From Limnochorda pilosa (GTDB lineage Bacteria > Bacillota > Limnochordia > Limnochordales > Limnochordaceae), in the NCBI RefSeq assembly GCF_001544015.1, contig NZ_AP014924.1, positions 3,162,001 to 3,226,000 of the forward strand: DNA of 64,000 nt. Reading direction: 5' to 3'. Made by a program: the position numbers and the translations under genes. Positions 1-64,000 of the stretch are shown in pieces (positions within the stretch are counted from its first letter, which is position 1; the number at the start of each line of letters is the position of its first letter). Under the pieces are notes generated by a model, which was given only the letters and a program-made list of their open reading frames with translations, was not told where the DNA came from and did no database searches.

Positions 1-426
1 CACCCGGGGTCCGTGGCCGTCTTCGCCGTGCAGGAGGGGCGGATCTGCCTGATCCGCCAGTTCCGCCCGGCCGCGGACGAGCCGCTGTGGGAGATCCCCG
101 CCGGCACCCGGGAAGAGGGGGAACGGCCCGAGGATTGCGCCCGGCGGGAGCTGGAGGAGGAGGCCGGGGTGGTCGCCAAGGAGCTCGAGCGCCTGGGCGA
201 GTTCTTCCTGGCTCCCGGCTACAGCACCGAACTGATGCACGTCTTCCTGGCCTTCAACCTCGCGGCCGGCCACGTGCACCGGGACCCGGGCGAGGTGATC
301 GACCGGGTGGAGTGGGTCCCGCTGGACACCTTCCGCAGCATGATCCGGCGGGGCGAGGTGCGCGACGCCAAGACCCTGGCCGCCTTCGCGCTCTTCGAGC
401 GCCGCCCCCAGAGCCCGCCGGCCTGA
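1..426 (+). CDS. Nudix hydrolase, ADP-ribose pyrophosphatase-like (5' partial)
   Basis: This is the C-terminal part of a Nudix hydrolase. The frame is open from base 1 and begins HPGSV, which in ADP-ribose pyrophosphatases lies inside the protein, so the true start is outside the window. The full Nudix box is present (G-x5-E-x7-REL-x-EE-x-GV, about residues 36-58), with the acidic residues that bind Mg2+. The family hydrolyses ADP-ribose and other nucleoside diphosphates linked to another group. The sequence ends in a short proline-rich tail. The exact substrate is inferred from family resemblance and could be another nucleotide-sugar. Confidence 0.9.
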   Translation, partial: HPGSVAVFAVQEGRICLIRQFRPAADEPLWEIPAGTREEGERPEDCARRELEEEAGVVAKELERLGEFFLAPGYSTELMHVFLAFNLAAGHVHRDPGEVIDRVEWVPLDTFRSMIRRGEVRDAKTLAAFALFERRPQSPPA

Positions 427-517
427 CCACCGGCGCCGGCCCTTCTCTTGGGTCTGAGCGCCCGCGGCTCTGCCCCGGCGGTCCCCCTCCCGTGCGGCCT
501 TCCCTGGCGAGCCGTGC

Positions 518-546
518 TTGCCCCGGCCTCCCATGGCTGGTAAAAT
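518..546 (+). promoter_or_regulatory. Predicted sigma-70-type promoter for the barrel protein gene
   Basis: A -35 element TTGCCC (518-523) and a -10 element TAAAAT (541-546) are separated by 17 bases, and a TG dinucleotide before the -10 makes it an extended type. The expected transcript start near 553 leaves a leader of about 30 nt before the GAGGGGAG ribosome site at 565-572. Confidence 0.55.
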
Positions 547-581
547 GGGCGCTGGGATCGGGTCGAGGGGAGCGACGCATC

Positions 582-1562
582 TTGCCCGCAGTCTATCCAG
601 CACCGGACGGCCCTCCATCTCCGAGGCGCTCCCGATGCCCCTCGCTCGCGCTCACCCTTTCCATCAGGTTGGGGATCCTGGTTCTTTCCGCCCTTCTCCC
701 CCTCCCGCCGGTCCACGCCAACCCCGTCACGGCCCGGGCCCTGGGCATGGGCAACGCCTTCACGGCCGTGGCCGAGGGCTTCCACGCCCTCTACTGGAAC
801 CCCGCCGGCCTGGCCGTCAACGGCTACGAGCTCTCCGCCGGCCTGGGCGGGCTGGCCCTGCCCCGCATCGGCGAGGTGATCGACACCTTCGAGGCAGGCA
901 ATCCCCAGGCCCTGACCGCGAGCCTGGAGACCTTCGCCGGCATCCGCCTGGGTCAGGCGGCCATCGGGGCCGCCCTCGAAGCGGAGACCGGTCAGGGTGA
1001 CCCAGACCTGCAGGTGCTCGACTGGTATGGCATCGGGGTCGGTTTTCCCCTCACCCCGCCCGAGGGGTGGTCCTTCCTCTCGGTGGGCATGACCCTGCGC
1101 CACCTCGCCCAGCGAACGGCGCGATCCGTCGCTTCGAGCATCGAGCTCTCGCCCGCAAGACAGGCAGAGCGGTTGGACCTGGGGGTCCTGGCCGAGCCCC
1201 AGCAGGGCCTGCGCGTCGGCCTCACCCTGCGCGACGTCTGGACCAGCGACGTGGCGCCGGACGCCCTCGAGCCCTCCGAGAGCCGGGTGGGGATCGCCTA
1301 CCAGCCCCAGGGCTGGAGCGCGGGGCTTCGTGCGGACCTCTCCACGGAAGGAACCCTCAGCTATGGAGTCGAATGGCCTGTAGACGCACGGGAACTCCTG
1401 AAGCTCCGGCTGGGCCAGCAGCTGGTCCCGGGCATGGAGGTCATGACCACGGCCGGGGCCGGGTTGCATTTGGGCCCCTTGCGCCTCGACGTGGCCGCGG
1501 GGCTCACCCGCCTGGATCCCGAGGCAACCCGGGTCCGCGCCGACCTCTCCGTCCAGTTCTAG
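582..1562 (+). CDS. Predicted outer-membrane beta-barrel protein (PorV/TraF-like family)
   Basis: The protein of about 326 residues has an N-terminal signal segment: a basic stretch (PRRSR), a hydrophobic core (LGILVLSALLPLPP) and a likely cut after VHA. The mature N-terminus carries ARALGMGNAFTA followed by ALYWNPAGLA. This signature belongs to exported barrel families such as PorV/PorQ, UPF0164 and TraF-like proteins. The rest consists of alternating amphipathic strands ending with a hydrophobic strand and a terminal F (SVQF), as in outer-membrane barrels. The TTG at 582 is chosen because GAGGGGAG lies 9 bases upstream and a promoter sits just before it. A TTG at 669 is the alternative but would remove the basic n-region. 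The cargo or partner is unknown. Confidence 0.65.
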   Translation: MPAVYPAPDGPPSPRRSRCPSLALTLSIRLGILVLSALLPLPPVHANPVTARALGMGNAFTAVAEGFHALYWNPAGLAVNGYELSAGLGGLALPRIGEVIDTFEAGNPQALTASLETFAGIRLGQAAIGAALEAETGQGDPDLQVLDWYGIGVGFPLTPPEGWSFLSVGMTLRHLAQRTARSVASSIELSPARQAERLDLGVLAEPQQGLRVGLTLRDVWTSDVAPDALEPSESRVGIAYQPQGWSAGLRADLSTEGTLSYGVEWPVDARELLKLRLGQQLVPGMEVMTTAGAGLHLGPLRLDVAAGLTRLDPEATRVRADLSVQF

Positions 1563-1607
1563 CCTGCCCCCGGGCTCCAGGACCGTCGAGAGGAGCGAAC
1601 CTTCGAG

Positions 1608-2804
1608 GTGGAACTGGCCCGCAGGATCGACCGGATCGAACCCTCCCCCACCCTGGCCATGAGCGCCCGGGCCCGCGCCCTCACGCAGCAGGGCGTGGAC
1701 GTGGTCGACCTCGGCGTGGGCGAGCCCGACTTCGACACGCCCGAGCCGATCAAGGAGGCCGCCGTCCGCGCCCTCCGCGACGGCCGGACCAAGTACACGG
1801 CCTCGGCCGGGATCCCCGAGCTGCGAGAGGCCATTGCGCAGAAGCTCCGGCGGGAGAACGGCCTGCCCTACGCCCGGGAGGACGTGCTGGTGACGGTGGG
1901 GGCCAAGCACGCCGTCTACCTGGCCCTGCAGGCCCTCTGCAACCCGGGCGACCGGGTGCTCCTTCCCGCCCCCTACTGGGTGAGCTACGCGGAGCAGGTG
2001 CGCCTGGTGGACGCCGAGCCCGTCTTCCTGCCCACCCGGGAGGAGGACGGTTTCAAGCTCACCCCGGAGACCCTGGCGGCCCACGTCGCCGGCGCCAGGG
2101 CGCTGATCCTGAACTCGCCCAACAACCCGACGGGCGCGGTCTACACGCCCCAGGAGCTCGGAGCCCTGGGCGAGGTGCTGGATCGGGAGCCGGGCTGCTG
2201 GCTCCTCTCCGACGAGATCTACGAACCCTTCGTCTACGACGGCGCCCGCCACGCAAGCCTCCTCGCGCTCCGTCCCGAGCTGCGGGAGCGCGCGGTCCTC
2301 ATCCACGGTTTCTCCAAGACGTACGCCATGACCGGCTGGCGGCTGGGCTACGCGGCGGGGCCCCGGCCCCTGGTGGCGGCCATGGTCAACCTCCAGAGCC
2401 ACTCCACCTCCAACGCCACCTCCTTCGCCCAGGTTGCCGCCGTGGAGGCGCTCCAGGGCTCGCAGAGGCCGGTGGAGGAGATGGTGCGGGTCTTCCAACA
2501 GCGGCGGGACCTGCTCCTGTCGGGCCTGGCGCGGCTCCCCGGGCTCCGCTGCACCCGCCCCGCGGGAGCTTTCTACCTCTTTCCCAACGTGTCGGGGGTC
2601 TTCGGCCGGTCTTACCGGGGTGAGGTCGTGCACGGCAGCCAGGACCTGGCCGAGCGATTGCTGGACGGCGTGGCCACCGCCACCGTGCCTGGGACCGCCT
2701 TCGGCACCGAGGGCTACCTGCGGCTCTCGTACGCAGCCTCCACCGAGCGCCTGGAGGAGGGCCTTCATCGGCTGAACGCCTTCTGGGAGGAGACTGAACC
2801 ATGA
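1608..2804 (+). CDS. PLP-dependent class I/II aminotransferase, aspartate aminotransferase-like
   Basis: This cytosolic fold-type I aminotransferase of 398 residues resembles the aspartate/aromatic subgroup Ib. The N-terminal motif GVDVVDLGVGEPDFDTP, the NSPNNPTG loop, DEIYE, and the PLP lysine in HGFSKTYAMTGWRLGY (about residues 230-245) are intact, and the C-terminal region has LRLSYA with the substrate-carboxylate arginine. The GTG start at 1608 follows GAGAGGAG at 1588-1595. Its TGA overlaps the ATG of the 28-codon reading frame that follows (ATGA), so the two are probably co-translated. The amino donor cannot be decided from sequence alone. Confidence 0.9.
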   Translation: MELARRIDRIEPSPTLAMSARARALTQQGVDVVDLGVGEPDFDTPEPIKEAAVRALRDGRTKYTASAGIPELREAIAQKLRRENGLPYAREDVLVTVGAKHAVYLALQALCNPGDRVLLPAPYWVSYAEQVRLVDAEPVFLPTREEDGFKLTPETLAAHVAGARALILNSPNNPTGAVYTPQELGALGEVLDREPGCWLLSDEIYEPFVYDGARHASLLALRPELRERAVLIHGFSKTYAMTGWRLGYAAGPRPLVAAMVNLQSHSTSNATSFAQVAAVEALQGSQRPVEEMVRVFQQRRDLLLSGLARLPGLRCTRPAGAFYLFPNVSGVFGRSYRGEVVHGSQDLAERLLDGVATATVPGTAFGTEGYLRLSYAASTERLEEGLHRLNAFWEETEP

Positions 2805-2887
2805 ACGAGCGGCTGAACTGGACCTACTTCATCGTGGGCTTTGGCATCCTGGCCCTGGCCGGGCTGGTGCTGCACATCGTCATCTAG
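2801..2887 (+). CDS. 28-residue single-span membrane microprotein
   Basis: An ATG overlaps the stop of the preceding aminotransferase by 4 nt and opens a 28-codon frame. The product has a short polar start (MNERLNW) and one hydrophobic stretch of about 20 residues (residues 8-28) ending in HIVI. It has the look of a real single-pass microprotein: translational coupling, a clean transmembrane segment, and a stop straight after it. No family is recognised. It may tether or modulate the aminotransferase or act independently; nothing in the sequence decides this. Confidence 0.5.
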   Translation: MNERLNWTYFIVGFGILALAGLVLHIVI

Positions 2888-2966
2888 CGTCGCGGCGGGT
2901 GGAGCTGGGGGCCTTCCGGTGCGACGCGTCATCAGCCGGGTCGGACCGGCGGGAGCCGGACCGCCT

Positions 2967-3251
2967 TCAGACGGCGGCCGGCTCCGAGCTTTCCCCCGCA
3001 GCGTGCGACGCATCGCCCTCGCCGTGGGAGTCGGCCTCCCCCGCAGCACCGTTCTTCCTGGACGCGTTCCGGCCCGAGCGGGAGTCGGTGACGTAGAATC
3101 CGGACCCCTTGAAGACGAGTCCCACGTTCCGGCTGATCAGCCGCTGGACGGGCTGGCCGCACGTGGGGCACGCCGCCAGGGGTTCCTCGGTGATCCGCTG
3201 CACCGCTTCGAAGGTGCCGCAGTGGGGGCACCGGTACTCGTACGTCGGCAT
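2967..3251 (-). CDS. FmdB/regulatory-protein-type zinc ribbon protein
   Basis: The 94-residue protein begins MPTYEYRCPHCG and has a second CPTCG about 20 residues later, giving the four-cysteine zinc ribbon of the FmdB family. After the ribbon comes the family's conserved stretch LISRNVGLVFKGSGFYVTD, then a low-complexity tail rich in G, A, S and E. Of two nearby ATGs the one at 3251 is preferred, because GAGG lies 8 bases upstream of it but only 2 from the other. FmdB proteins were first linked to formamidase regulation, but their general role is unsettled. A consensus promoter lies just upstream. Confidence 0.9.
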   Translation of the reverse strand: MPTYEYRCPHCGTFEAVQRITEEPLAACPTCGQPVQRLISRNVGLVFKGSGFYVTDSRSGRNASRKNGAAGEADSHGEGDASHAAGESSEPAAV

Positions 3252-3290
3252 GTGCATCGCCTCGTTCTGGAATGTGGGCCAACGGTAACG

Positions 3291-3319
3291 ATTATAGCCG
3301 GGCGACGGGCCTCTGAAAA
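3291..3319 (-). promoter_or_regulatory. Predicted promoter of the FmdB-type gene
   Basis: On the minus strand a perfect -10 TATAAT (3296-3291) lies 17 bases after TTTTCA (3319-3314), which matches the -35 consensus at four of six positions. The start codon at 3251 is about 33 nt downstream of the expected transcript start. Confidence 0.6.
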
Positions 3320-3442
3320 GACCGCCGGGGAGGCTGGGCTCGGCTGGAGTCCAGCGCCCGCACCTCGCGAGGCGTGGCAAGAGGCCATGCGCGAGGTGTG
3401 GGGTCCCTAAGACAGAGGTCGCCGAGATCGCGAGAACGAGGG

Positions 3443-4522
3443 CTACAGGAGCTCCATCTCCCCCTCGTCCGCCAGGAGCGCGGCGACCTCGCGCAGGGTG
3501 GGCAGGGCGGGGATCGCCCCGTACCGGGTGGTGGTGAGGGCCCCCACCGCCTGAGCGAAGCGGGTGGCACCCGCCCAGCCGTCGCGGTCCAGGGTGCGGG
3601 CCCTGGCCAGCGGCGTGACCCGCTCCTTCCGCGCCGCCCGCCAGATCCAGTGGAGCAGGCCTGCCACGAAGCCGTCGCCCGCGCCCGTGGCGTCCCTGGC
3701 CTCCACCCTGAAGGGCCCGACGAAGCTCCAGCCGGCCCGCGTCTGTACCGCCGCCCCCTTGCGCCCGAAGGTGACCACGACGGCCACCAGCCCCGGCAGG
3801 GCTTCCAGGAGCTCGGCGGCCCCTGCCTCGCAGGCCGCCGGCTCAGGCTCCCGGTCGGGGGGCTCGAAACGGGCTCCCTCCCCCACCAGGAAGGCCAGCT
3901 CGGAGGCGCTCACCTTGAGGATGTGCGTCCATGGCAGGGCGGAGCGGATGCCCCGGTGGGCCTCCGACGGCCCCGGCCAGAGGGGCTCGCGCAGGTTGGG
4001 GTCGTAGGAGACCAGCGCGCCCCCCTCGTGGGCCCAGCCCAGGGCCGTGAGCGTGGCGCTCCGCGCCGGCTCCGCGATGAGGCTGATGGAGCCGTGATGG
4101 AAGATGGGCGCGGCGGCGAGGGTGGAGGGTTCCAGGTCTTCGGGGCGAAGGAGCGTGTCGGCGCCGGGCTCCCGGTAGAAGAGGAAGTCCCGCTCGCCAT
4201 CGGCCTGCAGGGCAACGAAGGCCAGGGTGGTCCTTGCCTCGGCCGTGAAGCGCACCTGGTCCACCTGGACGCCGGCGGCCGCCAGGACCTGGACCGCCTT
4301 CCGGCCGAAGGCGTCGTCGCCCACCTTGCCGATGAAGCGGCACCGGTCGCCCAGGCGGGCGAGACCCGCGGCCACGTTGGCGGGCGCCCCTCCCGTCGCC
4401 GGGCGGAAGGCCGCCACCTCTGCCAGGGGCACACCCACCGGGTCGGGCACCATGTCGATCAGCAGCTCGCCCAGGCAGGCGGCTGGAATCCCTTCTCGGG
4501 CATCGGCGACGGACTCCGGCAC
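3443..4522 (-). CDS. PfkB-family sugar kinase, fructokinase-like
   Basis: This 359-residue ribokinase-type kinase phosphorylates a sugar with ATP in the cytosol. The N-terminal PfkB signature (GGAPANVAAGLARLG) and the C-terminal one (DATGAGDGFVAGLL) are complete; the aspartate of GAGD is the catalytic base. The opening CLGELLIDMVP resembles bacterial fructokinases, so fructose is the best guess at substrate. The GTG at 4522 is chosen because AAAGGAGG (4531-4538) sits 8 bases upstream. It follows the protease gene on the same strand, but its own strong ribosome site suggests independent initiation. Confidence 0.88.
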   Translation of the reverse strand: MPESVADAREGIPAACLGELLIDMVPDPVGVPLAEVAAFRPATGGAPANVAAGLARLGDRCRFIGKVGDDAFGRKAVQVLAAAGVQVDQVRFTAEARTTLAFVALQADGERDFLFYREPGADTLLRPEDLEPSTLAAAPIFHHGSISLIAEPARSATLTALGWAHEGGALVSYDPNLREPLWPGPSEAHRGIRSALPWTHILKVSASELAFLVGEGARFEPPDREPEPAACEAGAAELLEALPGLVAVVVTFGRKGAAVQTRAGWSFVGPFRVEARDATGAGDGFVAGLLHWIWRAARKERVTPLARARTLDRDGWAGATRFAQAVGALTTTRYGAIPALPTLREVAALLADEGEMELL

Positions 4523-4599
4523 GGGCGGAGCCTCCTTTGGCTGCCGGTGCAGGAGCGCCCGGCCAGGCTCGGGGGCATAGGGGTCGCAGGCGCGGCGCC

Positions 4600-5541
4600 T
4601 CAGCCCCGCAGCGCGGCCGGGGTGACCCACACCCTCAGTCTCTCGCCCCGACGCAACACTTCCACTGGAACCTGCCGGCGTCCTGCCCGCTGGACCGCGG
4701 CCTGGATCTCCTCGGGGGTCGAGACGGGCTCCGCGTTCACCGAGAGGATGACGTCCAGGGGTTCCAGGCCCGCGGCATGGGCGGGTGTGCCCGGGAAGAC
4801 CTGCAGCACCAGGAAGCCGAGGCTTCCGTCCTCCAGCATCTGGGGAACGCCGCTGAGGCCCAGGTAGAGCCGGTCCGACCGGCCGGTCCGCTCGACCTGC
4901 CCGCCGTCCACCCGCTCCAGGAAGCGGGCGACCGTGGCCGCCGGGATCGCGAACCCGATCCCCTGAGCGCCCGAGATCATCGCGGTGTTGAGGCCCACCA
5001 ACCGCCCGGCGGAATCCACCAGCGGCCCGCCGCTGTTGCCGGGGTTGATGGACGCGTCGGTCTGGATCAGGTCCGTCATCTCACCCAGGGGCGACTGGAG
5101 CGAGCGGCCCGTGGCCGAGATGACCCCCGCGGTCACCGTGGACTCGAGGCCCAGCGGGTTGCCGATGGCCACCACCAGCTGGCCCACCCGGGGTGGCCGG
5201 GTGCTCAGCTCCACCTGCCGGAGCCCGCCCAGGTGCGTTTCCAGGACCGCCAGATCCTGGCCGGGGTCCGAGGCGAGGACCCGCGCCGTGGCGCGGCGCC
5301 CGTCCTGCAGGCCGATCTCCACCGTCTCCGACTCGGCGACCACGTGGCTGTTGGTGACGATGCGGCCCCGCGCCGCCTCCACCACCACCCCCGATCCCAA
5401 TCCCTGCCTGGGCGGCACCAGGCCGAAGAAGGCCGCCGGCGCCCTCTGGGTGCGCACCTGAACCACGGCCGGCCCGGCCACCTGGGTGGCGTGCATCACC
5501 GCTTCCGAGTACGCATCCATGATCTCCCGTTCCTGATCCAT
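4600..5541 (-). CDS. htrA: HtrA-like trypsin-fold serine protease with one PDZ domain
   Basis: The protein of 313 residues has the S1C catalytic triad: His in TNSHVVAE, Asp in QDLAVLET and Ser in GNSGGPLVD. A single PDZ domain follows (GFLVLQVFPGTPAHAAGLEPLDVILSVN). HtrA proteins degrade misfolded proteins, usually outside the cytoplasmic membrane. From the start at 5541, supported by AGGAGGG 6 bases upstream, there is no signal peptide or transmembrane helix: the N-terminus is MDQEREIMDAYSEAV. The protein is therefore predicted to be soluble and perhaps cytosolic, unlike most HtrA enzymes. An in-frame ATG further upstream would not add a hydrophobic segment. Confidence 0.87.
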   Translation of the reverse strand: MDQEREIMDAYSEAVMHATQVAGPAVVQVRTQRAPAAFFGLVPPRQGLGSGVVVEAARGRIVTNSHVVAESETVEIGLQDGRRATARVLASDPGQDLAVLETHLGGLRQVELSTRPPRVGQLVVAIGNPLGLESTVTAGVISATGRSLQSPLGEMTDLIQTDASINPGNSGGPLVDSAGRLVGLNTAMISGAQGIGFAIPAATVARFLERVDGGQVERTGRSDRLYLGLSGVPQMLEDGSLGFLVLQVFPGTPAHAAGLEPLDVILSVNAEPVSTPEEIQAAVQRAGRRQVPVEVLRRGERLRVWVTPAALRG

Positions 5542-5578
5542 GCCCAACCCTCCTGACCTTCCTTGACCTTTGCGGTGC

Positions 5579-5607
5579 ATTATATGCGTCCAAGCCGAAA
5601 GGGTCAA
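5579..5607 (-). promoter_or_regulatory. Strong predicted promoter of the HtrA-like gene
   Basis: On the minus strand TTGACC (5607-5602) and a perfect TATAAT (5584-5579) are separated by exactly 17 bases. The coding start at 5541 is about 30 nt from the expected transcript start. Confidence 0.75.
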
Positions 5608-5691
5608 GCTTTTCGAGGGAGCCCCGGCGGGCTGGCGTCGAGCCCCCGATCCGATCAGGCCGGCGGCTCACGCCGGGCAACACGTTCGCCC

Positions 5692-5720
5692 TTGACACGA
5701 GGACCCGGGCTTTCTACACT
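5692..5720 (+). promoter_or_regulatory. Strong predicted promoter of copA
   Basis: TTGACA (5692-5697, perfect consensus) and TACACT (5715-5720) are separated by 17 bases. The transcript should start near 5727, just before the inverted repeat at 5738-5752. Confidence 0.75.
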
Positions 5721-5737
5721 GTGGGTGCGCCGTGCGA

Positions 5738-5752
5738 TACCCGTGTAGGGTA
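5738..5752 (+). promoter_or_regulatory. Candidate CsoR-type copper operator
   Basis: TACCC (5738-5742) and its inverted copy GGGTA (5748-5752) flank a 5-base spacer, just downstream of the copA promoter. This TACCC-N5-GGGTA arrangement matches the half-sites described for the copper-sensing repressor CsoR, which releases DNA when it binds Cu(I). No csoR gene is present in this window, so the regulator would be encoded elsewhere. Confidence 0.55.
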
Positions 5753-5782
5753 CTCACGGCCACTGGGACGGAGGCGAGGCGG

Positions 5783-8068
5783 ATGGCCGAACGGACGGAG
5801 GAAGCCACCGCCCAGGTGCGCCTGGGCATCGTCGGGATGACCTGCGCGAGCTGCTCAGCCCGGGTGGAGCGGGCCCTCACCAAGCTCCCCGGTGTGGTCA
5901 CGGCCAGCGTCAACCTGGCCACGGACCAGGCGACCGTCACCTTCGAGACGGGTGCGGTGGACCTGGAGGCCATGCAGCGGGCGGTGCAGGACGCGGGCTA
6001 TCAGGCCCACCCCGTACACGAGGTGGGGCAGGCCGGCGCCGACACCGAGCGGGAGGCCCGAGAGCGCGAGATCCGGCGGCAGGAGCGTGCCTTCGGGCTG
6101 GGTGCGGTGCTGTCGGTGCCCCTCCTGGCCAGCATGGTGCTCCACGCGGCCGGCGTGGGCGGGACCCTGGCGCACCTGCTGGGAAACGGCTGGGTCCAGC
6201 TGGCTCTGGCCACCCCGGTCCAGTTCGTCTCCGGCTGGCAGTTCTACAAGGACTCCTACCACAACCTGAAGAGCCGGAACGCCAACATGTCGGTGCTGGT
6301 GGCCCTGGGCACCTCCGCCGCCTACTTCTACAGCCTGGCCGCCCTCCTGCGGCCGGACCTGGGGATCCCGGGCCTCTACTTCGAGACCAGCGCCGTGCTC
6401 ATCACCCTGGTGCTGCTGGGCAAGCTCCTGGAGGCCCGGGCCAAGGGCCGGACCTCCGAGGCCATCCGGAAGCTCATGGGTCTCCAGCCCCGCACGGCCC
6501 GGGTGATCCGCGCCGGATCCGAGCAGGAGATCCCCATCGACCAGGTGCAGGTGGGCGACCGGGTGGTGGTGCGTCCGGGCGAGCGGATCCCCGTGGACGG
6601 CACCGTCGTCTCGGGCGCCTCGACGGTGGACGAATCGATGCTGACGGGCGAGAGCCTTCCCGTGGAGAAGCAGCCGGGCGACGCGGTGGTGGGCGGCACG
6701 GTGAACAAGCAGGGCACCTTCCAGTTCGAGGCGACCCGCGTGGGGGCCGAAACGGCGCTGGCCCAGATCATCCGGGTGGTGGAGGAGGCCCAGGCGTCCA
6801 AGGCGCCCATCCAGCGCCTGGCCGACGTGGTCTCGAACTACTTCGTGCCGGCCGTGGTCGGCATCAGCCTGGTCACCTTCGCGGTCTGGTACCTCACGGG
6901 GGGCGATTTCACCGCCTCCCTGCTGGCCATGACTGCGGTGCTGGTCATCGCCTGCCCCTGCGCCCTCGGGCTCGCCACGCCCACGGCCATCATGGTGGGC
7001 ACGGGCCTCGGCGCGGAGCACGGCATCCTCTTCAAGGGCGGCGAGCACCTGGAGCGGGCCCACGAGCTCCAGGCGCTGGTCCTGGACAAGACGGGCACCA
7101 TCACCCGGGGCGAGCCCCGGCTCACCCGGGTGGAGGCCCTGGAGGGGTGGACCGCTTCGGACCTCCTGCGCGTGGCGGCCTCCGCGGAACGGCGTTCGGA
7201 GCACCCGCTGGCGACCGCCGTCGTCGCCCACGCCCAGGAGGAGGGCCTGGCGCTGTCCGAGCCCGAAGGCTTCGAGGCGCTGCCGGGCCGGGGCGTCTCG
7301 GCCCAGGTGGAGGGTCGCCGGGTGCTGGTGGGCACCCGCCGGCTTCTGGAGGATGAGGGTGCGGCGACCGGTTCCCTGGAGGAGCTCCGTCTGGAACTGG
7401 AGGCAGCCGGGCAGACGGCCATGCTGATCGCGGTGGACGGGCACCCGGCGGGCCTGGTGGCCGTGGCCGACACGGTGAAGCCCGGCGCCGCCGATGCTGT
7501 CGCCGCCCTGCGGGAGATGGGCCTCGAGGTCTGGATGCTGACGGGCGACAACGCCCGCACGGCCAGGGCCATCGCCCAGCAGGTGGGCATCGATCCCGAC
7601 CATGTCCTGGCCGAGGTGCTCCCCGAGCAGAAGGCCGACCAGGTGCAGGCCCTTCGGGACCGGGGCCTCAAGGTGGGGATGGTGGGCGACGGCATCAACG
7701 ACGCCCCCGCCCTGGTGGCCGCGGACTTGGGGATCGCCATCGGCACCGGGACGGACGTGGCCATCGAGGCGGCGGACGTGACCCTCATGCGGGGCGAGCT
7801 GATGGGGATCGTCTCGGCCATCCGCCTGAGCCGCCAGACCATCCGGAAGATCCGGCAGAACCTGTTCTGGGCGCTGATCTACAACTCGCTGGGGATCCCC
7901 CTCGCCGCCCTGGGTCTCCTGAGCCCCATCATCGCCGGCGCGGCCATGGCCTTCAGCTCGGTCTCGGTCGTGACCAACTCGACGCTGCTCAAGCGGTACG
8001 ACCCCACCCGCGCCCTCTCCCGGCCGGCCGCCCTCGGGCCCCGGCTGGGCGAGGAACCCGGCCGGTAG
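5783..8068 (+). CDS. copA: Copper-translocating P1B-type ATPase
   Basis: The 761-residue pump exports Cu(I) across the cytoplasmic membrane with ATP. One N-terminal heavy-metal domain carries GMTCASC (about residues 18-24). The membrane metal site CPC is near residue 391, the phosphorylated aspartate is in DKTGT near residue 435, and the nucleotide domain has SEHPLATA and [10 protein letters not shown]. The last membrane helices carry [10 protein letters not shown] and SSVSVVTNS, the signature of the Cu(I) group P1B-1. The ATG at 5783 is preferred over one 17 codons upstream because GGAGGCGAGG precedes it, and because the upstream codon lies on the candidate operator. A weak 6-bp hairpin (8090-8108) separates it from the convergent SDR gene. 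Confidence 0.96.
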
Positions 8069-8110
8069 CGCCGGCTGCCGCGTTCGGCGCGAGTCGGTTC
8101 CGGACTCGTC

Positions 8111-8872
8111 TCAGGCCAGGTCCCACCCGCCCGCGGGGGCGATCACCTGGCCGGTGAGGTACGAGGCCTCCGGGGAGGCGAGAAAGGCGGCTGCGGCCGC
8201 CACCTCCTCGGGGGTCCCGGCGCGCCCCATGGGAATCGCCTCCTCCAGGGCGGCCACCTCCTGGGGCGTCAGGTGGGCGGTCTGGGCCGACCGCACGAAG
8301 CCGGGAGCCACCACGTTGACGGTGACGCCCGAGCGGGCCACCTCCTGGGCCAGGGCCCGGGCGAGCCCCACCAGCCCGGCCTTGGCCGCCGAGTAGGCCA
8401 CCTCGCCCGCCGCTCCCCGCAGGCCCCACACCGAACCGATGAAGACGATGCGCCCCCACCCCGCCTGGAGCATGGGGGGCAGGGCCCTGCGGGCCAGGAG
8501 GTAGGCGGCCCGCAGGTGAACGGCCATCAGCCGGTCCCACGCCTCGGGCTCCGTGTCCAGGATGGGCGTGTAAAGGGCGTGGCCCGCCGCGTGCACCACC
8601 ACGTCCACCCGGCCGAAGGACCCCAGCGCCTCCCCCACCAGGAGGCGCGCGGTCTCGGGCTGGGCCAGGTCCCCGCGCACCTGGCGGCTCCGAACGCCGG
8701 CGGCTTCCAGGTCCGCGGAGACGCGGTCCAGGGCCGCCCCGTTGCGATACCCCCCCAGCACCAGCCGGAGCCCGTCGCGGCCCAGGCGCCGGGCCACCGC
8801 GCCGCCGATCACCCCCGACGCGCCGGTGACTACGGCCACACGGGCGCCCGTCCCGCCTCCGCCCTCCCTCAC
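8111..8872 (-). CDS. Short-chain dehydrogenase/reductase, FabG-like
   Basis: The 253-residue classical SDR carries the cofactor motif TGASGVIG (about residues 17-24), the HAAG structural motif, the catalytic serine in IGSVWG, and the catalytic pair in YSAAK. It should reduce or oxidise a carbonyl or alcohol with NAD(P)H. It resembles 3-oxoacyl-ACP reductase, but the substrate is not determined. Translation starts at a GTG about 30 bases after the inositol-monophosphatase-like gene, with which it probably forms a two-gene unit. Confidence 0.85.
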   Translation of the reverse strand: MREGGGGTGARVAVVTGASGVIGGAVARRLGRDGLRLVLGGYRNGAALDRVSADLEAAGVRSRQVRGDLAQPETARLLVGEALGSFGRVDVVVHAAGHALYTPILDTEPEAWDRLMAVHLRAAYLLARRALPPMLQAGWGRIVFIGSVWGLRGAAGEVAYSAAKAGLVGLARALAQEVARSGVTVNVVAPGFVRSAQTAHLTPQEVAALEEAIPMGRAGTPEEVAAAAAFLASPEASYLTGQVIAPAGGWDLA

Positions 8873-8903
8873 CGGCGCCCGCCCCTCTCCGAGGCCCGGC
8901 CCG

Positions 8904-9713
8904 TCATGGCCGCCCGCCCTCCCCGCCCAGGCGCCCCCGGGCCAGCACCTGAAGCATGGCCTCGTGGAGATGGCCGTTGGAGGCCAGGATCCGGCCGCCG
9001 TCCACCCGGAAGGGATCCCCGTCCAGGGTGCTCAGGCGGCCGCCGGCCTCCTGCACCAGGAGCGCGCCGGCTGCGATGTCCCACGCGTGGATCTTCAGCT
9101 CCCAGTAGCCGTCCAAGCGCCCGGCCGCGACGTAGGCCAGGTCCAGGGCGGCCGAGCCCAACCGGCGGACCCCCTGGCAGCGACGGGCGAAGCGGGCGAA
9201 GTAGTCCAGGTTGTCCTCCCCCTCGTCGCGCCAGAGGTCGTAGGGGAAGCCCGTCACCAGCAGGGCCTCCTGGAGGGTGTCCACGGCCGAGACGTGCACG
9301 GGCCGGCCGTTCAGACGGGCCCCCCGCCCCCGGACGGCGTCGAAGAGCTCGCCGGCCGCGGGATCGTAGACGACCCCGACGGCCAACTCCCCATCGACCT
9401 CCAGCGCGATGGAGACGCTGAAGAGGGGCAGGCCGTGGGCGAAGTTGGTGGTCCCGTCCAGCGGGTCCACGATCCACCGGAGCCCGCCCGACCGCTCCTG
9501 GAGGCCGGCTTCTTCCGAGAGGATCGCATGGCCCGGGTAGCTCTCGCGGATCCGAGCCAGGATATGTTCCTCCGAGAGCCGGTCCGCCTCGGTGACCAGG
9601 TCCGTCGGCCCCTTGTGCTCCACGGTGTGGGCGCGCCCGAAACGCTCGAGCAGGAGCCCGCCCGCCTCGCGCGCCACGGTCACAGCCAGCCGGTGGGGCG
9701 CTTCCAGGTCCAT
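8904..9713 (-). CDS. Inositol monophosphatase family protein
   Basis: This Mg2+-dependent phosphatase has 269 residues. The metal-binding motifs are intact: the Glu of SEEAG, DPLDGTTNF with the three ligand residues, and the C-terminal WDIAAGALLVQEAGG. The family dephosphorylates inositol monophosphates and also sugar bisphosphates or 3'-phosphoadenosine compounds, so the physiological substrate remains open. The ATG at 9713 is chosen because GGGAGG (9722-9727) lies 8 bases upstream; the open frame continues further but without protein-like sequence. Confidence 0.9.
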   Translation of the reverse strand: MDLEAPHRLAVTVAREAGGLLLERFGRAHTVEHKGPTDLVTEADRLSEEHILARIRESYPGHAILSEEAGLQERSGGLRWIVDPLDGTTNFAHGLPLFSVSIALEVDGELAVGVVYDPAAGELFDAVRGRGARLNGRPVHVSAVDTLQEALLVTGFPYDLWRDEGEDNLDYFARFARRCQGVRRLGSAALDLAYVAAGRLDGYWELKIHAWDIAAGALLVQEAGGRLSTLDGDPFRVDGGRILASNGHLHEAMLQVLARGRLGGEGGRP

Positions 9714-9906
9714 CTTCGATGCCTCCCGCCGCCATAAGGGAACACCCGGGCCGCCTTGCCCCGGGCCCGATCCCATGCTATGCTTCTTTCCAGAGTCTTC
9801 CTCCGATTCACCCCCACGCGGGTGAGGACCGCTCGCCGTCCAGGGAACTCTTCGCTCGTACCTGCGGCCCGGTTGGCCGGCGCCGCGACGCCTGGGGGGG
9901 AAGCCC

Positions 9907-10932
9907 GTGATCCGTCGGCCGCTGGCTTGGGTCCTGAGCGGCGGCGGCGCCAAGGCAGCCTACGAGCTGGGTGCCATGGAGCTGCTGCTCGAGCGGCTGC
10001 CGCCTCCGGACCTGGTCTGCGGCTCCTCGGCCGGGGCCCTCCTCGCGGCCCTGCTGGCCGAGGGGGTCGAGGCCGGGAAGCCCCTGGAGCTTCTGCGCGA
10101 GGAGGCCGCCGCTTGGCTCCACGAGAGCCCGCCGCTGGGCCTGAACTGGCGCGGCGCCTGGCACGCCTTGCTTAGGCACGGCATCCACTGGCGCACGCTG
10201 GGGGAGATTCCCTCCATCTTCTCCGACGCCTTCCTTCGGGCCGCGGTGGATCGCTTCCTTCCCCGGGGCCGGCGCTTCGCGGACTACCGCCACACCCGCC
10301 TGCTGGTCACCGCCTCCAACCTGGAGACCGGCCGGGTCCAGGTCTTCGACGAGGGTTCGGACCTTCCCGTGCGGGAGACGTTGCTGGCCTCCCTTTCGTA
10401 CCCGCTGGTCTTCCCCAGCCGCTACGCGCAGGGCTCTCACCTGGTGGACGGCGGACTGCTGGACAACACGCCGCTGGCCCACGTGCTCCGGCGCGGGGCC
10501 GCCACCGTGGTGGTGGTCTCGCTGCGGCCGCGCCGGGGTCCCCAGGTGCCGTCGGGGCCCGAAGCCTTCGACGGGGCCGGCGAGGTGGCCCAGCGGATCC
10601 TCGCCCTGCTCCTGGAGGAGGTCATGTACCGGGACCTGCGGCGGGCCGTGGAGGTCAACGAGCTCCTCGCCCTGCTGGAAGCGTACCCCACCCTGCCAAC
10701 GCCCTTTCGGCGCCAGCTCCTGGAGCTCGTGCAGGGCGGCAGCGGTGAACGCCAGCGCCGGCACGTGCAGCTGGTGGAGATCTCGCCTGCCACGGCCGTT
10801 GATCCTCCAGGCACCTTCAGCTTCCGCGACCGGCGCGCCCTGCAGGCGGCCATGGAGAGGGGCCGGCGCGACGCCGAGGGGGTCCTGGCCCGCTGGCAGG
10901 AATCGCCTCCGGGTGCGAGTAAGATCGACTGA
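9907..10932 (+). CDS. Patatin-like phospholipase family protein
   Basis: The protein of 341 residues has the patatin catalytic architecture: a glycine-rich oxyanion loop (SGGGAKAAYELG, about residues 10-21), the nucleophile serine in GSSAG (about residues 39-43) and the catalytic aspartate in DGGLLDN (about residues 180-186). The family hydrolyses acyl chains from lipids using a Ser-Asp dyad. There is no signal peptide, so it should act at the inner face of the membrane. Translation starts at GTG 9907 behind a G-rich ribosome site. A second patatin in this window (34041..34997) is of a different, RssA-like subtype. Confidence 0.85.
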   Translation: MIRRPLAWVLSGGGAKAAYELGAMELLLERLPPPDLVCGSSAGALLAALLAEGVEAGKPLELLREEAAAWLHESPPLGLNWRGAWHALLRHGIHWRTLGEIPSIFSDAFLRAAVDRFLPRGRRFADYRHTRLLVTASNLETGRVQVFDEGSDLPVRETLLASLSYPLVFPSRYAQGSHLVDGGLLDNTPLAHVLRRGAATVVVVSLRPRRGPQVPSGPEAFDGAGEVAQRILALLLEEVMYRDLRRAVEVNELLALLEAYPTLPTPFRRQLLELVQGGSGERQRRHVQLVEISPATAVDPPGTFSFRDRRALQAAMERGRRDAEGVLARWQESPPGASKID

Positions 10933-10997
10933 CGTGGCGATCTTTTCGCAACGCCGCGGGCGCAGCCCCTGCGCGCCCGGAAAGGAGAGCGATCGAG

Positions 10998-11714
10998 GTG
11001 CAGCTTCCTCAAGGCGTCACGCTCACCTGGCTCGGTCACGGGACCTTCTTGCTCGAGACCCCGGGGGGCAAGCGCGTCCTCATCGACCCGTGGGTCCAGA
11101 GCAACCCGGCCTGCCCGGACCGCCTGAAGTCGCCGGGCCGGCTGGACCTGATCCTCATCACCCACGCCCACTACGACCACATCGCCGACGCCGTCTCCGT
11201 CGCCCGGGAGAGCGGGGCGCAGACGGTGGCCATCTTCGAGACGGCCCAGTGGCTCCAGTCCAAGGGGGTCACCCGGGTGCTGGACATGAACAAGGGTGGA
11301 ACGGCGCCCGTCGAGGGCCTCAAGGTGACCATGGTGCACGCGGACCACAGCTGCGGCATCCAGGACGGGGACCGCATCCTCTACGGGGGCGAGGCGGTGG
11401 GGTACGTGGTGGAGCTGGAGAACGGCTTCCGCCTCTACCACGCGGGCGACACGGGGCCCTTCTACGACATGCGGCTCATCGGCGAGCTCTACCACCCCGA
11501 CGTGGCCTGCCTGCCCATCGGGGACCACTACACCATGGGACCCCGGGAGGCGGCCTACGCCATCCGGCTCCTGGGGGTGAAGCGGGTGGTGCCCATGCAC
11601 TGGGGCACCTTCCCCCTACTGACGGGCACGCCCGCCCGCCTGCGCGAGGAGGCGCGGGACGTGGATGGGCTGGAGGTGGCGGAGCTCTCGCCGGGCGACC
11701 GCCTGGCGGGCTAG
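10998..11714 (+). CDS. Metal-dependent hydrolase, UlaG-like metallo-beta-lactamase fold
   Basis: The 238-residue protein has the metallo-beta-lactamase motif THAHYDH (about residues 54-60), further ligands in HADHS, the aspartate in HAGDTG, and a late histidine in PMHWGTF. Family members of this size (UPF0173) are soluble hydrolases whose substrates are mostly unknown. AAAGGAGA at 10981-10988 lies 9 bases before the GTG start. A small 6-bp hairpin (11721-11740) separates it from the convergent gene to the right. Confidence 0.87.
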   Translation: MQLPQGVTLTWLGHGTFLLETPGGKRVLIDPWVQSNPACPDRLKSPGRLDLILITHAHYDHIADAVSVARESGAQTVAIFETAQWLQSKGVTRVLDMNKGGTAPVEGLKVTMVHADHSCGIQDGDRILYGGEAVGYVVELENGFRLYHAGDTGPFYDMRLIGELYHPDVACLPIGDHYTMGPREAAYAIRLLGVKRVVPMHWGTFPLLTGTPARLREEARDVDGLEVAELSPGDRLAG

Positions 11715-11739
11715 CCCGCAGCGCCCCCCTGCAGGCGCT

Positions 11740-12393
11740 TCAGTTGATGGCGAAGGGTCCCCAGCGACCGTTGGAGCTCCCCTGGCCGAAGTGGAGGAGG
11801 AAGCGACGCTCGCGCCGGAGGATCTCCCTTTCCAGCTCGAGGCGGGCCTGGGTGGTGCTCGCCTCCAGGAGCTGCTGCTTCTCGAAAAGCGGCACGTGGA
11901 GCGTCTGGGCCACGACATAGGAGAGGTGGCGCGGCTCGTCGGAGGTGACCCGGCGCCGGGCCGTGGGCTGCACGTGGCGCAGGTAGGCGCGAAACGCGGC
12001 CTGCACCTGGACCTGGAGATCGCTGCAGCCGTCGGGATCGCCGTCGGGCTCCGGGAGGTAGCGGACCCAACCCCTGGGGTAGGGTTTCCCGGGCTCCAGC
12101 CCCGCGAGGGCGAAGCGCGTCTCCCCCCGCAGGCTCAGGCGCACGGCGCCGTCGTCCAGCGAGCGCCGCTCGATGCGGGCCACGGTGCCGGTTTGGTGGA
12201 CATCGGGCACGGCACCCACCTCGCGCCCCCGCTCGATCAGGACCACGCCGAACCGGTCCGGGCCCTTCTCGGCCCGCAGGTCGTCCAGCATGGTGCGGTA
12301 GCGGGGCTCGAAGACCCGCAGGGTGAGGAGCCCCCCGGGAAAGAGCACCCGGTGCAGGGGAAAGAGCGGGAGCAGGGCGTCGGCGCCCTCCAT
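11740..12393 (-). CDS. Lon substrate-binding-domain protein (LON-N only)
   Basis: The 217-residue protein matches the N-terminal substrate-recognition domain of Lon protease: LLPLFPLHRVLFPGGLLTLRVFEPRYRTML is the typical opening. There is no ATPase or protease domain. Such stand-alone LON-N proteins are common in bacteria and have no settled function. The ATG at 12393 follows GGGGAGG 8 bases upstream. It lies directly downstream of the proline dehydrogenase gene on the same strand, with a 47-base gap. Confidence 0.85.
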   Translation of the reverse strand: MEGADALLPLFPLHRVLFPGGLLTLRVFEPRYRTMLDDLRAEKGPDRFGVVLIERGREVGAVPDVHQTGTVARIERRSLDDGAVRLSLRGETRFALAGLEPGKPYPRGWVRYLPEPDGDPDGCSDLQVQVQAAFRAYLRHVQPTARRRVTSDEPRHLSYVVAQTLHVPLFEKQQLLEASTTQARLELEREILRRERRFLLHFGQGSSNGRWGPFAIN

Positions 12394-12440
12394 GTCAGCA
12401 CCTCCCCGGCGGCCGGGCGCGCCGGCCGCCGCCGTACCGA

Positions 12441-13355
12441 TCAGCGCCGGAAGAGGTTCGCCAGCACGAACAGGATGTTGGCCGGCCTCTCCGCCAGGCG
12501 CCGCGAGAAGTAGGGGTACCACTCGGTGCCGTAGGGCACGTAGACCCGCATGCGGTAACCGTCGGCCGCCAGCTCCCGCTGCGCCCGGGGCCGGATTCCG
12601 TAGAGCATCTGGAACTCGAACCGGTCCCGGGGGACGCGCAGCTCGTCCGCAAAGCGCTTGGCGGCCGCAATCATCCGGTCGTCGTGGGTGGCGACGGCCA
12701 GATGGTTCCCCGACGCCATGTAGGCGCGCATGAGCTCCTCGAAGCTGGCGTCGACGTCTTTCTTGTCGGGGAAGGCGACCTCGGGGGGCTCCAGGTACGC
12801 CCCCTTGCAGAGCCGCACGCTGGCGCCCATGGCCGCCAGGTCCCGCATGTCGCCGGCGCTGCGACGCAGGTAGGCCTGGATGACGATACCCACGTTCTCG
12901 TGGCGCTCCCGGAGCGCGCGGAAGAGGTCCAGGGTCGCCTGGGTGTGGTGGGAGTCCTCCATGTCGATGCGGACGAAGTTGCCGTGCCGGCCCGCGGTCT
13001 CCACCACCCGGCCCACCAGCTCCAGGGCCAGCTTCGGGTCCAGGTCAAGCCCGAGCTGCGATGCCTTGAGGGAGACGTTGGTATCCAGCCCGCGGCGGGC
13101 GATCTCTTCCACCAGGCTGCAGTACGTCTCACAGGCGGCCTCGGCCTGGGGCGCGTCCTGAACGCTCTCGCCCAGGTAGTCGAGGGTCCCCCTGATGCCC
13201 ACCCGGTTCAGGCCGGCGATGGCCGTCATGGCCTCGTCGAGCCTCTCACCGGCCACGAAGCGCCGCGCCCCCAGGCGCATGCCGTACCTCGTCACGGTGC
13301 GGCTGACCCATGGGTGGCCCGTAAGCCCCAACACCAGACCCCGTGTGCGGTTCAT
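12441..13355 (-). CDS. Proline dehydrogenase, monofunctional
   Basis: This flavoenzyme of 304 residues oxidises proline to pyrroline-5-carboxylate and passes electrons to quinone. Its size matches the stand-alone enzymes of Thermus, Deinococcus and Bacillus. Typical motifs are NVSLKASQLGLD, RIDMEDS, QAYLRRS, RLCKGAYLEP, ATHDDR and, near the C-terminus, RMRVYVPYGTEWYPYFSRRLAERP, which binds proline. The P5C dehydrogenase partner is not in the window. Two in-frame GTG codons lie 3 and 4 codons upstream of the ATG and are possible starts. Confidence 0.92.
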   Translation of the reverse strand: MNRTRGLVLGLTGHPWVSRTVTRYGMRLGARRFVAGERLDEAMTAIAGLNRVGIRGTLDYLGESVQDAPQAEAACETYCSLVEEIARRGLDTNVSLKASQLGLDLDPKLALELVGRVVETAGRHGNFVRIDMEDSHHTQATLDLFRALRERHENVGIVIQAYLRRSAGDMRDLAAMGASVRLCKGAYLEPPEVAFPDKKDVDASFEELMRAYMASGNHLAVATHDDRMIAAAKRFADELRVPRDRFEFQMLYGIRPRAQRELAADGYRMRVYVPYGTEWYPYFSRRLAERPANILFVLANLFRR

Positions 13356-13438
13356 CGCCGTCACCACGTCCCCACCCCCCTGGATCGGTGCACACCCCGC
13401 GGGGGGTCCTCGCGCCAGGGTGCGGCCGGGCCGCACCC

Positions 13439-14689
13439 CTAGTGGATGAACTCCCTCAGGTCGTAGCGGGTGATCCGAGGCGCCGCCCCGGAGGCGAAGC
13501 AGAACCGCCTGCGGATCGCCCCGATCTCCACCTCTATTGCTTCGGCGGAGAGCGGGGTCACCCCTTCTGAGCGGGCCTTCCGCTCCCACGCCCCACCCTG
13601 CCCGGCCACCAGGGGGGAGAAGAAGACGGCGTCGCGGGGCCCCAGATCCATCTCGTTCACCCGCTCCGCGCTCTGGACCACGTGGTCTTCCTGCAGTTCC
13701 CTGCCGCCCGCGCCGGCCAGGAGGATCACGCCCACCCCGATGCCCGCCTCCCGGAAGGACCGGACCGCGTCCACCACGTCCCGGGCGGTGCCGGGCTTCT
13801 CCAGGAACCGGAGCACCCGGTCGCTCCCGCTTTCCATGCCGATGTAGACGCGCCGGAGTCCCCGGGAGGCGAGCCGCTTCAGGGTCGCCGGATCCTTCCG
13901 CCGGGTGTTGAAGGCGTCCATGAAGGTGTAGACGCCCTCCACCCGGAGCCGTCCCCGGGTGTCCCGCCGGGGCTGGCCGAAGGCCGCCGCGGGATCGATG
14001 GCGAACCGGCGCTCCAGCACCTCCCACAGGGCCTCCAGCCGGGCGGGTGAGAGGACCAGGGCGTTCGCGTCCCCCAGGAAGAGCTTCAGGTGCCGCTCCA
14101 GGTCGCGGCCGTAGAGGGCCTCCAGCCCATCGATCTGTCGCTCCACCTCCGCGGGCGCCAGGGGGCGGAAGGGGACGCCGTGGTAGAAGGTGCAGAACGA
14201 GCAGCGGTTGTAGGTGCACCCCAGGGTGGCCTGCACCACGATGGCGTTGTAGAGGTCCGGGGGAAGGATGGGGATCCGCCCGTAGACCTGGGCGTGGCGC
14301 CCCGCCTCGGCCTCGAGCCGGTCGGGGGTCCAGGCCGCAGCCCGCTCCAGCCACCGGCGGGCGGAGGGCGGGAGGCCGGCCGAGGACCCGGCTGCGGCAG
14401 CCGAGGCCAGCCATCCGTGGATCCACCCGTGGAGCTCTCGCCGCTCCTGGGCCCCCAGGAGCCGCGGGCGCCAGCGGGAGCCCAGCCGCTCCTTCACCAG
14501 CACCCGGCTGTCCAGGCCGCGCTTGGCGTAGGTGCCGGCCGTCTGATGGCGCAGCCACCGCCCTTCCGCGTCCAGGCTGAGCTGCGCGAAGGGGTCGCCC
14601 CCGGACGGGCGCAGGAGGAGGGTGTGGTCTTTTACCACGGCTTCCACGGACGCCGGCGCGGCGGGTTCGGTCAGCTTGAAAACCTCCAC
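13439..14689 (-). CDS. Radical SAM protein of unknown substrate
   Basis: The 416-residue protein has a radical SAM cluster motif GCTYNRCSFC (about residues 178-187). This is the C-x4-C-x2-C spacing seen in HemN-like and related enzymes that hold a 4Fe-4S cluster and cleave S-adenosylmethionine. Downstream elements GDAN, MDAFNTRR, YIGMESGSDRVL and GVGVILLAGAGG fit the TIM-barrel core. The N-terminal 150 residues are not recognised. It starts at a GTG with a poor ribosome site, 45 nt after a predicted promoter. No neighbour suggests the substrate. Confidence 0.82.
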   Translation of the reverse strand: MEVFKLTEPAAPASVEAVVKDHTLLLRPSGGDPFAQLSLDAEGRWLRHQTAGTYAKRGLDSRVLVKERLGSRWRPRLLGAQERRELHGWIHGWLASAAAAGSSAGLPPSARRWLERAAAWTPDRLEAEAGRHAQVYGRIPILPPDLYNAIVVQATLGCTYNRCSFCTFYHGVPFRPLAPAEVERQIDGLEALYGRDLERHLKLFLGDANALVLSPARLEALWEVLERRFAIDPAAAFGQPRRDTRGRLRVEGVYTFMDAFNTRRKDPATLKRLASRGLRRVYIGMESGSDRVLRFLEKPGTARDVVDAVRSFREAGIGVGVILLAGAGGRELQEDHVVQSAERVNEMDLGPRDAVFFSPLVAGQGGAWERKARSEGVTPLSAEAIEVEIGAIRRRFCFASGAAPRITRYDLREFIH

Positions 14690-14740
14690 AGTGTGGGGTA
14701 ATCTTGGACTTGCGCCTGGATGAAACCGCAGTCCACGTTC

Positions 14741-14768
14741 ATTATAGGGCTCGCGGGCGGACCTGCAA
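14741..14768 (-). promoter_or_regulatory. Predicted promoter of the radical SAM gene
   Basis: On the minus strand TTGCAG (14768-14763) and a perfect TATAAT (14746-14741) are 16 bases apart, and the coding start at 14689 follows about 45 nt later. It lies in the divergent gap shared with the ABC exporter operon. Confidence 0.5.
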
Positions 14769-14835
14769 GGGCGGCCGGAGCCCCCGTGGGCGGCCCGGGC
14801 CCGGCCCGATCCCGGAGGTTCAAGGAGGCCGGCGG

Positions 14836-16587
14836 GTGCACGAGTTCCTCGCCTTGCGAACCTTTTTCAAGCGGTACTGGCACCGGTACGCCCTCGGCAT
14901 CCTCTGGCTGCTGGCGGTCGACCTGCTCCAGCTGGTCACGCCCAGGCTGCTGGGCCTCTTTGCGGACGCCTACGAGCAGGGCCACCTGACCCTGGACAAG
15001 GCGGCACGCTACGCGGGCCTGATCCTGGGCGTCGCCGTCCTGATCGCCATCGGCCGCTACTTCTGGCGGATGTACATCATGGGGACGGCCCGCCTCCTGG
15101 ACTACACCTTGCGCCAGCAGCTCTTCGAGCACCTGCAGGGCCTCTCGCCCAGCTTCTTCGACCGGCACAAGACCGGGGACCTGATGGCCCACGCGACCAA
15201 CGACGTGTCCGCGGTCCGCATGGCGATGGGGCCGGGCATCGTCATGGCGGCCGACTCCCTCTTCCTCACGGTGGCCACGGTGATCTCCATGGTCCTGGTG
15301 GCCGACTGGCGCCTGACGCTCCTGGCCCTTCTCCCCCTCCCCTTCCTGGCCTGGGCGGTGGCCCACTTCGGCGGCCAGATCCACCGCCGCTTCCGCCGGG
15401 TGCAGGAGGCTTTCTCGGCGCTGACCGACCACGTGCAGGAGAACCTGGCGGGCATTCGCGTCGTCCGCTCCTTCGCCCAGGAGGAGGCGGAGGAGGCCAA
15501 GTTCACCGAGGCCAACCGGGCCTACGTTCGCACCAACATGCACCTGGTGCGGGTCTGGGCACTCTTCCAGCCCCTGGTGCAGTTCGTCTCGGGGCTGGGC
15601 TTCGTGGTGGTGCTGGGGTACGGTGGGACCCTGGTTCTGCGCGGCCACATCTCCCTCGGCGACTTCGTCGCCTTCAACAGCTACCTGGGCATGCTCACGT
15701 GGCCCGTGATGGCCCTGGGCTTCGTCATCAACCACCTCCAGAGGGGTGCGGCCTCCATGGGGCGGCTGAACGTGATCTTCGCCCAGCGCTCCGAGGTCCA
15801 GGAGGCGAAACGCCCTCTGGACGTGGCACGGCTCCGGGGCTCGATCGAGGTCCGCCACCTCACCTTCACCTACCCGGGCAGCCCCTCGCCCGCGCTGCGG
15901 GACGTGAGCTTCCGGCTGGAGCCGGGGCAGACCCTGGCCCTGGTGGGCCGGACCGGTTCGGGCAAGAGCACCCTGGCCCAGATCCTGTTGCGGCTCTACG
16001 ACCCGCCCCGGGGCACCGTCTTCCTGGACGGGCACGACATCCTGGACCTGCCGCTCGCCAGGGTGCGCGAGGCGATCGGCTACGTCTCCCAGGAGAGCTT
16101 CCTCTTCTCCACCAGCGTGGCCGCCAACATCGGCTTCGCCCTCGAAGAGCCCCCGCCAGGGCGGATCGAGGAGGCATCCCGCATCGCCTGCATCGACGAA
16201 GAGGTCGCCGCGCTGCCCCATGGGTACGCCACCGAGGTGGGCGAGCGGGGCGTCACCCTCTCCGGCGGCCAGCGGCAGCGGGTGGCCATCGCCCGGGCGG
16301 TGGCCAAGGATCCCACCATCCTCATCCTGGATGACGCGCTCTCGGCGGTGGACACCCAGACCGAGGACCGGATCTTGTCCGGGCTGCGCGACGTCATCCG
16401 GAGCCGCACCACGATCCTCATCGCCCACCGTATCTCCACGGTCCAGCAGGCGGACCAGATCCTGATCCTGGACGAAGGCCGGGTGGCGGAGCGGGGGACC
16501 CACCTCCAGCTCGTGGCCCGCGGGGGGCTCTACGCCTGGATCCATCAGCGCCAGCTCCTGGAGCAGAGCCTGGCGGAGGAGGCCTGA
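14836..16587 (+). CDS. ABC exporter half-transporter, degenerate-site subunit
   Basis: This 583-residue membrane protein fuses six transmembrane helices (about residues 15-310) to an ATPase domain. Walker A is GRTGSGKST (about residue 371) and the signature LSGGQ is canonical. The residue after the Walker B aspartate is Asp, not Glu (ILILDDALSAVD, near residue 495). That change marks the non-hydrolysing site of heterodimeric exporters such as TM287/288 and BmrCD. GTG 14836 follows AAGGAGG by 7 bases. The partner gene starts 2 bases after its stop. The substrate is not predictable; multidrug or lipid export are the usual roles. Confidence 0.92.
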   Translation: MHEFLALRTFFKRYWHRYALGILWLLAVDLLQLVTPRLLGLFADAYEQGHLTLDKAARYAGLILGVAVLIAIGRYFWRMYIMGTARLLDYTLRQQLFEHLQGLSPSFFDRHKTGDLMAHATNDVSAVRMAMGPGIVMAADSLFLTVATVISMVLVADWRLTLLALLPLPFLAWAVAHFGGQIHRRFRRVQEAFSALTDHVQENLAGIRVVRSFAQEEAEEAKFTEANRAYVRTNMHLVRVWALFQPLVQFVSGLGFVVVLGYGGTLVLRGHISLGDFVAFNSYLGMLTWPVMALGFVINHLQRGAASMGRLNVIFAQRSEVQEAKRPLDVARLRGSIEVRHLTFTYPGSPSPALRDVSFRLEPGQTLALVGRTGSGKSTLAQILLRLYDPPRGTVFLDGHDILDLPLARVREAIGYVSQESFLFSTSVAANIGFALEEPPPGRIEEASRIACIDEEVAALPHGYATEVGERGVTLSGGQRQRVAIARAVAKDPTILILDDALSAVDTQTEDRILSGLRDVIRSRTTILIAHRISTVQQADQILILDEGRVAERGTHLQLVARGGLYAWIHQRQLLEQSLAEEA

Positions 16588-16589
16588 GG

Positions 16590-18488
16590 GTGGCCGACTT
16601 CCACGACGAAGAGGTCCTGGGCAAGGCGTACGACGGCCGGCTCATGCGACGGTTGCTGCGCTACGCGCGGCCGTACGCGGGCTGGATCGTCCTCAGCATC
16701 GGGCTGCTCCTGCTGATCACCGCCGCGGACCTGGCCCGGCCGTACCTGGTCAAGCTCGCCATCGACGACCACCTCTCCACGGTCACCACGGGGCTCCAGG
16801 CCGGCCAGAGCCTGGCGCGCCCGGAGGGCGCCGAGCTGGAGGGCCACCTGCGGGCCGTGGTCGTGCTGGCTCTGATCCTGCTGGTGCTGCAGGCCCTGGC
16901 CTTCGGGCTCCTTTACGTGCAGTTCTACCTCCTGCAGTGGACCGGGCAGCGGATCATCTTCGACCTGCGGCAGCAGATCTTCCGCCACCTTCAGGGGCGT
17001 CCTCTGGCCTTCTTCGACCGGACGCCCATCGGGCGGCTGGTCACCCGGGTGACCAACGACACCGAGCAGCTGAACGAGATGTACACCAACGTGGTGGTCA
17101 ACCTCTTCCAGGACGTCTTCATCCTGGCCGGCATCGTGCTGGTGATGGTCCACCTCCATCCCCGCCTCGCCCTGGTGAGCATGGCGGTCCTGCCCCTGAT
17201 CGCAGCGGCCTCGGTGATCTTCCGGGTCAAGGCCCGTTCGGCCTACCGGGACGTGCGCACCCGCCTGGCCCGCATCAACGCCTTCTTCGCGGAGAACCTG
17301 GCGGGTATGAAGACGGTCCAGGCCTTCCACCAGGAAGCCCGCCAGGCCCGGGCCTTCGAGGCGGTCAACCGGGGGTACTACGATGCGAGCATGCGGGAGC
17401 TCACCTACTTCGCGGTCTTCCGTCCGCTGATGGACCTGGCCTCCTCGCTGGGGCTCGCGATCCTCCTCTGGTACGGCGGCGTGCGGGTCCTGGCGGGCGA
17501 CCTCTCCTTCGGGGTCCTCTACGCCTTCGTCAACTACCTGCAGCAGTTCTTCCGGCCTATCAACGACCTGACCGAGAAGTACAACATCATGCAGGCGGCC
17601 ATGGCCTCCTCGGAGCGAATCTTCCAGCTCCTGGACCACCGCGAGGAGATCCCCGAGCCCAGCCGCCCGCGCCACGTCCGGCCCATCCGGGGCGCCATCG
17701 ACTTCGAGCACGTCTTCTTCGCGTACCGGGACGAGGAATGGGTCCTCCAGGACGTCAGCTTCCACGCGGAGCCGGGCCAGACCATCGCCCTGGTGGGCCA
17801 CACGGGCGCGGGCAAGAGCTCGATCATCAACCTTCTGTGCCGCTTCTACGACGTCCAGCGGGGGCGGATCCTCGTGGACGGCGTGGACGTCCGGGAGATC
17901 CCCCAGGCGGAGCTCCGCTCCCAGATCGGCGTGGTGCTCCAGGACGTCTTCCTCTTCTCCGGCAGCGTCGCGGACAACATCCGGCTGAGCCACCCGCTCT
18001 CGGACGAGGAGGTCCGCCGGGCGGCGGCCGCCGTCCACGCCGACCGCTGGATCGAGGCGCTTCCCCGGGGCTATCAGGAGCCGGTGAGCGAGAGGGGCTC
18101 CACCTTCTCGGCCGGCCAGCGGCAGCTGCTGGCCTTCGCCCGCGCCCTGGCGGCGGATCCCCGCATCCTGGTTCTGGACGAGGCCACGGCCAGCATCGAC
18201 ACCGAGACCGAGCAGGTGGTGCAGCAGGCCCTCCGTACCCTCATGGCCGGCCGGACGACCCTGGTGGTAGCCCACCGCCTCTCCACCATCCAGCGGGCGG
18301 ACCAGATCCTGGTGCTCCACCGGGGCCGCATCCGGGAGGCCGGGACCCACCAGGAGCTGCTGGCCCGCGGCGGTCTCTACTGGCGGCTCTACCAGCTCCA
18401 GTACCGCGAGCAGCTGGGCGCGGGCGGCCTTACGGGCGAGCCAGGCGCCGGGGACGGCGCCCAGCGTGCGGATACGGCGGGGCGGTGA
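16590..18488 (+). CDS. ABC exporter half-transporter, catalytic-site subunit
   Basis: The 632-residue partner has the same layout: helices about residues 25-330, Walker A GHTGAGKSS near residue 403 and Walker B ILVLDEATASID near residue 525 with the catalytic Glu. Its signature reads FSAGQRQ instead of LSGGQ. In the heterodimer this non-canonical signature would pair with the degenerate Walker site of the partner, as in TM288, which supports the pairing. An extra 25-residue segment after the second helix (GLQAGQSLARPEGAELEG) probably forms an external loop. The GTG start immediately follows the first gene's stop. Confidence 0.92.
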   Translation: MADFHDEEVLGKAYDGRLMRRLLRYARPYAGWIVLSIGLLLLITAADLARPYLVKLAIDDHLSTVTTGLQAGQSLARPEGAELEGHLRAVVVLALILLVLQALAFGLLYVQFYLLQWTGQRIIFDLRQQIFRHLQGRPLAFFDRTPIGRLVTRVTNDTEQLNEMYTNVVVNLFQDVFILAGIVLVMVHLHPRLALVSMAVLPLIAAASVIFRVKARSAYRDVRTRLARINAFFAENLAGMKTVQAFHQEARQARAFEAVNRGYYDASMRELTYFAVFRPLMDLASSLGLAILLWYGGVRVLAGDLSFGVLYAFVNYLQQFFRPINDLTEKYNIMQAAMASSERIFQLLDHREEIPEPSRPRHVRPIRGAIDFEHVFFAYRDEEWVLQDVSFHAEPGQTIALVGHTGAGKSSIINLLCRFYDVQRGRILVDGVDVREIPQAELRSQIGVVLQDVFLFSGSVADNIRLSHPLSDEEVRRAAAAVHADRWIEALPRGYQEPVSERGSTFSAGQRQLLAFARALAADPRILVLDEATASIDTETEQVVQQALRTLMAGRTTLVVAHRLSTIQRADQILVLHRGRIREAGTHQELLARGGLYWRLYQLQYREQLGAGGLTGEPGAGDGAQRADTAGR

Positions 18489-18593
18489 GGCTACGCTCCG
18501 CGTTGGGAACCTGCACCTACCACGTGCCGCCGTCGGTCCGTGTACCCTGGTAACAGAGTGGAGGCACACCGCGCCGCGAAGGGGGGAGAAGGA

Positions 18594-18749
18594 ATGAACC
18601 AGATCGAGACCTGGCGCTGCTGGTCCGAGCCCGGATACTTCCGCAGGGTCTGGAGCGACCTGGCTCTCCAGAAGCACCGGGAGAAGGGAACGCGCTCGGC
18701 CTCGTACCAGGTGAAGCGGGCCGAGCCCGTCGAAGCGGGTAAGGACTGA
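18594..18749 (+). CDS. 51-residue protein of unknown function
   Basis: A G-rich ribosome site (GGGGGGAGAAGG) leads directly into an ATG that opens a 51-codon frame. The product starts MNQIETWRCWSEPGYFRRVW, is rich in aromatic and basic residues, and has no transmembrane segment. It lies between the ABC exporter and the flippase on the same strand. No family is recognised. The strong ribosome site and unusual aromatic composition argue that it is translated, but it could be lineage-specific. Confidence 0.45.
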   Translation: MNQIETWRCWSEPGYFRRVWSDLALQKHREKGTRSASYQVKRAEPVEAGKD

Positions 18750-18872
18750 CGGCTCCCAGAGCGTTCCGGGCGACACCAGGCCGCCGCGCGGTTCTTCGTC
18801 GCAGGTCTCGGCGATATCCTTCCCCAGAGGCTCTGCCGTGGCGGGAAGGAGCGTTCGGAGCTGCGTTCGTCC

Positions 18873-20222
18873 TTGCTCAGGGGGGCCATCTGGCTGGGGG
18901 CCGCCGGCCTCTTCGCACGGGGGCTGGGCGCCGTCTACCGGGTGGTGCTCGTCCGGCTGGTGGGGGCGGAGGCCATAGGCCTCTTCCAGATGGCCTTCCC
19001 TGTCTTCCGCCTGGCCCTCCACCTGGCCACTCTGGGGTTGCCTGCCCCGGTTGCGCAGATGACCTCCGACGCCTTGGGCCGCTCCCGCGCCTTGCAGTCC
19101 CGCCAGGTGGAGCGGGCCGGGCTGGCGCTGGCCGCCCTGGCCACCCTGGCCGTCGCCCTGGGCCTCTCTCTCCTCACCCCGTGGATCAGCCAGCGTTTGC
19201 TCACCGACGGCCGCAGCGTCCTGGCGGTGCGAGCCCTCCCCCTCTGGCTGGCTCCCGCCGCGCTGGCCATGCTCCTCCGGGCCGCGGCCCAGGGGCGGCA
19301 GCTCATGGCGGACCTGGCGCTGGCCCAGTCGGTGGAGCAGGTAGCCCGGGTGGGGGCGGTGCTGGGGCTGGCCCTGCTGGCCCTCCCGCGGGGGCAGGCG
19401 GCAGTGGCGGCGGCCATCGTGCTGGGCTCGGCCCTGGGCGAGGCGGCGAGCCTCTTCTTCCTGGCCGCGCGCTTGGGGGTCTTGCCCGGACGGCGAACCC
19501 TGAGCCGGATTGGGCTGCACCCCTCCCGGACACCGGGCCGCGTCTGGGTGATGCTCCTCGACCAGGTTCCGGTGGGCCGGGCACTCCTCCACCTCGCGGC
19601 GCCGCTTCTCCTGCTCCAGCTGGTGAACAACCTCACGGCGACCGTGAACGCGGTGCTGATCCCCCGCCGCCTGGCAGTGGCGGGTCTGGCGCCGGCCCAG
19701 GCGACCACGCTCTATGGGGAGCTGATGGGCATGGCCCTGCCGCTCCTCTACCTCCCCATGGTGGTCGTCTGGCCCATCACCCAGGTGCTCATGCCCGATC
19801 TGGCCGCCCAAGCCGCCCGGGGCCGGTGGGGTACCATCCGCCACCGCCTGGGGCGGGCTCTGGCGCTCGCGGCCGCGGTAGGCCTGGGGAGCATGGCCCT
19901 CTTCCTCTGGCAGCCGGCGCGGATCTCGGAGCTTCTTTACGGGGCGCCGCACGTCGCAGACCAGGTGCGGATCCTGGCTCTCTCGGCGCCCTTCGCCTAC
20001 GTGAACCACACCCTCACGGCGGCGCTCCTGGGGCTGGGCGACACCCGCACCCCCCTGGCCACCTTCCTGGCGGCCAGCGCCCTCCGGCTTGCGCTGATTC
20101 ACGCCCTGGTGGCCAGGCCCAGCCTGGCCATCCTGGGCGCCGCCTGGGCCCTGGTGGCGGACGAGGTCCTCTCCGCGCTGTTGAACGGGCGCGGGCTCCT
20201 GCGCCGCCTCTCCGTACCTTGA
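18873..20222 (+). CDS. Polysaccharide/lipid flippase, SpoVB-like (MOP superfamily)
   Basis: This polytopic membrane protein of 449 residues has about 12-14 hydrophobic helices over its whole length. The start (LRGAIWLGAAGLFARGLGAVYRVVLVRLVGAEAIGLFQMAFPVF) is typical of stage V sporulation protein B and related lipid-linked oligosaccharide flippases. In Firmicutes such proteins move lipid II-like or polysaccharide intermediates outward. The sequence does not show whether this copy serves sporulation or surface polysaccharide. The TTG at 18873 has only a distant GGAG; an in-frame CTG at 18861 is a possible alternative. Confidence 0.82.
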   Translation: MLRGAIWLGAAGLFARGLGAVYRVVLVRLVGAEAIGLFQMAFPVFRLALHLATLGLPAPVAQMTSDALGRSRALQSRQVERAGLALAALATLAVALGLSLLTPWISQRLLTDGRSVLAVRALPLWLAPAALAMLLRAAAQGRQLMADLALAQSVEQVARVGAVLGLALLALPRGQAAVAAAIVLGSALGEAASLFFLAARLGVLPGRRTLSRIGLHPSRTPGRVWVMLLDQVPVGRALLHLAAPLLLLQLVNNLTATVNAVLIPRRLAVAGLAPAQATTLYGELMGMALPLLYLPMVVVWPITQVLMPDLAAQAARGRWGTIRHRLGRALALAAAVGLGSMALFLWQPARISELLYGAPHVADQVRILALSAPFAYVNHTLTAALLGLGDTRTPLATFLAASALRLALIHALVARPSLAILGAAWALVADEVLSALLNGRGLLRRLSVP

Positions 20223-20223
20223 G

Positions 20224-21066
20224 CTAGGTCCGGGCGGAGGCCACCCACTCCCGGGCGAAGCGCATCTCCTGGCCGTACTCGGCCTCATCGGCCACGGGCG
20301 TCTCCAGGATGAAGGGGATCTCCTGGAAGAGCGGCTCCGCGAGGAACCGGGTGAGGTTCTCTTTGCCGATCGCGCCCTGGCCGAGCTTGGCGTGGCGGTC
20401 GCGGTGGCTTCCTGCCTCGAAGCGGCTGTCGTTCAGGTGGAAGAGCCCCACCGAGTCCAGGAAGCCGTCGCGCTGGATCTCCTCCAGGAATCGGTCCCAG
20501 TGCCGGAAGTCGAGGACGCCGGCGGCGAACGCGTGGCAGGTGTCGACGCAGTAGCCCGCCCGCTCGGGCTCCGCCAGGCGCGAGCGGATCTCGGCCAGCT
20601 CCTGGAACCGGGTGCCCAGCTCGGTTCCCTGGCCCGCGGTGTTCTCGAGCAAGAGCTTCGCCGGACCCCCGTAGTGCTCGTGGATGCGGTCCAGGAGCTC
20701 CACCATGCGCCGGATGCCCGCCTCTTCGCCCTGGCCCATGTGCCGCCCGCAGTGCACGACGACGTAGGGGCTCCCGTAGGCCTCGGCGATCTCCAGGTCG
20801 TTGGCGATGGACGCGACGGTGATGCCCGCCAGCTCCTCGTCGGGGGTGGAGAGGTTGGTGACGTAGGGCGAGTGGGCCACGGAGAGGAAACCCTCCTCCC
20901 GAGCGGCACGCGAGGCGCGCTCGCATGCCTCCCGGTCCACCGCCTTCAGGCGAAAGCTGCGCGGGTTCTTGGGGAAGTACTGGAGGTTCTCCGCCCCCAG
21001 CTCGTGCGCCCGCTCCACCGCCTTGTCGAACCCCCTGCCCACGCTCAGGTGACAGCCCAGGTGCAA
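20224..21066 (-). CDS. nfo: Endonuclease IV (AP endonuclease)
   Basis: The 280-residue enzyme cuts DNA 5' to abasic sites in base excision repair. The trinuclear zinc ligands of the family are all visible: H in VAHSPY, H in VVHCGRH, E in LLENTAG, D and H in CVDTCHAFAAG, H in LFHLNDS, D and H in HRDRHAKLGQG, and E in ILETPV. Length is normal. The start is a TTG preceded by AAGGA; the usual family start is equivalent. The gene ends 2 bases from the stop of the convergent flippase gene and lies downstream of glmS. Confidence 0.96.
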   Translation of the reverse strand: MHLGCHLSVGRGFDKAVERAHELGAENLQYFPKNPRSFRLKAVDREACERASRAAREEGFLSVAHSPYVTNLSTPDEELAGITVASIANDLEIAEAYGSPYVVVHCGRHMGQGEEAGIRRMVELLDRIHEHYGGPAKLLLENTAGQGTELGTRFQELAEIRSRLAEPERAGYCVDTCHAFAAGVLDFRHWDRFLEEIQRDGFLDSVGLFHLNDSRFEAGSHRDRHAKLGQGAIGKENLTRFLAEPLFQEIPFILETPVADEAEYGQEMRFAREWVASART

Positions 21067-21100
21067 TCAGCCACGTCCTTCCTGTCGACGCGTCCCGCCG

Positions 21101-23008
21101 CTACTCGACGGTGACGCTCTTGGCGAGGTTGCGGGGCTTGTCGACGTCCAGGCCCCTCCCCTTGGCCACCGCGTAGGCCAGGAGCTGGAGCGGCACTACG
21201 GCCAGCACAGGCCTCAGGAGCGGGTCCACGCCCTGCGGCAGGACGACGCTCATGAAGGCCAGCTCGGTGACGCCCTCGGCCTCGGGTCCCACCACGACCA
21301 GGACCTCGGCGCCGCGCGAGCGGGTCTCCTGCAGGTTCCCTGCCATCTTCACGGCCAGGTCCGGCTGGGTGGCCAGGCCCACCACCGGCACGCCCTCGGT
21401 GATGAGGGAGAGGGTGCCGTGCTTCAGCTCCCCGCCCGCCAGGGCTTCGGCGTGGAGGTAGGAGATCTCCTTCAGCTTCAGCTGGCCTTCCATGGCGACG
21501 GCCAGGTCCCGCCCCCGCCCGATGAAGAAGAGGTCGCGCCGGTCGCGCCAGCGGGTGGCCAGCTCCTGCATGCGGGCCTCCTGGACGGCCAGCATGGCGG
21601 CCACCTGCTCGGGCAGTAAGCGCAGCCCCTCCAGGATCCCGCCCGATCGTTCCGGGCGGAGGACGCCCCGGGCCTGACCGAGTCGCAGGGCCAGGAGGAG
21701 CCCCGCCACCACCTGGGCGGTGAAGGCCTTGGTGGAGGCGACGGCGATCTCGTCACCTGCCCGCAGGGGCAGCACCTGGTCCGCCTCCCGGCCGATGGTG
21801 CTGCCCTCCACGTTCACCACGGCGACCGTGGGCGCCCCGAGCCTCTGCGCCTCCCTCAGGGCGCCCAGGGTGTCGGCGGTCTCACCGGACTGGCTGATCA
21901 CCACCACCAGGCTGCGGGGACCGACGCGGGGCTGGCCGTAGCGGAACTCACTGGCCAACTCGGCCCGGGAGGGAAGGTCCGCGAGCTCATCGGTGTAGCT
22001 TGCGGCCAGCCGGGCCGCATGGTAGGCGGTGCCGCACGCGACGAACCAGACCTCGTCGACGTTCGTGGGGAGCTCGGGCAGCCACCGGAGGCCGGCGACC
22101 TGCGCTTCGGAGGTGCCACGACCGTTCGGCAGGGTCCTGGATCCGTTCCGGGCTCCCCGGCCGAGGGGGGCCCTGCCCGGCGCCCCGGGCCCGCGCAGCG
22201 GCTCCAGGAGCCTCCCGAGCGCCTCGGGCTGCTCGTGGATCTCCTTGAGCATGTAGTCGTCGAAGGCGCCCTTCAGGCTTCGTTCCGCCTGCCACTCGAC
22301 GCGGAAGATGGGCCGTTCCACGCCCCGCCCGTCCAGGGTGCGCACCCGTACCCGATCCGGGTGGATGGAGGCCACCTCGCCGTCCTCCAGAACGAGCATG
22401 TTCCCGGTGAAGGTGCTCAGGGTGGGGATATCGCTGGCCACCCAATTCTCGCCCTTCCCCAGGCCCACCACCAGGGGGCTCTCGTGCCGGGCCGCCACCA
22501 CCGCGTCCGGATCGTGGGCGGCCACCACCGCCACCGCGTACGAGCCTTCCACCCGCTGGAGCGCGGCCCGCACCGCCTCCTCCAGGTCGCCTTCGAAGGC
22601 GTGCTCCACCAGGTGGGCCAGCACCTCGGTGTCCGTCTCGGAGCGGAAGCGGTGCCCCTCGGATTCCAGCCAGCGGCGCAACTCTCCGTGGTTCTCCAGG
22701 ATCCCGTTGTGGACCACGGCGATCCGCTGGTAGCAGTCCAGGTGCGGGTGGGCGTTCCGCTCGCTGGGCTCCCCGTGCGTGGCCCAGCGGGTGTGGCCGA
22801 TCCCCGCCAGCCCGCCGGCCGGGCCTTCCACCGCGACCCGCTCCTTCAGCCGTTCCACCCTCCCCACGACCTTGACGGCCCGGACCACGCCGCCGTCGAG
22901 GATGGCCAGGCCAGCCGAGTCGTACCCCCGGTACTCGAGGCGCTCCAGCCCTCGCAGCAGGACCTCGGCTGTAGGCCGGGGCCCCGTGTACCCGATGATG
23001 CCGCACAT
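21101..23008 (-). CDS. glmS: Glutamine--fructose-6-phosphate aminotransferase (isomerizing)
   Basis: The enzyme makes glucosamine-6-phosphate from fructose-6-phosphate and glutamine, the first step of amino-sugar and cell-wall synthesis. The 635-residue protein has the N-terminal glutaminase domain (MCGIIGY with Cys2 as nucleophile, then HTRWATHG), followed by two SIS sugar-isomerase domains (SQSGETADT, STKAFTAQV) and the C-terminal ending KSVTVE. A linker of about 35 residues near positions 270-305, rich in G, R and P, is longer than usual. GAGGAG lies before the ATG. The leader carries a glmS ribozyme and, unusually, an intrinsic terminator between ribozyme and gene. Confidence 0.97.
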   Translation of the reverse strand: MCGIIGYTGPRPTAEVLLRGLERLEYRGYDSAGLAILDGGVVRAVKVVGRVERLKERVAVEGPAGGLAGIGHTRWATHGEPSERNAHPHLDCYQRIAVVHNGILENHGELRRWLESEGHRFRSETDTEVLAHLVEHAFEGDLEEAVRAALQRVEGSYAVAVVAAHDPDAVVAARHESPLVVGLGKGENWVASDIPTLSTFTGNMLVLEDGEVASIHPDRVRVRTLDGRGVERPIFRVEWQAERSLKGAFDDYMLKEIHEQPEALGRLLEPLRGPGAPGRAPLGRGARNGSRTLPNGRGTSEAQVAGLRWLPELPTNVDEVWFVACGTAYHAARLAASYTDELADLPSRAELASEFRYGQPRVGPRSLVVVISQSGETADTLGALREAQRLGAPTVAVVNVEGSTIGREADQVLPLRAGDEIAVASTKAFTAQVVAGLLLALRLGQARGVLRPERSGGILEGLRLLPEQVAAMLAVQEARMQELATRWRDRRDLFFIGRGRDLAVAMEGQLKLKEISYLHAEALAGGELKHGTLSLITEGVPVVGLATQPDLAVKMAGNLQETRSRGAEVLVVVGPEAEGVTELAFMSVVLPQGVDPLLRPVLAVVPLQLLAYAVAKGRGLDVDKPRNLAKSVTVE

Positions 23009-23096
23009 GGCGCCACACTCCTCGTCGTCTCCCTTGTCGCGCTCCCCGCTTGCCCGCCTGCACCGGACCCTGCCCCGGCGTGGCAGCCTGGGGAGG

Positions 23097-23130
23097 AAAA
23101 CAAAAAGGCGCGTCCGTCACGGACCGCGCC
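23097..23130 (-). terminator. Intrinsic terminator between the glmS ribozyme and glmS
   Basis: On the minus strand a stem of GGCGCGGTCC (23130-23121) and GGACGCGCC (23115-23107) with a 5-base loop is followed by TTTTTGTTTT. This is the strongest intrinsic terminator seen in the window. It stands about 90 nt upstream of the glmS start and about 120 nt downstream of the ribozyme. Either it attenuates glmS or a second promoter lies after it; no clear promoter is visible there. Confidence 0.8.
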
Positions 23131-23252
23131 AGCGGCCACCTGGAGACAGGCAGCCACACCTCCCGGCGCATCTCAAGGACGCGCCGCTCCTGGCTTGTCT
23201 TGCCCCTGTGGGCACGGAACCGCCAGCCTCCCCACCGGAAGGCTGGACCACC
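23131..23252 (-). promoter_or_regulatory. Structured leader segment between ribozyme and terminator
   Basis: This stretch can form several hairpins, including one with CCAGCC/GGCTGG arms and one with TGCCC/GGGCA arms. It also contains a second copy of GGCGCGTCC (minus strand, about 23193-23185) that is perfectly complementary to the 3' arm of the following terminator. Two upstream sequences can thus compete for one terminator arm. No known riboswitch class is recognised. Confidence 0.35.
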
Positions 23253-23396
23253 AAGGCCCCCTTTGTCCCGCCGGTCGCCCGGCGGCTTTGAGGGACCCCT
23301 TACGACCGTGGCCGGCCGAGTGGCACCCGCCGAATGCTTCGATGAACCACTGCCTCGTCCACTCGCCGCCTTCGGGCGCGGCGAGTGCAGGCGCTG
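23253..23396 (-). ncRNA. glmS ribozyme (glucosamine-6-phosphate riboswitch)
   Basis: Conserved blocks of the glmS ribozyme appear in order on the minus strand: AGCGCC at the cleavage site (cleavage expected between A23395 and G23394), GACGAGG, TTCATCGA, TTCGGCGGGTGCC, then CGTAAGG and the terminal element with GACAAAGG. This matches the Bacillus subtilis element in order and spacing. In known members, glucosamine-6-phosphate acts as cofactor for self-cleavage, and the cleaved glmS mRNA is degraded. Its position upstream of glmS on the same strand agrees. Confidence 0.93.
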
Positions 23397-23563
23397 CTTT
23401 TCGGTTGTGGCGAAGTCCGGCTCCTGGCCGGATCAGCTTCCGCCCGACGCTCGCCCCCTTCGCGCGGGGTACCTGGAAACGGCGCCCAGCCCCACGGTTC
23501 CCTCCTTCGCCCCGGGCGGGCGTTCTCCTTCCCGGGCGCGGGAGACCTTCGCAGGCCGCCCTC

Positions 23564-23593
23564 ATTCTATTCGGCGGGCAGGTGAAGGTTCAA
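23564..23593 (-). promoter_or_regulatory. Predicted promoter of the glmS leader
   Basis: On the minus strand TTGAAC (23593-23588) and TAGAAT (23569-23564) are 18 bases apart. Transcription would start near 23556, about 160 nt before the ribozyme cleavage site. The -35 overlaps the stop codon of the upstream HEAT-repeat gene. Confidence 0.55.
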
Positions 23594-25389
23594 GAGCCTT
23601 CCGGTTCCAGGACGGGGAGGGGGTCGGGCAGGCGGTCGTCGGGATCGGGGGGGTCTTCGTGGTCGGGGCCGGTGTAGACGTCGAACTCGTGCACGCCCAC
23701 CACCGCCGGGTCCGGGAGGGGTCCCAGGAGCGGCACGTCCCGCCACTCTCTGAGGATCTCCCCGTGATCTTCCTCCCATCCCGCCAGGTAGACGGCGGCC
23801 TGGCGAGCCAGGAGGGCCCGCTCTCCGTCCAGCGAGCGCCCCGCGGCCGCCAGCGCCTCCAGGGAGGCAGGCCCTCCCAGGCGCACGAGCCCTCTCACCG
23901 CCGCCTGGAAGAGCGGCCCCTCGGATCCCGGCAGGAGCTCCCCGAGGGCAAGCCAGCTCTCGGGCAGGGGGATGCGGCTCACCACGCCGGCGGCGGCGAT
24001 CCGGGCCCCTTCGTCAGCCCGGCGGAGCCAGGGGGAGACCCTCACCAGGGCGGCGGGCCCGAAGCGGGCTGTGGCCGCCTGAGCCGCCTCAGCCAGGGGG
24101 GGATAGGTCGTAAGCGCCAGGAGGCGATCCAGGTCCTGGGCTTCCCCCACCTCCCCCAGGACCTCCAGCGCCCAGGCGTGCCCGTGGAGCACCAGGGAGT
24201 CCTCCAGGAAGGCCCTGAGCGCGGGAAGGGCTTCCTTCCCCAGGCGCTTCAGGCGTACCAGGAGGGCGTAGGGGGCGCGCTCCTGGTCCGCGTCGAGCTG
24301 CCAGACCTTCCGGCCTTCCTCGGTCGCACCCTCCGCCGGGTCCCGCCCGGACCAGGCCCGGTCCAGCCGAACCACCCGTGGGAAGGTCTCGAGGAAGCAC
24401 GCGGCCGCCGTCCGCAGCTCCTCCTCGGCCCAGCGCCGGATCCGCCCGTCGAAGAAGCGGGGCCTCTCGGCCAGGTACAGGATCAGGGAGAGCCGCGCCC
24501 ACGAGAGCTCGTCCACCTCACGCAGCCAGCGGGCCGGATCTCCATCGCCGGCCCCTCCCTCCCAGCCGGGCAGCCCGTGGGCCCTGCCCAGCTCCACCAG
24601 CAGCAGGGAGGCGAGCCAGCCCATGGTCCCCAGCGCTTCCGGGTAGTCGCCGGCACGCCACGCTCTGGCCACGCGCTCCAGCGCAGGGCGGGCCTGGTTC
24701 CTCGCCCCGTCGGGAAACGCCCCGTCGAGGCCCTGGACCCACTCGGGTTCAACGGAGAAGGAGAGCTGGTAGTAGGAGCCTTGCACGTCCGCCAGGAGCC
24801 TGGCGGTCTTGAGGGCCTGGTCGTGCACCCACTCGTCCGGGGCGCTCTCCACCCAACGGAGGATGTCGGGCAGGCGCCGCCTCTGCTTGCGGTAGGCGGC
24901 GCTGCTCCACGCCCCGCCGGCCGTGGGCCAGTCGTCGGCTTCGAAGAACCGGTCGAGCGCCTCGCCCACGCCGGCGACGTCCAGCTCCCCCAGGGCGTAG
25001 AGCGCGATACCGCGCCGGCGGAGCGCGTCGGGGTCGTCGCCGCACTGGGTGGCGTCCAGGAGTCGCCGCGCCGCCTCCTCTTCCCGGCCCGAAGCCACCC
25101 CCCACTCGGCCAGCCCCGACAGGGCGTGCTCCTGCAGCGGCTCGGGGCCGCCGGCCAGGACCTCTTCCAGCAACCCCCGCGCCTCGGGGCGCCCCGAACG
25201 AGCCACGGCCCTCAGGGCCTGGATGCGCACGGCCAGGTTCGAGTCGCCCCGGGCCACCGCCGCCAGTGCCTGCGCCACTTCGGGCAGGTCCGCGTCCGCC
25301 GCCAGCATCCGAGCCGCCTGGGCCCGCGGCCGCCAGGCGGGGGAACGGAGGCGACCGAGATGGTGGGCAAGGACGGCCGGGGCAGTCAT
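23590..25389 (-). CDS. HEAT-repeat protein of unknown function
   Basis: The 599-residue soluble protein is almost entirely helical, with repeated units such as AVRIQALRAVARSGRPEARGLLEEVL near the start and AARQAVYLAGWEEDHGEILREWRDV-like units near the end, typical of HEAT or PBS-lyase-like repeats. These form scaffolds for protein contacts, so a catalytic role is not indicated. The middle (about residues 170-300) lacks clear repeats and carries many Trp. The tail is short and rich in Asp and Pro. Its ATG overlaps the stop of the upstream aminotransferase gene by 4 nt, so the two are translationally coupled. Confidence 0.75.
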   Translation of the reverse strand: MTAPAVLAHHLGRLRSPAWRPRAQAARMLAADADLPEVAQALAAVARGDSNLAVRIQALRAVARSGRPEARGLLEEVLAGGPEPLQEHALSGLAEWGVASGREEEAARRLLDATQCGDDPDALRRRGIALYALGELDVAGVGEALDRFFEADDWPTAGGAWSSAAYRKQRRRLPDILRWVESAPDEWVHDQALKTARLLADVQGSYYQLSFSVEPEWVQGLDGAFPDGARNQARPALERVARAWRAGDYPEALGTMGWLASLLLVELGRAHGLPGWEGGAGDGDPARWLREVDELSWARLSLILYLAERPRFFDGRIRRWAEEELRTAAACFLETFPRVVRLDRAWSGRDPAEGATEEGRKVWQLDADQERAPYALLVRLKRLGKEALPALRAFLEDSLVLHGHAWALEVLGEVGEAQDLDRLLALTTYPPLAEAAQAATARFGPAALVRVSPWLRRADEGARIAAAGVVSRIPLPESWLALGELLPGSEGPLFQAAVRGLVRLGGPASLEALAAAGRSLDGERALLARQAAVYLAGWEEDHGEILREWRDVPLLGPLPDPAVVGVHEFDVYTGPDHEDPPDPDDRLPDPLPVLEPEGS

Positions 25390-26237
25390 GCCTCGAGCTC
25401 CTGAAGATACGCCTCCTGCAGCCGCCGGGTAAGGGGTCCGGGCTCTCCGGACCCCACCGCCCGCCCGTCCACCCGAACCACAGGCAGCACGGTGGTGGTG
25501 GTGCCCGTCAGGAAGAGCTCGTCGGCCCGGCCCAGGCGGCTCGCCTCCACAGCCTCTTCCCGTACCGTGATCTCCAAGCGCCCGGCCAGCTCCAGCACCA
25601 CGCTGCGGGTGACGCCGCCCAGGATCCACCGGTCCGCCGGGTGGGTCCAGAGGACTCCGTCGAAGACCGCGAACAGGTTGGTGCTGCTCCCTTCGGTGAC
25701 CCGGCCGTCCCGGACGAAGACAGCCTCGAAGGCCCCGGACTCCACGGCCTGCTGCTTGGCCAGGACGTTGGGGAGCAGCCCCACGGACTTGACATGACAC
25801 CAGTGCCACCGCTCGTCGGGCACGGTGATGACGGAGACGCCGCGCTCGAGCTTCTCCGGTTCGGGGCGGTGGGCTTTCCGGGCGATCATGAGCAGGGTGG
25901 GCCGCGGCTGGGCTGGAAAGGCGTGCTGCCGCGGGGCCGACCCCCGGGTGAGCTCCAGGTAGACCGTGGCCTCTTCGGCCTCCAGCCCGTTGCGGGCGGT
26001 GAGGGCGCCGGCCGCGGCCTCCAGGTCGGCTGCGGGCCGGGGCAGCTCCAGCCGGACCGCCGCGGCGCTGCGCTGCAACCGCGCGAGGTGGTCCTCCATG
26101 CGAAAGGCCCGGCCCCGGTGGACGTAGATCACCTCGTAGATCCCGTCGGCGAAGAGGAAACCCCGGTCCTCCACCGACAGGCACGCCTCGTCGTATGGCT
26201 TGAACTCGCCGTTCAGGTAGACCCACTCGCCCACCAC
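25386..26237 (-). CDS. dat: D-amino-acid aminotransferase (class IV)
   Basis: The 283-residue PLP enzyme belongs to fold type IV. The segment DERWHWCHVKSVGLLPNVLAKQ (about residues 140-161), with the PLP lysine in VKS, matches bacterial D-alanine aminotransferase rather than branched-chain or aminodeoxychorismate enzymes. EGSSTNLF and TTTTVLP complete the cofactor pocket. It interconverts D-alanine and D-glutamate with their 2-oxo acids, supplying D-amino acids for peptidoglycan. The GTG at 26237 follows GGGAGGGG. A zinc-ribbon gene lies upstream and the HEAT-repeat gene overlaps its end. Confidence 0.9.
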   Translation of the reverse strand: MVGEWVYLNGEFKPYDEACLSVEDRGFLFADGIYEVIYVHRGRAFRMEDHLARLQRSAAAVRLELPRPAADLEAAAGALTARNGLEAEEATVYLELTRGSAPRQHAFPAQPRPTLLMIARKAHRPEPEKLERGVSVITVPDERWHWCHVKSVGLLPNVLAKQQAVESGAFEAVFVRDGRVTEGSSTNLFAVFDGVLWTHPADRWILGGVTRSVVLELAGRLEITVREEAVEASRLGRADELFLTGTTTTVLPVVRVDGRAVGSGEPGPLTRRLQEAYLQELEA

Positions 26238-26366
26238 GGTTCCCCTCCCTGCCAGCCTGGCCGCGCTCGACGGATTCGCATCTGGATTCGCCCCCGAAGG
26301 CCCGCTCCCCTTCGCCGCGCGCGCCCGCGGAAGAGCCGCGCCCCGGTTCCCGCGCCGCGCCCTCCC

Positions 26367-26531
26367 TCACGGGCGCGCCGGCACGTCATCGGGATCCCTC
26401 TCCAGCACCTCCCACTTCCGCTCCCCGCAGTCGGGGCAAGGAACCTGCCCCTTGGCGTAAGGAAAGGTGGCGCTCCGTTCCTCCACCCGGACGCCGCCGC
26501 ATCCCAGGCAACGAACGTAGGTATGATCCAT
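26367..26531 (-). CDS. 54-residue zinc-ribbon protein
   Basis: The small protein has two CxxC knuckles, CLGC near residue 8 and CPDC near residue 33, followed by WEVLERDPDDVPARP. This gives a single zinc ribbon with no other domain. GGGGGG precedes the ATG. It is the first gene of a probable leftward operon with the D-amino-acid aminotransferase and HEAT-repeat genes. Its function is unknown; such ribbons bind nucleic acid or protein partners. Confidence 0.6.
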   Translation of the reverse strand: MDHTYVRCLGCGGVRVEERSATFPYAKGQVPCPDCGERKWEVLERDPDDVPARP

Positions 26532-26615
26532 CGAGCATCCCCCCGTACCAGCCTTCCCCGAGGGCCGGGAGGACGGCAGGATCCTCCCAACGGGAAGCGA
26601 ACCTCTTCCGGCGTG

Positions 26616-26640
26616 CCGGGGGTCGTCTGCGACCCCCCGG
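26616..26640. repeat. Inverted repeat in the divergent zinc-ribbon/HemL-like gap
   Basis: CCGGGGGTCG and CGACCCCCCGG flank a 4-base loop, nearly perfect over about 10 bp. It lies between two divergent genes and has no T-run on either side, so it could be an operator. No specific regulator family is recognised. Confidence 0.35.
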
Positions 26641-26705
26641 ACCTGGCCCGGGCCTGCCCGCGCCCCGCGGCCTGCCCGCATACCACGCCCATGGAGGAAT
26701 GGTTC

Positions 26706-28016
26706 GTGTCCCACCCGACCCGCTCCGCGTCGACCGCCGCGTCCGAAGACCTCTTCCGAAGGGCCCTGGCCGTGGCCAGCGGGGGCGTTCACTCCCCCTC
26801 CCGCTCCTATGCGGCCGTGGGTGGCGGCGCCCCCCGGTTCATGGTGCGGGGTGAGGGCGCCTACCTCTTCGACGCCGACGGCCACCGCTACATCGACTAC
26901 CTTTCCGGTTACGGCGCCATCATCCTGGGCCACGCCCCCGAGCGGGTGGTGGAGGCGGTACGGAGGGTCGCCCCGGACGGGCTCCTCTTCGGCACCCCCA
27001 CCCCGCTGGAGGTGGAGCTGGACGAGCGCCTCTGCCAGGTCATCCCCTCGGTGGACCGGGTCCGCTTCACCGCCTCCGGCACCGAGGCGGTGATGACTGC
27101 GATCCGCCTGGCCCGGGCCTTCACGGGCAAGACGAAGCTGGTCAAGTTCGACGGCTCCTACCACGGCCACTCGGATCCGGTGCTGGTCTCGGCAGGTTCG
27201 GGGTTCTCCACCCTGGGCATCGCGGACTCGGCAGGCATCCCCCCCGGGGTGATGGAGGACGTGATCAGCCTGCCGTACAACCAGATCGAGCCCCTGGAGG
27301 AGGTCCTGTTCCGGCAGGGGGCCCAGGTCGCGGCGGTGCTGGTGGAGCCCGTGGTGGGGAACTTCGGGCTGGTCCCGCCGAAGCCGGGCTACCTGGAGGC
27401 GCTGGTGGAGCAGGCGCACGCAGCCGGCGCGCTGGTCATCTTCGACGAGGTGATCACCGCGTTCCGCTTCGGCTACGGGGCGGTGCAGGACCGCTTCGGC
27501 CTCCGGCCCGATATCACCGTGCTGGGCAAGATCATCGGGGGCGGTATGCCCATCGGCGCCTACGGGGCCAGGGCGGAGATCATGGACCTGGTGGCCCCCC
27601 TGGGCCCCATGTACCAGGACGGCACCTGGGCGGGCCACCCGCTCTCGATGGCGGCCGGCCTTGCCTGCCTGGAGGCGCTCCGGGAAGAAGGCCTCTATGC
27701 GCGCCTCGAGCGCCTGGGCCGTCGCCTGGCCCAGGGGCTGCGCGACGCGGCAGGCCGGGCGGGCGTCCCCGTCCAGGTGCACCAGATGGGCGGGGCGATC
27801 GCCCTCTACTTCACGGGCGAGCCCGTGGACGACTTCGCGGGCTGCGAGCGAAGCGACTCCGAGCGGTTCGCCCGCTTCTTCCGCGCCATGCTTCAGCGGG
27901 GCGTGCACCTGGCCCCCTCCAAGTACGAGGTCTGGTTCGTCACAGCCGCCCACACCGAGGCCGATGTGGAACAGACGTTGGAGGCAGCCGCGGAGGCGTT
28001 CAGGAGCCTGGACTGA
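26706..28016 (+). CDS. hemL: Glutamate-1-semialdehyde 2,1-aminomutase-like enzyme
   Basis: The 436-residue fold-type I PLP enzyme carries the aminomutase opening (SEDLFRRALAVASGGVHSPSRSY), GSYHGHSDPVL, the DEVITAFR motif, and the PLP lysine in GKIIGGGMPIGAYG (about residue 275). The family converts glutamate-1-semialdehyde to 5-aminolevulinate for haem and cobalamin. The usual GTLSGNPL loop reads GTWAGHPL, so a related class-III aminotransferase is possible. The GTG at 26706 is chosen because GGAGG lies 8 bases upstream; an ATG 5 codons earlier is the alternative. No other haem genes are nearby. Confidence 0.8.
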   Translation: MSHPTRSASTAASEDLFRRALAVASGGVHSPSRSYAAVGGGAPRFMVRGEGAYLFDADGHRYIDYLSGYGAIILGHAPERVVEAVRRVAPDGLLFGTPTPLEVELDERLCQVIPSVDRVRFTASGTEAVMTAIRLARAFTGKTKLVKFDGSYHGHSDPVLVSAGSGFSTLGIADSAGIPPGVMEDVISLPYNQIEPLEEVLFRQGAQVAAVLVEPVVGNFGLVPPKPGYLEALVEQAHAAGALVIFDEVITAFRFGYGAVQDRFGLRPDITVLGKIIGGGMPIGAYGARAEIMDLVAPLGPMYQDGTWAGHPLSMAAGLACLEALREEGLYARLERLGRRLAQGLRDAAGRAGVPVQVHQMGGAIALYFTGEPVDDFAGCERSDSERFARFFRAMLQRGVHLAPSKYEVWFVTAAHTEADVEQTLEAAAEAFRSLD

Positions 28017-28026
28017 GGGCTCCGGC

Positions 28027-29028
28027 TCAGAGCAGCACCGGCCGCCGCAGCACCGCGAGCAGCAGCTCCTTCGCCCCCTCCATGTCCCGCAGGTCCACCA
28101 TCTCCGCAGGTGTGTGGAGGTGCCGGCATGGGATGGAGACAGCTCCGGTGGGCACGCCGTTCCGGCTGGTGTGGATCGGCCCGGCGTCGGTCCCCCCGGC
28201 CGTGAGCACCTCCACCTGGTAGGGTATGCCGGCCTCCCGGGCCGTCTCGGTCAGGAGCCGCCGCACGGCCGGATGCGCGATGACGCTCCGGTCCATGGCC
28301 TTGACGGCCGGACCCTTGCCCAGCTCCACCGCCCGCTTGGGCGCCTTGGGGGTGTCCCCCGTGGGGGTCACGTCCACGGCGACGGCCAGGTCCGGCTGGA
28401 CCCGGAAGGCAGCGGTCCGGGCGCCCCGCAGGCCCACCTCCTCCTGCACCGCGAAGACGGCGACCACCCGGTGGGGTGAGCCGTCCAGAGCCTTCAGGGT
28501 CTCCACCAGCACCGCGCAGCCGGCCCGGTCGTCGGCCGCCTTGGCGATGAGCCGGTGCTCGCCGGCCTCGGCCACCGGGCGCACGAAGACGCCCGCCTCG
28601 CCCACCTGGACCCGGGCGGCCGCCTCGCTCCGGGAGGAGGCGCCGATGTCCACCAGCAGGTGGCTCAGCTCCAGGTCCTTGATCTCCTCCAGGTAATCGG
28701 CGGCCACGCTGCCCTCGGCCCCGCCCGCGAAGCGCACACGCTGGCCCAAGGCCACCTGCGGCGAGACACCGCCGATGGGGGCCACCCGGAGAAAGCCTTC
28801 CTCCTCGATGTAGGTCACCACCAGCCCGATCTCGTCGGTGTGGGCGTCGAGCATGACCGTGAGCCCGCCCGGGCCGCCGGGCTCCCGGATCGCGTAGAGG
28901 TTGCCCAGCGCGTCGGTCTCGAGCCGGTCCACCCTTCCCCGGAGCTCCTCCTCGAGCACCCGCCGGACCTCACCCTCGGCCCCCGAGGGCCCCATGGTCT
29001 CGCTCAGCTTGCGAAAGGTCTCCTTCAC
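28027..29028 (-). CDS. M42-family metallo-aminopeptidase (third gene of a tandem trio)
   Basis: The 333-residue protein has all dinuclear metal ligands of the M42 (TET-like) family: H and D in DAHTDEIG, D in ADDRAG, EE in QEEVGLRG, D in AVDVT and H in RHLHTP. M42 enzymes form hollow tetrahedral dodecamers that trim short peptides in the cytosol. Translation begins at GTG 29028, overlapping the stop of the previous M42 gene by 4 nt (GTGA), with GGAGG upstream. The enzymes differ in specificity between paralogs; which residues this copy prefers cannot be read here. Confidence 0.92.
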   Translation of the reverse strand: MKETFRKLSETMGPSGAEGEVRRVLEEELRGRVDRLETDALGNLYAIREPGGPGGLTVMLDAHTDEIGLVVTYIEEEGFLRVAPIGGVSPQVALGQRVRFAGGAEGSVAADYLEEIKDLELSHLLVDIGASSRSEAAARVQVGEAGVFVRPVAEAGEHRLIAKAADDRAGCAVLVETLKALDGSPHRVVAVFAVQEEVGLRGARTAAFRVQPDLAVAVDVTPTGDTPKAPKRAVELGKGPAVKAMDRSVIAHPAVRRLLTETAREAGIPYQVEVLTAGGTDAGPIHTSRNGVPTGAVSIPCRHLHTPAEMVDLRDMEGAKELLLAVLRRPVLL

Positions 29029-30134
29029 CGTCCGTCGCCTCCGTTGGGAAGCTCCCGGGCCCAGGCGCGGAGGGCGCGCCGGGCGAGCTCCAGAGCATGC
29101 TGGTAGTCGTCCAGGGAAAGGACGCCCCCGGGCTGGTGCAGGTACCGGCACGGGAGCGAGAGGCTGGCCACCCGCGCGCCGCCCCGCTGGGTCTGGATGG
29201 CGCCCGCGTCGTTGCCGCCTGCGACGCCCTGCTTCCACTGCCACGGGATTCGGGCCGCCTCCGCCTCCCGTACCAGGATGCGGACCATCTCCGGGTCCGC
29301 GATGCTGGTGCGGTCGCGGAAGGTCACGGCAGGCCCCTGGCCCAGGCGGGTGGTCTGCCGGGCGGGGTCCACGTCGGGAAGATCGGCGCAGGAGGTAGTC
29401 TCCAGCACCAGCGCGGCGTCGGGCTCCAGCCGGTAGGCAGCCACCTGGGCACCTCGCAGGCCCACCTCCTCCTGGACGGTGAAGGCGGCCAGGAAGGGTC
29501 CGGGCCACTCCTCCCGCAGGAGCTCCAGGAGCATGAGGCAGCCGGCCCGGTCGTCGAGGGCCTTCCCCATCACCCGCCCTTCCCCGAAGACCTCGAAGGG
29601 GCGCTCGAAGACGACCCGGTCGCCCAGGCTCACCACCGCCTCGGCCTCGTTGCGGCTCCGGGCGCCGATGTCGAGGTAGAGCTCCTCGAGCCGGTAGGCC
29701 TTCTTCCGCTCTTCGGGCTGCTGAAGGTGGATGGGCTTGCCCCCCACCACCCCGGGCACCCGCCTCTCGCCGATGCGCACCACCTGCGCCGGCAGGATGC
29801 GGGGGTCGATGCCGCCCACGGGGCGGAAGTGGAGGAGGCCGTCGTCCTCGACGGAGGTGACCATGAGGCCCACCTCGTCCATGTGGGCGGCCACCATCAG
29901 GCGGGGGCCGGGCTTCTCCTCCCCCACGCGCACCAGGAGGTTCCCCAGCGCGTCGGTCTCCATGCGCCAGGATCCCGGCGGCGGCTTTGCCTCGACGCGC
30001 TCCCGAATCCAGGCGCGGACGGGCCCTTCCGCACCCGAGACCCCGTCCAACTCCGATAGGTACCGCAAACCCTCAATGATCGCGGCCTCCCGCTCGCTCG
30101 GGCTCCAGAGCGGCTCGCGGGCCGGTTCGCTCAT
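29025..30134 (-). CDS. M42-family metallo-aminopeptidase (second gene of a tandem trio)
   Basis: The 369-residue paralog carries AHMDEVG, ALDDRAG, QEEVGLRG and a C-terminal RYLHQP. The ligand that is Asp in most members is Glu here (VLETT), which still can bind metal. It has about 25 extra residues before the core and a longer middle segment (PEERKKAYRLEELYLDIGARS). The ATG at 30134 overlaps the upstream stop (ATGA). It is clearly a separate paralog, not a recent copy, because the sequences have diverged strongly. Confidence 0.92.
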   Translation of the reverse strand: MSEPAREPLWSPSEREAAIIEGLRYLSELDGVSGAEGPVRAWIRERVEAKPPPGSWRMETDALGNLLVRVGEEKPGPRLMVAAHMDEVGLMVTSVEDDGLLHFRPVGGIDPRILPAQVVRIGERRVPGVVGGKPIHLQQPEERKKAYRLEELYLDIGARSRNEAEAVVSLGDRVVFERPFEVFGEGRVMGKALDDRAGCLMLLELLREEWPGPFLAAFTVQEEVGLRGAQVAAYRLEPDAALVLETTSCADLPDVDPARQTTRLGQGPAVTFRDRTSIADPEMVRILVREAEAARIPWQWKQGVAGGNDAGAIQTQRGGARVASLSLPCRYLHQPGGVLSLDDYQHALELARRALRAWARELPNGGDGR

Positions 30135-31183
30135 TGGTTGAGCCCCCTCACCCATTGCGGGTCCATCCCGGAGACGGCGGCGGCCAGGAGCCGTCCCGTG
30201 GCCTCCAGGTCCCGGGCGTCCACGGTCTCCACGGTGCTGTGCATGTACCGAAGCGGCACCGAGAGGAGGCCCGTGGCCACACCGCTGCGGGCCACCTGGA
30301 GGGCCCACGCGTCAGTGCCCGTCTGGCCGGGGGCCGGCTCGATCTGGTGCGGGATCCCCTCGGCCTTGGCCCGCTCCACCAGGAAGCGGAAGACCTCCGG
30401 ATGGATGTTGGGCCCCAGTGCCAGGGCGGGGCCGCCGCCGGCCTCGGCGGAGCGGTCCTTCTCCACGGCAGGCTGGCGGGCGAAGCCTACGTCCACCGCG
30501 AGGCCCACGTCAGGCGCGACGCCGAAGGCGCTGGTGGTGGCGCCCCGCAGGCCCACCTCTTCCTGGACCGTGGCCACCGCCAGCACGTCGACCCTGTGCC
30601 GCCGGCGGGTCAGCTCCCCCAGGGCGTGGTACGCCGCCGCGACGCTTGCGCGGTTGTCGAAGGCCTTTCCGGCCAGCCGCCCGCCCAAGAGGCGCACGGC
30701 CCGCTGGTCGCGAACCACCAGGTCGCCCGGTTCCACCAGGGCCCGCACCCGTTCCTCGGGCAGCCCCACGTCCACGAAGAGATCCTGCATGGGCACGGGC
30801 TTCTTCATCTCCTCGGGGGTGGTGAGGTGGGGGGGCTTCATCCCCAGGTACCCCACCAGCTCCCGCCGCCCTTGCACCCGCACCCGGTGGGCCAGGACGT
30901 TCCGCACGTCGATGCCGCCCACGGGCGCCACCCTCAGGAAGCCGCCCTTCTCGATGGAGAGGACCATGAAGCCGATCTCGTCCATGTGGGTGGCGATCAT
31001 CACCCGGGGGCGGGGTTCGGGTCCCTCGCCCCGCTTCAGGGCCACCAGGTTCCCCAGCGGATCCACCCGGACCTCGTCCACCAGGGGCTCCCATGCCTCC
31101 CGAATGCGGACGGCCACCTCCGCCTCGTGCCCGGAGACCCCGGGCAGCTCCGAGACGGCCTCCAGGAACTCCGTCGCTGTCAC
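30131..31183 (-). CDS. M42-family metallo-aminopeptidase (first gene of a tandem trio)
   Basis: The 350-residue paralog has ATHMDEIG, AFDNRAS, QEEVGLRG, AVDVG and RYMHSTVETV, so the metal site is intact. The position after the bridging Asp is Asn instead of Asp, a common variant in FrvX/YsdC-type members. The GTG at 31183 overlaps the stop of the alpha/beta hydrolase gene (GTGA), and GGAGGTGA precedes it. With the two following genes it forms a continuous, coupled set of three peptidases. Confidence 0.92.
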   Translation of the reverse strand: MTATEFLEAVSELPGVSGHEAEVAVRIREAWEPLVDEVRVDPLGNLVALKRGEGPEPRPRVMIATHMDEIGFMVLSIEKGGFLRVAPVGGIDVRNVLAHRVRVQGRRELVGYLGMKPPHLTTPEEMKKPVPMQDLFVDVGLPEERVRALVEPGDLVVRDQRAVRLLGGRLAGKAFDNRASVAAAYHALGELTRRRHRVDVLAVATVQEEVGLRGATTSAFGVAPDVGLAVDVGFARQPAVEKDRSAEAGGGPALALGPNIHPEVFRFLVERAKAEGIPHQIEPAPGQTGTDAWALQVARSGVATGLLSVPLRYMHSTVETVDARDLEATGRLLAAAVSGMDPQWVRGLNQ

Positions 31184-31980
31184 CTGCCGCTCACCTCCAC
31201 CGCGTTCAGCACCTCGGCCAAGGCCTGCAACGGCTCGTCGGGGTCCTCCCACACGAGCCCGTGCCCACGTCCCGGTACCACCCGCAGTTCCGCCCCCGGT
31301 ACCTGGGCCGCGAGCCGGCCCGCCTCCTTGGGCGGCGTCACGCGGTCCTCACCGCCCACCAGCACCCGGGCCGGCACCCGCAAGCCCGCCAAGAGCCCGC
31401 GCCCGTCGAAGGCCAGGGCCGCCTCGGCCATTTGGCGGAAGACGGCCCGATCCGGGTGCCCCCGCTCCAGGGCCAGACCCTGCTGCAACCGCCGGATGGT
31501 CGCCTCCGACCTTTCGTACAAGGCGGGAGCGAAGGTCCAGAGGTGGACCTCCCGGTAGAAGAGCCCCACCGGCAGCCGCTCGTAGAGCTCGGCCCAGACC
31601 CGCACCAGCTCGCTGCGATGGGCATCGGGGGCGAGCCACGTGGAGATCAGCAGCAGCCCGTCCATCCGATCGGGGTGCGTCCCGGCCATGGCCTGGGCGA
31701 CCGCGCCCCCGAAGGAGACCCCCACGAGGACGGCCTGCCCGATTCCGAGCCCGTCCAGGAGAGCCCAGCCGTCCGCAGCCGCCTGCTGCACCGAGTACCC
31801 CGACGCGGGCCGGTCGCTCGCTCCCGACCCGCGGGGGTCGAAGAGGATGGCCTGGCACGGGGGCAGGCGGCGCCGAAGGTGGTTGAAGGCGGCATGGGTT
31901 CCTCCCAGGGGCGGCAGGAAGAGCACCGGCTCGCCCTCGCCCTCCCGGCGGAACGCGAGCTGCACGCCCCCCACGTCCAT
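31180..31980 (-). CDS. Alpha/beta hydrolase
   Basis: The 266-residue protein has the fold's catalytic triad: nucleophile Ser in GVSFGG (about residues 90-95), Asp in GGEDRV and His in GRGHGL. DPRGSGASD follows the second strand as in esterases, epoxide hydrolases and C-C hydrolases of this superfamily. No signal peptide is present. It leads into the M42 peptidase trio with a 4-nt overlap, so a role in peptide or amide breakdown is possible but unproven. The ribosome site before ATG 31980 is weak. Confidence 0.85.
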   Translation of the reverse strand: MDVGGVQLAFRREGEGEPVLFLPPLGGTHAAFNHLRRRLPPCQAILFDPRGSGASDRPASGYSVQQAAADGWALLDGLGIGQAVLVGVSFGGAVAQAMAGTHPDRMDGLLLISTWLAPDAHRSELVRVWAELYERLPVGLFYREVHLWTFAPALYERSEATIRRLQQGLALERGHPDRAVFRQMAEAALAFDGRGLLAGLRVPARVLVGGEDRVTPPKEAGRLAAQVPGAELRVVPGRGHGLVWEDPDEPLQALAEVLNAVEVSGR

Positions 31981-32077
31981 CTTTTCCAGCGCTGGCCCTC
32001 CCTTGCACGCCGCGCTCGCACGCGGGACCGGACGGCGCACTGCCTCGCGGCGCCCGATGCAGCCTGGCGCCGCCGCG

Positions 32078-32863
32078 TCAGGCCAGGGTCGTCCCCATTC
32101 CGCCGTCCACCACCAGGGTCTGCCCGGTGACGTAGCTGGCGGCGTCCGAGAGGAGGAAGGCGGCCAGGCGGGCCAGCTCGGCCGGATCCCCGTAGCGCCC
32201 TAGCGGGATGCCCGCCTCCCACTGGCGCCGGACCTCATCCAGCGTGCTCCCGACCTGGCGGGCCTTGATCTCGTCCAGCTCCCGCACCCGCTCGGTGTCC
32301 AGCCGCCCGGGCGCGATGCAGTTGATGCGCACCCGGGGGGCCAGCTCCTGGGAGAGGGTCTTGGCCAGGCCCACGATCGCCGGCCGGAACGCGTTGGAAA
32401 GAAGGAGCCCCGGGATGGGCTGCTTCACCGACGACGAGACGATGATGACGATGGAGCCACCGTTTCGCTCCAGGTAGGGCCGGGCCGCACGGATGGACCG
32501 GACCACGCTCATGAGGTTCAGGTCGAAGGCAAGCTGCCAGGCGTCGTCGCCCAGCTGCTCGAAGCGCCCTGCCGGCGGCCCGCCCGCGTTGCAGACCAGG
32601 AGCTCCAGGCCCCCCATGGCCTCGGCCGATTCCTGGATGAACGCCTCGAGGCCCTCCTTCTGGGTGACGTCCACCGCCCGGTGGAAGGGGCGCCTCCCCG
32701 TCTCCGCCGCAATGACCTCGGCCACCTGGGCGATCCGGGCCTCGTCACGACTGGCCAGGGCCAGGGTGGCTCCCTCGCGGGCCAGCTCGTGGGCAATGGC
32801 CCGCCCCAGACCGCGACTCGACGCCAGGACGACACCCCGCCGCCCTTGAAGCTTCAGATCCAT
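32078..32863 (-). CDS. Atypical SDR lacking the Tyr-x-x-x-Lys pair
   Basis: The 261-residue Rossmann protein has the cofactor loop SSRGLGRAIA and the NAGGP motif. Where classical SDRs have YxxxK, it reads LSNAFRPA, so both the catalytic Tyr and Lys are absent, although the preceding serines remain (VSSSVKQ). This is a known FabG-like subgroup with unclear activity. The sequence ends with SDAASYVTGQTLVVDGGMGTTL as in ordinary family members. It heads the leftward operon that runs into the hydrolase and M42 genes. The ATG at 32863 follows GGGAGACGG. Confidence 0.85.
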   Translation of the reverse strand: MDLKLQGRRGVVLASSRGLGRAIAHELAREGATLALASRDEARIAQVAEVIAAETGRRPFHRAVDVTQKEGLEAFIQESAEAMGGLELLVCNAGGPPAGRFEQLGDDAWQLAFDLNLMSVVRSIRAARPYLERNGGSIVIIVSSSVKQPIPGLLLSNAFRPAIVGLAKTLSQELAPRVRINCIAPGRLDTERVRELDEIKARQVGSTLDEVRRQWEAGIPLGRYGDPAELARLAAFLLSDAASYVTGQTLVVDGGMGTTLA

Positions 32864-32900
32864 GATCCGTCTCCCTTCCAGCCCCTTCGGGGCTCGGTGA

Positions 32901-33860
32901 TTACCGGGCGCGGCCGGCGTGCCGGGGCAGGCTTGGCTCGGCCTGCCGTTGAGCGGCCTGGGGCAGGCCGGCAGCTGCGGCGGCCGCGGGCGCCAGGAGC
33001 TGGATGGCCGCGGGGTGCGCGTCGAGCCTGGCCGGAAGACCCGCCATCACCTCGCCGTCGGCCTGCCAGTGGAGGGGCGCGTCCGAGTCCACCTCCACCT
33101 CGCGGGCCGCGAGGACCTGCACCTTCGGGTGCCGAACGTGGGTCCCCGGGAAGACCCGGGGCAGCACCCGGAGGACCTCCGAGCGCGTCAGGTCGCCCAC
33201 CACCACCGTCTCCAGGAGGCCGTCGTCCGCCCGGGCGGTGGGGCACAGGTTCAGCCCCCCTGCGCAGTGGGGCAGGTTCCCGACGGCGACCAGCAGGCAG
33301 CGCTCCTCCCAGCTTCGCCCATCCACCCGGATGCGCATGAGCTGGTTCCGGTAGGTGGCAAGCTGGGCCAGGATGGCGACCATGTAGTTGAAGGTGCCCG
33401 GGATGAAGGTGGGGAGCTGCCCGCCCAGGTGGGCCACCTCGGCGTCGAAGCCGACCCCGGTGATGTTCAGGAAGTAGCGGCCGTTCACCCGTCCCAGGTC
33501 CAGGGGGCGGAGGTGGGGCTCGCGCAGGAGACGGAGCCACGTTTCCAGACGACGAGGAATCCCTGTGTTCCGGGCGAAGTCGTTGCCCGTTCCGCACGAC
33601 ACCTGGCCGAAGGCGGGCCGCCTCTCGGGAGGGAGCTGCATGAGACCGTTCACCACCTCGTTGGCGGTACCGTCGCCCCCAACCGCCACCACCAGCGGGT
33701 AGCCCTCGTGTGCTGCTCCCAGGGCCAGCTCCACCGCCTGGCCCGGGGCGCGGGTGAGACTGCTGGGGAGCGGCGCGCCCACCAGGTCCTGGAGCCGGTT
33801 CCAAGCACGACGGGCCCTCCCCGAACCCGCCACGGGGTTGACCACGAAGAACGCTTCCAT
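32901..33860 (-). CDS. Diacylglycerol kinase-family lipid kinase
   Basis: The 319-residue kinase opens with FFVVNPVAGSGRARRAW and has the phosphate-binding GGDGTANEVVNGL (about residues 64-76) and the GTGNDFARN loop, as in DgkB and YegS. It probably transfers phosphate from ATP to diacylglycerol or a related lipid at the membrane. The last 35 residues are Ala- and Pro-rich and look disordered. GAGGAGGAG precedes the ATG at 33860. It is divergent from a patatin gene, so the two may share a control region in lipid turnover. Confidence 0.9.
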   Translation of the reverse strand: MEAFFVVNPVAGSGRARRAWNRLQDLVGAPLPSSLTRAPGQAVELALGAAHEGYPLVVAVGGDGTANEVVNGLMQLPPERRPAFGQVSCGTGNDFARNTGIPRRLETWLRLLREPHLRPLDLGRVNGRYFLNITGVGFDAEVAHLGGQLPTFIPGTFNYMVAILAQLATYRNQLMRIRVDGRSWEERCLLVAVGNLPHCAGGLNLCPTARADDGLLETVVVGDLTRSEVLRVLPRVFPGTHVRHPKVQVLAAREVEVDSDAPLHWQADGEVMAGLPARLDAHPAAIQLLAPAAAAAAGLPQAAQRQAEPSLPRHAGRAR

Positions 33861-34040
33861 CGCCCACGCTCCTCCTCGCCCGAACCGTGCGCCCCCACGC
33901 ACTGCCTGCCATCCCCGGTGCCCAGGCCTGGCCTTGCGGCGCGTCCCCGAATCCGCCCGGGAGGGCAGGATCCACGCACCGGCAGCCGGAATAACACCAG
34001 AGGCTTCATTTCGTCAGGCCACTTCGTTTTCCTGGGTGGG

Positions 34041-34997
34041 ATGGGTTTGGCTGCCTCCCCTGAGCGGACCGACCTGGCGCTGGCCCTGGGGGGCGGCGCG
34101 CTGCGCGGCGTGGCGCACATCGGAGTCCTCCAGGTCCTGCACGAGCATGGGATCTACCCATCCATGGTCACGGGCACGTCGGCCGGAAGCCTGGTGGGCG
34201 CCTTCTATGCGGCCGGCATCGATCCCTACCACATGGCCGAGCTGACCCGCTCGCTCACCGCGGACGTCCTCGTCGACACCGACCTAGGCCCGCTCTCGCT
34301 CCTCCTCCTGAGCCAGCGGGTGGCCCTGGAGATGATCGGGCGCTCGGCCCGCACCCCCAGCGGCATCGCCGCCGGCCGCCGGCTGGAAGCCTGGATCCGG
34401 GAGAACCTGCCCGTGCCGGGGCTGGATCAACTTTCCTTACCTTTCGCGTGCGTGGCCGTGGACATACGCTCAGGAGAGCGGGTGATCCTTGGCGCCCGGC
34501 GCTTGTTCCCAGGGGAGCCCCCGTTGGGAACCGTCTTCCTCAGCGAGGAGGTCGCCGACACCGCCGCCGCGGTGCGGGCCAGCTCGTCCATTCCGTGGTT
34601 CTACGCGCCCAAGCGCATCGCCGGCAGGATCCTGGTGGACGGCGGCGTGGCCGAGCCCGTTCCCGCTCCCACCGCCCGATTGCTGGGGGCCCGGAAAGTG
34701 GCGGCGGTCGACGTGGCGCCCACCGAGGGGAACCACGGCGAGATCCAGGGCCTCACCCGCATCCTGGGGCGTTCCCTCAGCATCGGCACCGCGGTGATGA
34801 CCCGCCTGCAGCTCGAGCACGACGCGGACGTGGTGATCCACCCGCGCCTGCGCGACGCGCCCATGACCGAGTCGTCGGTGATCCCCGAGTACCTGGCGGC
34901 CGGCCGGGTGGCGGCCATGGCAGCCCTTCCCGCCCTGGAAGAGCTGCTCCGCCGGCCCTTGCGGCCCCGGCGGCGGTGGTTCGGGCTAGGGTCGTAG
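34041..34997 (+). CDS. Patatin-like phospholipase, RssA/NTE-like
   Basis: The 318-residue protein has the oxyanion loop LALGGGALRGVAHIGVL (about residues 14-30), the nucleophile Ser in GTSAGS (about residues 45-50) and the catalytic Asp in DGGVAEPVP. This order and wording match the RssA/NTE patatin group, unlike the first patatin in the window. The protein has no signal peptide. The ATG at 34041 follows only a G-rich stretch, and a TTG two codons later is possible. It is divergent from the lipid kinase gene with a 180-base gap. Confidence 0.85.
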   Translation: MGLAASPERTDLALALGGGALRGVAHIGVLQVLHEHGIYPSMVTGTSAGSLVGAFYAAGIDPYHMAELTRSLTADVLVDTDLGPLSLLLLSQRVALEMIGRSARTPSGIAAGRRLEAWIRENLPVPGLDQLSLPFACVAVDIRSGERVILGARRLFPGEPPLGTVFLSEEVADTAAAVRASSSIPWFYAPKRIAGRILVDGGVAEPVPAPTARLLGARKVAAVDVAPTEGNHGEIQGLTRILGRSLSIGTAVMTRLQLEHDADVVIHPRLRDAPMTESSVIPEYLAAGRVAAMAALPALEELLRRPLRPRRRWFGLGS

Positions 34998-35135
34998 GGC
35001 CCGTCAGGGTTCCCTGTCGGCATGAGAGCGGACCCACCGGTAGCGGCGACGGCGCGAGACCGATCGAGGTCGGCAGCGCATGGGTGCTTGGCGGCTGCGC
35101 CCGTTCGCGTCGGGTGCGGAGAGCCATCAGGTAGG

Positions 35136-35351
35136 TCAAGGGAGAAGCCCCACCCCCTGCTCCCGCGCCGCCTCCAGGAAGAAGTCCGCATGGCCCTCCT
35201 CCACCTGGAAGCGGCGGGAATCGGCATCGTAGGCAACCACACCGTACGCGAACCACTGGTTCTCCTCCAGCCACCGCAGGAGGCGGCTCACCGCCTCGTC
35301 GGGGACGTGGGCGGGCACGGGGAGCGAGCGCATGGCACTCGAGCCGGCCAC
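35136..35351 (-). CDS. 71-residue protein of unknown function
   Basis: A GTG two bases after the serine hydrolase stop is preceded by GGAGGAGGG at ideal distance and opens a 71-codon frame. The product contains DEAVSRLLRWLEENQWFAYGVVAYDADSRRF, a compact alpha-beta pattern, with no membrane segment. An ATG six codons further in is the alternative start. No family is recognised. Coupling to the serine hydrolase suggests they work together or are at least co-expressed. Confidence 0.6.
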   Translation of the reverse strand: MAGSSAMRSLPVPAHVPDEAVSRLLRWLEENQWFAYGVVAYDADSRRFQVEEGHADFFLEAAREQGVGLLP

Positions 35352-35353
35352 GG

Positions 35354-36220
35354 CTATCCCTCCTCCCCGGGCCCCAGCCAGTGGTCGAAGACGAGCCTGG
35401 AGGCCCGGGCCACCACGGTCTCGCCCTCGTTCTGGTAGGCGAAGCCCCGGTCCCGGGAGTCCTTGGTCATCACCGCCACCGCGTAGGCGCCGTGGGAGGT
35501 GCTGATGATCCCCACGTCGTTCCGCACGCCCGCGATGGAGCCGCTCTTGGACTGGATGCGGAGGTCCGAGGTTCCGTCTTCGACCGCGTCCAGGTCGTAG
35601 CCCAGCTCGCGGCCCAGGACAGAGAAGTGCTGCCGGCCCAGGATCTCCAGCACCTGCTCGCATCCGGCCTCGGAGAGGATCTGGTGCCGGTGGAGGGCGG
35701 TGAGGAGCTCCACCATGTCCGCCGGCGAGACGGTGGACCGGCGACCCTCCCGCTGGGCCGGGGTCTGGCGCTCGGGCGGCGCCAGGAGCGGCCCGGCCAG
35801 GTAGGTCTGCCGGAGCCCCCATGCCTGCGCCGACGCGTTGACCGCCTCGATCCCCACCCGCTCCATGACCATGTTGGTGGCCGTGTTGTCGCTCACCACG
35901 ATCATGAGCGTGAGCAGGTCCCGCAGGGTGGGCTCGAGGCCGGGCTCCAGCTCCTTCAGCACCCCGCTGCCGCCCACCTGGTCCTCCGTGCGAAGGGGGA
36001 CGCGCCGGGCGAGGTCCAGCCGGCCTTCCTCGGCCTGCCGGAAGGCCTCCACCAGGATGGGCAGCTTGATGACGCTGGCCGCCGGGAAGGTCTCGGCCGC
36101 CCGGAAGGAGAGCGCGGGGCGGCGGGCGGGGCGTCCGGACAACCCCCGGGCTGCCACGGCCAGCGTTCCGCTGAAGCCTGCGTCGAGCTCGGTGAGCTCA
36201 TCGTAGATGCTGCGCATCAT
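35354..36220 (-). CDS. Class A beta-lactamase-like serine hydrolase without signal peptide
   Basis: The 288-residue protein has the penicillin-interacting motifs: S-x-x-K in ASVIK (about residues 47-51), SDN in VVSDNTATN and KSG in SKSGSIAG. This suggests a serine acyl-enzyme hydrolase of the beta-lactamase/transpeptidase fold. Start at 36220 (GGGAGG 8 bases upstream) gives MMRSIYDELTELDAG, with no signal peptide, so it should be cytosolic. Such enzymes often act as esterases or amidases rather than beta-lactamases. Whether it hydrolyses beta-lactams is not indicated. Confidence 0.82.
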   Translation of the reverse strand: MMRSIYDELTELDAGFSGTLAVAARGLSGRPARRPALSFRAAETFPAASVIKLPILVEAFRQAEEGRLDLARRVPLRTEDQVGGSGVLKELEPGLEPTLRDLLTLMIVVSDNTATNMVMERVGIEAVNASAQAWGLRQTYLAGPLLAPPERQTPAQREGRRSTVSPADMVELLTALHRHQILSEAGCEQVLEILGRQHFSVLGRELGYDLDAVEDGTSDLRIQSKSGSIAGVRNDVGIISTSHGAYAVAVMTKDSRDRGFAYQNEGETVVARASRLVFDHWLGPGEEG

Positions 36221-36287
36221 GGGCACGACCTCCCGTGGATGCTCCTCGCGTGCAGGGCCCCGGCGGTCTCGCAAGCGGTACTGCCCT

Positions 36288-37370
36288 TCAGGAGCCGCTT
36301 GCGCCCTGCCGAGGGTGGAGCTGCTCGATCCGGTTCTCGAACTCAGCCCGCAGCATGGCGCGGGTGGTCTCAGGAACGAAGGCCGCTTCCACCCCGTTCA
36401 GGGCCAGGCGGGCGAGCCGGTCGAAGTCCAGCTCGAAGACTCCCGCGGCCAGGGACCACTCGCCAGCGAGCTCGATGCGGGAGACGCCGGGGTCGTCGGA
36501 GTTGAGGGTGACGGGCACGCCCTCGGCCAGGAAGCGGCCGAAGGGATGGTCCTGAAGGCGGCGGACCGCACCTGTCTGCAGGTTGCTGGTGAGGCACGAC
36601 TCAATCCAGATCCGGTGCTCCCGCAGGTGGTCGAGCAGCGCAGGATCCTCCACGGCCCGGGTGCCGTGGCCGATGCGCCACGCCCCCAGCTCCCGCACCG
36701 CCACCCAGACGGCCTCCGGCCCCGCGGCCTCGCCGGCGTGGATGGTGACGGCCAGCCCTGCATCCCGCGCCCTTCGGAAGATGGGGACGTAGAGCTCCGG
36801 TGGATAGGCGGTCTCGTCACCCGCCAGGTCGACCCCGGCCACCCCGTGATCCCGGTAGCGCGCGGCCAGCTCCACCACCTGCCGGTTCTCCTCCTCGGGC
36901 CGTCCCCGCATCACCACCAGGATCAGGCGGGCCAGAATGGGCCACTGCCGGCCGGCCTCCTGGATCCCCTGAAGGATGGCCTCCACGACCTGCTCCAAGG
37001 TCAAGCCGCCCTCGGTGTGGAGCCAGGGGGCCGCCCGCAGCTCGGCGTAGCGGACGCCCGAGCGGTGGGCGTCCTCCAGAGCCTCACGGGTGATGCGGCG
37101 GAGTGCCGCCTCCGTCTGGGTCACCCGGTTGATGACGGGGAAGCGGGTGAGGAATTCGGCCAGGCTGCGGACGCCGGGTCCCACCGTGATCGCCCGCTCC
37201 GCCTCTTCCAGGGTGAGGCCGTCGCCGCTGGGAAGGGCTCGGGCCAGCTCCACGTACGTCTGCGGGCGGAGCGCCCCATCCAGGTGGAGGTGCAGGTCGG
37301 CCTTGGGCAACGCGCGAAGGACGGGGGCCACCGGCGTTGCCGTCCCCTGGTGCACCGGACCCTCTGACAT
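36288..37370 (-). CDS. add: Adenosine deaminase
   Basis: The 360-residue amidohydrolase has the metal motif KADLHLHLDGALRP (about residues 23-36), later TIHAGE, the GHGTR loop with His, and NSDDPG with the terminal metal Asp. These are the conserved zinc and catalytic residues of adenosine and adenine deaminases, which release ammonia in purine salvage. The sequence between strands is normal for the adenosine group, but adenine or 6-aminopurine derivatives are possible. GGAGGAGG lies upstream of the ATG at 37370. It follows the malic enzyme gene on the same strand behind a long palindrome. Confidence 0.88.
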   Translation of the reverse strand: MSEGPVHQGTATPVAPVLRALPKADLHLHLDGALRPQTYVELARALPSGDGLTLEEAERAITVGPGVRSLAEFLTRFPVINRVTQTEAALRRITREALEDAHRSGVRYAELRAAPWLHTEGGLTLEQVVEAILQGIQEAGRQWPILARLILVVMRGRPEEENRQVVELAARYRDHGVAGVDLAGDETAYPPELYVPIFRRARDAGLAVTIHAGEAAGPEAVWVAVRELGAWRIGHGTRAVEDPALLDHLREHRIWIESCLTSNLQTGAVRRLQDHPFGRFLAEGVPVTLNSDDPGVSRIELAGEWSLAAGVFELDFDRLARLALNGVEAAFVPETTRAMLRAEFENRIEQLHPRQGASGS

Positions 37371-37463
37371 GGAACTCGTCGCCTCCTCCATCCCTCGGGC
37401 CCATGCCTGCAGGGCGGGCGCGGCAGGGTCGGGCGCGGAGGTCGTGCTCGGCCCCAGGTACGC

Positions 37464-37491
37464 CCCGGGGCCGCAGCGCTGCGGCCCCGGG
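37464..37491. repeat. 28-bp perfect palindrome between maeB and add
   Basis: CCCGGGGCCGCAG and CTGCGGCCCCGGG meet around a central CG, giving a 28-bp perfect inverted repeat. It lies in the 148-base gap after the malic enzyme stop. There is no T-run on either strand, so it is not a classic intrinsic terminator; it could be a strong RNA hairpin that stabilises or ends the upstream message. Confidence 0.6.
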
Positions 37492-37518
37492 CTTCGATCA
37501 CGGCTGTCCCCGATGCTT

Positions 37519-39816
37519 CTACAGCCGCCCCGCCGCCTCCTGCATCTCGGGATGGCGGGCGGCCCGCTCCATCTCCTGCGCGTCCATGACGGCCACGCAG
37601 GCGATGTTGACGATGTCTTCCACATCGTCGCCCCGCTGCAGCACGTGGACGGACTTGCGGGTGCCCATCAGGATGGGCCCGATGGCTTCGGCGCCGCCCA
37701 GGCGCTGGAGGAGCTTGTACGCGATGTTGGCGGAGCTGAGATCCGGGAAGACCAGGACGTTGGCGCCGCCCTTGAGAGCCGAGAAGGGATACTCGCTCTC
37801 GAGGATCTCGGGCACCACCGCGGTATCGGCCTGCATCTCACCGTCCACGGCCAGATCCGGCCTCCGGTCGCGCACGAGCTCGGTGGCCAAGCGCACCTTC
37901 TCCGCCAGCGGGTGCGGCGTGGAGCCGAAGTTGGAGAAGGAGAGCATGGCGATGCGGGGTTTGACGCCAAGCATCTTCGCCCGCTCGGCCGCGAGGATGG
38001 CGATGTCGGCCAGCTCCTCCGCCGTCGGCTCGACGTTCACCGTGGCATCGGTGAAGAAGAAGGCCTTGTCGTCCAGCACCATCAGGTAAAGGCCGGCCAC
38101 CCGGCCGACCCCCGGCCGCGTCTTGATGATCTGCAGCGCAGGGCGCAGCACCTCGGGATAGTGGTAGGTGAGGCCGGCCACGAACGCGTCCGCGTCGCCC
38201 ACCTCCACCATCAACGGCCCGAAGACGTTCCCCTGCCGAGCCAGCTTCCGGGCCTCCCGCAGGGTGACGCCCTTCCGTTGGCGCATCTGGTAGTAGCGCT
38301 CGACGTAGGCCTCGAAGCGCGGGTGCCGCTCGGGACAGATGACGGTGAGTTGCCCGTTGATCCCGAGCCCGTGGGCGGTTGCCGTCACCACGTCCGGGTT
38401 CCCCAGGAGGATCGGCTGGGCGAGCCCTTCATCCCGGAGGATGGCGGCGGCCCGGATGATCTTGGGCTCCTCGCCCTCGGAGAAGACGACCCGCTTGGGA
38501 CTCTGCTGGGCCCGGTGCATGATGAAGTGCTTCACCTGGCGCGCCTTGCCGAAGCGGGTCTCCAGACGCTCCCGGTACTCGTCCAGGTCGACGTGGAGCC
38601 GCGCCACGCCCGTCTCCATCGCGGCCTGGGCCACCGCCGGCGCCTCCCAGGTGAGAACCCGGGGATCCAGCGCCTTGGGGATCAGGTAGTCCGGACCGAA
38701 GCGCATCTGCTCCACCCCGTAGGCCCGGAGGACCACGTCGGGCACCTCCTCGCGGGCCAGGTTGGCCAGGGCGCGGGCGGCGGCGACCTTCATCGCGTCG
38801 TTGATGGCCCGGGCCCGCACGTCGAGCGCCCCCCGGAAGATGAAGGGGAAGCCCAGCACGTTGTTCACCTGGTTGGGGTAGTCGCTGCGGCCCGTGGCCA
38901 CCAGCGCGTCGGGACGGGCCTCGCGGGCCACCTCGTAGGGGATCTCCGGATCCGGGTTGGCCAGCGGCATGATCATGGGCCGCTCGGCCATGCGCTTCGC
39001 CATCTCGGCGGTGACCACGTTGGCGATGGACAGGCCGAGGAAGACGTCGGCCCCTTCCAGCGCCTCCGCCAGGGTGCGCCGGTTGGTGTCGGCAGCGTAC
39101 GCCTCCTTGAAGGGGTTCATCCCCTCGGTGCGGCCCTTGTAGATGACCCCCTTGGAGTCGCACATGAGGATGTTCTCACGCCGCAGGCCCAGGTTGACGA
39201 AGAAGTCCGCGCACGCGATGGCCGATGCGCCGGCGCCGTTGATCACCAGGCGGACCTGGTCGATGGCCTTGCCCACCACCTCCAGGCCGTTGAGCAGGGC
39301 GGCACCCGAGATGATGGCCGTCCCGTGCTGGTCGTCGTGGAAGACGGGGATCTCCATCTCCGCCTTCAACCGGCGTTCGATCTCGAAGCACTCGGGCGCC
39401 TTGATGTCCTCCAGGTTGATGCCCCCGAAGGTGGGCTCGAGCGCCTTGACGATCCGGATCACGTCCTCGGGATCCGGCGCGTCGATCTCCAGGTCGAAGA
39501 CGTCGATGTCCGCAAACCGCTTGAAGAGGACCCCCTTGCCCTCCATCACGGGCTTGCCTGCCAGAGCCCCCACGTTGCCCAGGCCCAACACCGCCGTGCC
39601 GTTGGACACGACGGCCACCAGGTTGCCCCGGGCGGTGTAGTCGAAGGCCTTGTCGGGATCCTTCTCGATCTCCCGCACCGGCTCGGCCACGCCCGGGGTG
39701 TACGCGAGCGACAGGTCGCGCTGGGTCGCGCACGGCTTGGTGACCCGCAGCTCGATCTTGCCAGGACGTCCCTTGGAGTGGTACTCCAGGGCCTCCTCGC
39801 GGAGGATTTTGGCCAC
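37519..39816 (-). CDS. maeB: NADP-type malic enzyme with C-terminal phosphotransacetylase-like domain
   Basis: The 765-residue enzyme decarboxylates malate to pyruvate with reduction of NAD(P). The catalytic half (residues 1-430) has [38 protein letters not shown] and the nucleotide site NGAGASAIA. The second half resembles phosphate acetyltransferase ([48 protein letters not shown]) and in MaeB enzymes has a regulatory role with acetyl-CoA. The GTG at 39816 ([13 protein letters not shown]) fits the family start and has GGGGGG upstream. An alternative ATG near 39882 would add 22 residues unlike the family. Confidence 0.95.
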
Positions 39817-39881
39817 GTCGTTCCCCCCTAGCTCCTGCAGGATCGCGCTCCCGCAGGGTAAGACCCCCTGCACTATTCTCA

Positions 39882-39895
39882 TCCTGTATACAGGA
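39882..39895. promoter_or_regulatory. 14-bp palindrome TCCTGTATACAGGA upstream of maeB
   Basis: This perfect inverted repeat lies about 65 bases before the malic enzyme start and 59 bases before the birA -35 element. The TGTATACA core resembles operators of GntR-family regulators. It could control maeB, birA or both; no GntR gene is present in the window. Confidence 0.4.
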
Positions 39896-39953
39896 ATCCT
39901 TTGGCGGCTCCGGCAGGTTCCGGTGGTACGTCACCTGCGCGTCCCACGACTGG

Positions 39954-39982
39954 TTGACAAACCCACCCGCCCGCCTTATCCT
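39954..39982 (+). promoter_or_regulatory. Predicted promoter of the birA-bioY operon
   Basis: TTGACA (39954-39959, perfect) and TATCCT (39977-39982) are 17 bases apart. The coding start at 40027 is about 38 nt from the expected transcript start. No inverted repeat typical of a BirA operator was recognised here. Confidence 0.65.
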
Positions 39983-40026
39983 GGGAGCGTGATTCTGGAC
40001 CCAGCTCGGTGTGGAGGAGGTTCCCG

Positions 40027-41028
40027 GTGGAGACGGTCGTCCTGGTCCTCCAGTCCCTCAAGGCGGCGCGGGGCGGCTGGGTCTCCGGAGAAGCGTTGGC
40101 GTCCTCCCTGGGGCTTTCCCGGAACGCCGTCTGGAAAGCGGTGAACGCGCTCCGCCGCCGGGGCTACGCGGTGGCGGCCAGCCCCCGCCGGGGCTACCGG
40201 CTTGCGGCCGCTCCGGACCAACCCCTGCCCGAGGAGGTCTTCCCGGACCCCGTTCCAGAGCTCGTCGGCCTCGAGCCGGGCTCCACGTTCCACCTGGAAT
40301 ACTTCCCCGAACTGCCCTCCACGAACGACCATCTCCGGCGGCTGGGCCGGCAGGGGGCGCCCGAAGGAACGGTGGTGGTCGCCGAGCAGCAGACGGCCGG
40401 CCGGGGGCGGCGGGGGCGGGAGTGGGCATCGCCCCCCGGGCTGGGTCTCTGGCTTTCCGTGCTGCTCCGCCCACCCCTTCCCGCCCGCGACGCACCCCTC
40501 CTGGCCTTGATGGCGGCCGCGGCGGTCCGTGCAGCCGCGGAGCAGGTCGCCGCTGTGGACGCGCGGGTGAAGTGGCCCAACGACGTGATGGTCCCTCAAG
40601 GGAAGGTCTGTGGGGTGCTGGCCGAGCTGGATGCCGAGCTGGACCGGATCCGGGCCTGCATCCTGGGCGTGGGCCTCAACGTGAACCAGACCGCCTCGGA
40701 CTTCCCGCCCCATCTGGCCGGGAAGGCCGCCTCGCTGCGAATGGCCGCAGGGCGCCCCGTGCACCGGGCGGAGCTCCTGCGATGGGTCCTGCGCCACCTG
40801 GGGGCCCGCTACCGCCAGGTGCTGGTCGAGGGCTTCGAGCCGTTGCTCGAGGAGGTGCGGGCCTTCTCGGCCACCCTGGGGCGGCCCGTGACCGTGGAGG
40901 AGGCCGATCGAACCTGGCCCGGCCTGGCCGAAGACCTGGCGCCCGACGGGGCGCTCCTGGTGCGGCCGGCATCGGGAGGTGCCCCGGTCGCCGTTTACGC
41001 GGCGGACGTCTCCATCCGGCCGGCATGA
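40027..41028 (+). CDS. birA: Bifunctional biotin ligase/repressor
   Basis: The 333-residue protein has an N-terminal winged-helix DNA-binding domain (SGEALASSLGLSRNAVWKAVNALRRRGY, about residues 20-48), then the ligase core with STNDHLRR, the biotinyl-adenylate loop AGRGRRGREW (about residues 124-133), KWPNDVM and GLNVNQ, then a C-terminal SH3-like domain. It attaches biotin to carboxylases and can repress biotin genes. The GTG at 40027 is chosen because GGAGGAGG precedes it; a GTG six codons earlier overlaps that site. It directly precedes bioY and the ECF genes. Confidence 0.95.
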   Translation: METVVLVLQSLKAARGGWVSGEALASSLGLSRNAVWKAVNALRRRGYAVAASPRRGYRLAAAPDQPLPEEVFPDPVPELVGLEPGSTFHLEYFPELPSTNDHLRRLGRQGAPEGTVVVAEQQTAGRGRRGREWASPPGLGLWLSVLLRPPLPARDAPLLALMAAAAVRAAAEQVAAVDARVKWPNDVMVPQGKVCGVLAELDAELDRIRACILGVGLNVNQTASDFPPHLAGKAASLRMAAGRPVHRAELLRWVLRHLGARYRQVLVEGFEPLLEEVRAFSATLGRPVTVEEADRTWPGLAEDLAPDGALLVRPASGGAPVAVYAADVSIRPA

Positions 41029-41114
41029 GCCTGCCCGGCAGGACGACGGAACCGCCCGGACCGCGGGAACGCCGCGCGTGCCCGCGGCGGCAGGACCATC
41101 GGGAGGTGATGCTC

Positions 41115-41738
41115 GTGCCTTCGTCGGATCTTGTCCCGGAGCGCTCGCGGCAACCAAGCCCCGCGCCCGGCGCCCCGACCAGGACCTTGGCCCGTGCCGC
41201 CCTCTTCGCGGCGCTCACCGCGGCCCTGGCCCACGTAAGCCTGCCGCTTCCCTTCTCACCCGTCCCCCTGACGGGGCAGACCTTCGGCCTGATGCTCTCG
41301 GGCCTCCTGCTGGGAGCCCGGTGGGGGGCTCTTGCGCAGGGGGCCTATCTCCTGATGGGGGCATCGGGGCTGCCGGTCTTCGCTGGTGGCGCCGCCGGCC
41401 TGGGCGTGCTGGCCGGACCCACCGGCGGCTACCTTCTGGGGCACGTGGTGGGCGCCTTCGTCGTGGGCTGGGTCGCCCAGCGGCTGCCCGGCGCGGGCCG
41501 CATCCGGGCCGTGGCCGCCGCGCTTGCGGGCGGGGTGGGCGTGGTCTACGCCCTGGGCGTGCTCCAGCTCGCCCTGGTGACCGGCATGGGCTGGAAGGCG
41601 GCGCTCCTGGCCGGGGCCCTTCCCTTCCTGCCGGGCGACGTGCTGAAGGCGCTGGTGGCCGCACTGGCCGCCGAGCGGCTCACCGCCGCGGTACCGCACC
41701 TGGCGGGCGGCCCCCTCCGCACGCCGGAAGGCTCGTGA
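41115..41738 (+). CDS. bioY: Biotin-specific S component of an ECF transporter
   Basis: The 207-residue protein has six hydrophobic segments and the family marks PFSPVPLTGQTFGLMLSGLLLGARWG, GASGLPVF and GPTGGYLLGHVVGAF. BioY binds biotin in the membrane and needs an ECF energising module for efficient uptake. The GTG at 41115 is preferred because GGGAGG is 8 bases upstream; the ATG at 41109 lies too close to it. The C-terminal GTGA overlaps the next gene. Confidence 0.93.
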   Translation: MPSSDLVPERSRQPSPAPGAPTRTLARAALFAALTAALAHVSLPLPFSPVPLTGQTFGLMLSGLLLGARWGALAQGAYLLMGASGLPVFAGGAAGLGVLAGPTGGYLLGHVVGAFVVGWVAQRLPGAGRIRAVAAALAGGVGVVYALGVLQLALVTGMGWKAALLAGALPFLPGDVLKALVAALAAERLTAAVPHLAGGPLRTPEGS

Positions 41739-42619
41739 CCGGCGTGCTTCCTGCCACCGGCGAGCCCTTCCTCAAGGCGGAGGGCGTGCACCACGCCTAC
41801 CCCGGGCCGGGCGGTCCCATCCCTTCCCTCCGGGGGGTCACCCTCACCGTCGCCCGGGGGGAGTGGGTGGCGGTGGCGGGTCCCAACGGATCGGGTAAGT
41901 CCACCCTGGCCCGGATTCTGGGAGGCCTCACGGCGTGGGACGCCGGCCAGGTCTGGGTGGGCGGCGAGCCGCTCACCCCCGGCCGCCCACCGCTCCGGCC
42001 GCGGGTGGGTCTGGTCTTTCAGGACCCGGAGAGCCAGGTGGTGGGCTCCACCGTGGAGGAGGACGTCGCCTTCGGCCCGGAGAACCTGGGCCTCCCGCCG
42101 GAGGAGATCGAGCGGCGGGTGGCGGCGGCCGTGGAGGCCGTGGGCCTGGCCGGCCTCCGCCGCCGCCCCACCCGGCAACTCTCCGGCGGGCAGCGGCAAC
42201 GCCTGGCCGTGGCGGGCGCCCTGGCCATGGAGCCCGACGCACTGGTCCTGGACGAGCCCACCTCCATGCTGGACCCCCGAGGCCGCCGCGAGGTGCTGGC
42301 CGCCGTCCTGGGGCTGGTGCGGCGCCGGCGGCTTGCGGTCCTCTGGACCACCCACCTGCTGGACGAAGCGCTCCTGGCCCACCGCCTGCTGGTGCTGAGC
42401 CGGGGCCGGGTGGTGGCGGACGGGGCCCCCGCAGCGCTCCTGGCAAGCCACGGCGACCTTCTGGAGGGCTGGGGGCTGCGGGCGCCCGCCCTCATCCGGC
42501 TGGCCGAGGGCCTGCGCCAGGCGGGCGTGGCGGTACCCGAGCAGGCGAGCACCGTGGAGGCCGTGGCCGGCGCCGTGGCGCGGGCGTGGCGCTCCCGTCT
42601 CCGGGGGCGGGTCCCGTGA
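41735..42619 (+). CDS. ecfA1: ECF transporter ATPase A1
   Basis: The 294-residue ATPase has Walker A GPNGSGKST (about residues 49-57), the Q-loop in FQDPESQVVGSTVEEDVAFGPENLGLP, signature LSGGQRQR and Walker B LVLDEPTSMLD. The VAFGPENLGLP segment is typical of EcfA proteins, which power ECF vitamin transporters as an EcfA1-EcfA2 pair. The start overlaps bioY by 4 nt (GTGA). The C-terminal 60 residues are family-like. Confidence 0.94.
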   Translation: MTGVLPATGEPFLKAEGVHHAYPGPGGPIPSLRGVTLTVARGEWVAVAGPNGSGKSTLARILGGLTAWDAGQVWVGGEPLTPGRPPLRPRVGLVFQDPESQVVGSTVEEDVAFGPENLGLPPEEIERRVAAAVEAVGLAGLRRRPTRQLSGGQRQRLAVAGALAMEPDALVLDEPTSMLDPRGRREVLAAVLGLVRRRRLAVLWTTHLLDEALLAHRLLVLSRGRVVADGAPAALLASHGDLLEGWGLRAPALIRLAEGLRQAGVAVPEQASTVEAVAGAVARAWRSRLRGRVP

Positions 42620-43500
42620 TCGAGCTCCGGGCGGTAAGTCACACCTATCCTTCCGAGGGGAAAGCGTCCCGGCCGGCCCTGCGGGAGGTGAGCCTCCGGA
42701 TGGGCCGGTCCGAGGCCGTGGCCCTGATGGGTGCCACCGGGGCCGGCAAGTCCACCCTCGCCCAGGTGATGGCGGGGTTGATCCGTCCCACCTCCGGCGA
42801 GGCCCTCTGGGACCGGATGCCGGCCTACGCTGCCCTCCGGGGGCGTCCCGAGCCCGGCCGCCGGAGCCATCCGAAGGAACCGGCGCGCCTTCCCGTGGCC
42901 TACCTCTTCCAGTACCCGGAGCACCAGCTCTTCGAGGCGACGGTCTTCGACGACGTGGCCTTCGGCCCGCGCAACCTGGGCCTGCCGCCGGGAGAGGTGG
43001 AGGACCGGGTGGGCCGGGCCCTGGAGGCCGTGGGGCTCGACCCGGCCACGGTGGCCGGGCGGTCGCCCTTCGCCCTCTCGGGGGGCGAGCAGCGCCGGGC
43101 GGCCCTGGCCGGCGTGTTGGCCCTGGAGCCCGAGGTCCTGGTGCTCGACGAGCCCACCGCCGGGCTGGACCCTGCCGCGGCCGAGGCCCTGATGCGGCTG
43201 CTGGACCGGCTTCACCGGAAAGGAACGGGGCTGGTGGTGGTCACCCACCGCATGGAGGAGGTGGTGGGGCTGGTCAACCGGCTGCTGGTGCTCCATCAGG
43301 GTAGGCTCGCCCTGGACGCTTCGCCCGTGGAGGCCGTGGCCGACCCCGCCCGCCTGGCCGCCCTGGCGGTGGACCCGCCCACGGCGGCGCGGCTCGCGGC
43401 CCGCCTGCGGGAGCGCGGCCTGCCGCTGCCGGCCCACCTCCTGGACGTGGAGCCGACGCTGGAGGCCATCGCCCGCCTGCTTCGGGGGAAGGAGCCGTGA
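42616..43500 (+). CDS. ecfA2: ECF transporter ATPase A2
   Basis: The 294-residue paralog has Walker A GATGAGKST (about residues 39-47), FQYPEHQLFEATVFDDVAFGPRNLGLP, LSGGEQRR and LVLDEPTAGLD. FQYPEHQLFE is characteristic of EcfA2, so the two ATPases form the expected pair. A 20-residue insertion after the second strand (ALRGRPEPGRRSHPKEPAR) is unusual. It overlaps ecfA1 by 4 nt (GTGA) and ecfT by 4 nt. Confidence 0.94.
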   Translation: MIELRAVSHTYPSEGKASRPALREVSLRMGRSEAVALMGATGAGKSTLAQVMAGLIRPTSGEALWDRMPAYAALRGRPEPGRRSHPKEPARLPVAYLFQYPEHQLFEATVFDDVAFGPRNLGLPPGEVEDRVGRALEAVGLDPATVAGRSPFALSGGEQRRAALAGVLALEPEVLVLDEPTAGLDPAAAEALMRLLDRLHRKGTGLVVVTHRMEEVVGLVNRLLVLHQGRLALDASPVEAVADPARLAALAVDPPTAARLAARLRERGLPLPAHLLDVEPTLEAIARLLRGKEP

Positions 43501-44243
43501 ACCACCGCCCTGGCGCCCTGGCGCGACTGCTGCTCTCCCTGGCCTTTGCGGCGGCGGCCTTCCAGGTGGAAAGGATCCAGGGCCTGCTCTGGCTGGGCGG
43601 CATCGCCGCCCTGGCCGCGTGGGTCGGGCGGGTGCCCCCGCGCCGGCTGGCGCGCACCCTCCTCCCCGTCCTTCCCTTCGCGGCGCTGGCGGCCCTCCAT
43701 CCTCTGCTGGCAGCCGGCCTGGCCCCCGCCAGCGCCCTGGACGGTTCAGGCGGTGTGGCAGCCGCGGGTCCGGCCCGGGCTGTGCTCGCGCCGGGCCGCC
43801 TCTTGCTGCTCGTGGCCGGGGGCGGGTTGGCCTCCCTCACCACGCCGGCGCCCCGGCTCCTGGAGGCCTGGGAGCAGCTCTTGCGCCCCGCGCGCCGCCT
43901 GGGCCTGCCGGTCCGCGACCTGGTCTGGACCACCGCTCTGGCCCTCGGGTTTCTCCCCCTCCTGCGGGAGGAGGTCTCCCGGGTGATCCTGGCCCAGAGG
44001 GCTCGGGGGTCCGGAGTGCGCCGGTGCGGCTGGAAGGGCCGGGCCCGGGCGCTCCTGGCCGTGGTGGTGCCCGTCGCGGCCCGGGCCTTGCGGCGGTCCG
44101 AGGAGCTCGGCGCGGCCCTGGACGCCCGGGGCTTCCGCGCCGCCCGCGACCCCGACCCCCGCCGGCGCCCCTGGTGCCTGGCCGACTTCGTGGTCGTGGT
44201 CCCCGGCCTTGCCCTCCTGGCCTGGGTCGCGTGGCGTTACTGA
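43497..44243 (+). CDS. ecfT: ECF transporter transmembrane coupling protein
   Basis: The 248-residue membrane protein has about four or five transmembrane helices and the two cytoplasmic A-R-G coupling motifs, AQRARGSG (about residues 164-171) and DARGFR (about residues 206-211), which contact the two ATPases. It completes a four-protein biotin ECF transporter encoded next to birA. GTG overlaps the ecfA2 stop. Its 3' end overlaps the convergent M20 peptidase gene by 7 nt. Confidence 0.92.
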   Translation: MNHRPGALARLLLSLAFAAAAFQVERIQGLLWLGGIAALAAWVGRVPPRRLARTLLPVLPFAALAALHPLLAAGLAPASALDGSGGVAAAGPARAVLAPGRLLLLVAGGGLASLTTPAPRLLEAWEQLLRPARRLGLPVRDLVWTTALALGFLPLLREEVSRVILAQRARGSGVRRCGWKGRARALLAVVVPVAARALRRSEELGAALDARGFRAARDPDPRRRPWCLADFVVVVPGLALLAWVAWRY

Positions 44244-45631
44244 GGCCGCCCCTTCAGGAGTCCATCCTCTGCGTCGAAGCCCGCCAGCAACCGCACCACG
44301 TGCTCGATGCCCCGCCAGTAGTCTCCAAGCCGGATGTGCTCATCGGGCGCATGCGGTCCCGACCCGTGGTAGGCAACCCCGGGCCCGTTCACCACCGGCA
44401 GCCCGAGCGTGTCCACGAAGAGCGCGGCCGGGCCCGTTCCGGCCGATCGGGGTTTCAGGATGGGATCCACGCCGTAGGTCTCCCGCGCCGCGGCCGCCAC
44501 CCGCTCCACCAGGGGATGGTCCAGGGGCGACTGGCCCGGGTCCTCGGACCCGCCGTCCACGACGCGCACGTCGCGAAAGCCCCGCCGCGCCAGGTGATGC
44601 TCCAGCTTCCGCAGGCAGTCCGATGCGGACTGGTTCGGAACCAGGCGGAAGTCCACCCGGGCCCGCGCCTCCGACGGGAGCACGGTCTTGCTGCCAGGTC
44701 CGGCGTAACCGGCGAAGATGCCGCTCACGTTACACGTGGGCTCCACGAAGAGCGCCCGGGGCGCGGTCCGGCCCTGGCGCCGGCTCTCGAGCTCGACGAG
44801 CCCCCACGCCTGGGCGAGGGCGCCCTCGTCAAGGGGGTAGGCGTCGACCAGACTCAGCTCCTCCGGCGACGGCGGCCGGACCCGGTCGTAGAAGCCGTCC
44901 ACCAGGATCCGGCCGCTGCCGGGGTCGTAAAGGGTCCGCAGCGCCTCCAGCAGGTGCCACACGGGATTGGGCGCCAGGCCGGCCAGGCTGGAATGGAGGT
45001 CTTCCCTGGGACCCCGAACCACCAGCTCCACGTAGAGCATCCCCTTGCAGCCGGCCTCCACCTCCAGGCGGCCGTGGGCACCGATCTCGCCCCCTTCCCA
45101 GAGACACCCGTCGGCCTGGAGCTGCCGCCGGTGGGCCGAAAGGAGCCTGCCGAGGCCGGGGCTTCCCACCTCTTCGCCGCCCTCCACCAGGAAGATCACG
45201 TTCACGGGGATCCCGCCCGCCACCTGCTGCAGAAGCTCCACCGCGTGGAGCCGGGCGAGGAGCGCGCCCTTGTCGTCCGCGACGCCCCGGGCGTGGAGGC
45301 GGTCTCCCGCCAGGCGCGGCTCGAAGGGAGGGCTTGTCCAGCGCTCCAGCGGTTCGGGGGGCTGGACGTCGTAGTGGTTGTAGAAGAGGAGGGTCACCGG
45401 GGCGCCACGCTCCAGCCGCCCGTAGATCACGGGGAAGGCTCCCGGGCCGTGCCACCACTCCACCTCGGCCCCGAGCCGCTCCAGGGTGCGCGAGACCAGC
45501 CCCGCCATGGCCTCCATGCCTTCGCCCGTCGCAGCCACGCTGGGTTGCCGGCAGTAGGCGAGGAGCTCCTGAAGGAACAGCTCCTTCCGCCCGGCAAGGC
45601 CTCCCAGCGCCGCGTCCGCGAGACGTGCCAT
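44237..45631 (-). CDS. M20-family metallopeptidase/amidohydrolase
   Basis: The 464-residue enzyme has the two-metal motifs of M20 dipeptidases: His-Asp in NHYDVQP (about residues 84-90), Asp in GVADDKG, the catalytic Glu pair in EGGEEVGS, and His in GPHAPDEH near the C-terminus. The inserted dimerisation domain is present. Such enzymes split dipeptides or acylated amino acids in the cytosol. AAGGGGG lies 8 bases before the ATG. Confidence 0.9.
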   Translation of the reverse strand: MARLADAALGGLAGRKELFLQELLAYCRQPSVAATGEGMEAMAGLVSRTLERLGAEVEWWHGPGAFPVIYGRLERGAPVTLLFYNHYDVQPPEPLERWTSPPFEPRLAGDRLHARGVADDKGALLARLHAVELLQQVAGGIPVNVIFLVEGGEEVGSPGLGRLLSAHRRQLQADGCLWEGGEIGAHGRLEVEAGCKGMLYVELVVRGPREDLHSSLAGLAPNPVWHLLEALRTLYDPGSGRILVDGFYDRVRPPSPEELSLVDAYPLDEGALAQAWGLVELESRRQGRTAPRALFVEPTCNVSGIFAGYAGPGSKTVLPSEARARVDFRLVPNQSASDCLRKLEHHLARRGFRDVRVVDGGSEDPGQSPLDHPLVERVAAAARETYGVDPILKPRSAGTGPAALFVDTLGLPVVNGPGVAYHGSGPHAPDEHIRLGDYWRGIEHVVRLLAGFDAEDGLLKGRPQ

Positions 45632-45725
45632 CCTCCCAGCCCCCTTCCGGCCGGTACCTTCCTCCCGCCTGGCAGGCCTTCCTCCCCAGCAGCGGCCCCG
45701 TGTGTCCAGCCCCGGACGGCACCGA

Positions 45726-46792
45726 TCAGGCGCCGATGCTGGCCACGTCCACCGCTTCCCCCGTAGCGGCGGACCGGTAGGCGGCTACCGTCACCCGCAG
45801 CCCCGCGGCCAGCTCCCGCAGCGCCCGCCGGTCGCCCCGCCGCAGGGCCGCCAGCGCGGCGTCCAGGCCTGCCCCTGGGTCCGGCGGCCGCGCCGGCAGC
45901 TTGAGCTCCGCCGCCTCGCCCGGCAGCAGGTCCGGCGTGTGCAACCAGAGGGTGCCGGTCTCGTCCAGCCGGAGGCTCCCCGCGGCCCCGGTGAGCTCCA
46001 CGGACGGCCGGGGATGGTCCCCCCACGCCAGCCTGGCCGTGCACCATCCCTGGGTGCAGCGCACGTGCACCCACGCCACGTCCTCGACGCCCAGGGGGCG
46101 CAGGAGGCTGGCCAGCGCCGCCGTCACCGACAGGGGTTCCCCCAAGAGGCCGGGGAGTTGCCCGAAGACGGGGGGCCCAGCCGAAGCAGGACCCCGCCCG
46201 CGGCGGCGCGGGGATCCGTGGAGGCGCCGGGGTCCCCGGGCCCCCGGTCTCGCGCAGGATCCTGCTCGGCCCGGACCTCCAGGAGACGCGGGGGTCCCAC
46301 CATCCCCTTCCCGGCCGCGTGGAGCACCCGCCTCAGGCGGGGGGAGGGCGCCAGCGACCCCACGGGCAGGAGCATGGCCTCGCCTTCCCCGCCGCGCCGC
46401 ACCAGATCCTCCAGGGCCGTGGGATCGGGAGGTGGAGGGCTCGCCAGGAGGACGTGCCGGCCCGCCTGGAGGCAGGCCCGTACCAGCGGCGGGACCCGGG
46501 CGGGCGGCGCCATCAGGTGGACCGCCTCCACCGCGTCCTGCCGCAGCAGCCCCTCCACATCGAGGACGGGTGCTGCCCCCGGCGCCCGCGCCGCCGGTTC
46601 GAGGACGTCGCCCCCCATGGCGACGAGGCGGCCGTTGCGGGCGTGCGCCCACGCGGCCAGGGCCTCGCGCCAGGGACCCTCCTCGGCCCAGAGGGCGACG
46701 TTCACGTGCGGGATGGCTTCCCAGAGATAGGCCAGGGGCCTCGTCCTTTCCGGAAGGGGGGTTCGGTAGGAAGTCCGGGCTTCCCTGACCAA
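45726..46792 (-). pseudogene. Gfo/Idh/MocA-like oxidoreductase split by a -1 frameshift
   Basis: Two frames together give one protein of about 355 residues. The first, from TTG 46792, has a divergent Rossmann-like part ending GGVLLRLGPP; the second continues VFGQLPGLLGEPLSVTAALAS and ends AYRSAATGEAVDVASIG, a usual ending of Gfo/Idh/MocA dehydrogenases. They join at a run of six G on the plus strand (46170-46175), where one extra base, or a -1 slip on G-GGC-CCC, would restore GPPVFGQ. The glycine-rich cofactor loop is poorly conserved, so activity is doubtful even if the frame is restored. It could be an assembly error, a decaying gene or programmed frameshifting. Confidence 0.7.
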
Positions 46793-46828
46793 TAGTCCTC
46801 AAGGGAGAGCCGCGGGAGGGATGCTGTT

Positions 46829-47905
46829 GTGATCGGAGCCTGCATCATGGCCGGCGGGCAGGGCGAGCGGTTCTGGCCGGCGAGCCGCCGGAAGTACCCG
46901 AAGCAGTTCCTGCCCCTCCTGGACGGCAAGAGCCCGCTCCAGGAGACGGTGGCGAGGTTGGAAGCGCTGATCCCCCTGGAACAGACGTATGTGGTGACCA
47001 CCGAGTCCTATGCTGAGCAGGCAAGGGAGCAGCTTCCCGAGCTTCCCGAGGAGAACCTGATCCTGGAGCCCGTGGGCCGGAACACGGCGGCCTGCATCGG
47101 GTTGGCGGCGGTGGTGATGGCGGAACGTCTGGGCGGCGACGCGGTGATGGCCGTGCTTCCCGCCGACCACTGGGTTCGCCCCGTGGACGCCTTCCAGGAG
47201 GTCCTTACCGCGGCCATGCAGGCGGCCGCGCAGGACGACTGGCTGGTGACCCTGGGCATCCGGCCCAGCCGGCCCGAGACGGGGTACGGGTACATCCGCC
47301 ACGGCTCCGAACGGCTGCTGGTGAACGGGGCCCCGGCGTACCTGGTGGAGGCGTTCGTGGAGAAACCGAGCCGTGAACGGGCCCAGCGCTACCTGAGCGA
47401 CGGCCGCTACCTCTGGAACAGCGGTATCTTCGCCTGGCGGGTGGCCACCATCCTCGACCAGCTCCAGCGCCACCTGCCTGAGATCCACGAACCGCTGGAG
47501 GCCGTGCGGCCCGCGGTGGGCACCCCCCGTTTCTGGGAAGTGGTGCAGCGGGTCTATCCGGGCCTTCCGGCCATCTCCATCGACTACGGCGTCATGGAGC
47601 GGGCCGAGCGCATCCTCGTCTTCCCCGGAAGCTTCGCCTGGGACGACCTGGGGAGCTGGCCTGCGCTGACCAGGGTCTTTCCCACCGATGCCGCGGGCAA
47701 CCTAACGCGCGGCAAGGTGGTACTCGAGGACGTGCGCGGCTCCATCGTCCACGCCAACGGCAAGTTGATCGCCGCCCTCGGGGTGAAGGACCTGGTCGTG
47801 GTGGAGACCGAGGAGGCCATCCTCGTCTGCGAGCGCGAGCGGGCGCAGGAGCTGCGCCGGTTGGTGGAAAGGATCGCCGAGGAAGGGTACGAGTCGTACC
47901 TGTGA
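46829..47905 (+). CDS. manC: Mannose-1-phosphate guanylyltransferase
   Basis: The 358-residue enzyme makes GDP-mannose from GTP and mannose-1-phosphate. The nucleotidyltransferase signature MAGGQGERFWPASRRKYPKQFL is complete, with FVEKPS, the ADHWVR metal site and SIDYGVMERA. It lacks the C-terminal isomerase domain of bifunctional forms. GGGAGGG is 8 bases before the GTG. It precedes a glycosyltransferase gene on the same strand by 288 bases, so GDP-mannose may feed that enzyme. Confidence 0.95.
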   Translation: MIGACIMAGGQGERFWPASRRKYPKQFLPLLDGKSPLQETVARLEALIPLEQTYVVTTESYAEQAREQLPELPEENLILEPVGRNTAACIGLAAVVMAERLGGDAVMAVLPADHWVRPVDAFQEVLTAAMQAAAQDDWLVTLGIRPSRPETGYGYIRHGSERLLVNGAPAYLVEAFVEKPSRERAQRYLSDGRYLWNSGIFAWRVATILDQLQRHLPEIHEPLEAVRPAVGTPRFWEVVQRVYPGLPAISIDYGVMERAERILVFPGSFAWDDLGSWPALTRVFPTDAAGNLTRGKVVLEDVRGSIVHANGKLIAALGVKDLVVVETEEAILVCERERAQELRRLVERIAEEGYESYL

Positions 47906-47943
47906 GCCACAGCCGGCTCGGGCCGGCCCCGGGCGAGTAGGGT

Positions 47944-47973
47944 TTGTCCCATGTTGGCTCTTTCTGGTACAAT
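47944..47973 (+). promoter_or_regulatory. Predicted promoter of the glycosyltransferase gene
   Basis: TTGTCC (47944-47949) and TACAAT (47968-47973) are 18 bases apart, with TG before the -10. The transcript would have a leader of about 215 nt. No known riboswitch was recognised in that leader. Confidence 0.55.
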
Positions 47974-48193
47974 GAGGCTTGCCAGGTCGACCGGACCCAG
48001 CGTTTCCCCTTTCTTCCATCGGACGTCCTCCCGTCGTGGGGAGGCCACTCGCTGCCATGAACAACCTCCACGTCGGCCGCCTGCATCGGTGCGGCAGCCG
48101 GCGCGGCGCGGGGTCGGGTCGCCTGGGCAGGCCATGCCTTCCCGGGCGGGTCTGGTCCCGCCGCGGCGGCACATCGCGAAAGGAGATTGTGAA

Positions 48194-49504
48194 ATGGCGC
48201 GTGCGGTCTGCTTCGTCAGCACCTATCCCCCCAGGCAATGTGGCATCGCCACCTTCACCCGTGACCTGATCCAAGGCCTGCAACGGGCTACGCCCGCCGG
48301 GACGGTGCGGGCGCGGGTCCTGGCCATGGGCGACGGCGCCCGCTACCCGTACCCGTCCGAGGTGGCCCGGGAGATCCCCGAGGCGGATCCGGCGGCCTAC
48401 CCGGAGGCGGCCAGGGTCATCAACGCCTCGTGCGACGTCGTCTCCCTCCAGCACGAGTACGGGATCTTTGGCGGCGAGCACGGGGCGCACGTCCTCCACC
48501 TGATCCGCGCCCTGGAGCGGCCCCTGATCACCACCCTGCACACGGTGCTTCCCGATCCGAACCGCCAGGAGCTCCGGATCCTCCAGGAGCTGGCGCGCCG
48601 GTCTGAGCGGGTGGTGGTGATGAGCCGCGCGGCCCTCCCGATCCTCGCCCAGCGGTACCGGGTGCCGGTCTCGAAGATCCGCCTGATCCGGCACGGTGCA
48701 CCCAGCCTGCCCTTCGATCCCACTGCCAAGGCGCGCCTGGGCCTGGAGGGGCGCATGGTCGTCTCCACCTTCGGTCTCATCGGGCCCGGCAAGGGCCTGG
48801 AGTATGCGATCGAGGCGGTGGGGCGGCTGCGGATCGTGCACCCGGAGGTCCTCTACCTGGTGCTGGGGCGCACGCACCCCCGGCTCCTCACGGGGGAGGG
48901 GTCCGGCTACCGCCGGCGCCTGGAGGAGCGGGTGCGGGACCTTCACCTGGAAGATCACGTCCGCTTCGTGGACCGTTTCCTGAGCCGCGGGGAGATCGCC
49001 CTCTACCTTTCGGCGACCGACGCGTACCTCACCCCCTACCCGGGCCGGAACCAGATTTCCAGCGGCACGCTCACCTACGCCCTGGCCGCGGGGCGTGCCA
49101 TCGTCTCCACTCCCTATCTCTACGCCCAGGACGTCCTGGGCGACGGCCGGGGCCTCCTGGTCCCCTTCTCCGACGCCGACGCCCTGGCCGGTGGGTTGCA
49201 GCGGCTCCTGGAGGAGCCTGGGCTCCTCCAAACCCTGCAGCACCGCGCGCGGGCCTTCGGAAAGCAGCTCTCGTGGCCGGCGGTGGCCATGCAGTACCTG
49301 GACGTGTTCCGCGAGGTGGCGGCCGAGCCCGAAGGGCGAGAGACGGTCCCGGCCCCGGGCGCGGGGCCGGTGCGGGCGCCGGTGCCGGCGGGTAGGGTCG
49401 CTCGCCCCGTGCCGTTGCCGGCGGCCCCGGCCACCATGGGCACCGAGAGGGGGGAGGCCGGTGGCCGTCGCGCCGGACGACCATCGGGTCTGGCCGCCCC
49501 TTAA
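48194..49504 (+). CDS. Family 4 glycosyltransferase (GT-B fold)
   Basis: The 436-residue protein opens with VCFVSTYPPRQCGIATFTRDL, has LQHEYGIFGGEHG, FGLIGPGKGLEYAIEA and a donor-binding region with GRNQISSGTLTYALAAGRAIVSTPY. This arrangement fits retaining GT4 enzymes. Donor and acceptor are not determined, but GDP-mannose is plausible because manC lies just upstream. The C-terminal 60 residues are Pro/Gly/Arg-rich and probably disordered. AAAGGAGA lies 7 bases before the ATG. The next gene starts inside its end. Confidence 0.87.
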   Translation: MARAVCFVSTYPPRQCGIATFTRDLIQGLQRATPAGTVRARVLAMGDGARYPYPSEVAREIPEADPAAYPEAARVINASCDVVSLQHEYGIFGGEHGAHVLHLIRALERPLITTLHTVLPDPNRQELRILQELARRSERVVVMSRAALPILAQRYRVPVSKIRLIRHGAPSLPFDPTAKARLGLEGRMVVSTFGLIGPGKGLEYAIEAVGRLRIVHPEVLYLVLGRTHPRLLTGEGSGYRRRLEERVRDLHLEDHVRFVDRFLSRGEIALYLSATDAYLTPYPGRNQISSGTLTYALAAGRAIVSTPYLYAQDVLGDGRGLLVPFSDADALAGGLQRLLEEPGLLQTLQHRARAFGKQLSWPAVAMQYLDVFREVAAEPEGRETVPAPGAGPVRAPVPAGRVARPVPLPAAPATMGTERGEAGGRRAGRPSGLAAP

Positions 49505-50543
49505 GCTCGACCACCTTCGGCGGCTGACGGACAGCACCGGACTGCTGGAACACAGCTGGGGAGCCGTCCCCAACCCGATCGAGGGCTACACGGTGGACGA
49601 CAACGCGCGGGCCCTCGCGCTGGCGGCTCGTTTGCAGGCCGTGGGTGAGGGAGAGGGTCTCGGCCTCGCCATCCGGTACCTGAGCTTCCTGCTGTACGCC
49701 GTCCTGCCCGACGGCCGGTTCCACAACGACGTGGCGTACGACCGGTCCTACGAGGACGCGGTGGGCGCCGAGGACACTCAGGGGCGCGCCGCCTGGGGCC
49801 TGGGCGAGCTCCTGGCCGTCTTCGGGGGAAGCCCCGTTGAGCTGCCGTCCCGCCGGTTGTTGGCGGGCCTCTGGCCTCACCTGTCCCGTCTCTCCGCCCC
49901 GCGGGCCCAGGCGTACGCCCTGCTGGGCCTCGGGGCCGTGGCAGAGACGGGCGATCCCCTGGCCGGGCCCGCCCGAGAGCTCCTCCCGGCCCTGGCGGGT
50001 CACCTGGAGGCGCTCTACGACGCGACCCACGACGGGGAGTGGCGCTGGTTCGAGGACCGGCTCGCGTACGCCAACGCCCGGCTGCCCCAGGGCCTCCTGA
50101 CGGCGGCACGGATCGCGGGCGACGACGGATGGGGCGCGAAAGGCCTGGAGAGCCTTTCCTTCCTCTGGGAGCTCCTCTGGCAGGACGACCACCTGGAGCT
50201 CGTGGGCAATCGGGGATGGCACCGCCGCGGCGGCGCCATGGCCCGTTTCGATCAGCAACCCCTGGATGCGGCGGCCATGGTGGAGGCCTGCCTGGCAGCC
50301 CACGAGTTCACCCGCGACCCCGAGTGGTACCGCCGCGCGGTGCTGGCCTTCGAGTGGTTCCTGGGGCGGAACGCCATCGGCCAGCCCCTCTACCACCCCG
50401 AGACGGGCGGGTGCCGCGACGGGCTCCAGCCCGACCGCGTCAACGCCAACGAGGGGGCCGAGTCGACCCTCTCCTACCTCCTAGCGCGCCTTGCGCTCGA
50501 GCGCAGCCGCGCGCCGGGGGGTGCGCAGGCCGACTCCGCCTGA
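49461..50543 (+). CDS. Predicted six-hairpin (alpha/alpha barrel) carbohydrate-related protein
   Basis: The 360-residue protein is composed of repeated helix pairs, with TVDDNARALALAARL near the start and AESTLSYLLARLALE near the end, consistent with an alpha/alpha six-barrel glycosidase-like fold. A true catalytic acid cannot be assigned. The GTG start lies 44 bases inside the glycosyltransferase gene, and the products are likely co-expressed; similar proteins are often fused or adjacent to GT4 enzymes. Its 3' end overlaps the convergent gltD gene by 63 bases. Specific function unknown. Confidence 0.68.
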   Translation: MAVAPDDHRVWPPLKLDHLRRLTDSTGLLEHSWGAVPNPIEGYTVDDNARALALAARLQAVGEGEGLGLAIRYLSFLLYAVLPDGRFHNDVAYDRSYEDAVGAEDTQGRAAWGLGELLAVFGGSPVELPSRRLLAGLWPHLSRLSAPRAQAYALLGLGAVAETGDPLAGPARELLPALAGHLEALYDATHDGEWRWFEDRLAYANARLPQGLLTAARIAGDDGWGAKGLESLSFLWELLWQDDHLELVGNRGWHRRGGAMARFDQQPLDAAAMVEACLAAHEFTRDPEWYRRAVLAFEWFLGRNAIGQPLYHPETGGCRDGLQPDRVNANEGAESTLSYLLARLALERSRAPGGAQADSA

Positions 50544-52004
50544 GACCGGGACCGCTTCGGGCGCCGGGGGCCACGGGGCTTCCCCGACCGCCCGGGCCCC
50601 CAGGTACCGCTCGATGGCGGCCGACGCCTTCCGGGCGGCGGCCACCGCGTGGATGACGGTGTTGGCCCCCGTCACGCAGTCGCCCCCCGCGAAGACGCCG
50701 GGGCGGCTGGTGGCACCCGTCTCCTCATCCACCACCAGGCCTCCCCACGAGGTGGCCTCGAGCCGCCCGCCTTCCACCAGCAACCGTTCGGGCGCGTAGC
50801 CGATGGCCAGGATCACCGTGTCCACCGGCACCACATGCTCGCTGCCCTCGACGGGAACGGGCCGCGGGCGCCCGGAGCGATCGGGTTCTCCCAGGCGCAT
50901 GCGGATCAGCTCCATGGCCTGGAGCCGGCCCTGGTCGTCGCCGATGAACCGGGTTGGGTTGACCAGGTACTGGAAGCGGACGCCTTCCAGGCGGGCGTGC
51001 TCCACCTCGATGGGGCGCGAGGGGCTCTGCTCCTCAGCACGCCGGTAGACCACCGACACCTCCTGGGCCCCCAGGCGGACCGCGGTGCGGGCGGCGTCCA
51101 TGGCCGTGTTGCCCGCACCGACCACGGCCACCCGGCGGCCCACTGCGGGCGGGGCCAGCTGCTCGGCAGGCAGGCGGCCGCCCAGGCGGTCGGCCATACG
51201 GGCCGCCTGCGCCCGCATGAGGAAGTCCTTGGCGGTCCAGACGCCCTCCAGGTCCTCTCCGGGCACGCCCATGGTGGACGCCTCGTTGGCCCCGGTGCCG
51301 ATGAAGACCGCGTCGTACTCCTCCAGGAGTTGGTCCAGGGAGACGTCCTCCCCCACCCGCACGCCGGTCCGGATCTCCACCCCAAGCTGCCGGATGCGCT
51401 CCACCTCCCGGTCGATGACCGGCTGGGGCAACACGTACTCGGGGATGCCGTAGGTCATCACACCCCCAGGGACCGCCCAGCTCTCGAACACGGTCACCCC
51501 GTACCCTTTCCGCCCCAGGAAGTGGCTCACCGCCAGCCCGGCAGGACCGGCGCCGACCACGGCCACCCGCTCGGGGCGCGGCCGGGCGCCGGGGGCCCGG
51601 AGTTCCACCTGGTCCAGGTGCTCCAGCGCCCAATCGGCGAAAAAGCGCTCGAGCGCGCCGATCTTGATGGGATCCCCCCGCTTGGCCATGACGCAGAAGC
51701 CCTCGCACTGGTTCTCCCAGGCGCAGACCCGGCCGGTGCACGCGGGCAGGGCGTTCCGGGTCCAGTCCAGCTCCGCGGCCTCCGCCAGCTCCCCTTCCGC
51801 CAGGTGGTCGATGAAGTCGCGGATCGGGTTGCCGTTGGGGCAGCCGTCCTGGCAGGACGGCGTGGGGCACTGGAGGCACCGTTGGGCCTCCAGCACCGCC
51901 TCCTCGTAGGCGTACCCCTGGTTCACCTCGGCGAAGCTCGTGGCGCGCTCTTCCACGGGAAGCTGGTGCGCGGGCACCTGCTGCCAGTTGACCTTCCGTC
52001 CCAC
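50481..52004 (-). CDS. gltD: Glutamate synthase small subunit-like flavoprotein
   Basis: The 507-residue protein has the N-terminal cysteine clusters for two 4Fe-4S centres (CLQCPTPSCQDGC, then CTGRVCAWENQCEGFC), an FAD site (VGAGPAGLAVSH), an NADPH site (VGAGNTAMDAAR), and the terminal GGDCVTGANTVIHAV. It feeds electrons from NADPH. The large subunit gltB is not in the window, so it may serve another acceptor such as an NfnA- or SudB-like partner. The start is GTG 52004 with AAGGGGG upstream. Confidence 0.9.
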   Translation of the reverse strand: MGRKVNWQQVPAHQLPVEERATSFAEVNQGYAYEEAVLEAQRCLQCPTPSCQDGCPNGNPIRDFIDHLAEGELAEAAELDWTRNALPACTGRVCAWENQCEGFCVMAKRGDPIKIGALERFFADWALEHLDQVELRAPGARPRPERVAVVGAGPAGLAVSHFLGRKGYGVTVFESWAVPGGVMTYGIPEYVLPQPVIDREVERIRQLGVEIRTGVRVGEDVSLDQLLEEYDAVFIGTGANEASTMGVPGEDLEGVWTAKDFLMRAQAARMADRLGGRLPAEQLAPPAVGRRVAVVGAGNTAMDAARTAVRLGAQEVSVVYRRAEEQSPSRPIEVEHARLEGVRFQYLVNPTRFIGDDQGRLQAMELIRMRLGEPDRSGRPRPVPVEGSEHVVPVDTVILAIGYAPERLLVEGGRLEATSWGGLVVDEETGATSRPGVFAGGDCVTGANTVIHAVAAARKASAAIERYLGARAVGEAPWPPAPEAVPVSGGVGLRTPRRAAALERKAR

Positions 52005-52131
52005 GTCGAGACGCCCCCTTGCCGGTGCGGGCGATGCCCTCTCATCGCCCGCCTGCGAAACCCCTCACTTTCACACTCTTCGCTGCGCTCACCCTCCACC
52101 CTCCCCGCGGCGGGGACAGGAGGATGGGTCC

Positions 52132-52335
52132 TCAGGCGCCCAGGCCCAGCAGCTCCCAGAGCATGGCCAGCACCACGGCCAGCCCCATCGCCCCCACCAC
52201 GGCCGTGGGCACCCGGCGATCGACCCTCTTCAGGAGATCCGGAGCGGCGACGGCCACCACCGCGGTCACCAGCGCCCCGGCCAGCAAGACGATGAGGCTG
52301 GCTCCCAAGGTTGCGAGCAGAGCCGGAACAGGCAT
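52132..52335 (-). CDS. 67-residue protein with two membrane segments
   Basis: The ATG at 52335 follows GGGAGGAAGGGAG and opens a 67-codon frame. The product has hydrophobic helices about residues 4-30 and 41-66, joined by a basic loop (KRVDRRVPT). No family is recognised. It lies between the pst operon and gltD on the same strand and could be a small transport accessory or a lineage-specific membrane protein. Confidence 0.55.
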   Translation of the reverse strand: MPVPALLATLGASLIVLLAGALVTAVVAVAAPDLLKRVDRRVPTAVVGAMGLAVVLAMLWELLGLGA

Positions 52336-52458
52336 GGCTCCCTTCCTCCCCGAACGGCGGCACACCGGGACGGACACCCCGGTGGTGCGCCTGCTGCTTC
52401 TGATACTCCATTCGACCTGGCCGATCCGGACCCTGCCCGCGCCCGCCGGCGCTGCCGA

Positions 52459-53214
52459 TCAACCGAAGCGACCGGTGATGTAGGCCTCCGTCTGCTCGTG
52501 GGAGGGATTGGTGAAGAGCTGCTCGGTGGGGGCGAACTCGATGAGGTGCCCCAGGAGGAAGAAGGCGGTCATCTGCGAGACCCGGGTGGCCTGCTGGACG
52601 TTGTGGGTCACCAGCACGACGGTGTAGCGCTCGGCGACCTGGAGGATCGTCTCCTCCACCTTGCCCGAGGAGATGGGGTCCAGGGAAGAGCAGGGCTCGT
52701 CCAGCAGCAGCACCTCCGGCTCCACCGCCAGGGCCCGGGCGATGCAGAGCCGCTGCTGCTGGCCGCCCGAGAGGCTGAGGGCGGGATCGTAGAGCCGATC
52801 TTTCACCTCGTCCCAGAGGCCGGCCTGGCGGAGGCTCCGCTCGGCGATGGCCTCCAGGTTCCGGTGGCGGCCCGGCAGGAGGGCGAGGCCCGCCACCACG
52901 TTCCCCAGGATGGACAGGGTCGGGAAGGGGTTGGGGCGCTGGAAGACCATGCCCACCCGCCGCCGGATGCGAACGGGATCCACGTCCGGGCCGTAGACGG
53001 GCTCGTCACCCAGGAAGACCTGCCCCGAGACCCGCCCCCCCGGCGACTCCTCGTGCATCCGGTTGATGCACCGCACGAAGGTGGACTTGCCGCACCCCGA
53101 GGGACCGATGACGGCGGTCACCGTCTGGGCCGGAAGGGTGATGGTCACGTCGTGCAGCGCCTGGAAGGCGCCGAAGGCAGCGTTCAGGTGCTCGACTCGA
53201 ACGGGTACCGCCAC
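52459..53214 (-). CDS. pstB: Phosphate ABC transporter ATPase
   Basis: The 251-residue ATPase has Walker [10 protein letters not shown] (about residues 37-45), the Q-loop in [17 protein letters not shown] and [20 protein letters not shown] and NPFP are typical of PstB. It drives high-affinity phosphate import. The GTG at 53214 is preferred because AGGAGG (53224-53229) is 9 bases upstream; a TTG at 53223 lies too close to it. It is the last gene of pstSCAB. Confidence 0.96.
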
Positions 53215-53281
53215 GTTGCCCAACCTCCTGTTCTTCCCCGCACCGCCGGGCGCCGGGGCCGGGGTTCACCGAGAGGCGCGC

Positions 53282-54184
53282 TCAGCGCCGATCGTAGCGG
53301 GACCTTCCAAGGATCCGCGAGAGGATGTTGGTCCCCAGCACCATGCCTACCAGCACCAGCGCGCCGGTCCAGGCCTGCTGGTGCCACTCCTCGTAGGGTG
53401 AGACCGCGTAGGTGTAGATGGTGACGGGCAGGGACGCGATGGGGTTGGAGAGCCCCTGATGCCAGAAGGCGTTGTTCAGGGCGGTGAAGAGGAGCGGCGC
53501 CGTCTCACCCGCCACCCGGGCCACAGCCAGCATGATGCCCGTGAGGATCCCGGGCAGGGCCGTGCGCACCACCACCCGCAGGGTGGCGAGCCAGGCGGGG
53601 ATCCCCAGCGCCAAGGCGGCCTCGTTCAGGTCGCGCGGCACCAGTCGGACCATCTCCTCGGTGTTGAGGGTCACCAGGGGGATCATGAGCATGCCCAGGG
53701 CGATGCCGCCTGCCCACGCCGAGTAGGTCTTCATGGGGAGCACCAGCAGGCCGTAGACGGCCAGGCCCACCACGATGGACGGCACCCCGTTGAGGACCTG
53801 CGCCACGAATCGGACCGCGTCCGCCAGCCGGCCGTGGGACCGGGCCAGGAAGATCCCGCCCATGACGCCCACCGGGACGCCCACGACACTGGCCAGCGCC
53901 ACCAGGATGGTGGAGCCCACGATCGCGTTGGCCATGCCCCCGCCCGGCACCCCCACGGGCTTGGGCAGGTGGGTGAAGAAGTCCAGGCTGAGCCCACGGA
54001 TACCCGACTGCCCCACGTAGATCAGCAGGCTGAAGAGGGGCGTGACCACCACCAGGACGCTCAGCACCATGAGCGCCTGCATGACCCGGTCTTGCCAGCG
54101 GCGCCGGCGCACGCTCCGCTCCACCTGACGCTCCGAGAGCCCCAGCTGCGTGCTCCGGGCCGCCACGCATCCCGGCTCCATCAT
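53282..54184 (-). CDS. pstA: Phosphate ABC transporter permease A
   Basis: The 300-residue membrane protein has six hydrophobic helices and the permease loop EAALALGIPAWLATLRVVVRTALPGILTG, in which the EAA motif contacts PstB. The order TLNTEEMVRLVP and AGETAPLLFTAL is typical of PstA. Its ATG overlaps the pstC stop (ATGA). Confidence 0.95.
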   Translation of the reverse strand: MMEPGCVAARSTQLGLSERQVERSVRRRRWQDRVMQALMVLSVLVVVTPLFSLLIYVGQSGIRGLSLDFFTHLPKPVGVPGGGMANAIVGSTILVALASVVGVPVGVMGGIFLARSHGRLADAVRFVAQVLNGVPSIVVGLAVYGLLVLPMKTYSAWAGGIALGMLMIPLVTLNTEEMVRLVPRDLNEAALALGIPAWLATLRVVVRTALPGILTGIMLAVARVAGETAPLLFTALNNAFWHQGLSNPIASLPVTIYTYAVSPYEEWHQQAWTGALVLVGMVLGTNILSRILGRSRYDRR

Positions 54185-55146
54185 GCCCCGATCACCCCTG
54201 TCGCCGCGCTGCGCCCCCGAGCCTTGCGTTCCACCCGGATCACGAGAATCCTGGCCACGGCGCTCAGCAGAAAAGTGACCCCGAAGAGCACCAGCCCGAT
54301 CTCCGCCAGGGCGGAGACGTGCATGGGCACCACGGCCTCGTTGAACTCGCTCGCGATGACGCTGGCCATGGTGTGCGCGGGGGAGAAGAGGGAGAGGGAG
54401 ATGACCGGCTGGTTGCCAATGACCATGTTGACGGCCATGGTCTCACCCAGGGCCCTTCCCCACCCCAGCACCACCGCACCCACGATGCCCGCCCGGCCGT
54501 AGTCGAAGACCACCTTCATGGCCTCCCAGCGGGTCGCGCCCAGGGCCAGCGCCGCCTCCCGCTGGCTGCCCGGCACGGCCCGGAAAACCTCCCGCGAGAC
54601 GGCCGCCACCGTCGGGACGATCATGATGGCCAGGATGACCCCGGCACTGAGCATGCCGATGCCGTACGGCGCCCCGCTGAAGATGGGAAGGAAGCCGAGG
54701 CCGCTGGCGACGATCTTCATCTCGAGGGCCCGGATCAGGGGCACCAGCACGAAGATGCCCCAGAGCCCGTAGACCACGCTGGGGATGGCCGCGAGGAGCT
54801 CCACCAGGAAGGAGACCGGGTCGCGCAGCCAGCGGGGCGCGAGCTCGGAGAGGAAGAAGGCCACGCCCAGCCCCAGGGGAACGGCGAGAAGGACCGCGAT
54901 CGCGGACGAGACCACCGTGCCGAAGACGAAGGGCAGCGCCCCGAACCGCTGCTGGATCGGGTCCCACTGGGTGCCGGTGAGGAAGCCCAGGCCGTAGCGG
55001 GCCACGCTGGGCCGCGCCACCTGCCCGAGCTCGTCCAGGATCACCGCAGCCACCGCCAGGACCAACAGGCCGAAGACCACCAGCACTCCTCGGAAGAGCC
55101 GGTCGCCCCGGTTGACCGTTCGCGCTTGATGGATGGGTAGGCTCAT
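54181..55146 (-). CDS. pstC: Phosphate ABC transporter permease C
   Basis: The 321-residue membrane protein has six transmembrane helices and the EAA loop REAALALGATRWEAMKVVFDYGRAGIVGA, then GRALGETMAVNMVIGN, the PstC mark. The ATG at 55146 follows AGGAGG by 6 bases. It overlaps pstA by 4 nt and lies 121 bases after pstS. Confidence 0.95.
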   Translation of the reverse strand: MSLPIHQARTVNRGDRLFRGVLVVFGLLVLAVAAVILDELGQVARPSVARYGLGFLTGTQWDPIQQRFGALPFVFGTVVSSAIAVLLAVPLGLGVAFFLSELAPRWLRDPVSFLVELLAAIPSVVYGLWGIFVLVPLIRALEMKIVASGLGFLPIFSGAPYGIGMLSAGVILAIMIVPTVAAVSREVFRAVPGSQREAALALGATRWEAMKVVFDYGRAGIVGAVVLGWGRALGETMAVNMVIGNQPVISLSLFSPAHTMASVIASEFNEAVVPMHVSALAEIGLVLFGVTFLLSAVARILVIRVERKARGRSAATGVIGA

Positions 55147-55267
55147 CAGACGCCTCCTGTCGGGCGCCGGGGCCGGACCCGGCACCCTGTTCTTCGAACG
55201 CGCCGTGGGGCCGGGGGCGCGGCGTCCCTCGCCCCCGACCTCGCCTCGAGCTTCGACTCGACGACGC

Positions 55268-56314
55268 TCACCGCTTCAAGAGCGGCTGCCCGTCATAGGT
55301 GATGGAGGCGATCTTCTCCTCCACCATCTTCACCACGTTGGCCGGCAGGGGCGCGTACTCCAGCTGGCGAGCGAGCTTCTGCCCGTCGTGCACGGCCCAC
55401 CACAGGAAGTCGACCAGCGCCTGCCCCTTCTTGGCGTCCTCCTGTTCCTTGTAGACCAGGAGCCAGGTGAAGCCGGCGATGGGGTAGCCGTTCGGGTCCG
55501 GCGTGTTGACGATGATCGCCCGCAGGTCCTCGGGCATCGGCTTGTTGGCCGCCAGGCTCGTGGCCTCCAGGGAGGGCAGGACGAACCGGCCCGACTGGTT
55601 CTGCAGGGCGGCGTAGGACATCTTGTTCTGCAGGGCGTAGGCGATCTCCACATAGCCGATGGCCCCGGGGATCTGGCGCACCAGCCCGGCCACGCCGGCG
55701 TTGCCCTGGCCGCCCAGGCCCACGGGCCAGGCCACCGAGGTGCCAGCGCCGACCTTCTCCTTCCACTCGGCGCTGATCTCGCTCAGGTAGTTGGTGAAGA
55801 TGTTGGTGGTGCCGCTGCCATCCGAGCGCCGGGCCACCGCGATGGCCAGGTCGGGCAGCTTGACCGAGGGGTTGAGCTGGGCGATGCTCTCGTCGTTCCA
55901 GCGGGTGACCTTGCCCAGGTAAATGTCGGCCAGCACCTCAGGCGACAGCTTGAGGCCGGTGTCGACCCCCTGGAGGTTGTAGACGACGGCCACCGAGCCG
56001 ATCACGGTGGGGATGTGCAAGAGCTCGCCCGGCGCGGCGGCCAGCTGCTCGTCGCTCAGGGCGGCGTCGGAACCGCCGAAGTCCACAGTCTGGGCGGTGA
56101 TCTGGCGAATGCCGCCGCCGCTGCCGATCGCCTGGTAGTTGATCTGGACGCCCGATTTCACCGAACGGTAGGTATCGAACCAGAGCGAGTAGATCGGGTA
56201 GGGAAACGTGGCGCCGGCGCCGTTGAGCTGGAGCGTCTGAGCCGACGCTGCCAGCGGGGTCAGAACCAGGGCCCCTACCAGCATGGCCCCCAAGATGCGT
56301 CGAGGCGACTTCAA
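55268..56314 (-). CDS. pstS: Phosphate-binding periplasmic protein
   Basis: The 348-residue protein has a signal peptide (basic MKSPRR, hydrophobic core, cut after ASA) and phosphate-binding loops GAGATFPYPIY, GSGGGIRQI and RSDGSGTTNIF. No cysteine lies near the cleavage site, so it is predicted to be released, not lipid-anchored; in single-membrane Firmicutes PstS is usually a lipoprotein. The start is TTG 56314 behind GAGGAGGG. It is the first gene of the pst operon; no convincing Pho box was found upstream. Confidence 0.96.
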   Translation of the reverse strand: MKSPRRILGAMLVGALVLTPLAASAQTLQLNGAGATFPYPIYSLWFDTYRSVKSGVQINYQAIGSGGGIRQITAQTVDFGGSDAALSDEQLAAAPGELLHIPTVIGSVAVVYNLQGVDTGLKLSPEVLADIYLGKVTRWNDESIAQLNPSVKLPDLAIAVARRSDGSGTTNIFTNYLSEISAEWKEKVGAGTSVAWPVGLGGQGNAGVAGLVRQIPGAIGYVEIAYALQNKMSYAALQNQSGRFVLPSLEATSLAANKPMPEDLRAIIVNTPDPNGYPIAGFTWLLVYKEQEDAKKGQALVDFLWWAVHDGQKLARQLEYAPLPANVVKMVEEKIASITYDGQPLLKR

Positions 56315-56498
56315 GCGTTGGACCCTCCTCGGAAAGTAGCTTCCGTACCGCGCGCGGTCGACTCGTCCACGGACCGCTATCAGCCTACCGGGAACCAGTT
56401 ACGATGCAGTTGCTCCTGTGTGAACGGGAGGTAACAAATTGTCGAAAGCCGGCGGATCCCTTTGCCAGGCCGCTAGAACCGTGTTTTCGAGCGCGCGG

Positions 56499-56527
56499 TG
56501 GACATCCGGGAGCCGACGGTCTATGAT
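56499..56527 (+). promoter_or_regulatory. Predicted promoter of the GlsB/YeaQ-like gene
   Basis: TGGACA (56499-56504) and TATGAT (56522-56527) are 17 bases apart, each one mismatch from consensus. The start codon at 56615 lies about 80 nt downstream. It stands in the 300-base gap shared with the divergent pstS gene; the pstS-proximal part shows no clear promoter. Confidence 0.65.
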
Positions 56528-56614
56528 GGTAGTGGTTGGTCGGGGTGGCGGGTTCGGGATCTCTTGGGTCTCTTGGGCCCGCCCCACTTGGACCAGGGAG
56601 GGAGGGTCTCGCAC

Positions 56615-56875
56615 ATGGAAACGGCCGGTTGGGTGACGGTGGTGGTCGTCGGCCTGGTGGTCGGCTGGCTGATCCAGCAGTACGCCGTCAGCAAGAAGTA
56701 CCCCGGCGGCTGGTGGCTCAGCCTGATCGTGGGGCTGGTGGGCGCCTGGGTCGGCGCAGCGTACCTCGGCTCCTGGCTCTGGATGCTGGGCGGCGCCAAC
56801 GTCATCGGCAGCATCGTCGTCGCGGCGGTTCTTTCATACGTCGTCGGCCTTTTCGGTTCCGAGGCGAAGGTCTGA
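56615..56875 (+). CDS. GlsB/YeaQ/YmgE-family small membrane protein
   Basis: The 86-residue protein has three hydrophobic segments with glycine-rich turns (VVGLVVGWLIQQ, SLIVGLVGAWVGAAYLGS, NVIGSIVVAAVLSYVVGLFG), the pattern of the transglycosylase-associated YeaQ/YmgE family. The family is linked to stress responses, but its mechanism is unclear. GGGAGGGAGG lies before the ATG at 56615. Confidence 0.82.
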   Translation: METAGWVTVVVVGLVVGWLIQQYAVSKKYPGGWWLSLIVGLVGAWVGAAYLGSWLWMLGGANVIGSIVVAAVLSYVVGLFGSEAKV

Positions 56876-56928
56876 CTCCCTGACGCGTCGCGACCCCACA
56901 TGAGCCAAAGGGAAGGATGCGAACGACG

Positions 56929-56952
56929 AGGCCGGCTCCGGTGAGCCGGCCT
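56929..56952. terminator. Terminator-like hairpin between convergent genes
   Basis: AGGCCGGCTC and GAGCCGGCCT form a 10-bp stem around CGGT, midway between the GlsB-like stop and the stop of the convergent small gene. It is followed only by TTGG, so termination would be weak or rely on the stem alone. Confidence 0.5.
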
Positions 56953-57000
56953 TGGCGGTTCGCTGTTCGACGTGCGAGAGGGCCTCGGGATCCCGGCCGC

Positions 57001-57183
57001 CTAGCCCAGGATCCCCACCAGGAAGAGGATCAGCGCGGCCAGGGCCGCACCGGCCATGGCGGCCATGCTCGTGGTCAAGAGGCCGGTGACGAGCCAGGCC
57101 AGCACGGAGGCCCCTCTGCCCCCGCGGCGCATCTCGAACCCTTCCACCTGCGCTTCGGTCGCCTTCGGCTGCACCATGGCCAT
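57001..57183 (-). CDS. 60-residue membrane protein of unknown function
   Basis: The frame from ATG 57183 gives MAMVQPKATEAQVEGFEMRR, followed by a hydrophobic C-terminal half (residues 28-60) that can form one long or two short membrane segments. AAGGGTGAG lies upstream. An ATG two codons later is possible. No family is recognised. It is isolated on the minus strand and convergent with the GlsB-like gene. Confidence 0.5.
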   Translation of the reverse strand: MAMVQPKATEAQVEGFEMRRGGRGASVLAWLVTGLLTTSMAAMAGAALAALILFLVGILG

Positions 57184-57418
57184 CCATCTCACCCTTTCCC
57201 GGAACGCTCGCCGTCTCAGGCACCAGAGTCCTTCGTTACCTCGTCTTCAGGCTACCACGAGAGGTTTGCACCACCCTTGCCCGCAGCTTGCAAAAGTCTG
57301 GCGCCGCGTGCGACCGCGCGGGCCGGGGAGTCCCGCCCGGCGGGCGGGCCTCGTTTGACCCCACCCCCCGAGCGTGTTAGCATGGGAATGCCCATCCGCC
57401 GTCAAAGGAGGTAGGAGC

Positions 57419-59092
57419 ATGACCCAGGAGCGTCGCTCGCCGCGCACCTTGCTGGCGGCGGCCATCGGAGACTGCGTCCACGTGGCCGGTCTGCACGCCG
57501 TGCTCCGCATCGCGCGGGCCGCGGGGTACCGCACGGTGATGCTGGGGCCCGCAGTGGCTCCGGAGCGGGTGGTGGACGCCATCCGGGAGCACGATCCCGA
57601 CGTGGTGGCCCTCAGCTACCGGCTCTCCCCCCAGGCGGCGGCCAACGTCTTGCGGGCCTTCGAGCGCCGGGTGCGGGAGGCGGGCCTGGCCCGCCGCCGC
57701 TTCGTCTTCGGGGGCACGCCCCCCGTCTGCCGCCTGGCGGAGCGCATCCGTCTCTTCGAGCGGACCTTCGACGGGAGCGAAGGGCCCGAGGCCGTGGAGG
57801 CGTACCTCCGCGGCGTGCCCCTGGAGGACCGCACCCCTTCCTGGCCTCAATCCCTGCCCGAGCGGGTCGCGGCCCGGCATCCCGAGCCGATCATCCGGCA
57901 CCACTACGGCCAGCCCAGCTACGAGGAGACCCTGGCCGGCGTGCGCGTGCTGGCCGAGTCCGAGAGCCTCGACGTCATCTCCCTGGGGGTGGACCAGAAC
58001 ACCCAGGAGCACTTCTTCCACCCCGACCAGGCGGACCCGCAGCAGGACGGCGCCGGCGGCGTTCCGGTACGGACGCCCGAGCAGTTCCGGGCCCTCTACG
58101 AGGCGTCCCGCACCGGGAACTACCCCCTCATGCGCTCCTACTCGGGCACCCGCGACCTGATCCGCATGGCCGAGGTGTTGCACGAGACGATCCATCTGGC
58201 CTGGGGAGCCATCCCGCTCACCTGGTACAGCGTGCTGGACGGGCGTTCAGACCGCTCCCTGCACGAGACGCTGGTGGAGGCCCAGGAAGCCATGCGGTGG
58301 CACGCGGCCCGCGGCATCCCTGTGGAGATGAACGAGTCGCATCACTGGAGCCTCAGGGACGCCCACGACACCGTGGCGGTGGTGATGGCGTACCTGGCCG
58401 CCCGCAACGCTCGCGCCGCGGGGGTGCGCCACTACGTGGCCCAGTACATGTTCAACACCCCGCCCGAGACGTCGTTCGCGATGGACCTGGCCAAGATGCT
58501 GGCGAAGGTGGAGCTGATCGAGTCCCTTCAGGGGCCGGGCTTTCAGGTCTTCCGGGAGACACGCGTCGGGCTCCGGTCGCACCCCCACGACCTGAACGAG
58601 GCCAAGGGCCACCTGGCCGCTTCCGCCTTCCTCCAGATGGCGCTGAGACCCCACATCCTCCACGTGGTCGCCTTCAGCGAAGCGGACCACGCGGCCACCG
58701 CGCCCGAGATCGTCGAGAGCTGCCGCATCGCACGCGGCGTCGTGCGCGACGCGCTGGGCGGGAGCCCGGATCTCACTGCCGACCCCCGGGTGCGGGCTCG
58801 TAAGGAGGAGCTGCTCTCCGAGGCCCAGGTGCTCCTGGACGCAATCGCCTCCCTGGCGCCCGCGGGCGTCGCGGACCCCCTGACCGACCCCGGCACCCTC
58901 ACCCGCGCCGTCAGCATCGGCTTGGTGGACGCGCCGCACTTCCTGGGGAACCCGGCGCCCGAGGCCCGGGGCGAGGTGGTCACCCAGCCCGTGGACGGCA
59001 AGGTCGTGCCCGTCGACCCGGAGACGGGGCAGGTCCTCTCCGAGCGCGAGCGGGTCGAGAAGGTGCTGCGGCGGGCCGCGCTGGTGCGCTGA
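57419..59092 (+). CDS. Cobalamin-binding-domain protein of unknown function
   Basis: The 557-residue protein opens with a Rossmann-like cobalamin-binding domain (residues 10-115): GDCVHVAG at 17-24, then ALSYRL and FGGTPP at the positions where B12 domains have the conserved serine and GG. The usual DxHxxG reads D-x-x-H-x-x-G, one residue longer. The remaining 430 residues (LDVISLGVDQNTQEHF, EMNESHHWSLRDAHD, AQYMFNTPP) look like a TIM-barrel enzyme similar in layout to glutamate or amino mutases, but no assignment is secure. AAAGGAGGT, 6 bases upstream, is the best ribosome site in the window. Confidence 0.75.
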   Translation: MTQERRSPRTLLAAAIGDCVHVAGLHAVLRIARAAGYRTVMLGPAVAPERVVDAIREHDPDVVALSYRLSPQAAANVLRAFERRVREAGLARRRFVFGGTPPVCRLAERIRLFERTFDGSEGPEAVEAYLRGVPLEDRTPSWPQSLPERVAARHPEPIIRHHYGQPSYEETLAGVRVLAESESLDVISLGVDQNTQEHFFHPDQADPQQDGAGGVPVRTPEQFRALYEASRTGNYPLMRSYSGTRDLIRMAEVLHETIHLAWGAIPLTWYSVLDGRSDRSLHETLVEAQEAMRWHAARGIPVEMNESHHWSLRDAHDTVAVVMAYLAARNARAAGVRHYVAQYMFNTPPETSFAMDLAKMLAKVELIESLQGPGFQVFRETRVGLRSHPHDLNEAKGHLAASAFLQMALRPHILHVVAFSEADHAATAPEIVESCRIARGVVRDALGGSPDLTADPRVRARKEELLSEAQVLLDAIASLAPAGVADPLTDPGTLTRAVSIGLVDAPHFLGNPAPEARGEVVTQPVDGKVVPVDPETGQVLSERERVEKVLRRAALVR

Positions 59093-59171
59093 GGATCGAG
59101 CCTCCGGGCACCCGCCCTGTTCGGGCACCGCCTTTCGTCCCCGAACCATTCCACGAGGAGGTCATGCACCC

Positions 59172-60791
59172 ATGTGCGGCATCGCCGGCGGCTTCGGCCG
59201 CCCCAACGCCCCAACCGTGGAGCGCATGCTCACCCGCCTGCACCACCGCGGGCCCGACGACCAGGGAACCTGGGCCTCAGCCGGTATCGTGCTCGGCCAC
59301 ACGCGCCTGAGCATCATCGACCTGGAGACGGGGCACCAGCCCATCGCGAGCGAAGACGGCCGGGTGGTGGCCGTGGTCAACGGGGAGATCTACAATTACC
59401 GGGAGCTCCGGGCCCGCCTCCAGGCCGGGGGCCACCGCTTCTGCACCCAGAGCGACAGCGAGGTGTTGGTCCACCTTTACGAGGATCGGGGACCGGCGAT
59501 GGTCGAGGAGTTCGACGGCATGTTCGCGCTCGTCCTCCACGACCGGGCCTCGGGCCGGCTGCTCCTGGCCCGGGATCCGCTGGGCATCAAGCCGCTCTAC
59601 GGGGGCGTGGCCGGCGAGACCTTCTACTTCGCCTCCGAGATCGGCGCCCTCCTGGAGGCGACCGATCGGGTCTGGGAGTTTCCCGAGGGCACCCGCCTCG
59701 TGCTGGAGCCGTCCGCCCCGCTCGACGGGCTGAAGGATGCCCCGGGCCCGGACGACACTTACGCCTTGGAACCTTACTGGCAGATCCCCGAGGGGCCGCC
59801 GGATGTGAGCGATCCCCGGACCGCGCTGGAGGGGGTCCGCGAGCGGCTCCGCCGCGCGGTGGGGAAGCGCCTGCTGGCCGACGTGCCCGTGGGGGTCTTC
59901 CTCTCGGGCGGGCTGGACTCGAGCCTCATCGCCGCATGGGCCCGCCGCCTGACCTCCGGCACGCTGCACTCGTTCGCCGTGGGCCAACGCGGCTCCGACG
60001 ACCTGCGCTACGCGGCCCAGGTGGCCGCCGCCCTGGGAACCGAGCACCACGAGTACACCTATGGCGCCGAGGACCTCGAGGAGGCCCTGCCCACGGTGAT
60101 CCGGCACCTGGAGTCCTACGACCCGGCCCTGGTGCGGAGCGCCGTCCCCACCTACTTCGTCTCGCGCCTGGCGCGCCGCCACGTGAAGGTGGTCCTGTCG
60201 GGCGAGGGCGCCGACGAGCTCTTCGCGGGCTACGAGTACCTGAGGCGCATGGATCGACAGCGGCTCCACCGGGAGCTCCGCACGGTCACGGCCGCCCTGC
60301 ACAACACCAACCTCCAGCGGGTGGATCGCATGTCCATGGCCCACGCGCTCGAGGCGCGGGTTCCGTTCCTGGACCTGGAGATGATCCGCTGGGCCTTCCG
60401 CCTCGATCCGTCGGTGAAGCTGCGGGGCGCGGAGCAGGTGGAGAAGTGGGTGCTGCGCCAGGCGGCCGAGGGACTCCTGCCCCCGGAGGTGGTCCACCGC
60501 GGGAAGGCCAAGTTCGCGCACGGCACGGGCACCAGCGGGCTCCTGCGGAAGATCGCCCGGCGCCGGGTCGCCCTGGAGGATCTGAGGCAGGCCCAGCGGC
60601 GGGCCGAGCGCGCCGGGTCACCGGTATCGGCTCGGGCTCCCGCCCGCTCGCGGGAGGAGCTCCTCTACTACCGGATCTTCCGGGAGCACTTCCCCCAGGA
60701 GGCGGTCTTGCACACGGTGGGCCGCACCCGGAGCGTCATCCCCGGCGAGCTGGGGGACGAAAGAGAGGCCGCCCAGGGCGCGACGGCCTGA
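59172..60791 (+). CDS. asnB: Asparagine synthetase, glutamine-hydrolysing
   Basis: The 539-residue protein has the class-II glutaminase domain (MCGIAGGFG with Cys2, LHHRGPDDQG, NGEIYNYRELR) and the ATP-pyrophosphatase domain (SGGLDSSLIA near residue 250). The order fits AsnB-type amidotransferases. Asparagine synthesis is the default role, but near sugar-modifying genes such enzymes can amidate other carboxylates. It is truncated relative to E. coli AsnB at the C-terminus only slightly. GAGGAGG lies 10 bases before the ATG. It follows the cobalamin-domain gene by 79 bases. Confidence 0.92.
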   Translation: MCGIAGGFGRPNAPTVERMLTRLHHRGPDDQGTWASAGIVLGHTRLSIIDLETGHQPIASEDGRVVAVVNGEIYNYRELRARLQAGGHRFCTQSDSEVLVHLYEDRGPAMVEEFDGMFALVLHDRASGRLLLARDPLGIKPLYGGVAGETFYFASEIGALLEATDRVWEFPEGTRLVLEPSAPLDGLKDAPGPDDTYALEPYWQIPEGPPDVSDPRTALEGVRERLRRAVGKRLLADVPVGVFLSGGLDSSLIAAWARRLTSGTLHSFAVGQRGSDDLRYAAQVAAALGTEHHEYTYGAEDLEEALPTVIRHLESYDPALVRSAVPTYFVSRLARRHVKVVLSGEGADELFAGYEYLRRMDRQRLHRELRTVTAALHNTNLQRVDRMSMAHALEARVPFLDLEMIRWAFRLDPSVKLRGAEQVEKWVLRQAAEGLLPPEVVHRGKAKFAHGTGTSGLLRKIARRRVALEDLRQAQRRAERAGSPVSARAPARSREELLYYRIFREHFPQEAVLHTVGRTRSVIPGELGDEREAAQGATA

Positions 60792-60806
60792 GCCGGCGGC
60801 CTCGGG

Positions 60807-61946
60807 TCAGCGGAGGTCCTCCTCTTCCCAGCGAAGGATCGCTTCGGCGACGCGCTCCCGCTCCTCGGGACCCACCAGCGGATGGACGGGGATCGAGAGC
60901 ACCTGGGCGGCCAGCTCTTCGGCCGCAGGAAGCTCGCCGCCGCCGGCCACGTCGAAGCGTCCGGCCAGCGAGGGCTGCCGGGTGAGGGGCCGGGGGTAGT
61001 GGACGGCGGCGCCGATGCCCTCCTCCTTCAGGTAGGCGGCCAGCCGGTCGCGCCGCTGGTCGTCGGGGCCAGGCACCCGGAGCGTGTACTGGTGGTAGAC
61101 GTGGCGGTACCCCGGCGGCGCCACGGGCACCTGGAGGGAGTGGCCGGCCAGGGTCGCGTCGTAGTAGGCGGCGTTGGCCCTCCGGACCTCGGTCATGGCC
61201 TCCAGGCGCTCCAGCTGGCCGAGGCCGATGGCCGCCGCCACGTTGGTCATGCGGTAGTTGAAGCCGAGGGTCTCGTGGAAGTAGTGGCCCGTTTGCCCAT
61301 GGTGGGCCGCCAGCCGGGCCCGTTCGGCCACTTCGGGATCGGTGCTCGCCACGCACCCGCCCTCGCCGGTGGTCAGGTTCTTGGTCGCGTAGAAGCTGAA
61401 GGCCGCCGCCCGGCCGAAGGATCCCACCGGCTGCCCGTCGATGGAGGCCAGGTGGGCCTGGGCGCAGTCCTCCACCACCGTCAGCTCGTACCGCCGGGCC
61501 AGCTCCATCAGCTCCGGCATGGGCGCGGCCAAGCCGTAGAGGTGCACCACCAGCAGGTAGCGGATGGCCGGATCAGCCCGAAGCGCCTCCTCCACCGCCT
61601 GCGGATCCAGGTTGCCCGTGGCGGGCGAGACGTCGGCGAAGACCGGGCGGGCGCCGCAGTAGAGGACGGCGTTGGCCGTCGCGACGAAGGTGAAGGGCGT
61701 GGTGAGCACCTTGTCCCCGGGGCGGACGCCCACGGCCAGCAGGGCGGCGTGGAGTGCGGCCGTGCCGTTGTTGGTCGCCACCACGTACGGAAGGCCTTGG
61801 GCGGCCCCGAAGGCCTCCTCGAACTGGCGGACGTAGGACCCCTCCGCGAGCTGCCCCGAGTCCAAGACTTCTCGAACCAGGTCGTGCTCGCGCTGGGTCA
61901 GGAAGGGGCGCGCGATGGGGATGGACGGCTTGAGCTCAGAGGGCAG
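60807..61946 (-). CDS. DegT/DnrJ/EryC1-type sugar aminotransferase, probable CTG start
   Basis: The fold-type I PLP enzyme moves an amino group to a keto-sugar nucleotide. TPFTFVATANAV, the EDCAQAHL motif and the PLP lysine in YATKNLTTGEGG are complete. Family homology extends upstream of the first ordinary start (TTG 61865): SIPIARPFLTQREHDLVREVL is in frame before it, and the only initiation-like codon before the upstream stop is CTG 61946, with AGAGGGGA upstream and an 11-nt overlap with the Gfo/Idh gene. With that start the length is 379 residues, normal for the family. A conventional caller would place the start at 61865. Confidence 0.85.
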   Translation of the reverse strand: MPSELKPSIPIARPFLTQREHDLVREVLDSGQLAEGSYVRQFEEAFGAAQGLPYVVATNNGTAALHAALLAVGVRPGDKVLTTPFTFVATANAVLYCGARPVFADVSPATGNLDPQAVEEALRADPAIRYLLVVHLYGLAAPMPELMELARRYELTVVEDCAQAHLASIDGQPVGSFGRAAAFSFYATKNLTTGEGGCVASTDPEVAERARLAAHHGQTGHYFHETLGFNYRMTNVAAAIGLGQLERLEAMTEVRRANAAYYDATLAGHSLQVPVAPPGYRHVYHQYTLRVPGPDDQRRDRLAAYLKEEGIGAAVHYPRPLTRQPSLAGRFDVAGGGELPAAEELAAQVLSIPVHPLVGPEERERVAEAILRWEEEDLR

Positions 61947-62922
61947 CGGCCATTCCCCTCTCTGCGACCCGCCCGTAGATGTCCCGCTTGATCACCTGCA
62001 CCAGCTTGAGGGCGGCCAGCCCCGTCTCGCCCGAGACCAGCGGGTTCTTCTGGGTCTCGATGCAGTCCAGGAAGTGGCGGATCTCCTCGGCCAGCGGCTC
62101 CTGGGCCGGAAGATAGATCTGCTCCAGCACGCCCTTCTGGCGGTAGGTGCCGTTCCGGGACGCCCGCCCGATGGGGTTGCGCGTGATGGTGATCCGCCGC
62201 TCCACGTAGTCGGCCACGATCCAGGACGCGGGGCTCGAGAGCTCCATGCGGCGGACCCGGCTCGCGGTCACCCGGCTCGCGGTGACGGTGGCCAGGGTTT
62301 CGTCCCCCAGCTGGAGCATGGCCACCGCGTAGTCGAGCTGGTCCGGGTTGTGGAGGGAACGGCCGATGCCCCCCACGTGCTGGATGGGCGGGGCGAAGAG
62401 CATGGTGAGGATGTCCAGGTCGTGGATCATCAGGTCGAGGATCACGTCGGCGTCCACCACCCGCCCGTCGTAGGGGCTCAACCGCTGGACGTTCACGGCC
62501 GTGATGGGCTCCTCGCGCACGATCCGCTGCAGCTCGGTCACCACCGGGTTGAACCGCTCCACGTGGCCCACCTGGAGGGTGCAACCCTGGGCCCGCGCCA
62601 TCTGGAGGAGGCGTGCACCCTCCTCCACCGTCGAGGTCATGGGCTTCTCCAGCAGCACGTGCGCCCCCAGCTCCAGGAAGTCCGAAGCCACCTGGAAGTG
62701 CAGCGACGTGGGAACGGCGATGCTGACGGCGTCCACCTCGCGCAGGAGGTCGTGATAGTCCGTGTAGGGCCGGCAGCCGTACAGGTGCGCCACCTGCTGG
62801 GCCTGCGCGGCCTCGATGTCGGCCACACCCACCAGCTTGACGCGACCGGGCATCTGAGAGTAGATTCGAGCGTGATTCTTCCCCATGCTGCCCACCCCAA
62901 CGACCCCTACGCGCAACGCCAA
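61936..62922 (-). CDS. Gfo/Idh/MocA-family dehydrogenase, nucleotide-sugar type
   Basis: The 328-residue protein has the dinucleotide loop VGVVGVGSMGKNHARIY (about residues 5-21), the EKPM motif at the end of the Rossmann domain, and an active-site helix with D and H (VILDLMIHDLDIL). It probably oxidises a nucleotide sugar at C3, supplying the keto group for the aminotransferase downstream, as in the WbpB-WbpE pair. The TTG at 62922 is preferred because GAGGTG is 6 bases upstream; a GTG at 62931 is too close to it. An in-frame 15-bp tandem duplication lies at 62255-62284. Confidence 0.9.
   Translation of the reverse strand: MALRVGVVGVGSMGKNHARIYSQMPGRVKLVGVADIEAAQAQQVAHLYGCRPYTDYHDLLREVDAVSIAVPTSLHFQVASDFLELGAHVLLEKPMTSTVEEGARLLQMARAQGCTLQVGHVERFNPVVTELQRIVREEPITAVNVQRLSPYDGRVVDADVILDLMIHDLDILTMLFAPPIQHVGGIGRSLHNPDQLDYAVAMLQLGDETLATVTASRVTASRVRRMELSSPASWIVADYVERRITITRNPIGRASRNGTYRQKGVLEQIYLPAQEPLAEEIRHFLDCIETQKNPLVSGETGLAALKLVQVIKRDIYGRVAERGMAAAL
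62255..62284. repeat. 15-bp tandem duplication inside the Gfo/Idh gene
   Basis: Two adjacent 15-bp units (62255-62269 and 62270-62284) differ at one base. They encode a repeated VTASR in the protein, so the duplication is in frame and does not interrupt the gene. Confidence 0.8.
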
Positions 62923-63219
62923 GCTGTCCACCTCTTTCTGCGTCGTCCATCAGACGGTCTGTTGTCGCGTCGGGCGTGCCGATCGGGCGAAAGTGCAAGG
63001 TCCCCCATTCGAACCTTCTCCTGAAAGGCCCCGAACCCTTCGCTCCCGCCAGGGCGTCCCTGATCCCCGGCAGGTCCCCTCAACCTAGTAGCATCGGCAG
63101 GCGCCGCCCATCCCTGGAGCCGGCGCGATTCGCTTTCCCACGGCCACCGGGGCGACTCGGTCCTATCATGTACCATCACGCCCGCCCGAAGGGTCCCCGG
63201 GGCGTGATCGCCCCGCTCC
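62923..63219. other. Gap between the Gfo/Idh and ParB-like genes
   Basis: This 297-base stretch holds no gene that can be supported. A hairpin (GGGGCG, TGAT, CGCCCC at 63199-63214) follows the ParB-like stop without a T-run. No clear promoter for the Gfo/Idh gene was found, though the AT-richer part around 63166-63178 may contain regulatory sequence. Confidence 0.5.
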
Positions 63220-64000
63220 CTAGGCGAGCTGCCGGCCCTTCTCCTTGCGCCGGCGTCGCTCCGCCCGCTGCCGCTGCTTGCGCTCCTCCTTCGCCCGGGC
63301 CGCGGCCTCCTCGGGTGTGGCCGAGAGGCGCTCCAGCGCCTCGCCCGTCACGCGGTGGAGCTGCTCGAACCGCTGCACCAGCATCGCCCTCACGTCGGGG
63401 GCCAGGAAGCGGGAGGAGACGTGCGACAGCCGCTCCACGAAGTGGCTGGAACGTTCGAGCGACTCCACCAGGCGCTGCAGGTGGGCCTCGGGCGTCGTCC
63501 CGGGGAGATCCGCGGGGCGACCCGGCTTGCCCGCGGCGAGCACCTTCCGCAGGGCATCCTCCGGCTCCAGATCGGGCGCTTCCCGCATCAAGGCGCAGAG
63601 CTTCCGCATCTGCCCCTTGCTCAGTGAGAAGGCCAGGGCCAGGTCCAGGACCTGGCTGGCGACCACGGGGTCCTGGCGCCGGCTGGCCAGGGCCAGCGCC
63701 TCGTTCACGTGGGAGAGGCTCAAGGAGACGTCTTCGCCGCGGGCGTTGGCCGCAACCGCTTGCTGGAAGCGTGGCTCCACCCTCAGGAGGTCCAGCCAGT
63801 CGACCAGGGTGGTGCGGGGGACGCCCAGACGCTGCGCCACCGCCCTCTGGCTCAGACCTTCGGCCTTCATCAGCTCCTGGATGGCCGTGGCCCGTTCCAG
63901 GGGATCCAGGTCCTCCCGCTGGAGGTTCTCCACCAGCTGGAGGAGCCTGTCCGCCCCACGGGCAGCCTCAGAGCCTTCCTCGAGGACGAGGACCTGGATC
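63220..64000 (-). CDS. parB: ParB-like DNA-binding protein (5' partial)
   Basis: The frame is open to the window edge, so the N-terminus is missing. The visible start (LLQLVENLQREDLDPLERATAIQELM) matches the region of ParB/Spo0J after the nuclease-like CTP-binding domain. A helix-turn-helix follows (LSQRAVAQRLGVPRTTLVDWL). The C-terminal region is Arg/Lys/Glu-rich and helical. ParB spreads on DNA at parS sites in chromosome segregation; Noc-like or plasmid-type relatives are possible. No parS site was identified in the window. Confidence 0.85.
   Translation of the reverse strand, partial: IQVLVLEEGSEAARGADRLLQLVENLQREDLDPLERATAIQELMKAEGLSQRAVAQRLGVPRTTLVDWLDLLRVEPRFQQAVAANARGEDVSLSLSHVNEALALASRRQDPVVASQVLDLALAFSLSKGQMRKLCALMREAPDLEPEDALRKVLAAGKPGRPADLPGTTPEAHLQRLVESLERSSHFVERLSHVSSRFLAPDVRAMLVQRFEQLHRVTGEALERLSATPEEAAARAKEERKQRQRAERRRRKEKGRQLA

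Follow-up and report, generated by a model that had tools for sequence, protein, structure and literature searches.

An intrinsic terminator between the glmS ribozyme and an extra glmS gene of Limnochorda pilosa

The DNA analysed here, called the window, is a 64,000-nucleotide stretch of the Limnochorda pilosa genome (contig NZ_AP014924.1, positions 3,162,001 to 3,226,000). On its minus strand lies a copy of the cell-wall-sugar gene glmS, with a composite leader. Read in the direction of transcription, the leader consists of a glmS ribozyme, a 113-nt spacer, a terminator made up of a hairpin and a U-tract, and a further 88 nt before the glmS start codon. This puts 235 nt between the end of the ribozyme and the start of glmS. 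The gene upstream of the leader is on the same strand as glmS and ends at 23590. Positions are given in Table 1.

Table 1. Features of the glmS leader and gene, in window coordinates
Feature	Coordinates	Strand	Remark
glmS, 635 aa	21101..23008	-	SIS + glutamine amidotransferase (GATase) domains
Sigma-70-like promoter candidate TTGAAC-18-TAGAAT, 5' of ribozyme	23564..23593	-	consensus match only
glmS ribozyme RF00234, full length	23244..23406	-	model match
Spacer hairpin CCAGCC...GGCTGG, at ribozyme end	23223..23246	-	
Spacer hairpin H1, -15.4 kcal/mol; sequesters proposed antiterminator segment	23164..23186	-	
GGCGCGTCC, 9-nt perfect complement of terminator 3' arm GGACGCGCC	23177..23185	-	
Spacer hairpin H2, -17.8 kcal/mol	23132..23157	-	
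Terminator hairpin GGCGCGGTCCGTGACGGACGCGCC, -16.0 kcal/mol	23107..23130	-	
Terminator 3' arm GGACGCGCC	23107..23115	-	
Terminator U-tract TTTTTGTTTT	23097..23106	-	
Candidate leader ORF, GTG start after AAAGGGGG, UGA stop in terminator loop	23117..23251	-	position only
Shorter variant of candidate leader ORF	TTG start at 23176	-	position only

The glmS ribozyme is a textbook riboswitch that works by cleavage, and not via a terminator. Its Rfam model has a cut-off of 37 bits; the match here scores 107.3 bits and covers model positions 1-167. It is found in the leader of a gene with both SIS and GATase domains, which is where a glmS ribozyme belongs. In a scan of 22980-23640 that admitted matches up to E 10, no other Rfam element, including the T-box, scored above its own cut-off. 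The idea of a T-box in the spacer, or of some other leader RNA already described, was rejected on these grounds, as the non-glmS matches stay far below their cut-offs. Elsewhere in the same genome there is a Moco (molybdenum/tungsten) riboswitch, RF01055, at L160:1148-1338 (39.8 bits).

The initial annotation described a strong intrinsic terminator between ribozyme and glmS, and this is indeed what lies there. The stem is GC, 10 bp long with one bulged G, and the tract that follows it on the coding strand has nine T in ten. The opposite strand of the terminator has no T-run. It therefore acts in one direction only, towards glmS, and is not bidirectional. A consensus scan of a 4-kb stretch returned one terminator-like site on the minus strand, and a 163-nt leader region folds better than all 200 of 200 shuffles (z -3.7).

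The GC content of the window is 72%, and hairpins form easily in such DNA. This gives some room to the idea that in vivo the terminator matters little, being a pause site or a neutral hairpin. Yet a GC stem with a tail of nine T in ten is an uncommon find in this genome, which makes that idea very improbable. Strict terminator criteria, applied to 464 kb of the genome (including a 400-kb sample), picked out 12 candidates. Only about three are canonical, meaning a GC stem plus an unbroken T-run, and the one in the glmS leader is among them. Because canonical terminators are this rare in a genome of about 72% GC, the glmS-leader terminator is not a product of chance. The same scarcity in the sequence suggests that the Limnochorda pilosa genome makes rare use of intrinsic termination. 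The other canonical terminators in the 464-kb sample, L172:13682-13720 and L160:11893-11909, are both directly 3' of predicted genes.

Whether transcripts reach this terminator depends on where they start. Between 22000 and 26000 there is a sole sigma-70-like site, a 9/12 consensus match where 0.0 would be expected by chance, and it is located 5' of the ribozyme. The sigma-70 consensus scan found no promoter-like site between the terminator and glmS (23097-23008). Transcripts should therefore cross the terminator, and going by the sequence it is probably co-transcribed with the ribozyme in one leader transcript. The leader then has its terminator between promoter and gene, as an attenuator does, with the promoter identified by consensus only.

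This bears on an alternative raised in the initial annotation, in which the design is bidirectional and glmS has a promoter beyond the terminator. In that case the terminator would finish off a transcript from upstream or from the leader, and glmS would be free of ribozyme control. The upstream gene is on the same strand and ends at 23590, so its read-through would need stopping. Against this, the promoter scan left 23097-23008 empty and gave its one site 5' of the ribozyme. In addition, the ribozyme is intact, and in most sampled genomes it is directly 5' of glmS. Together these observations make a separate glmS promoter very unlikely.

The earlier observation of a second segment perfectly complementary to the 3' arm of the terminator also holds, for 9 nt. 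When the spacer is shuffled with its dinucleotides preserved, 16 of 5000 sequences contain a complement of 9 nt or longer (~0.3%). Among window pieces as long as the spacer, 14 of 2242 have one. The excess over chance is significant but modest, and the segment was chosen post hoc. The duplex energy of segment and 3' arm has a z of -3.5 compared to shuffles.

Stepwise folding follows the RNA as it would grow. The 9-nt segment pairs first with its downstream neighbour in H1, before the terminator is made. H2 comes next, and the terminator hairpin is present once its own 3' arm has been transcribed. Before that, the 5' arm of the terminator is predicted to pair transiently with CCGUGCC (23217-23211). 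Alternative-structure folding of the leader had been put forward as a check on the competing arms. When the antiterminator is forced, the structure loses 7.3 kcal/mol of stability, and the pair probability is 6e-5. With the segment locked in H1 and the antiterminator disfavoured, a switch would need a factor that opens H1. According to these models the 9-nt segment alone is unlikely to modulate the terminator, and a specific antitermination switch is possible, not favoured. Of the proposal that the leader attenuates transcription, one part stands, namely a terminator in the leader that is probably co-transcribed with the ribozyme. The competing-arm switch, in the form proposed, is not supported, given the early H1 and the energy penalty.

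Such a switch would make the leader a regulated attenuator, where the segment pairs with the 3' arm and stops termination after some factor opens H1. The perfect complement and its scarcity in shuffles speak for this, as does the duplex energy. Among 14 leaders with terminators, only one other (L109) has a duplex energy as extreme as that of the Limnochorda pilosa leader (L001). H1 however forms earlier and sequesters the segment, and the forced structure is much the worse one. The comparison of arms also involved about 28 arm-by-locus tests, and with that many an outlier or two counts for little. A regulated attenuator of this kind is unlikely. Upstream complementarity to the terminator arms is not generally enriched in the strict terminator leaders, in which only L001 and L109 stand out. 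A shared antiterminator signal across these leaders was therefore rejected.

There is another way in which the terminator could be masked, and that is by translation. A ribosome on the candidate leader ORF, starting at the GTG or the TTG, would run up to the UGA in the loop and so prevent termination. The ORF does have a Shine-Dalgarno-like stretch, and its stop is within the hairpin. That stretch however belongs to the conserved 3' end of the ribozyme, and frames like this are common because stop codons are sparse in GC-rich sequence. Coupling to translation is thus highly improbable.

Leaders sampled across Bacillota allow for a comparison. Genome searches delivered 128 ribozyme loci, and 115 leaders with a glmS start within 300 nt were kept. 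The median distance from ribozyme to glmS is 66 nt (117 leaders). Under a strict criterion 14 of the 115 leaders, or about 1/8, contain a strong terminator, a rate that is approximate because the sample is weighted to high-scoring ribozymes and includes related genomes. Twenty rounds of shuffling gave a mean of 1.8 and a maximum of 4. Leaders of at least 100 nt have a strong terminator in 13 of 36 cases. With a looser criterion the count is 38 of 126 leaders, compared to 8-18 in shuffles. The starting assumption was that ribozyme-controlled leaders normally go straight into glmS. This is right for most sampled leaders, but not for the 14 with a strong terminator where 1.8 would be expected.

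Terminator stems are kept within clades that have several species. In one clade the stem has changed on both sides, and reads TATGCC/GGCATA in two leaders (L083, L100) versus TGTGCC/GGCACA in another (L124). The arrangement of ribozyme and terminator recurs in Bacillota. The terminators in related leaders may have independent origins and differing reasons.

Closer to home, no homologous leader was found in the 61 genomes searched, and there are no further copies elsewhere in the same genome. A same-genus assembly (86% complete) has no glmS in it. In order-mates the spacer from ribozyme to glmS measures 74-104 nt and glmS has no terminator with a U-tract ahead of it, so at the level of the order this feature is absent. 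A scan for GlmS in named genomes produced 18 loci in Clostridia and Bacilli, with proteins that are 39-46% identical.

The order-mates also have glmS ribozymes in another place. In four of them (L003, L005, L006 and L008, family f2) a glmS ribozyme is upstream of a fructose-1,6-bisphosphatase gene (PF01950, E 1.7e-174 for L006 and 1.3e-179 for L008). Two of these genomes carry another ribozyme, located at glmS (L017, L018). In L003 and L006 there is a strong hairpin plus U-tract directly 3' of the ribozyme.

The Limnochorda pilosa genome has a second full-length glmS, at L183:4155-5987, which is 50% identical to the window copy. It starts 28 nt past a glmM-like (phosphoglucosamine-mutase-like) gene, a name that comes from the sequence as read and from position, not from a family search. 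No ribozyme, terminator or promoter-like site was found in front of it. The window glmS is therefore one of two copies, and the more tightly leashed one. With a ribozyme-free copy behind glmM, a strong brake on the window copy would be affordable.

This second copy is peculiar to Limnochorda pilosa within the genomes compared. Among 40 others, 39 had matches at E <= 1e-60, and each of those has one glmS locus. The 13 other strict-terminator genomes also have a single locus at that threshold, at the ribozyme. A ribozyme-free second glmS as the general reason for terminators was rejected on this account. If glmS is essential in those 13 genomes, their terminators must then be leaky or regulated.

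The best explanation, to which we give a probability of about 0.62, is that the leader of this ribozyme-controlled extra glmS holds an intrinsic-terminator attenuator. It would be on by default, leaky, and stacked on the ribozyme. Transcription would start upstream of the ribozyme. RNA polymerase would cross the ribozyme and the spacer with its local hairpins, and by default then run into the strong terminator. A large share of transcripts would end there, some 90 nt before glmS. Only read-through transcripts would get to glmS, and these are predicted to be still subject to ribozyme cleavage triggered by GlcN6P, and to the decay that follows. The terminator would in this way be a second brake, at the level of transcription, on top of the ribozyme. 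That termination takes place in vivo, and that it is leaky, is what we infer from this layout.

A more elaborate version is conceivable. The leader would then have two layers, decay by way of the ribozyme and a regulated attenuator that uses the spacer hairpins and the 9-nt segment to answer a second signal, and this would recur in long-spacer Bacillota glmS leaders. We regard this as a tentative idea, on the doubtful side. Should glmS-ribozyme leaders also terminate transcription in about 1/8 of Bacillota, then one part of how glmS is controlled has so far been missed. This would matter for the reading of ribozyme-based antibiotic leads.

Terminators after glmS aptamers are already mentioned in a 2026 paper (PMC13273304). 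That work identifies them with ARNold, reports no covarying overlap of aptamer and terminator, and judges such control not to be common. It also restricts the post-aptamer length to 30-100 nt, and a leader like the one from Limnochorda pilosa would therefore be left out. What is alike is that here too there is no significant pairing of terminator and ribozyme beyond the spacer segment. For glmS the paper cites RF00083, which is GlmZ_SraJ; the glmS ribozyme is RF00234. In the literature searched, no paper devoted to terminators in glmS leaders came up.

Like other RF00234 leaders, the Limnochorda pilosa one places a full-length ribozyme 5' of glmS, on the same strand and in the same order. In most of the sampled leaders, however, glmS follows after a short stretch (median 66 nt) that has no strong terminator, where here there are 235 nt and a terminator. 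The glmS element is described as working by cleavage, in contrast to other riboswitch classes (PMC2258182). Trp-type leaders and terminator-type riboswitches make for a second comparison. Unlike in those systems, the competing pair here is energetically disfavoured, and no sensor has been identified for it. What the leader does share with them is a terminator before the gene, together with a segment that could potentially compete with it.
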